In this document: positions 1 to 24,531 of the stretch, in pieces
Position numbering within the stretch: position 1 is the stretch's first letter
Layout: every line of letters begins with the position of its first letter
Virus record (IMG/VR): IMGVR_UViG_3300025418_000289
Coordinates: 1 to 24,531 of that record
Direction: 5' to 3' (one strand)
Length of the DNA: 24,531 nucleotides
DNA from: a virus
Translations under genes and position numbers: made by a program
Notes under the pieces: model-generated
Database searches by the model: none
Told to the model about the DNA's origin: nothing
Seen by the model: only the letters and a program-made list of their open reading frames with translations

Positions 1-1396
1 CATACCAAATCTTATCTTTTGTATTGTAGATAATAGCATCAGTACATTCTGTATTTGTGCCACGTGGATAGAAGAACCAGATCTCATTGTATCTTGGTAC
101 TTTTGTAGCCCATACTTTTTGGCGTTGAGTATAATTTAAATTATTAAATAGCCAGTTTACATTCTTATCATTTGGTAATACTTGAACAACACCATTGTAT
201 ACATAGAATCGGTCAACACCCATCCAGTAATAAGCGCCATCCATTTCAACTACGGCGCTGGATGACATAATGGATATCTCACTTGACACAATGTCGTACT
301 GCCAATATGTAGGTGGATTATTAACAAATGACACACGAATCAAACTATCAGTCGCCCAGAATAATCCTGAAGGAGCTACTGTACCGCCACGAACTGGCAT
401 ACCTTTTACTATTTTACCAGCGGCTAAGTTGACCTGATTGGCAAGTGGGCCATTCCAGTCTGTGAGTACTTGATTATTATAGACAGAACTTACATGGTTA
501 TTAGCAATGTATCCGTTCTCGCCATAAACAAATATAAATGGGTGAAGCACACAAACTCCACCATTTACTGAAATAGGTTGAAATGTAGGGGATGTTCCGC
601 TTGTATCAGCAAGAACAGTAAATGTCCATTGATTAGATGAATTAGGTACAGTGGATCCAACATAGACTGGTGATGGAGTACCGTTATCAATGTTAGCTAA
701 GTTAAGACCGGGGTGGGCTAATAGATTTAATGTGCCACCTTGTACACTATATTGATAGTCAAATTGCCACAATAAATTTGCGCTTGGCGCAAAACTAACG
801 TTATCTAACCACACATTTGAGACAGAATTTGCGCCTCCCGCAATAGGCGTTGTTAGCGTGACTGTAGTTGTATTAGATACGTTATTGTAAGAGCTTGTAG
901 AAACACTGTATGTGACTGGATTAGTATTTTGATTAAAAATAACTGTAGCACCAGTATTAAATACAGAAGTTAAACTTTGAGCATTACCATTGGAAGCTGT
1001 ATAAGATATGGTAAATGTATTTGAGGTATTATTTGCAACAGTAAATTTTGAATACCCTGCCTCTAATAATGCATTAAACGGACCCGCACCAGATCCAAAG
1101 TTTTGTCCTGTTGCAAAAACATCTAAACCATTTTGGTTTCCTGCAAAAACATAGTTAACTCCATTATAGGAGTTCATTACCATGCCACGAGGCACACCAT
1201 TAAATGTAGCAAAAAGCTGAGTATAACCACCTATTTTTTTAGGGCGGCCACGTTGGAATCTATTCCAAACGCCATCAGTACATTCTTTAGATTCAAATAT
1301 AGTACCGTCTCGTTTGACACCCGGATCAACAACTAATGTATAAACTTGACTATACTGTTGAGGTGCCTGAGCTTGTTGTTGCTGTTGATCAGCCAC
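1..1396 (-). CDS. Tail nozzle / packaged-DNA stabilisation protein (P22 gp10-like), 3' end off the window
   Basis: An open frame of 465 codons runs from a GTG at 1396 to the left edge without a stop, so the C-terminus is missing. GTG is chosen because it directly follows the TAA of the upstream fibre gene and has GGAG 8 bases before it; the frame then reads MADQQQQQ. The N-terminal third has the WNRFQRGRPKKIGGY pattern followed by FNGVPRGMV and NYVFAGNQNGLDVF, typical of the beta-propeller-like nozzle proteins that close the podovirus tail (P22 gp10 group). Further on, MDGAYYWMGVDRFYVYNG and YNEIWFFYPRG look like repeated blade strands. A Ser/Thr/Asn-rich stretch around residues 110-170 may be an inserted Ig-like domain. 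The position just after adaptor-like genes supports a tail-tube role. Nozzle is inferred from motif pattern and context; a more general tail hub protein is possible. Confidence 0.6.
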   Translation of the reverse strand, partial: MADQQQQQAQAPQQYSQVYTLVVDPGVKRDGTIFESKECTDGVWNRFQRGRPKKIGGYTQLFATFNGVPRGMVMNSYNGVNYVFAGNQNGLDVFATGQNFGSGAGPFNALLEAGYSKFTVANNTSNTFTISYTASNGNAQSLTSVFNTGATVIFNQNTNPVTYSVSTSSYNNVSNTTTVTLTTPIAGGANSVSNVWLDNVSFAPSANLLWQFDYQYSVQGGTLNLLAHPGLNLANIDNGTPSPVYVGSTVPNSSNQWTFTVLADTSGTSPTFQPISVNGGVCVLHPFIFVYGENGYIANNHVSSVYNNQVLTDWNGPLANQVNLAAGKIVKGMPVRGGTVAPSGLFWATDSLIRVSFVNNPPTYWQYDIVSSEISIMSSSAVVEMDGAYYWMGVDRFYVYNGVVQVLPNDKNVNWLFNNLNYTQRQKVWATKVPRYNEIWFFYPRGTNTECTDAIIYNTKDKIWY

Positions 1397-2695
1397 TTAG
1401 AATACTCCGCCAGTAATTCCGCCTACTGCTGTTAATGTTCCAGTAGCTGTTACTGAGGCTGGTGTGCTAATTTGAGGAGATAATGTATTAGTATTATTAA
1501 ATAACATAATTTCATTACCATTTGCAGTAACACCTAAAATACTGGTTCCTGCTAAATAAAGACCTGTTGTCGTATCATTAATAAATGAAAATGATGGGAC
1601 AGCTGCGGATCCATTAGGTGCGAAAAGAGAAGATACCGTGGATTGTGTAATGATAAAGAATACACCACCATCAGTAACTAAAGATACAACTTGCCCTGGA
1701 GTCAATGTAATGTTTGGCGATGAACTTCCAGATATTGCAAATTTAAGATTATAAGATGTTGTTGTTGTATCATTAATCAATACATAGAACTGTGTAATGT
1801 TTGGTAATGTGATTGTTAATGTGCTTGTTCTTGTGTTAGCCAAATTAACATACGTTTGAATCATTGGAGCACTAGCAACTAAACTATATGCATTACCACT
1901 AATACTATCTACGTCATAAGATGCAGCAGATAAGGTAATGTTTGTAGGAGATGTCCAACCTACAGTAAAGAAGTTATTTGAGTTAGCATCAAATATAATC
2001 ATTCCAGAATCACCTGGATTGGTCACTATGTTTGATACGCCATTAATGGTAGATGGACTATTTGGTAAAATGGTAAGAGATCCTGTACCATTGTTTCTAA
2101 AATTAGCATACCATCCTGGTGTGATTGATGCGTAAGAAGGTAGTGTAAATGTACCAGCGCCTGCAGTCCAAACATAAGTTGATGCACGGCTATTATTAGT
2201 AAGTGTGGTATTAATGGATACTTGAACAATATTATCTGATGTTGTAAGTAATCCATTAACTGTTGTAGATAATCCAAAGCCAGCTAAACTAGAAGCACTT
2301 GCTGCAGACATACCAGCACCAAACGTGATTGTACCCCAAACACCGTTTGCTGATGAGTTATCTGTTAAATAGAAATATTGTGATATACCAGCATTAACTG
2401 TTGTTGAATTACCACCACCAAAATTAGTAACAGTAAATGCAACATTACCAGTATTACGAATAAGTACATCAGTTCCAACTGTACCTTGATCTGCTTCTGG
2501 GAGAGCTAATGATAAAGAACTAGCATTAGCAGAACAATCCATAATACGCGCAATTGCAGTTTCACCTAATTCGGCATTAGCAATCGATGGCCAATAGAGT
2601 GGAGTATTAACTGAAAAACTTAGCGCTTCGTATGAAACGTCTGTTGGTTGAACAACGGTTCCAGTAAATGGTGAGGTATAGATAGGTGTGGTCAT
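1397..2695 (-). CDS. Tail fibre-type protein with repeated beta modules
   Basis: This is a 432-residue protein rich in Thr, Ser, Asn and Gly. Three similar beta-rich modules are visible (roughly residues 58-125, 180-245 and 290-350). Each begins with a TLP-like strand, passes through a strand containing RNTG or RNNG, and ends in a hydrophobic strand. Residues 367-392 carry the PSFSFINDTTTGLYLAG pattern common in phage fibres and trimeric adhesins. The last residues, GGITGGVF, resemble the end of the 1094-residue fibre (GGIKGGTF). The gene lies between the adaptor and nozzle genes and starts 2 bases after the adaptor stop. It probably forms a trimeric fibre attached to the neck or nozzle; receptor specificity cannot be read from the sequence. 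A head fibre is an alternative. Confidence 0.7.
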   Translation of the reverse strand: MTTPIYTSPFTGTVVQPTDVSYEALSFSVNTPLYWPSIANAELGETAIARIMDCSANASSLSLALPEADQGTVGTDVLIRNTGNVAFTVTNFGGGNSTTVNAGISQYFYLTDNSSANGVWGTITFGAGMSAASASSLAGFGLSTTVNGLLTTSDNIVQVSINTTLTNNSRASTYVWTAGAGTFTLPSYASITPGWYANFRNNGTGSLTILPNSPSTINGVSNIVTNPGDSGMIIFDANSNNFFTVGWTSPTNITLSAASYDVDSISGNAYSLVASAPMIQTYVNLANTRTSTLTITLPNITQFYVLINDTTTTSYNLKFAISGSSSPNITLTPGQVVSLVTDGGVFFIITQSTVSSLFAPNGSAAVPSFSFINDTTTGLYLAGTSILGVTANGNEIMLFNNTNTLSPQISTPASVTATGTLTAVGGITGGVF

Positions 2696-2697
2696 GT

Positions 2698-3318
2698 TTA
2701 AGGCTCTTGAATAGATGTGTTACGATCAATACGACGTGCATTATCTTCTTTCTTAAGCGCAGCTAATGAGTCGTCATAATATTGTTTCCAAATAGGTAAT
2801 TTATCAAGTGCTTTCAAATAACCTTGCGCTTGCAATAAAGTACCAAATAACATCGCTTGAGGACACTCGCGAGTAAATAAATTTTGCTGATTAGATGAAT
2901 CTAATGGTTGAATTAAACTATAATAAGTAATTTCAACTGGATAGGATTGATCTGGATATGGTGCAAAAGCCCAATTATTATAATCATAATCAGCGTAATA
3001 AATAGGTTGACCACTAGAAGATTCATTTTGATATTGAGCTACATAATCTTGTGAGCGCAGTAAGATAGGTTGGCCATTAACTTTCATTGAAATCGTTTTA
3101 CGCCATCTTGCTGGTTTATTAAGCACCACTTGATTTGTAGCTAAATTTGTTTCAACAACAACAAGTTGCAAGAATGTTTTAAGTTCTGCAGCGATTGCAG
3201 ATTCTGCTAATCCAATTAAGTTAGGAATTTGCGCTACGAATTGTGCATCGTCACGCTCCATGTAATTAATTACATCAGCAACTAAATTGTCATAGGTTTG
3301 TACGTATGCGCCGGTCAT
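2698..3318 (-). CDS. Head-tail adaptor protein (SU10 / T7 gp11-like)
   Basis: The product has 206 residues. The N-terminal half is helical and holds the YDNLVADVINYMERDD and IPNLIGLAESAIAAELK segments that mark the adaptor family joining the portal ring to the short tail. It is followed by strands with KPARWRKTISMKVNG, and the C-terminal helices contain the ECPQAMLFGTLLQAQGYL pattern of the same family. Length is normal for this group. The ATG shares one base with the stop of the preceding adaptor-like gene (TAATG), suggesting translational coupling and use in one complex. In the virion it would sit under the portal as a dodecameric ring. The assignment is from recognised sequence pattern; the ring form is family knowledge. 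Confidence 0.72.
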   Translation of the reverse strand: MTGAYVQTYDNLVADVINYMERDDAQFVAQIPNLIGLAESAIAAELKTFLQLVVVETNLATNQVVLNKPARWRKTISMKVNGQPILLRSQDYVAQYQNESSSGQPIYYADYDYNNWAFAPYPDQSYPVEITYYSLIQPLDSSNQQNLFTRECPQAMLFGTLLQAQGYLKALDKLPIWKQYYDDSLAALKKEDNARRIDRNTSIQEP

Positions 3319-4397
3319 TATTTAGTATAGTAACTTATGTTAGGTTGGAAATAAATTGGAGACTTATCACGGTCTTCTTCTTCAGCTTCTTGACGTAATT
3401 GGAGAGCTTCTTTTTTCAAGTAAGCTACGCGATTCATATCAATACCAGGTAATTGTAAAGCTAATTTATGTGATAATTCAGCTTGAATATAAGGTACCCA
3501 ACGATCAGGTAAATAAAGTTGATTAGTTAAACTACCTACGTCTTGAGGTTGCATTTCCAAAATCATTTGGAATGCTTGGTAGTTATTGTTAGGCACTGGC
3601 CATAGATACATTTGTGGATCAACCTGACGGTTAAACCAGAATTGTAATGATCTTTGGCTTGGGAATTGTTTATTAGGTAAATCAAAATAGTCAGTTCTAT
3701 TTAAACGAGCCAATGGAATGACTTGTTGTGATTGTGCAAACTGAATAGCACGAAGTGAGAATGTAGAACTTGTATTACGATTCTTTAAACGATAGTAATA
3801 GAACTGTTGTGTTGCATTAATAGTAATGTAAGACCACTCATAATCGTTTAGTGTGACTTCTGGAAATGATTGCCAAGTTTCCCAATTAACGCCGTCATTA
3901 CTTACTTGGAAATCTAAATCATAAGTTGTTGGACCATTAGGAGAATAGGCATTAAATCCTGCATAGAAAACACGTGTTTGGTTTGAGTAAGCGGCACCAA
4001 ACCAGTTTTCTGATAGTGTGGATGTTGCATGTTGACTTAAACTTGCATTACCATTTTGATCAAATAAACTAGGTGCTCCTGTATTATCAGAAGGAAGTGC
4101 CTGAGAGATGGTTGGATTAACAATGTAGATCCAATTTGCCTCGAGTACATCGACGCAATTTTTTGGCATGTTTAAATATTGTTGATTGGTTTGTGCACCA
4201 AGAACAACAATCTGTTGCAACCAAATGTTAACACCACGGTTAACAGAGTTTTGTAGGATGTAAAATAACGCCTGTTTACCAGCGTTGACATATTCAGGCG
4301 TCATTTCTTCTGCCTGTTTGCCAGCATCACGATAAGCGTAAGATATCAGTTGGTCAACTGTTATCTTAGTTTGATCATAGGTACCTGAGTACGCCAA
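3318..4397 (-). CDS. Adaptor-like tail protein with a discoidin-like insertion
   Basis: The product has 359 residues. The start is TTG at 4397, chosen because GGGAG lies about 7 bases upstream, the N-terminus MAYSGTYDQTKITVDQLIS looks complete, and no ATG is near. Residues 1-80 form the helical opening typical of tail accessory or adaptor proteins. Residues 225-320 (PLARLNRTDYFDLPNK, then LWPVPNNNYQAF and YLPDRWVPYIQAELSHKLALQLP) match that same class. Between them, about residues 128-222, sits a separate beta-rich block with YDLDFQVSNDGVNWETW and YYYRLKNRN, which resembles an F5/8 type C (discoidin-like) carbohydrate-binding domain. The C-terminal tail is a charged helix. The protein probably connects the neck to fibres, the inserted domain pointing outward. 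Adaptor role is moderately sure; sugar binding is inference. Confidence 0.55.
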   Translation of the reverse strand: MAYSGTYDQTKITVDQLISYAYRDAGKQAEEMTPEYVNAGKQALFYILQNSVNRGVNIWLQQIVVLGAQTNQQYLNMPKNCVDVLEANWIYIVNPTISQALPSDNTGAPSLFDQNGNASLSQHATSTLSENWFGAAYSNQTRVFYAGFNAYSPNGPTTYDLDFQVSNDGVNWETWQSFPEVTLNDYEWSYITINATQQFYYYRLKNRNTSSTFSLRAIQFAQSQQVIPLARLNRTDYFDLPNKQFPSQRSLQFWFNRQVDPQMYLWPVPNNNYQAFQMILEMQPQDVGSLTNQLYLPDRWVPYIQAELSHKLALQLPGIDMNRVAYLKKEALQLRQEAEEEDRDKSPIYFQPNISYYTK

Positions 4398-4399
4398 GA

Positions 4400-4573
4400 T
4401 TATCTCCCGCGACCAGCAGCTTTACGCATAGGCTTACTAGCAAAGGATCGACCTTTATCAGCCTTGGCAAACTCCTTACCTACTTTTTGTGGAATCCCTA
4501 CTTTTTTTGCAAAAACTGGAGAGTGTGCTACACCCTCCATGAGATTATGTTGTGCTTTTGATTTACTTGGCAT
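4400..4573 (-). CDS. Small basic phage protein, DUF3008-like
   Basis: A 57-residue protein starts MPSKSKAQHNLMEGVAHSP and ends KAAGRGR. The opening MPSKSKAQ and the following VGKEFAKADKGR resemble short basic proteins common in phage genomes, some filed as DUF3008. It is strongly positively charged, with no cysteine, membrane segment or clear fold. The ATG at 4573 lies 2 bases after the stop of the KGG-repeat gene, and its own stop overlaps the leader of the next gene. The reading frame is compact, fills the gap exactly and has a family-like N-terminus, so it is taken as real despite its size. Its function is unknown; DNA contact or a virion-internal role would fit the charge. Confidence 0.7.
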   Translation of the reverse strand: MPSKSKAQHNLMEGVAHSPVFAKKVGIPQKVGKEFAKADKGRSFASKPMRKAAGRGR

Positions 4574-4575
4574 TC

Positions 4576-5616
4576 TTAGTCTCCAGTGTGTGAAAACATG
4601 CCACGTTTAGTCATGTTTGCAATAGTTGCATCAATTTGCTCTTTTGTATATGGGCTAGTTGCAGGAGTGTTAGTCTGCATGTTTTGATAACTTTGCGGAT
4701 TATTCATCGTCGCAGTATTTGGATTTCTGTTATCATAAATAGGAGGCTGTCCTCTATATACAGGTTGAGTATATTGATTTTGCATCTTTTGTATTTGTTG
4801 CATGTACTGATTTTTTAATTGCAATGCTCCAGCTGGATCAGTTTTAGATTGATTAATAATCGCTTGCTGAATTGATGGAGGAAGCGCTGGACTAATTAAA
4901 TTTCCAGTTGATGAGCCGTCGGCCATGTGCTTAATATGTCCGCCGGCTTTAGCTTTTTTTGATGCGTGGCCACCTTTTTTAAAGTAGTCAGAAGCTTTAG
5001 CTTTAGCACCTGCAGATTCTGCATCAGCTTTTTTATCGCCTGTTGGTGGAACTTTAACAATCTTGTCTTCATCACCAGCTGGTTTTGAACCTTCAAATTC
5101 TACATCAGAACCTGCTGAGTATTTACCAATCTTGCCGCCTTTTTTAGCTTCTACTTTCTTTTCTGTGGATGGTTCTGTTGATGGTTCTACGTGTTCTACT
5201 TTACCACCTTTTTTATATTTACCACCGCTGCACATTGCCTTGCCGCCTTTTTTCATAGCAGCAGATTTAGCGTCAGCTTTCTTGGTACCAGTAGCTTTAA
5301 TTTTTTTGATTTCATCTAAATCGCCAGATTTTTTGTGCATCTCGATTGCACCGCCAGCTTTGTATTTTTTAACTGTGCCTTCTTTTTTCTTATCACGGCC
5401 ACCTTTTTTGAGCTTGATTTCTGTTGGCTCTTTTTTGTGTTCAGCTTCGTCGTGTTGTTTGAATGCTTTTTTGATTAGAGCTTTATCTTGGGCAATGTCA
5501 CCACCTTCTTTGTGATGTTTAGCTTTGCCGCCCTTTTTCATGATATTGATGTGACCGCCCTCTTTGTAGCATGGCATGTCAGATTTCATTTTTGTATTAC
5601 TTTTGAATCCGTCCAT
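4576..5616 (-). CDS. Lysine/glycine-repeat (KGG) protein of unknown function
   Basis: A 346-residue protein in two halves. Residues 15-230 contain about eleven copies of a K-(K/E/A)-G-G motif (for example near 18, 27, 36, 70, 86, 122, 135, 159, 213 and 223), spaced irregularly and separated by Lys/Ala/Asp/Glu-rich linkers. Two linkers look duplicated: IKATGTKKADAKSA at about 106 and VPPTGDKKADAESA at about 190. Residues 235-346 are a Gln/Asn/Pro/Tyr-rich, probably unstructured tail with a short helix ending SPYTKEQIDATIANMTKRG. No signal peptide or membrane segment is visible. Similar KGG-rich proteins occur in uncultured aquatic phages, but no function is established that I know of. DNA compaction inside the head, or ejection with the genome, would fit the charge; both are guesses. 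An AGGA lies before the ATG. Confidence 0.72.
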   Translation of the reverse strand: MDGFKSNTKMKSDMPCYKEGGHINIMKKGGKAKHHKEGGDIAQDKALIKKAFKQHDEAEHKKEPTEIKLKKGGRDKKKEGTVKKYKAGGAIEMHKKSGDLDEIKKIKATGTKKADAKSAAMKKGGKAMCSGGKYKKGGKVEHVEPSTEPSTEKKVEAKKGGKIGKYSAGSDVEFEGSKPAGDEDKIVKVPPTGDKKADAESAGAKAKASDYFKKGGHASKKAKAGGHIKHMADGSSTGNLISPALPPSIQQAIINQSKTDPAGALQLKNQYMQQIQKMQNQYTQPVYRGQPPIYDNRNPNTATMNNPQSYQNMQTNTPATSPYTKEQIDATIANMTKRGMFSHTGD

Positions 5617-5671
5617 TTTGGTTCCTATAGGTTAAAATTGATAAAATTAGGATGATCAGTCCTTAGCTCTA

Positions 5672-6214
5672 CTAATGCACAAAAGCCACTTTTTTCGCCC
5701 CATGGAGGAATAATTCGCGTTCCCTGTAACGTCTAGCTTCTAGTATGGCAGGCTTATTCCAAAGTAACATGGCATCAGCCGCACCATGGAAATTGTGGTT
5801 TCTGATGTTTCTAATAACCGTTGATTTTTTAAAGTTGTCAACGCCAATATTAAAGCAAAAACTTAAGAGTGCCTCGTATTGGTATGTAGTTAATTCGTAG
5901 GGTGACGTCTCCTCCACTGCAGTGCTACAGGACTTTATATCCTGCCTAAAAAGCTGTAATACCTCAGCATCCGTGAGCGTCTTATGTTTAAGGTGATCTT
6001 CATCTTTTTTAATGAGGTGACCAATACCAATGGTTAATTTACCCTGACTGTCTCGGTAGGCTTCATTTCTAAAGCCTTCCTCTTTTGATAATAGAATAAC
6101 CTGATTGGCTACCTTTGAAAGATCCATTTCCAACTTGGTATGGTTCACTTGCTCCGTATTGCACGTGATCGAAAAAAGTGTGAGCAATCCTGCAAGTATA
6201 AATACTTTGTTCAT
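5672..6214 (-). CDS. Second GH24 lysozyme, with N-terminal signal or membrane anchor
   Basis: A 180-residue phage-type lysozyme (muramidase, glycoside hydrolase family 24) that would cut the NAM-NAG bond of peptidoglycan. The catalytic triad is visible with family spacing: E46 in KEEGF, D55 in YRDSQG, and T61 in LTIGIGH. The C-terminal helices (LLSFCFNIGVDNFKKST, WNKPAILEARRYRERELF) match the family. Unlike the neighbouring endolysin it begins MNKVFILAGLLTLFSITCNTE, a hydrophobic export signal. Cys18 could suggest a lipoprotein, but the residues before it (SIT) are a poor lipobox, and there is no obvious Gly/Ala-rich SAR pattern. AAAGGA precedes the ATG. It may reach the periplasm by Sec independently of the holin, or act in the particle or at entry. 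Enzyme class is confident; mode of delivery is inferred. Confidence 0.85.
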   Translation of the reverse strand: MNKVFILAGLLTLFSITCNTEQVNHTKLEMDLSKVANQVILLSKEEGFRNEAYRDSQGKLTIGIGHLIKKDEDHLKHKTLTDAEVLQLFRQDIKSCSTAVEETSPYELTTYQYEALLSFCFNIGVDNFKKSTVIRNIRNHNFHGAADAMLLWNKPAILEARRYRERELFLHGAKKVAFVH

Positions 6215-6278
6215 GATTAATCCTTTCTCTGCGTATGTTACCGCAAATTAATGATTCTATGTTAGATTTTTGGGAAAA

Positions 6279-6320
6279 CTAAGCTAGAAAAGCCCAGAAT
6301 AAGAAGAGAGAATTGTTCAT
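6279..6320 (-). CDS. Tiny 13-residue hydrophobic ORF behind a perfect Shine-Dalgarno
   Basis: Directly after the endolysin stop, the minus strand reads AGGAGGT (6332-6326), 5 bases, then ATG at 6320. The frame encodes MNNSLFLFWAFLA and ends in TAG. This is the best ribosome binding site I see in the window, yet it serves only 13 codons. About 65 bases follow before the second lysozyme starts with its own AAAGGA. It could be a leader peptide affecting translation of the second lysozyme, a very small membrane-active peptide, or the remains of a lost lysis gene. The peptide alone is weak evidence of a gene. Confidence 0.35.
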   Translation of the reverse strand: MNNSLFLFWAFLA

Positions 6321-6322
6321 AT

Positions 6323-6769
6323 TTAACCTCCTAAGAACAGTTGTTTTTCGTCATTTCGACGGGTGACGAGACCCTTGATGATTTTACCACCAGCCCTGAC
6401 GTACTTCGTGAATTCCTCCGCAGCGCCCTTTTTATCATTTCTAAGGATCTTTTGACGGAGGGTTGATCGCTGTAGTACCCCAAGACCAAGATTGAAGCTA
6501 AAACTAATAAGAGCATCAAATTCGCCTTGTGTAAGTTGCACAGGACAGAACTTTGACACTCCCTGCTCAAATCGAGCCAAATCTTTTCGAAGAATCCCAT
6601 CTACTTCCTCCATAGTGAAAACTTTATTCCATTCTGGCGGTAGGGATTTACCATCACCAATAAGGTGTCCTACGCCAACAGTCCAAAGTTTAACACAATC
6701 TTGGTACGGTTTCAAGCGTACACCTTCGTGATGTTTAATTAATGCTATACCTTTGTCAGATATCTGCAT
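6323..6769 (-). CDS. Endolysin, GH24 (T4-type) lysozyme
   Basis: A 148-residue muramidase without signal peptide, the usual length for a cytoplasmic phage endolysin that waits for the holin. The active-site residues are E15 (KHHEGVRLKPYQD), D24 and T30 (WTVGVGH), with the same E-8-D-5-T spacing as the second lysozyme. The C-terminal lobe has FDALISFSFNLG and the RRNDEKQLFLGG ending found in the family. The ATG overlaps the holin stop (TAATG), so holin and endolysin are probably translated together. The 3' end contains AGGAGG, which doubles as the ribosome binding site of the tiny downstream frame. Function is confident. Confidence 0.92.
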   Translation of the reverse strand: MQISDKGIALIKHHEGVRLKPYQDCVKLWTVGVGHLIGDGKSLPPEWNKVFTMEEVDGILRKDLARFEQGVSKFCPVQLTQGEFDALISFSFNLGLGVLQRSTLRQKILRNDKKGAAEEFTKYVRAGGKIIKGLVTRRNDEKQLFLGG

Positions 6770-7251
6770 TAGTTTTTCCAGTGACGTGAACCAAAGTAGA
6801 AGCCAATAATTGAGGCAACAATCGCCATCTCTTGGTCTGAGAATACTAAGTCAAGTGCTTCTTTAAAGTCAACACCTGTCCAGATAGCCCAGATCATGCC
6901 AGATACGTCAGTGAATACTAATAAGCCAACAAACACATAAGCAATGACTGGACGTACAGAAGCACGTAGATTAACAATCCATTGTGCTGCACCTTCTTGT
7001 TCTTTAGCAGCAAATGCATACAATGCAGAAGCTTCTTGTGCATCAGCTTGCACTAAGTTCTCTTGCAAGTTGATTGCTTCAATGCGTTCTTGAGCTTGAA
7101 GGTTTTGTTGAGCCATAGCTAACTGTTGTTGCATTTGTAGCTGAGCCATTTCTAGCTCATGTTTTTGATCTGACTTTTGTTGAAAGAATTGTAAGATGGA
7201 TGGCAAACCAGAGGTAGCAAATCCAAGTATTCCTGATAACATACTAAACAT
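6769..7251 (-). CDS. Holin of the GTA/3-TM type
   Basis: The product has 160 residues. An N-terminal hydrophobic stretch (about 1-22) is followed by a Gln-rich helical or coiled-coil region (24-75). Two clear membrane segments follow at about 99-123, starting with SVRPVIAYVFVGLL, and 140-155 (AIVASIIGFYFGSR), ending in HWKN. The SVRP...FGSR.W layout is that of the 3TM holin family first named for gene-transfer-agent release (GTA_holin_3TM). Such proteins form holes in the inner membrane that free the endolysin. It sits just upstream of the endolysin with a one-base overlap and just downstream of another membrane/coiled-coil protein, a classic lysis order. The family match is by pattern, not by search. 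Confidence 0.8.
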   Translation of the reverse strand: MFSMLSGILGFATSGLPSILQFFQQKSDQKHELEMAQLQMQQQLAMAQQNLQAQERIEAINLQENLVQADAQEASALYAFAAKEQEGAAQWIVNLRASVRPVIAYVFVGLLVFTDVSGMIWAIWTGVDFKEALDLVFSDQEMAIVASIIGFYFGSRHWKN

Positions 7252-7259
7252 AATATCTC

Positions 7260-7655
7260 CTATGAACCCAACGGGTTTGTTGTAGCTTTTCGAAGGGCTT
7301 TCATTTGCTCTTGCATAGAGGTAATCGCTGAATTGATTTCCAATGTATTACCTTTAGCTAACGCTTGCGCTTCACGTGATGAAGCTAGTGCATCTGATGA
7401 TTTTTCTTGCATACGGATAGATGCATCTTGTAGTGCTGCAATTCTATCTTGTTGCGTTTTTACTTGAAGCTCTAAAGTTGTGATTTGAGATTTCATATCA
7501 CCAATACCTTTAACTTCCTCAATCGCCGAAACCGCTTCGTTGTAGCGGGTTATCGCCAAGTAGGCTCCGCCACCTATAATTGGCAATGCTGTTAAAATTA
7601 ATCCCAATATCATCTGAGGTGATAAAGTTAAGGAGAATGTCTTGTTCTCTGCCAT
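7260..7655 (-). CDS. Membrane-anchored coiled-coil protein in the lysis cassette
   Basis: The product has 131 residues. Residues 14-35 form one hydrophobic segment (MILGLILTALPIIGGG inside it). The remaining residues, about 40-122, are a long heptad-like helix rich in Ala, Gln, Glu and Ser. The ATG at 7655 has AGGA about 9 bases upstream. The first 137 bases overlap, in a different frame, the end of the upstream cysteine-repeat gene. The layout of one N-terminal membrane span plus periplasmic coiled coil resembles i-spanins (Rz type), and the place next to holin and endolysin supports a lysis role. No lipoprotein partner (Rz1) was found inside or after it, so spanin is only a suggestion; an accessory holin or membrane-organising protein is possible. 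Confidence 0.7.
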   Translation of the reverse strand: MAENKTFSLTLSPQMILGLILTALPIIGGGAYLAITRYNEAVSAIEEVKGIGDMKSQITTLELQVKTQQDRIAALQDASIRMQEKSSDALASSREAQALAKGNTLEINSAITSMQEQMKALRKATTNPLGS

Positions 7656-8652
7656 ATGCTTGTTCCTGTGTTAAGTTGATATATTCTTGAATTTGTTGTT
7701 GCTGCATATTGTAGCCAGCATTTAGTAATTGCATACTCATGACTACACCGAAACCTGGAACGATTTCTTTACCTTTGGGTATGCTAGTTTTCGCCTCTGT
7801 CTTGTTGGTTTCCGAGCTTCCTGTAGAGTTGCTCGTATTGCTCGATGCTGTCCCAGAGGTGACGTCTGACTTTTGTGTAGTCCCACTTTGGCTTGTTGTT
7901 GTTGTCGTTGTGTCTACCAATGGGGTATTCGCAATAACAGGGTTTTGTTGAACATCCACAGGTGGGGCAATCTGTGTTGTCGAATTCATTTGTTTGCTGA
8001 TCACCGAGTTTGGATTCGTCGGGCTGATCGGTGACACTGGGCTTGTCGGATTGTTTAGATTCGTGACCGACATGACGCATGTATTCGAAGTCGTAACCCA
8101 ATCCGACCATATTGGCGTGGAATATGGATCCGAACAAGTCGATGATCTGTTTTGTAGTATGCTTCCAATATACCCAGATTGACACGATAATGTCTGTGTC
8201 TGAGTTGATGGTTTGCATGTTGCTGGATCCGGTGTGCATGAATTGGTTGTAGTGATCCACGCTCCCGGGACGGGTTGACCATAGGGATCTGGACAACTCG
8301 TTGTTGTTTGTTGGGTTATCTGTCCTGAAAAATGGGTCGGACAACTTAGACTCCTTGCTGAAACGCTTGTCTGACAGCTCGGTGGAAGCGGCGTGCAGTT
8401 GTTCGAAGTTGTTTGCCATGGGCTCCAAGTTTGCGTCGAACAGAAGTAAGTCCTACTTTGATTGATAGCACCAGTTTGATGCGCACCACATTGAAGTGTT
8501 TGAAATTCAACTGATGATGTGCATGGCGGTGGTATATAACAAACGGGATGGCCGTAAAATTGAGCCAGTTGATTACACCAGTCCGTAAATCCATCAGCAC
8601 TCGCACTACTCCTTGAGAGGAGGAATAGCAGGAATATTATAGTCCTCGCCAT
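7519..8652 (-). CDS. Secreted protein with three cysteine-rich repeats
   Basis: The start chosen is ATG at 8652, giving 377 residues beginning MARTIIFLLFLLSRSSASADG, a clean signal peptide with probable cleavage after ASA (residue 19). An upstream ATG at 8709 would bury the signal and is rejected. Residues 44-192 hold three repeats of about 45 residues, each with four cysteines (44-86, 93-139, 146-192) and the pattern C-x(10)-C-x(15)-C then W-x-x-W or W-I and TTSN-x-C, loosely like thrombospondin type 1 repeats. Residues 200-295 are Ser/Thr/Asn/Pro-rich linker. The C-terminal part has a Met/Gln-rich helix (GFGVVMSMQLLNAGYN) and ends DNPLQRSGFGD. Disulfides would form in the periplasm. It overlaps 47 bases of the gene before it and 137 of the gene after. 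Function is not known; cell-surface binding or superinfection exclusion is possible. Confidence 0.65.
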   Translation of the reverse strand: MARTIIFLLFLLSRSSASADGFTDWCNQLAQFYGHPVCYIPPPCTSSVEFQTLQCGAHQTGAINQSRTYFCSTQTWSPWQTTSNNCTPLPPSCQTSVSARSLSCPTHFSGQITQQTTTSCPDPYGQPVPGAWITTTNSCTPDPATCKPSTQTQTLSCQSGYIGSILQNRSSTCSDPYSTPIWSDWVTTSNTCVMSVTNLNNPTSPVSPISPTNPNSVISKQMNSTTQIAPPVDVQQNPVIANTPLVDTTTTTTSQSGTTQKSDVTSGTASSNTSNSTGSSETNKTEAKTSIPKGKEIVPGFGVVMSMQLLNAGYNMQQQQIQEYINLTQEQAYGREQDILLNFITSDDIGINFNSIANYRWRSLLGDNPLQRSGFGD

Positions 8653-9061
8653 AGAGCTTTTTAAATCTTTCAGGGTAACGTTTAAACCAAGCTTTCTTTG
8701 CTGCATCACCGACTGCTCCGCCTAATGGACATGGACTGCCTGACATCTCCATCGCGTCCCATACTTTTGGATCTTGACAGAGCACTGAAACTGCCGCCAC
8801 TTTAAGACCTAAGTCATTGAGTGTTTTAGCTAGTTTGATTTTTACGCAATTATCATCAAGAAGTACAGTACCGCCAGAGAGAGATAGTACGCCAATGTTC
8901 CCAGCCCCAGAGACGGGTACTGCGCAAACATCTTGGCTAAAAGCAGACATAGAGGGAGCCATGGCACTAGATACAGGCATGCCTTTGTTTTGAATAACAG
9001 TAGTATCTGCATAAGCTATCCCAAACCATAAACAAAGAATCGTACCTAAAATACGTTTCAT
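8606..9061 (-). CDS. Small exported protein of unknown function
   Basis: A 151-residue protein with a typical Sec signal, MKRILGTILCLWFGIAYADTT, cut most likely after AYA (residue 18). The mature part has a conserved-looking MPVSSAMAPSMSAFSQDVC segment, then CVKIKLAKTLNDLG and VSVLCQDPKVWDAMEMSG. Four cysteines in the mature chain suggest two disulfides in the periplasm. The C-terminus is a charged helix ending PAIPPLKE. Its ATG follows the stop of the 73-residue membrane protein without a gap (TAAATG). I recall similar proteins in other uncultured aquatic phages but no assigned activity. With the next gene it forms a pair of exported proteins in the lysis cassette, so envelope modification or exclusion of other phages are reasonable but unproven ideas. 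Confidence 0.72.
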   Translation of the reverse strand: MKRILGTILCLWFGIAYADTTVIQNKGMPVSSAMAPSMSAFSQDVCAVPVSGAGNIGVLSLSGGTVLLDDNCVKIKLAKTLNDLGLKVAAVSVLCQDPKVWDAMEMSGSPCPLGGAVGDAAKKAWFKRYPERFKKLYGEDYNIPAIPPLKE

Positions 9062-9283
9062 TTATTTGTCTGCCTTGTCATCTAATTTTTCAAAAATACG
9101 GTCTAGCATGTTTTTGATTTCGTCAATGTCGCGACGATAATCATCTTTAGTTACGTATGAAAGTGGCATCTCTGCTATTTTATCTTCAAGACGTAAGATA
9201 GATCTTGACATACTATTCAATACCCAAGCGCCAAAGAAACCAATAAGTCCTAAGGCAATATTAATAAGGGTTTGGGTATCCAT
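9062..9283 (-). CDS. Small single-span membrane protein with coiled-coil tail
   Basis: The product has 73 residues. Residues 4-24 (LINIALGLIGFFGAWVLNSM) form one membrane helix. The rest is a charged helix with heptad spacing, containing YVTKDDYRRDIDEIKNMLD and ending KLDDKADK. Short proteins of this shape are common next to phage lysis genes and are usually left unnamed. The start overlaps the stop of the gene before it (TAATG) and the stop abuts the exported protein gene, so it belongs to the same transcript. It could be a holin-like or antiholin-like partner of the 3-TM holin, or a membrane tether. No catalytic residues are visible. Confidence 0.72.
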   Translation of the reverse strand: MDTQTLINIALGLIGFFGAWVLNSMSRSILRLEDKIAEMPLSYVTKDDYRRDIDEIKNMLDRIFEKLDDKADK

Positions 9284-9462
9284 TATTTTTTCTTTAAACC
9301 TTTCAGCGTTTGAGCCAATCTTGCACGTTGACCAGTCACGCCAGATTTTTTAGCAGCGGATGCTAATTTACCAGCGGGGATCTTTTCACTTTTTTTAACA
9401 CCAAGAGACTCTTTAAGTGCGCCAGGTTTTTTAATTGCTTTTTGAATCCACTTTTCTGCCAT
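9283..9462 (-). CDS. Small basic conserved phage protein
   Basis: A 59-residue protein reading MAEKWIQKAIKKPGAL at the start and ARLAQTLKGLKKK at the end. It is very lysine-rich, with the pattern WIQKAIKKPGALKESLGV followed by KIPAGKLASAAKKSG, a layout I recognise from short uncharacterised proteins in many phages. AGGA lies about 9 bases before the ATG. Its TAA shares a base with the next ATG, and it starts 2 bases after the previous stop, so it fits the gene row precisely. No cysteine, signal or membrane segment is present. A DNA- or RNA-binding or virion-internal role would fit the charge; none is established. Confidence 0.8.
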   Translation of the reverse strand: MAEKWIQKAIKKPGALKESLGVKKSEKIPAGKLASAAKKSGVTGQRARLAQTLKGLKKK

Positions 9463-9464
9463 GA

Positions 9465-9695
9465 TTATTGTCCTTGATTTGGTGATAAGCTAGATGGTTG
9501 TGAAATTGCTGGAGCTTCAGCTGGAACAGCAGCTTCTTCAACTACAGGTGCTGGAGCAGGTGCTGCTTTCTTGTGTGCTAATTTACCGATAAGGTTTTCT
9601 ACACCGTGAATAACAATTCTTACATAGCTTACTAATGTTTTAACTACTGCGAGTAAAGCTTTAACTACATTCCATAAGTCTTTAATTAATTGCAT
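9465..9695 (-). CDS. Short amphipathic-helix protein with Ala/Pro-rich tail
   Basis: The product has 76 residues. Residues 1-40 (beginning MQLIKDLWNVVKALLAVVKT) form one long hydrophobic or amphipathic helix, too charged for a clear membrane span but likely to lie on a membrane. Residues 41-76 are an AKKAAPAPAPVVEE-type low-complexity tail ending in Ser/Pro/Gln. A strong AAAGGAG is placed 6 bases before the ATG, so it is well translated. It heads the row of small envelope proteins. It is not recognised; a pinholin-like or membrane-associated accessory protein is one possibility. Confidence 0.68.
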   Translation of the reverse strand: MQLIKDLWNVVKALLAVVKTLVSYVRIVIHGVENLIGKLAHKKAAPAPAPVVEEAAVPAEAPAISQPSSLSPNQGQ

Positions 9696-9712
9696 TTAAA
9701 TCTCCTTTATTG

Positions 9713-10591
9713 TTAATCTAATACTACTTTTAAGTCATTTATAAACTTAATACCGTCAATTAAATATTTTGATGTTATATTATTTTTAATATCTACTACA
9801 ATAATGTAACAACTTTGATCTTTGGTATTGGTTTTAAAATTAACTGAACAACCTATAATAATTTTGTCATCATAGACGTCCAATCCTCTTAAAAAAGTAC
9901 TTGAACTATCAACTAACTTAAATGGTTTTGATACATTAGTATTTAAGTCAATCATTAGTATTTCGCCGGTGCCTGTTGATAGGGTGTACAAATAGTTATC
10001 CACTACTCTAATCCCATGGCAACACTTGCCAGCTCTTGCCACTAACTTGATGTCGAATGTGTTGACCTTGTCAAAGTATCCAAAATCAGACTCGACAAAA
10101 TTTTTATTATGACGACAGAAATAAATTTTATCGCCTGCATCAAACAACGAGTTAAGGTGCCTTGAATCTAACTGATCCGCGTTAAGGGGCTGCAGATGAA
10201 TATCTACACGGTTCAGAAGATTAACGTTTATATATTTGTTAATTTTATTTTTTACATCATGAATGCCAATAGTATCTATGGCAGTATGACATACGTAAAA
10301 TGTATCTTGATCTTTTACAATCTGGTGGGTATTAATCACCATAGGTATGGAGATAAGACCCTTAAATTCATAGGAAGTTTTATCAAACTTACCCAGTTTA
10401 TCATTAGACGCAATGTAGATATACTGATCGTCTACATCTACACCAAAGGGGCGGTATGTGGGCCTTCCTTTGCCTTGTAGATTGGGTGAATCTAATTCTT
10501 TTGTTTTTGAATGACGGTGCGTGATCGTGTTTGAATTAAGGTCAAATACTACGAAATCATGCTCTTCTGTTGTAATCAGGAGTCTTGTCAT
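9713..10591 (-). CDS. Six-bladed beta-propeller protein
   Basis: The product has 292 residues. A repeated unit of two or three strands is visible about six times: RPFGVDVDDQYIYIASNDKL (about 46), HQIVKDQDTFYVCH (about 88), RHLNSLFDAGDKIYFCRH (about 142), CCHGIRVVDNYLYTLSTGTG (about 189), LRGLDVYDDKIIIGCS (about 234) and FINDLKVV at the end. This is the pattern of NHL/SMP-30-like or DUF4915-like beta-propellers, which bind ligands or act as lactonases or glycosyl-enzyme partners. No signal peptide is present. Its ATG overlaps the stop of the oxygenase gene (ATGA), with GGAG 8 bases upstream, so the two are co-translated. The GC and codon style look more AT-rich and less repetitive than the fibre genes, as expected for an acquired accessory gene. 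Fold is confident, activity unknown. Confidence 0.72.
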   Translation of the reverse strand: MTRLLITTEEHDFVVFDLNSNTITHRHSKTKELDSPNLQGKGRPTYRPFGVDVDDQYIYIASNDKLGKFDKTSYEFKGLISIPMVINTHQIVKDQDTFYVCHTAIDTIGIHDVKNKINKYINVNLLNRVDIHLQPLNADQLDSRHLNSLFDAGDKIYFCRHNKNFVESDFGYFDKVNTFDIKLVARAGKCCHGIRVVDNYLYTLSTGTGEILMIDLNTNVSKPFKLVDSSSTFLRGLDVYDDKIIIGCSVNFKTNTKDQSCYIIVVDIKNNITSKYLIDGIKFINDLKVVLD

Positions 10592-11133
10592 ACGTCAAGC
10601 TCCAATATAAAATTAATCACTACGCGTCTTTTGTGCTGCGTTGGCACAGATGATCTGTGCGTTTGCTTTGAATTAATCACGACACAGTTACCCTTTTTAG
10701 GTGATGATGTAAAAAGAACTGTCTTTTTATCATCATCGTAAACTGTCGTATCACCATCGGAATCCGTGACGTAATACACAAAGCTTACAAAGTTGCCTGG
10801 GTTTGTGATATCCATATCAGTATGGATTAAATTATCTAGCGACTCAGGTGTGTGTGCTATGTTGGGTATTAAGTTACCTTTAATTCTTACTACACGCTTT
10901 ACTTTAATGCCTGTGCGTTCTACAAAGTAGCCGATTATCATATTGACTAAATTGTAGTGTGCCGACCACACTTTTTTGTTTAAGAAAAATACGTGGGTCA
11001 TTTGGAATATGTCTTTGTCCGGTTTCATTGGGACAATATTTTCTGAGTTCCAGTACCATGGAAACCCAGTGGACGTCATAAGTTTATGTACCTCATCTTC
11101 TAAAGATTGAGGTAACAGCTTTTCAATAATCAT
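10588..11133 (-). CDS. 2OG-Fe(II) oxygenase
   Basis: A 181-residue member of the 2-oxoglutarate/Fe(II)-dependent dioxygenase superfamily. The iron-binding HxD motif is H104-T-D106 in NLIHTDMDI, the distal histidine is H159 in KQTHRSS, and R169 or R170 in KRRVVINF is the expected 2-oxoglutarate-binding arginine. SPKKGNCVVINSKQTH matches the strand-turn before the distal histidine, and TDSDGDTTVYD matches the edge strand with a GDT motif. Length is that of the small phage members. The enzymes hydroxylate proteins, nucleotides or small molecules; the substrate here is not visible. No Shine-Dalgarno precedes the ATG, but an extended -10 box lies 6 bases upstream. It overlaps the beta-propeller gene by 4 bases, suggesting they work on the same target. 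Confidence 0.82.
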   Translation of the reverse strand: MIIEKLLPQSLEDEVHKLMTSTGFPWYWNSENIVPMKPDKDIFQMTHVFFLNKKVWSAHYNLVNMIIGYFVERTGIKVKRVVRIKGNLIPNIAHTPESLDNLIHTDMDITNPGNFVSFVYYVTDSDGDTTVYDDDKKTVLFTSSPKKGNCVVINSKQTHRSSVPTQHKRRVVINFILELDV

Positions 11134-11150
11134 ACGATTATTATATCAAA
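11134..11150 (-). promoter_or_regulatory. Extended -10 promoter for the oxygenase/propeller pair
   Basis: On the minus strand the sequence reads TTTGATATAATAATCGTATG. TGATATAAT (11148-11140) is a complete extended -10 element (TGnTATAAT), followed by 6 bases and the ATG at 11133. Transcription would start at or next to the A of the ATG, giving a leaderless message, which agrees with the lack of a Shine-Dalgarno. No good -35 box is seen 17 bases upstream (CAACCA), but extended -10 promoters do not need one. AT-rich sequence alone could produce this by chance. Confidence 0.5.
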
Positions 11151-11153
11151 TAA

Positions 11154-11525
11154 TTAAGAAGATGGTTGAGTTACTTCTACCCATGATGTTGTAGCTTCAT
11201 CCCATGAGTAAACTTTACCGTCTGTTGGATAGTCTACAGGTGCTTTCCATTGAGCAGTAGCTTCGTCTAAAACCCATGAAGCAAAAGGTTGTGGTGGGAT
11301 AAATGCGTCTAGTGTTGCATCATATTTATAGCCAATACCTGCGTAATTCTTGCGGATTTTAGCGTTGTATGATGTTTGTTTCCAAGTGCCGCCAAGAAGG
11401 TTATTACAGAACGCAGCACCAATTGCTTCATTCTCTACACCGTCTTTATCGGCCGTGTCTTGGTTAGCAACTACAATTACTTGAGTTACTATGTTTTCTT
11501 CGTTAATCTGACAAAAGTGCGCCAT
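11154..11525 (-). CDS. Conserved fibre-associated phage protein
   Basis: The product has 123 residues. It opens MAHFCQINEENIVTQVIVV and carries the GGTWKQTSYN then RKNYAGIGYKYD and ALDAFIPPQPFASWVLDEAT patterns, ending in YSWDEATTSWVEV. I recognise this layout from small proteins encoded next to fibre genes in many marine and freshwater phages and cyanophages. It is usually described only as a hypothetical or virion structural protein. Two short tryptophan-containing beta repeats near the C-terminus (SWVLDEATAQW and SWDEATTSWV) suggest a small adhesin-like or tip module. AAAGGAG precedes the ATG. It is separated from the large adhesin only by the HNH gene, so it probably was originally the next gene in the fibre operon. 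The role is inferred from neighbours. Confidence 0.72.
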   Translation of the reverse strand: MAHFCQINEENIVTQVIVVANQDTADKDGVENEAIGAAFCNNLLGGTWKQTSYNAKIRKNYAGIGYKYDATLDAFIPPQPFASWVLDEATAQWKAPVDYPTDGKVYSWDEATTSWVEVTQPSS

Positions 11526-11539
11526 CTATTACTCCTTTA

Positions 11540-12001
11540 TTAAATATGTTTCCAGGTATTGCTACGCCAAATACGATAGATTGTAGATGGAACTACATTA
11601 AATTCTTGGCATAATTTTTTATAACTTTCATTCATTCTATTTTTTATAGAAACTATTTGGTCATTAGTTAATTTATGATGACCTTGCATTTCACCTTTAG
11701 CTTGTCTATTTTTATTTATTTTATCTTTTATATTATCTTGATGAGTTCCATAAAATAAATGTTTAGGATTCACACATAATCGATTATCACAAGTATGACA
11801 TACACACATTCCATCTTGTTTTCCTAAATGTATTTCAGCAGAATATCTATGCGCTTTAGTTTGTTTATTATTATCACTATCCCAAAATTGACCATAACCA
11901 TCTTTGTCTATTCCAGCAATATAGTTCCAACATTCATTATCTAAACGTTTATCTATTTTACTCCAAAATCTTATTAAACTATTTGTCTTTGATCTAGCCA
12001 T
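11540..12001 (-). CDS. HNH homing endonuclease with C-terminal HTH
   Basis: A 153-residue free-standing endonuclease. [16 protein letters not shown] at the N-terminus and [10 protein letters not shown] lead into the HNH core [19 protein letters not shown] (about residues 92-110), with NPKHL supplying the N and second H and paired cysteines for zinc; this is the HNH_3 class. Residues 115-153 hold a DNA-binding tail: [16 protein letters not shown] then a helix-turn-helix-like [17 protein letters not shown], similar to NUMOD-type modules. It sits in a 14-base-flanked slot between the large adhesin and its small partner and is AT-rich relative to them. AAGGTGA, overlapping the adhesin stop, precedes the ATG. 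Such genes spread by cutting intron- or gene-less alleles near their own site. Class is confident; the target site is unknown. Confidence 0.88.
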
Positions 12002-12004
12002 ATA

Positions 12005-15000
12005 TCACCTTGCATTAGAAATTTTTGTAGGATTTTCTGCAAATGCTGCGTAAATGTATGTTGCTCCTGATGAATAGTTTACATCACTACCAGAATCTCT
12101 AATTTTAAATCCATTGCTTACAATATCAATTAAATCACCTCCACTACCTTCTACATTTGTAGAATTAGGAAGTAAATATAAATTAGCAACATTGTAAGGA
12201 CTTCTAGAAGTGTCTAATACTACCCAATTATTACCAGCAACACTTCCTTTAATTAATATATATTTTGGTCTAAATCCACAATATATAAATGGACCATCAG
12301 TAGAAGCATTTGCTGTGTAACTTCCAAAAGCGGAGAAGCCTGGAATAGCTGCCCAGCAATAGGCTACTATAGGACTAGCACTTTGATTTGGATATACACT
12401 AGAACCTAAAGAAAATACAGATGATGTAGGAGATGTATTATTAAATGCTGTAGAGTCTGCTGTATAAGCATTAGTTTGGTTTAAATACATACCACCACCA
12501 TTGCCCATAGACACATGATAAACTTGCCAAGCTCTTGCAGTTCCACCACTTCTTTGTTTAAAGAATATCATGCTTGGCGCAACACCAAGCCCATGTCCTA
12601 CTGTAGCATTAGCACCTGTTCCTGTATAAGTCACTACACTAAACCCAGCAGTTGTGTTTACAGATACAGTAGATGTAATAGAGCCTGAAGTATTAGATGA
12701 TGTTGAACCTTGTCCAGCTTGCCATTGCCAGCCTACATAAGTGGCAGTATTGTTATTATAATTAGTGTCTGTTCCTAATGACCAACCATTGCTATTAAAT
12801 GCTGTTAAACCATTGGTATCTGTTGTTTCTGCACCTGTAGTATCAGATATAAGTGCTTTTGTAACACCTCTAACAGAGTCAGTTAATTTATGATCTGTAG
12901 CTGCACTTCTTGATTTTACCCATACTAAATCAGGTTTAAATCCTGCGGTATTAGTAATAGATTGTGTAGAGCCATTACCTGTATATAGCGTTGCATCCAT
13001 ATACTTATTACCCTGTAATATAGTAGGGGTAGGTAGGTTATATGTGTTTAGTGCTACATAGCCTGTAGGAGGTGTGTAAGAAAATGGTCTTTGTCCAAAG
13101 TTAATAATATTTACTGTGGATGTTGCAGTAGATGAATACGCTGGTTTAAATGTTCCTGATATTCCTGTAAATGCAGTTCCTTGACTTGTGCCATTTTTAT
13201 AAAATGTTAGTGTTCCTCCATCTAAATCTAATGCAACACCAACAATATCACCAGCAGTTTGATAAGTTGCACCATAAGACGTTCCTGTGTTATTGTTATA
13301 TTTTTGACCATTAACACTATAATATCCATAAGATGTAGATGTTTGACCAGGAAACAAAGCATTAGAAATATTATCTGAAGTGGAAATAATGCCATTCATA
13401 TAATCTGCTACTCCTGTTGCATTAACAGTATATTCCCAATACCATTTGCCACTAGACACAGCAAATGATCCAGCAATAGCAGTCCAAGTTGACGCAGTTC
13501 CACTTGTTGATTGTAAATTAGCGGCTAAAGTAGTTACAGTTGAATATTTATCTAAAGGATTAAGTGTGCAGTAATTACCCACAGTCGCACTTGTTAGCGT
13601 AGGAACATCAGTCATAGCATCATAAGTTGTGCCTGCTGTTAAGCTAATGTTGTTAGTTGTCCAATTATTACCGTTAGGTGAACTATCGTAGCCTAATGTT
13701 GTGGTAGATATTGTGTTACCAAATGTTAAGTAGAAACCGTTAGTTCCGTATGTGCCTGTGTATTTAATTGGTTTCCATACTTGATTAGCGTCATTGTTAC
13801 CGAAGTAATATGGTGCTAAGGCTTGGCCATCAATGAAGTTAATGTCAGCCATGTATCCATCAAAATATGTATTAAATGTAGAATTAACAGCAGTAGCACC
13901 TACAGCATGAGGAACTGTATTATTAATTGAATTTACAGAATTTTGTGTTGGATAAGTTGCTGCGGCAAATGAAGTTACTTGATTACCATTAATGTAAAAC
14001 ATAACACGATTAGCTGCAGTTGCTTGTGTAGTATCAACAGCAACAACTATATGATACCAAGCTGAAGGATCACGAAATACTTGAGATGTAACTACATCAA
14101 CAGATGCTGCACCTGCAGTAAAAAACTCTAATTGATCTGATGAATTAAAACGAATAACATCATAAGTAGGTGCTGTTGTTCCTGCACCAAATAAAGTAAA
14201 ATAATTACCTAAAGAACCTCGTTTAACCCATGCACTCCAAGTATAAGTAGTTCTGTTAGATGCTTGAGATGGAGTTCTATTTAAATATGCAGATGCACTT
14301 AATCTAAACCTTAAAGAATTGTTTAGGTTATTAGTAAGTGGTGTTAAAGCACCTGTAGCTGTAAATGTGTGGATAGTATTACCACCTGATGATGTGACTA
14401 GACCACCGTTAAATACTTGTGAGCCAGCGTATGAGATGATAACAATACCTGATCCGCCTGAGCCACCAGCAAAACCAACAGAAGCATTATTACCGCCACC
14501 ACCACCACCACCACCTAAATTAGTTGTGCCTGAAACTCCATTAGCATTAGTTCCTCCGTTACCACCACCATAAGTAGCAGTTCCACCAGAGCCTGAATTT
14601 TGTGCATTACCACCACCACCTCCACCTGCATAGTTTACAGATACTCCAGTTATTGAAGATGCTACTCCTGTTCCTCCAGCACCTCCAGACAAACTTACAC
14701 CTATAGCTCCTGCGCCACCTGCACCACCACCACCACCTGATTGATTATTTGTTGATGTTGCACCTGCATATCCTTGACCGCTAGTTCCTGAACCACCTGT
14801 ATTGTTGCTATTACCACCACCACCGCCACCTCCTGAACCACCAGATGTAGCAGCTGTATTATATGCGCCTCCACCACCGCCACCTGTTGAAGTAAGCGTA
14901 GTTAGACCTGTGCCTGATATAACTGAATTTCCTCCAGCAGAACCAGAAACACCTGCACTTGTTCCGCCTGTTCCACCTGCACCTACAGTTACTACATAAG

Positions 15001-16003
15001 TAGCACCTGAATATAAAGTTGTAGATGATGTTAAAAGACCACCAGCACCTCCACCGCCAGCCTGATTAAATCCACCACCACCACCACCAGCTACGACTAA
15101 ATAACTAGCTGTTACAGGTGTAAGAGGGCTTAATGTGCCTGAAGATGTGAATGTGTGAATTTGGTTACCACCTGAAGTAGTAAGAGTGCCACCTACGAAT
15201 TTAGGTGTAGCAGATGCGTAAGATATGATGACTATGCCTGAACCGCCTGCACCACCACTATTAGCTGCTCCATTATAGCCACCACCACCGCCACCACCGC
15301 CAAGATTTGTTGTTCCTGCTACACCTGTTGCTGTTGAACCATTTCCTCCACCGCCAGAACCACCTGTTCCAGCAGTTGTTCCTCTAGTATCAGCGCCACC
15401 GCCACCACCACCAGCGTATGTTACGGATGAGCCACTAATAGATGAAGAAGAGCCTGCTCCTCCGTTACCTGCAGCTGAAGATGTTGCATTTGCTCCTACA
15501 GCACTAGCACCACCTCCACCACCACCAGCAGCACTAACACTTACTGTAGTAAATCCTTGACCACCATTGTTACCTTGACCACTTGTCCCTGTTCCACCTG
15601 CAAGGCCTGCTCCGCTAGTTGTAAATCCACCGCCTCCGCCTGAACCACCATTAGAGCCAATTCCTGTTGATCCTGTAGTAGAACCTCCTCCACCACCGCC
15701 TCCTATGGAAGTAACTGTTGTTAATCCTGTGCCTGATATAACTGAATTTGAACCATTTGCACCTGTTGTATTTGATACTGCTGCGCCACCACTACCAACT
15801 GTAACTGTATATGTAACAAGTGTGGATAATGTTGTAGATGAAGTTTGATACCCACCAGCACCACCACCGCCAGCATCATAGCCTGAACCGCCACCGCCAC
15901 CGCCAGCTACAACTAAAAAGTTTGCAGATACATTATTTTTGTTAGACGATAAGAATCCATAAGCTCTAGATGCTTCTACCGCTAATCGTGATAGTAATGA
16001 CAT
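12005..16003 (-). CDS. Large adhesin: glycine-rich domains, LamG, SPRY and DUF7483-like parts
   Basis: A 1332-residue tail adhesin with several recognisable parts. Residues 1-27 form a short helical attachment region. Residues 29-294 and 300-556 are two copies of a glycine-rich domain, each starting FLVVAGGGGGG or YLVVAGGGGGG and ending GGSGIVIISYA followed by IHTFT; long Gly runs suggest a polyglycine-sandwich fold. Residues 560-735 form a LamG/concanavalin-like lectin domain (TYTWSAWVKRG, WYHIVVAVD, YFDGYMADINFIDGQAL). Residues 850-975 form a SPRY-like domain (GKWYWEYTV, GDIVGVALDLDGGTLTFYKNG). Residues 1002-1330 hold tandem units with GFKPDLVWVKSRS, GVAPSMIFFKQRS and FRPKYILIKGS, like DUF7483. 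All parts are surface-binding folds, so this is the likely receptor-binding protein. Receptor identity is not visible. Confidence 0.8.
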   Translation of the reverse strand: MSLLSRLAVEASRAYGFLSSNKNNVSANFLVVAGGGGGGSGYDAGGGGAGGYQTSSTTLSTLVTYTVTVGSGGAAVSNTTGANGSNSVISGTGLTTVTSIGGGGGGGSTTGSTGIGSNGGSGGGGGFTTSGAGLAGGTGTSGQGNNGGQGFTTVSVSAAGGGGGGASAVGANATSSAAGNGGAGSSSSISGSSVTYAGGGGGGADTRGTTAGTGGSGGGGNGSTATGVAGTTNLGGGGGGGGYNGAANSGGAGGSGIVIISYASATPKFVGGTLTTSGGNQIHTFTSSGTLSPLTPVTASYLVVAGGGGGGFNQAGGGGAGGLLTSSTTLYSGATYVVTVGAGGTGGTSAGVSGSAGGNSVISGTGLTTLTSTGGGGGGAYNTAATSGGSGGGGGGGNSNNTGGSGTSGQGYAGATSTNNQSGGGGGAGGAGAIGVSLSGGAGGTGVASSITGVSVNYAGGGGGGNAQNSGSGGTATYGGGNGGTNANGVSGTTNLGGGGGGGGNNASVGFAGGSGGSGIVIISYAGSQVFNGGLVTSSGGNTIHTFTATGALTPLTNNLNNSLRFRLSASAYLNRTPSQASNRTTYTWSAWVKRGSLGNYFTLFGAGTTAPTYDVIRFNSSDQLEFFTAGAASVDVVTSQVFRDPSAWYHIVVAVDTTQATAANRVMFYINGNQVTSFAAATYPTQNSVNSINNTVPHAVGATAVNSTFNTYFDGYMADINFIDGQALAPYYFGNNDANQVWKPIKYTGTYGTNGFYLTFGNTISTTTLGYDSSPNGNNWTTNNISLTAGTTYDAMTDVPTLTSATVGNYCTLNPLDKYSTVTTLAANLQSTSGTASTWTAIAGSFAVSSGKWYWEYTVNATGVADYMNGIISTSDNISNALFPGQTSTSYGYYSVNGQKYNNNTGTSYGATYQTAGDIVGVALDLDGGTLTFYKNGTSQGTAFTGISGTFKPAYSSTATSTVNIINFGQRPFSYTPPTGYVALNTYNLPTPTILQGNKYMDATLYTGNGSTQSITNTAGFKPDLVWVKSRSAATDHKLTDSVRGVTKALISDTTGAETTDTNGLTAFNSNGWSLGTDTNYNNNTATYVGWQWQAGQGSTSSNTSGSITSTVSVNTTAGFSVVTYTGTGANATVGHGLGVAPSMIFFKQRSGGTARAWQVYHVSMGNGGGMYLNQTNAYTADSTAFNNTSPTSSVFSLGSSVYPNQSASPIVAYCWAAIPGFSAFGSYTANASTDGPFIYCGFRPKYILIKGSVAGNNWVVLDTSRSPYNVANLYLLPNSTNVEGSGGDLIDIVSNGFKIRDSGSDVNYSSGATYIYAAFAENPTKISNAR
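14336..15919 (-). repeat. Duplicated glycine-rich domain inside the adhesin gene
   Basis: Two successive copies (15919-15122 and 15106-14336) encode the same about 260-residue glycine-rich domain. Both keep the order LVVAGGGGGG, TSSTTL, VISGTGLTT, TTNLGGGGGGGG, GGSGIVIISYA, then a TSSGGN/IHTF strand. On the plus strand this shows as dense CCACCACC runs. It is an in-frame tandem duplication with divergence, likely kept by recombination, and not a mobile element. Confidence 0.8.
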
Positions 16004-16012
16004 TAACTATTC

Positions 16013-16777
16013 CTATTTGAATTGTGTTTGTGACGCAAATACTGTAAATGCGGCTGAACCTGTTTTAACAATGGTGTATGAGTAAGCATCAACACCTGAT
16101 GCGTTACCACTTGACCATGCTGTACCACCTTGATATTTAGGTGTGACTGAATTGCCATCAATCGTAATTGCATTGTTGTAGTAAGCTGTAGCGCCTTGCG
16201 ATACTAAAAACACAACAGTCACTGATTGACCTGTAGACATTGCAGTATTTAATGATGTGCCTGAACTGAATCTAAAGTTTACTGTCCAGTTTGCTGATGC
16301 TGATGTTGTGTAGTACAACACTGATTGTGTTGATATGTCGTAGTTAATTGTGCCTGTAGCAGCGGTTGCTGATACTGTTGTTACTTCGGCGGCATTTGTC
16401 ACTACTTGTGCAAGAACGCTTGTAGAACCACTAAATGTTTGTGTAGCAGTAAATGTGCTTGCAGCAGATGTTACAGCAATATTAGCGCCTGCTAAAGTAG
16501 TAGCGCCTGTTCCTCCATTGGCAATTGCCAAAGTGCCTGCAAGTGTTATGGCTCCGGATGTAGCTGAACTTGGTGTTAAGCCTGTTGTTCCAGCACTAAA
16601 TGATGTTACACTATTTGCAGTTGCGAGTGTTACAATGGTACCAGATTGATTAAAAAATAGTTTACCATCGGGCACATTAAGCGCGAGTTCACCTGTGGTT
16701 AAATTCGCCGATGTGGGAACATTACCAGAAGTTGTGCTGTAGTAAAGTACAATGGGTGTATAGCCTGATTGTGCCAT
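16013..16777 (-). CDS. Short fibre or fibre-tip protein
   Basis: The product has 254 residues. The N-terminus MAQSGYTPIVLYYSTTSGNV followed by NLTTGELALNVPDGKLFFN is a common opening of aquatic phage fibre proteins and probably attaches to the tail or to another fibre. Residues 57-91 carry the VTSFSAGTTGLTPSS and NGGTGATT repeat that also appears twice in the 1094-residue fibre upstream. Residues 125-254 form a beta-rich domain (INYDISTQSVLYYTT, WTVNFRFSSG, GQSVTVVFLVSQG, ending FAVFASQ-like strands), often found at fibre ends. It has its own near-consensus promoter in the gap before it, and AAAGGA before the ATG. Likely a structural spacer or tip; not an enzyme. Confidence 0.72.
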   Translation of the reverse strand: MAQSGYTPIVLYYSTTSGNVPTSANLTTGELALNVPDGKLFFNQSGTIVTLATANSVTSFSAGTTGLTPSSATSGAITLAGTLAIANGGTGATTLAGANIAVTSAASTFTATQTFSGSTSVLAQVVTNAAEVTTVSATAATGTINYDISTQSVLYYTTSASANWTVNFRFSSGTSLNTAMSTGQSVTVVFLVSQGATAYYNNAITIDGNSVTPKYQGGTAWSSGNASGVDAYSYTIVKTGSAAFTVFASQTQFK

Positions 16778-16798
16778 AAATATTTCCTTTAAATTACG

Positions 16799-16827
16799 AT
16801 TTTATTTAAAAAATTAAAAATTGTCAA
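16799..16827 (-). promoter_or_regulatory. Near-consensus sigma70 promoter before the 254-residue fibre gene
   Basis: On the minus strand a perfect -35 box TTGACA (16827-16822) is followed by a 17-base AT-rich spacer and TAAAAT (16804-16799), 5 of 6 bases of the -10 consensus. A start site near 16792 leaves about 15 untranslated bases before the ATG at 16777, enough to hold the AAAGGA. It lies in one of the few real intergenic gaps (16778-16834). This would boost transcription of the short fibre, large adhesin and genes beyond. Confidence 0.7.
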
Positions 16828-16834
16828 CATATTT

Positions 16835-19800
16835 TTAAAATGTTCCACCTTTAATACCGCCAGTGATAGTTCCGTTTGTGGCATTGTAAGTAAATGACGT
16901 GGTTGTGTTAAGTGCTATGTTTCCTGTTGCTGATGATGCGTAGATAATATAATTTGTAGCTCCAGATCCTGCAGTTGATACTATTGTAGAAGCATTTACA
17001 TTAGACCATGTTGGTACACCATTACCAGATGATGTTAATACTTGGCCAGAGGTACCGTAGTTGGTTGTGCCTGTACCTAATACCCATGCACCTGTTGTGG
17101 TAATTTGTTTTTGTTGGGTATTATTGGTGTAAAAACTTAATGGTAAATATGTACCTGTACCATTGATACCTGATACTAATTGAACATCAGTGCTTGTTGC
17201 CGCAATTAAAATCTTAGATGCATTGGTAGGATCAGCAGCATTTGCAGCTTGCCACGATGCTTGTTGTCCTGATACTGTGCCGTTAGGTAATGCATAAATA
17301 CCTGTTGCACTATTTACTGTGTTTGTTACAAATGCAAGTCTAGTACTAATTGTAGCATTACTAAAATCTCCAGTAAATCTTGCACTTGTACCCGTACCAC
17401 CTAAACTAAATGTTGTACCATTGTATGTTAAATTAGCACTTGAACTAAGTGCTGATGTACCATTACCATAAGGTATGTAGTTAGCAGTTAATGATGTTAA
17501 TCCAGTACCACCCGCTGCAACTGGTAATGTACCAGCAGTGAGTGCAGATGATGATGTTGAATAGATTGCATTATTTGCTGCAGTAAATGTTGTAAGTCCA
17601 GTACCGCCGTAGCCTGTACCAAGTGTTCCACCTAAAGTAATTGCGCCTGTGGTTGCTGTGTTTGGAGTTAATCCAGTTGATCCTGCACTAAATGATGTAA
17701 CGCCACCAACGGTGTTAGCGTTTACCCAGACTGGTGCACCAGTACCTCCTGATGTGAGTACCTGACCACTTGTGCCTGCTGCTAATAATGTAATAGCTGA
17801 CGCATTGGAGTATGCAATGCCTCCCGCTGTGGCTGTCAATGCAGCGCCAGTGCCACCATAATTTAATCCAATCACATTGCCATTCCATGTGCCGTTTGTG
17901 TAACTGCCAGCCCATGATAGTGTGTTTGTAGACCAGCTTGCGTTAGATGGTGGTGAATTATGATAATCCCATGAACCTGCTGCATTTGAATTGCTTAATA
18001 AAACTAGAGTAATATAAGACCCTGATTGAATAGTTGCAATTGTTGTAGATGAATTATTTTGAATAACAATCGTGCCTGATGATTGATTGTTATTAAATGT
18101 AAATGTTGCGCCATTAGGTAATGTGGTTGCATCAGGTAATTTAATAGTTTGACCACCTGATCCAGTAATAGCATAATTTTGTACTGTGCTTGCAGTTAAT
18201 ACAATCGTTGTTCCTGAAGCAGCTTGGTTAACATATCCTTCAAATAAACAGTTTGTGGTAATGTTTCCATTTGCATCTCTCAATACGACAGAGTTAGCGC
18301 CACTTGATGTTGTAACTCCTGTTCCTCCACTTGATACACCCAAAGTACCTGATAAAGTAATAGCACCAGTGGTTGAAGTACTTGGTGATAATCCACTTAA
18401 ACTTGTTTGAAATGATGTTACACCACCTGCAGATCCATTAGATGCAGCAGTGATTCGACCTTGTGCATCAACCGTTAAGTTTGCATTTGTGTATGATCCG
18501 GCCGTAACTGCAGTATTAGCTAAAGCAATTGTAACTGGAGATGAGCCATTGAAACTTGTGCCACTGAGTCCTGTACCAATGGTTAATGTACTAGTCGTGT
18601 TTGCTGTAATGGTACCACTACCACCTAAACTGATAGATGTACCATTTACTGTAATAGAACTGTTTGCTAATTGAGCATTGGTGATAGTGCCACTTAATGC
18701 TGTTGTAGGAATAGTAGTTGATGCGGTAACTGCTGATGTATTGTTTGCATACATATAACCTGTGAGGCCTGTTACAGTAATAGTATTAAATGCTTCTGAA
18801 GGAGATCCTAATAATTTTTCCCAAACAGTTCCATTAAATAATGCCCAGTCACCCACTGACCATAAATTAACACCATTTAAGTTTGTTGTACCTGCTACAG
18901 ATACAACATAGTAGTTACCTTGAGTACCTACGCTTGATGTAAGTGTTGGTGTATTTGTTGATGCATTCCATGTGCCTGAATATCCTAAACCTGTACCTGG
19001 AGCACCTTGCGGAATACCAAAATTAAACACTGCTGTCGTTGAATTACCACTATTATTTACGGTTGCATTTGAACCATATGATAATGTAGTTGTATTCCCA
19101 ACTGTTACATTGGTATATGGGCCTGCAGGAATAGTGAAGTTTAATACGGCTGCTGATGAATTACCACTATTAGTAACAGATGCATTTGAATTTGCAACGC
19201 CGGTTGTTGTTGTACCTACTGTTATAGTGGCTGCATTACCTTGTGGTCCTATTATACCTTGAGGAATACCGAAGTTAAATACTGCTGCGGATGAATTACC
19301 ACTATTTGTTACAGTGGCATTTGATCCTGGTGAAAGTGTTGTTGTAGTACCAACGGTAATGGTTGCAGCATTACCTTGTGGTCCAATATTACCTGTAGCG
19401 CCTTGTGGAATACTGAAATTTAAAACGGTAGCATATGCGTTACCACTATTGGTAACTGATGCATTAGATCCTGGAGATAATGTAGTTGTTGTTCCAACAT
19501 TAACGGTTGGGCTACCAGGAACAAAGAAATTAAGGAGAGCTACGGATGAGTTACCGGAGTTGGTAACGTTTGCTGGTGTGCCTGGAGATAATGTAGTGGT
19601 TGAGTTAACATAAACTGCTGCAGCATTACCCTGTGGGCCTGTGTTACCAGTCGCGCCTTGAGGAATACCAAAGTTAAATACTGCTGCGGATGAATTACCA
19701 CTATTTGTTACAGTGGCATTTGATCCTGGTGAAAGTGTTGATGTTGTGCCGACAGAAATAGTTGCAGCATTACCAGATGGGCCTGCGTTACCTGTTGGAA

Positions 19801-20119
19801 TACCAAAATTTAAAACAACGTTTGATGAATTACCAGAATTGGTAACTGTAGCATTAGCACCTGGTGTTAATGTTGTTGTGGTGCCAACGGTTACATTTGC
19901 AGCAACACGACCTACATCTTGTGTTGATCCATCGCTATAATTGAAGAATAAATCACCACTTGATAAAATATTTGCATTGGTAATAAGTTTACCAGGAGAT
20001 ACCGCGTTAGCAATCTGTGATACAGATGCTTGTTTTGTAACGCCTTGTTGAACAACTACCGTGAGTTCCGATCCTGTAATACTGGAGGCGACTGGTAGTT
20101 GCGATATCGGTTGATCCAT
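16835..20119 (-). CDS. Large repeat tail fibre with short collagen-like linkers
   Basis: A 1094-residue fibre. Residues 1-75 form a probable attachment head (QPISQLPVASSITGSELTVV, then FNYSDGSTQDVGR). Residues 77-372 are seven tandem repeats of about 33-48 residues, each with VGTTTTLSPGSNATVTNSGN and a VLNFGIP strand. Several are joined by collagen-like linkers such as GATGNTGPQGNAA. Residues 380-436 hold a YSGTWNASTN / GDWALFNGTVWEKL module seen in many phage fibres. Residues 567-601 and 807-841 repeat a VTSF.AG..GL(T/S)P...TGAI block with GGTG turns. TSGQVLTS-x-G-x-G-x-P-x-W occurs at 783 and 1023. The end, GGIKGGTF, resembles that of the 432-residue fibre. Beta-helical trimers are expected. 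No enzymatic domain or obvious chaperone is visible. Confidence 0.8.
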   Translation of the reverse strand: MDQPISQLPVASSITGSELTVVVQQGVTKQASVSQIANAVSPGKLITNANILSSGDLFFNYSDGSTQDVGRVAANVTVGTTTTLTPGANATVTNSGNSSNVVLNFGIPTGNAGPSGNAATISVGTTSTLSPGSNATVTNSGNSSAAVFNFGIPQGATGNTGPQGNAAAVYVNSTTTLSPGTPANVTNSGNSSVALLNFFVPGSPTVNVGTTTTLSPGSNASVTNSGNAYATVLNFSIPQGATGNIGPQGNAATITVGTTTTLSPGSNATVTNSGNSSAAVFNFGIPQGIIGPQGNAATITVGTTTTGVANSNASVTNSGNSSAAVLNFTIPAGPYTNVTVGNTTTLSYGSNATVNNSGNSTTAVFNFGIPQGAPGTGLGYSGTWNASTNTPTLTSSVGTQGNYYVVSVAGTTNLNGVNLWSVGDWALFNGTVWEKLLGSPSEAFNTITVTGLTGYMYANNTSAVTASTTIPTTALSGTITNAQLANSSITVNGTSISLGGSGTITANTTSTLTIGTGLSGTSFNGSSPVTIALANTAVTAGSYTNANLTVDAQGRITAASNGSAGGVTSFQTSLSGLSPSTSTTGAITLSGTLGVSSGGTGVTTSSGANSVVLRDANGNITTNCLFEGYVNQAASGTTIVLTASTVQNYAITGSGGQTIKLPDATTLPNGATFTFNNNQSSGTIVIQNNSSTTIATIQSGSYITLVLLSNSNAAGSWDYHNSPPSNASWSTNTLSWAGSYTNGTWNGNVIGLNYGGTGAALTATAGGIAYSNASAITLLAAGTSGQVLTSGGTGAPVWVNANTVGGVTSFSAGSTGLTPNTATTGAITLGGTLGTGYGGTGLTTFTAANNAIYSTSSSALTAGTLPVAAGGTGLTSLTANYIPYGNGTSALSSSANLTYNGTTFSLGGTGTSARFTGDFSNATISTRLAFVTNTVNSATGIYALPNGTVSGQQASWQAANAADPTNASKILIAATSTDVQLVSGINGTGTYLPLSFYTNNTQQKQITTTGAWVLGTGTTNYGTSGQVLTSSGNGVPTWSNVNASTIVSTAGSGATNYIIYASSATGNIALNTTTSFTYNATNGTITGGIKGGTF
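19004..19891 (-). repeat. Seven in-frame repeats in the fibre gene
   Basis: Seven coding repeats begin near residues 77, 122, 169, 207, 255, 299 and 339 of the fibre. The core (I/V)TVGTTTTLSPGSNATVTNSGNSS is kept, while linkers vary from none to a GATGNTGPQGNAA-type collagen-like stretch. Near-identical DNA blocks around 19270-19330 and 19680-19740 point to recent unequal recombination or gene conversion. Confidence 0.82.
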
Positions 20120-20135
20120 GTGCTATTCTCTTAAA

Positions 20136-20771
20136 TTAAGTATAACTGAATATGTTTACACCTTGTCCTGTGCCATAAGGGCCAGTTACGGTGATTGTAA
20201 TTGATCCAACGGTTCCCGCTGGAGTATTAAATGATATGTTATTTTGATTGGTTATTGTGAAACTTGTCACATTAGTACCACCAAAATTAATGGCTGTTAC
20301 GCCTGTTAAATATAAACCTTGCAATACAACTGCTGTATTTCCTAAATGTGATCCACTATTTGGCAATACACCAAGTACAATTGGTGGATTACCAGGTACT
20401 GCGGGTGGTTGTGGCACTGGAGGATGTTGTAAGTTACCTGATACGGCACTTGATCCAGTTGCTAAATCACCTTGAGCACCAGAATATGGTGGAATACCTT
20501 CCAAAAACATTGCATTATCATTTTCTGTCCACACTTGACTCGCTGGGAGTGCAATATTAACATCAGGACGTGGAAAACGTAACGCTATATTTTCTGTTTG
20601 TATGGCGGGTAAACGCCATGGGTCAAAATTATCTAAGTCATCCTTGCAAACTCTCATGCCAGGAAAATTGGGGTCTGGCATGAGGTCTACGTAAGGAAAT
20701 TTTCGACTGCATCGATCGCAAACGCCGACTGATAAGACGGAATTGCCTCGTGTGTCGATATAAACCGGCAT
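20136..20771 (-). CDS. Zinc-ribbon-like plus IPT/TIG structural protein
   Basis: The product has 211 residues. At the N-terminus, CDRCSRKFPYVDL and RVCKDDLDNFDPW (C18, C21, C42) have the look of a small zinc ribbon in which the fourth cysteine is replaced, perhaps by Asp45. Such openings occur in phage head-associated proteins. Residues 70-128 are a Pro-rich linker (HPPVPQPPAVPGNPP). Residues 130-211 form an IPT/TIG immunoglobulin-like domain: VLGVLPNSGSHLGNTAVVL, GLYLTGVTAINFGGTNV, and the ending GSITITVTGPYGTGQG. The Ig part probably decorates the particle surface and helps it stick to carbohydrates, as for other phage Ig-like domains. It sits between small structural genes and the first fibre gene. 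Domain calls are by pattern. Confidence 0.72.
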   Translation of the reverse strand: MPVYIDTRGNSVLSVGVCDRCSRKFPYVDLMPDPNFPGMRVCKDDLDNFDPWRLPAIQTENIALRFPRPDVNIALPASQVWTENDNAMFLEGIPPYSGAQGDLATGSSAVSGNLQHPPVPQPPAVPGNPPIVLGVLPNSGSHLGNTAVVLQGLYLTGVTAINFGGTNVTSFTITNQNNISFNTPAGTVGSITITVTGPYGTGQGVNIFSYT

Positions 20772-20773
20772 TA

Positions 20774-21085
20774 TTATCTAACGCCAGCTTGGATTACCGT
20801 TAATGTGTCACCTGCAGCACCACCAGTTAATCTAATTGCACGATATGGCTGACCTAAGAAGCCTGCTGCATTAGGATAAGTGGTTCCTGCTGTTGTCCAA
20901 GTAAATGTTGGAGTTGAAAATACTCCAGTCTTTGCGTTGACTGGGTATGGATCTGTCACAGTTACTTGTACTGTAGCACTTCCGTTGCTACTTACATAAG
21001 TCACATGATTAGGTGTTAGATATTGATCTAAAACAACCGCTGGAGTATTTCCAGAGCTGTCTGCTGTTACGACTACTTCACGCAT
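20774..21085 (-). CDS. Small structural protein, unknown
   Basis: A 103-residue, all-beta-looking protein: MREVVVTADSSGNTPAVVLD, then VTYVSSNGSATVQVTVTDPY, TPTFTWTTAGTTYPN and YRAIRLTGGAAGDTLTVIQ. The strand pattern, lack of charge clusters, and place among head-side structural genes suggest a capsid decoration or head-closure protein; the strands ending in RLTGGAAGDTLTV are like those of proteins that saturate the capsid surface. AGGAG lies before the ATG, and the stop is 2 bases from the next ATG. The sequence is not recognised as a named family. Confidence 0.65.
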   Translation of the reverse strand: MREVVVTADSSGNTPAVVLDQYLTPNHVTYVSSNGSATVQVTVTDPYPVNAKTGVFSTPTFTWTTAGTTYPNAAGFLGQPYRAIRLTGGAAGDTLTVIQAGVR

Positions 21086-21098
21086 GGTTTACTCCTAA

Positions 21099-21671
21099 TT
21101 AAGAATTGGTGTAACCTTGACCTACGTTAAGGATAGAACCATCATAGTTACGAGCTGTATAGCTAACATCAAATGTACCTGATAATGATCCACTTGATAA
21201 TACAGATACTGCAGCCGCTGTAAATGTTAATGTAGCGTCTAATGTACCAATGTTATTTAAAATTGCTGCTACTGCTGCAGTAGATGTAAATGTGATTGGA
21301 ATAACGCCACCAGCTGCTGTTGGAGTAATTGTACCGATTGTGGTTGTTGTATTAGCACCTGTTGTTGGGTTAGTTTGAATAATTGCAACAGTGATAACGC
21401 CACCAGCTAAGTTAGCTGCTGCTGTTGTTTGGAATAAACGAACATTACTAATAATTGAACCAGCTGGTAATACGAATGGTGTAGCTGTTGTTTGACCTAC
21501 ATCAGCTGTTGTAAATACTGTTGTATTTGCTGTTGTAGTTGTAATTGGATTAAGAATATAGCTTTGTTGTGTTGCTGATACTGCACCGCTATTATCAGGT
21601 GCAATTGTTCCATTGTTTGTTGGATTATTGTACTTGTAAACGCGAATTGGTTGGTTAAATGTTACTGACAT
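21099..21671 (-). CDS. Structural protein, possibly capsid decoration
   Basis: A 190-residue Thr/Ala/Val-rich protein with alternating strands (FVLPAGSIISNVRLFQTTAA, VITVAIIQTNPTTG, TITPTAAGGVIPITFTS) and an aromatic C-terminal part (FDVSYTARNYDGSILN). Such sequences form beta-sandwich virion proteins. It is the first structural gene after the capsid gene once the inserted HNH gene is ignored, which fits a decoration or capsid-associated role. Its leader contains two predicted hairpins ending right at the AGGA ribosome binding site (21683-21680), so translation may be controlled. No named family was recognised. Confidence 0.62.
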   Translation of the reverse strand: MSVTFNQPIRVYKYNNPTNNGTIAPDNSGAVSATQQSYILNPITTTTANTTVFTTADVGQTTATPFVLPAGSIISNVRLFQTTAAANLAGGVITVAIIQTNPTTGANTTTTIGTITPTAAGGVIPITFTSTAAVAAILNNIGTLDATLTFTAAAVSVLSSGSLSGTFDVSYTARNYDGSILNVGQGYTNS

Positions 21672-21683
21672 TTGAATTTTCCT

Positions 21684-21753
21684 ATCTAGAGTTTATAGCC
21701 TCACTCAGTCGCTAGATCGTAGACCCGGGAAGTAACGGGCCCCTGTTGGAGGC
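21684..21753 (-). promoter_or_regulatory. Hairpin-rich RNA leader before the 190-residue structural gene
   Basis: The minus-strand RNA can form two successive hairpins. The first pairs GGCCCG (21741-21736) with CGGGUC (21727-21722), including one G-U pair that is an A-C mismatch on the plus strand. The second pairs AUCUAG (21717-21712) with CUAGAU (21689-21684) and has an inner GAGU/ACUC option. A GCCUC/GAGGC pair (21753-21749 with 21702-21698) is possible as an alternative. The second hairpin ends next to the AGGA at 21683. The segment is much more GC-rich than its surroundings. It does not match a tRNA. Whether it is a riboregulator, an RNA-stability element or the scar of the adjoining HNH insertion cannot be told. 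Confidence 0.45.
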
Positions 21754-21798
21754 AAATCTTCCTATCACTACTAATGCATATTTTTAATAGTTTTCGCC

Positions 21799-22275
21799 CT
21801 AAAATAGGTGCTTGTTTGATTTTTTGACGTTTTCCGTCGCTGGAATGACTCGTATATTGGATGGTACATGCAAACCAGAAACCAGTTTGCCCTGTAAGGG
21901 GATAATGTGGTCGACATGATACTTTTTACCACTTTCTCGAGATAGCATATTGGCCACTGAGTATTTACATTTAATGTTTAACCAATCAGATTCAGTTAAC
22001 CATTTTGGAATTCTATTTAATTTAGCTAATTGACGTTTTCGTGTTCTAGCTAAGTGGCGATCTGGATATTGTTTATCATAAGCATTTAATCTTTTTAATC
22101 CTCTTGCTTTTACATCTGGTTTATTAGACCAATTTCTTTTTAAGATATTTAAACATTCAATACACGTTCTATTGTTTGTTCTTTTTTCTGCAATATGATT
22201 ATTTTTACATGGTAATCCAGTAAAGTATTTTTTTAAATTTTGTTTAAGTGCTTCTTGTCTTGTAATTATTTTCAT
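21799..22275 (-). CDS. HNH homing endonuclease
   Basis: A 158-residue free-standing HNH endonuclease starting at ATG 22275 (MKIITRQEALKQN). A longer frame from TTG at 22293 is rejected because it would begin inside the terminator and has no ribosome site. The N-terminal part has two cysteine pairs, PCKNNH and RTCIECLN, a likely zinc knuckle typical of phage homing enzymes. A basic region (residues 45-90) follows. The HNH motif is YHVDHIIPLQGKLVSGLHVP and NIRVIPATENVKKSN, with DH, the central Asn and the later His/Asn in place. It is AT-rich and lies between the capsid gene terminator and the next structural gene. No Shine-Dalgarno is visible; a TATAAT lies 6 bases before the ATG. Class is confident. 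Confidence 0.88.
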   Translation of the reverse strand: MKIITRQEALKQNLKKYFTGLPCKNNHIAEKRTNNRTCIECLNILKRNWSNKPDVKARGLKRLNAYDKQYPDRHLARTRKRQLAKLNRIPKWLTESDWLNIKCKYSVANMLSRESGKKYHVDHIIPLQGKLVSGLHVPSNIRVIPATENVKKSNKHLF

Positions 22276-22281
22276 ATTGAT

Positions 22282-22289
22282 ATTATATA
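22282..22289 (-). promoter_or_regulatory. Candidate -10 box for the HNH gene
   Basis: The minus strand reads GTTATATAATATCAATATG. TATAAT (22287-22282) is a perfect -10, 6 bases before the ATG at 22275. The best -35 candidate, TGTAAA (22310-22305), is weak and lies in the terminator loop. The spacing equals that before the oxygenase gene, and both genes lack a Shine-Dalgarno, so a leaderless start is proposed. AT-rich DNA makes a chance match possible. Confidence 0.38.
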
Positions 22290-22291
22290 AC

Positions 22292-22320
22292 AAAAAAGCC
22301 AGTTTTTACACTGGCTTTTT
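22292..22320 (-). terminator. Rho-independent terminator after the major capsid gene
   Basis: An 11-bp perfect stem (AAAAAGCCAGT, 22320-22310, pairing with ACTGGCTTTTT, 22303-22293) with a 6-base loop, followed on the minus strand by a run of six T. It begins 18 bases after the capsid stop. A second small hairpin (AATCAT/ATGATT with a 4-base loop, 22324-22339) covers the capsid stop codon. The pair would end most transcripts and protect the 3' end of capsid mRNA, so capsid protein is made in excess over the genes beyond. Confidence 0.88.
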
Positions 22321-22337
22321 CACAATCATCGTAATGA

Positions 22338-23255
22338 TTATAGACCTGCTGTACCGTAGATGTTACGAGCATCGTGCCAGCCCGTGGCGTAACGTTCTGT
22401 AGCTTTGTAACGCATTGAGTCTGTTTCGAAGTCACCTTCCATAGATTTCTCCATTGGACGGCGCATTACTAACATGAGACCGTTTTCTGCGTCTGTTTGA
22501 ATCCACCAAGCTTTTGATGAGCTTAAACGAGTCACAACGTGTGCACCATTAGGTAACATACCTGTTGACTTGATTGGGTTCAAATCGTTGTCTGCAGTAC
22601 CTGAACGTAAAACTGATTTAAGAATAACTTCAGCTTGGAATTCAAGTGCTGGTGGAACAACTAATTGTTCTGCTTTTAATCTGATACGTTTACCATTGTT
22701 GTCAACAGCTGAACGGATTTGAATTAAAAGTTGCTCAACTGATGTTTGTGATAAAGAAGCAGCTGTGCTTAATTGGTTGCTGTATGTAGCACCGTTAGCG
22801 ATAGGGTGAGCTGTGCTAACTAATGTTACACCATCACCACCTACGTAACCGCTTGTGAAAGCGAAGTTAAGTAAGTTAGCGCATAATGTTTCTTTAGTTT
22901 CAATCATAGATTGAGCTAAGTGTTTAGCAAATGTAGAACCGATACGGATATGATCACCGTCTTCCATCAAAACTTTAGTTAAAGCATATGCTAAACCATA
23001 GATTTGGTAGATAAAACGTGTGATATATAATGTACCGCCTTGATCGTAGCTAACTGGTGTGCCGTCAGGCATAGCAGGAGCTGCGTTCATACCGAAGAGC
23101 ATTACTTCTTCATGGTAGTTTCTTGGAATACCTTGTATTTGTTCTACAAAGCCTTTCCATTCGTCATCGCGTTGTTCATAAACGCCATCAAAGACTTCGT
23201 TGATAATCGGTTCGACTACCGCACGAAAGTCCGTACTTCTCATTGGGGTTGCCAT
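22338..23255 (-). CDS. Major capsid protein (HK97 fold, Mu gpT-like)
   Basis: A 305-residue protein of the size and pattern of HK97-fold capsid proteins of the Mu gpT type. Visible marks are the N-terminal helix VVEPIINEVFDGVYEQRDDEW, TRFIYQIYGLAYALTKVLME in the long spine-helix region, the LVSTAHPIAN segment, KAEQLVVPPALEFQAEVILKS, and a C-terminal MRYKATERYATGWHDARNIYG strand. There is no cleaved scaffold domain at the N-terminus. AAAGGA lies before the ATG, and a strong terminator follows the stop. Two structural genes precede it in the same direction. Its product assembles the icosahedral shell. The fold assignment is confident from pattern; the precise subfamily is less so. Confidence 0.88.
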   Translation of the reverse strand: MATPMRSTDFRAVVEPIINEVFDGVYEQRDDEWKGFVEQIQGIPRNYHEEVMLFGMNAAPAMPDGTPVSYDQGGTLYITRFIYQIYGLAYALTKVLMEDGDHIRIGSTFAKHLAQSMIETKETLCANLLNFAFTSGYVGGDGVTLVSTAHPIANGATYSNQLSTAASLSQTSVEQLLIQIRSAVDNNGKRIRLKAEQLVVPPALEFQAEVILKSVLRSGTADNDLNPIKSTGMLPNGAHVVTRLSSSKAWWIQTDAENGLMLVMRRPMEKSMEGDFETDSMRYKATERYATGWHDARNIYGTAGL

Positions 23256-23279
23256 CTAGAGATTCCTTTCGTTAATTAG

Positions 23280-23933
23280 TTAGACCGATGTTACGGCGCC
23301 AGTGAATTGATTATTACAGATTTGTACTTGAACGATTGTGTATGCGTCACCCCATGAATTTGTGTTACCTGCTGGGTATGCTGCTTCACGACCTAATCCA
23401 ACTACACGAACTTGACCTTGGTTACCTGTACCAACTGCAGTAGCATTAAGCGCTGTAGTTGAGAAACCAGCACCGCCTACACCAATAGTGTAACCAGAAG
23501 CTGTGTTAGAACCAGATGTTGCATCAAAGTTGTATTCTGTACCAACTGCGTTTGCATTTGCTGAACCATTTACTTGGATTTCATAAACAAGAGCTGGGTC
23601 TTGGAAAATCCAGAAAATGATGTTAGTAGATGCATCTGCTGCTGTTTTAGAGATTGATTTTGCTACAGAACGACGACCGTCTGAGTTTGTGTACTCAACA
23701 CCGTCGAAAGAACCGTAAACACCGCCAGATGAACCGGCGATTGTTAATTGGCCATATTGAGTCAAACTAACTGGTTGGTACTGGAAAAATGATTGACCAG
23801 AACTTAATGAGTAGTTTGCACCATATGAAGCGCCATTTTGATATGTGTTAGTGCCAATGAATGGTACTGCACGATCAAGACCACTTGGGTGGTAGGCAGG
23901 CTTCAGACCAAAGGGTTGAAATGTTGCTGACAT
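23280..23933 (-). CDS. Capsid-associated structural protein
   Basis: A 217-residue Ser/Thr/Gly/Ala-rich protein opening MSATFQPFGLKPAYHPSGL, a start I recognise from proteins placed directly before the capsid gene in many uncultured aquatic phages. Further strands (YGANYSLSSGQSFFQYQPV, IIFWIFQDPALVYEIQV, DAYTIVQVQICNNQF) suggest a beta-rich virion protein. Cysteine is nearly absent, and there is no signal or membrane segment. AAAGGA lies before the ATG. In position and length it is a candidate head decoration or stabilising protein made together with the major capsid protein. No experimental function is known to me. Confidence 0.68.
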   Translation of the reverse strand: MSATFQPFGLKPAYHPSGLDRAVPFIGTNTYQNGASYGANYSLSSGQSFFQYQPVSLTQYGQLTIAGSSGGVYGSFDGVEYTNSDGRRSVAKSISKTAADASTNIIFWIFQDPALVYEIQVNGSANANAVGTEYNFDATSGSNTASGYTIGVGGAGFSTTALNATAVGTGNQGQVRVVGLGREAAYPAGNTNSWGDAYTIVQVQICNNQFTGAVTSV

Positions 23934-23962
23934 AAGTGTCTATCCTTTGTGTTTAAAGTTAG

Positions 23963-24517
23963 TTAAGAAAAACGAATATTTTTACTTGCTTTTGCTGTTT
24001 CTTTTTCCATTTCCAATAAACCGCCTTCAAGGAGTGAACGTCCACCTTTTCTTTCCTCTGCAGTATTACGTACTTGCGCAGTAATATTGCGTTGATGCTC
24101 AAGAGGATCTTCAAGATGTAACATATGCATAACTTCTTGATAAACGTCTTCTGGTAATTTAAAAAGAACCATCTCATTACAAGACACACAGCCTTCAAAC
24201 TTGCCTGAGCTCATCTTGCCTAGTCCTTCAAAGCCTAATCCTAATTCTCCGGCTTTAACTGGCTCATAACCTAATGCCATACGTTTGTCGATACTGTCAT
24301 ATGTGTTGGTTGTTGACAACCAGCACAAGTGCATTCCAGGAATTGCGTTCGCAGGAATGTCAGGCAGTGCACTATTTGCCCATTTGTCTCTGAACGCATC
24401 AATACGTTCGCGACGTGCGATATCATTTGGATCGGCAGCATTTGCACGATCTTTTACTTCTTGAGCACGATCAATTAAACGATCGTCTAAATCTCTTTTA
24501 ATTCTAGTATTAGCCAT
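23963..24517 (-). CDS. Pre-capsid protein, unknown (possible scaffold or assembly protein)
   Basis: A 184-residue protein with charged helices at both ends (residues 1-50, and 125-180 with LEDPLEHQRNITAQVR and LLEMEKETAKASKN). The compact middle has IPGMHLCWLSTTNTYDSIDK and a CVSC pair at 110-113. It is the first gene in the window, starting 14 bases from the right edge with AAAGGA upstream. It lies two genes before the major capsid gene, the usual place for scaffold or protease genes in this type of phage. No protease motif is seen. The helical, charged ends fit a scaffold, but the conserved middle with a Trp and cysteines does not, so it is left as unknown. Confidence 0.65.
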   Translation of the reverse strand: MANTRIKRDLDDRLIDRAQEVKDRANAADPNDIARRERIDAFRDKWANSALPDIPANAIPGMHLCWLSTTNTYDSIDKRMALGYEPVKAGELGLGFEGLGKMSSGKFEGCVSCNEMVLFKLPEDVYQEVMHMLHLEDPLEHQRNITAQVRNTAEERKGGRSLLEGGLLEMEKETAKASKNIRFS

Positions 24518-24531
24518 TTGTATTATCCTTT

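Follow-up and report, generated by a model that had tools for sequence, protein, structure and literature searches.

A gene for a 2OG-Fe(II) oxygenase (OXY) and a gene for a six-bladed beta-propeller (PROP) overlap in an uncultured freshwater phage (IMGVR_UViG_3300025418_000289), and the linkage of the two across phages, their fusion in one protein and the swapping of the partner oxygenase make it likely that they form one joint functional unit. The whole stretch of DNA analysed, 24,531 nucleotides long, is called the window hereafter, and its relevant features are as follows.

9713-10591, minus strand: PROP, six-bladed beta-propeller of 292 aa, likely a divergent DUF4915/TIGR03032 relative (model and profile comparison)
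10588-10591, minus strand: ATGA start/stop overlap from OXY to PROP, 4 shared bases
10588-11133, minus strand: OXY, 2OG-Fe(II) oxygenase (PF13640) of 181 aa (profile match and invariant motif)
11140-11148, minus strand: extended -10-like TGATATAAT, just 5′ of the OXY start
11154-11525, minus strand: gene upstream of OXY for a small protein (phrog_7759) without known function
12005-16003, minus strand: large fibre of 1332 aa with Gly_rich_2, SPRY and DUF7483, the nearest large candidate substrate
16835-20119: 1094-aa repeat protein, the other large candidate substrate in the window

OXY matched the PF13640 profile (2OG-FeII_Oxy_3) with 29.2 bits at a curated cut-off of 27 (E = 1.8e-6) and phrog_274 with E = 3e-28. 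The iron triad (H104-x-D106 and H159) and the 2OG-binding R170 did not vary across an alignment of 12 sequences that reached down to 26% identity. By family and motif OXY is a 2OG-Fe(II) oxygenase; Fe/2OG-dependent oxidation itself is inferred. A double-stranded beta-helix fold was predicted by a confident model of the 44% identical OXY homologue in contig L063, not of the window OXY alone, and this domain matched a predicted viral Fe/2OG dioxygenase (A0A6J5L635) over nearly its full length with a TMt of 0.98. No credible relative of OXY was found among solved structures by sequence search. The label of phrog_274, T4-type DNA endonuclease V, was rejected for OXY, as the pyrimidine-dimer glycosylase/endonuclease domain was not found: a Pfam search at E ≤ 0.5 detected no endonuclease domain, PF13640 being the sole match. 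Cyanophage genes annotated as “DNA endonuclease V”, such as PSSM2_324 of P-SSM2 (L078:5989-6522), are members of the OXY family of 2OG-Fe(II) oxygenases, and their label is probably a misannotation.

The AlphaFold2 model of PROP, made with 20 phage homologues, had a pLDDT of 92.2 and a pTM of 0.90. The main strands of the model group in fours to make six blades, the first of which is closed velcro-fashion by the last strand (284-290), thus PROP is a six-bladed propeller. Fold comparison placed YWTD/LDLR-type propellers on top (Z about 26, rmsd 2.4-2.5 over about 243 residues) with designed propellers also among the matches, a generic likeness of fold that gives no functional clue, and sequence search revealed no credible relative among solved structures. 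The DUF4915 profile (PF16261) was matched with 35.0 bits at a cut-off of 35, in a single stretch (190-270), and the score fell below the cut-off in whole-genome mode. Filing PROP as TIGR03032 was rejected, since its 30.9 bits lie far under the curated 251.5-bit cut-off of that family. Aligned by hhalign, the PROP family and bacterial (Loktanella) TIGR03032 matched with E = 2e-6 over 215 columns (probability 89%), while phage PROP and bacterial TIGR03032 proteins share 16-20% identity. Most probably PROP is very distantly related to DUF4915/TIGR03032, a bacterial family without known function.

In a joint alignment of 14 sequences (5 phage and 9 bacterial proteins), the residues G50, H89, T103, D142, H145, N147, H192, L204, G207, F233, R235, G236, L237, S249 and D286 were invariant. 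By the strands of the model, H89, H145, H192, R235 and D286 fall on the innermost strand of a blade or immediately ahead of it, from one blade to the next, and R47 and N147 (beside H145) are also among the conserved inner-strand residues. The model predicts that H89, H145, N147, H192 and R235 cluster at the propeller mouth, which was read from secondary structure and not from coordinates. The retention of His, Arg and Asp residues across such divergence may point to a ligand, metal or catalytic site in PROP.

PROP was searched for without any requirement for an oxygenase, and the widest scan comprised 39 viral contigs, two of which (L035 and L074) begin inside PROP and were left out of the linkage count. 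A 2OG oxygenase was encoded directly upstream of PROP or one gene away in all 37 contigs with upstream sequence. In 24 contigs (21 close relatives, L071, L072 and L073) PROP overlaps an OXY-family or PF13640 gene by 4 bases, in L034 and L068 the two genes are 5-6 bases apart, while in L036, L066, L070 and L075 one small gene (about 380 bases) lies between them. In L036 this gene is a homologue of the small phrog_7759 gene upstream of OXY, and a homologue is also found beside oxygenases in L054; in L066, L070 and L075 a small gene occupies a similar place. Other oxygenase families were the partners of PROP relatives with 30-42% identity: a DUF6445 oxygenase-like protein overlaps PROP in L064, L065, L067 and L069, and a different PF13640 protein does so in L037 and L038. 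As the family of the partner oxygenase varies, the propeller is the constant part of the pair.

Since the 21 close relatives share one phage lineage and several contigs are duplicates at the oxygenase (L065 of L064, L072 of L071, and L038 of L037), the 37 contigs correspond to about ten independent cases of linkage. PF13640 genes were scarce in eight PROP phage contigs of 16-66 kb, occurring once in seven and twice in one of them, thus the linkage is not a by-product of oxygenase-rich genomes. The single PF13640 gene was the partner of PROP in six of the seven contigs, and in G005 it was another oxygenase a few genes off. A tblastn search of 50,697 phage records with the window PROP, L064, L073, the L063 fusion and bacterial TIGR03032 gave no PROP match, only oxygenase matches, and PROP matched no PHROG.

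In L063 (4410-5861) a single 483-aa ORF contains both an OXY domain and a PROP domain, separated by a linker of about 16 residues, and carries H104, D106, H159 and R170 at the same positions as OXY. The model of this fusion had a pLDDT of 89.6 and a pTM of 0.71, with both domains confident and their mutual orientation unresolved. The halves matched, among predicted viral proteins, a phage propeller (A0A6J5L568) and the above A0A6J5L635, which is annotated as “prolyl 4-hydroxylase alpha subunit Fe(2+) 2OG dioxygenase”; the next matches were cyanophage proteins labelled DNA endonuclease V.

Two alternatives can be judged at this point. That OXY and PROP are functionally independent and were joined by hitchhiking would be supported by the fact that most close contigs come from related phages, so the synteny is partly inherited. 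However, the linkage spans different oxygenase families and phage types and is accompanied by a fusion, by which this explanation can practically be ruled out. According to the other, OXY serves general metabolism or DNA repair, and the propeller gene is next to it by chance. The roles proposed for cyanophage 2OG oxygenases are 2OG drawdown and DNA repair (PMC3037559), and the “DNA endonuclease V” label of the cyanophage OXY family speaks for this possibility; nevertheless, the lack of any Pfam match of OXY other than PF13640, the universal adjacency and the one fusion make it highly improbable. The original prediction, made from the sequence alone, had described an HxD...H...R oxygenase overlapping a six-bladed propeller gene by ATGA, and both parts were confirmed by the coordinates, the PF13640 match, the invariant residues and the model with six four-stranded blades. 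It had also named two results that would refute a joint system: the genes being rarely neighbours elsewhere, a test passed by the 37 of 37 contigs with an oxygenase near PROP, and a missing iron/2OG pocket, a test passed by the invariant residues and the confidently modelled oxygenase domain of the fusion, without coordinates of the pocket itself.

The ATGA junction of OXY and PROP was retained throughout the close relatives, and translational coupling of OXY to PROP via this overlap is likely. The dN/dS values (0.07-0.18 for OXY and PROP) indicated purifying selection on both genes. Gaps of only 17 and 20 bases divide the pair from its neighbours on this strand, and it is not a separately punctuated unit. 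The extended -10 box claimed before the first ATG is present in letters, and its reading as a promoter failed: exact matches of TGATATAAT occurred once in the window versus 2.4 expected from shuffles of the window, and the box was not retained in the relatives L014 and L008. Being not above chance and not conserved, it carries no weight, and a promoter before OXY was rejected.

Holin-like and lysozyme genes are found near OXY-PROP and likewise in the unrelated L071, thus the locus is where fibre and lysis genes meet and not a metabolic island. Several other features of the surroundings were recorded. Two lysozyme-type endolysins, about 31% identical, are encoded side by side (5672-6214 and 6323-6769), the first of which starts with a signal-like hydrophobic stretch, and the 346-aa protein encoded at 4576-5616 is rich in KKGG repeats and has a conserved position in related phages. 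The HNH endonuclease gene beside the fibre (11540-12001) has no counterpart at this position in L004, a near-identical contig, and an ORF that looks HNH-like by eye lies next to the capsid gene (21799-22293). A 66-kb contig nearly identical to the window (L164) contains a cluster of GT2 glycosyltransferase, O-methyltransferase-like and Anp1-like genes (8279-10349), which could possibly act on a hydroxylated product.

The PROP family scan of bacterial genome contigs gave no match, and the bacterial relatives (L082-L161 and L165-L176) were found via plasmids. A giant surface protein adjoins the TIGR03032 gene or is one gene off in 12 of the 13 readable plasmid loci, the sole exception being Qingshengfaniella; a further Nostoc locus, cut by the record end, was excluded. 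The surface proteins were of FG-GAP, cadherin-like, Ig-like, VCBS, choice-of-anchor Q, IPTL-CTERM and autotransporter types. A long ORF rich in Gly, Ser, Thr, Asn, Ala and Val was present within about 6 kb in 39 of 58 other long chromosomal or contig loci, counted by our own composition criterion without a random control. DUF4915 is fused to TPR and GT41 in Acaryochloris, to GNAT domains in Gloeothece and Nostoc, and to TPR and a GT9-like stretch in Synechocystis. In Diaphorobacter, the TIGR03032 gene overlaps by 4 bases (ATGA) a gene for a fusion of sulfotransferase with Asp/Asn beta-hydroxylase, itself a 2OG oxygenase. A 2OG-FeII_Oxy_5 gene (Pfam) is the convergent neighbour of TIGR03032 in L142, and L161 has a homologous ORF. 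Giant secreted or autotransporter neighbours of TIGR03032 often carry “(G/S)YGRxAY(A/G)” near the N-terminus; a strict pattern found it in 15 of 80 loci. The true adenylylsulfate kinase gene cysC adjoins TIGR03032 in Nostoc (L165:5826-6332), and APS-kinase-like P-loop genes directly follow PROP in three phage contigs (L064:5897-6304, L071:3592-3990, and L073:5300-6106); a link of the propeller to sulfation is one possible hint from these genes.

We propose that OXY-PROP is a protein-modification cassette of the fibre/lysis operon acting on a large virion protein, a model that in our view could as well prove wrong as right, its substrate and chemistry being inferred. OXY would hydroxylate residues of a large virion protein of the same late operon, probably of the tail fibre whose gene lies immediately upstream. 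PROP would dock on OXY and the substrate and present the latter, docking being proposed because the two are fused in L063, and/or the His/Arg pocket at its centre would take the hydroxylated residue through a second step. The phage would probably profit through fibre maturation, stability or altered receptor binding. The target, predicted originally as a “virion, sugar or host molecule”, was narrowed to most likely a large fibre/virion protein because of the genomic context and the bacterial relatives, which is an inference. The Gly_rich_2 domain was present in 4 of 10 PROP phages and no single fibre type was constant; a Gly-rich fibre as universal substrate was rejected, since the domain is absent from most PROP phages tested, thus a different conserved part of the fibre may be the target. 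The coupling of DUF4915 to a hydroxylase–sulfotransferase, its fusions to GT41 and GNAT and its place beside giant surface proteins support a modification role. Against the model as a whole, no substrate, reaction or OXY-PROP complex has been shown, the adjacency to the fibre might merely mark a hot-spot of accessory genes, the pTM of the fusion is only 0.71, so domain docking is unresolved, and PROP is just 16-20% identical to TIGR03032, whose own function is unknown.

Two further explanations concern the substrate and the role of the propeller. OXY-PROP could possibly modify a host surface glycan or other small molecule, for example in superinfection exclusion, in which case the propeller would serve as a lyase, as a hydrolase or in sugar binding. 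Sugars are frequent targets of propellers, the 66-kb phage nearly identical to the window has GT2 glycosyltransferase, O-methyltransferase-like and Anp1-like proteins, and APS-kinase-like genes follow PROP in L064, L071 and L073. However, these sugar genes are elsewhere in the 66-kb genome whereas the cassette is in the fibre/lysis block, and the bacterial DUF4915 relatives adjoin giant surface proteins. Alternatively, PROP might itself be built into the virion, for instance as a protein of the fibre tip, and be modified by OXY. The fibre neighbourhood, the overlapping genes and the propeller-like folds among predicted phage structural proteins favour this reading, but it appears unlikely, as the bacterial relatives are fused to enzyme domains, the L063 PROP belongs to the oxygenase polypeptide, and the conserved residues are at the propeller mouth, not on the outer face.

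The cassette reading has partial counterparts in known systems. DUF4915/TIGR03032 (PF16261) is a homologous propeller with H89, H145, N147, H192, R235, G236 and D286 common to both, but the N-terminal extension and family-specific stretches of the bacterial proteins are missing from PROP. The phrog_274/cyanophage 2OG-Fe(II) oxygenases are of the same family as OXY, and in Sf-CH1b and HTVC008M they are encoded within baseplate regions or close by; unlike in the window phage, no PROP was found in the cultured phages searched. The Diaphorobacter locus shares with OXY-PROP the 4-base overlap of a 2OG oxygenase gene and a DUF4915 gene beside a large surface protein (IPTL-CTERM), but has another oxygenase family, a sulfotransferase domain and a bacterial plasmid as its carrier. 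In peptidylglycine alpha-amidating monooxygenase (PAM), too, a hydroxylase is joined with a six-bladed propeller whose pocket contains histidines; OXY-PROP may be likened to it by analogy only, no homology having been shown. PHM uses copper and differs in fold from OXY, and the His geometry of PAL is unlike that of PROP. A PAM-like zinc site in PROP was set aside, as the PROP histidines are on adjacent blades, unlike in PAL.

In the literature searched, no paper mentioning DUF4915 or TIGR03032 and no description of an oxygenase–propeller pairing was found, in agreement with the original statement that the combination could not be tied to a described phage system. Cyanophage and pelagiphage genomes contain many 2OG oxygenases whose viral role has not been specifically investigated (PMC9602691), and phage 2OG oxygenases have been treated as uncharacterised or as 2OG-level/DNA-repair genes (PMC3037559, PMC9602691). 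Each part of the pair belongs to a known broad superfamily, while the pairing and its context are likely undescribed.

A bolder reading, which we consider more apt to fail than to hold, is that DUF4915-type propellers are general companions of enzymes modifying giant surface or fibre proteins in bacteria and phages (2OG hydroxylases, GT41 glycosyltransferases and sulfotransferases), that a catalytic His/Arg pocket would perform the second step, and that the phage pair would be the minimal two-gene form, hydroxylating and further processing tail fibres. If true, this would be a tail-fibre modification undescribed for phages in the literature searched. For the DUF4915/TIGR03032 family, the results give a first functional clue, namely that it accompanies giant surface proteins and is fused or coupled to hydroxylase, sulfotransferase, acetyltransferase or glycosyltransferase domains. 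For one group of phage 2OG oxygenases, the conserved partner and the fusion give a testable role, the propeller-aided modification of a large protein.
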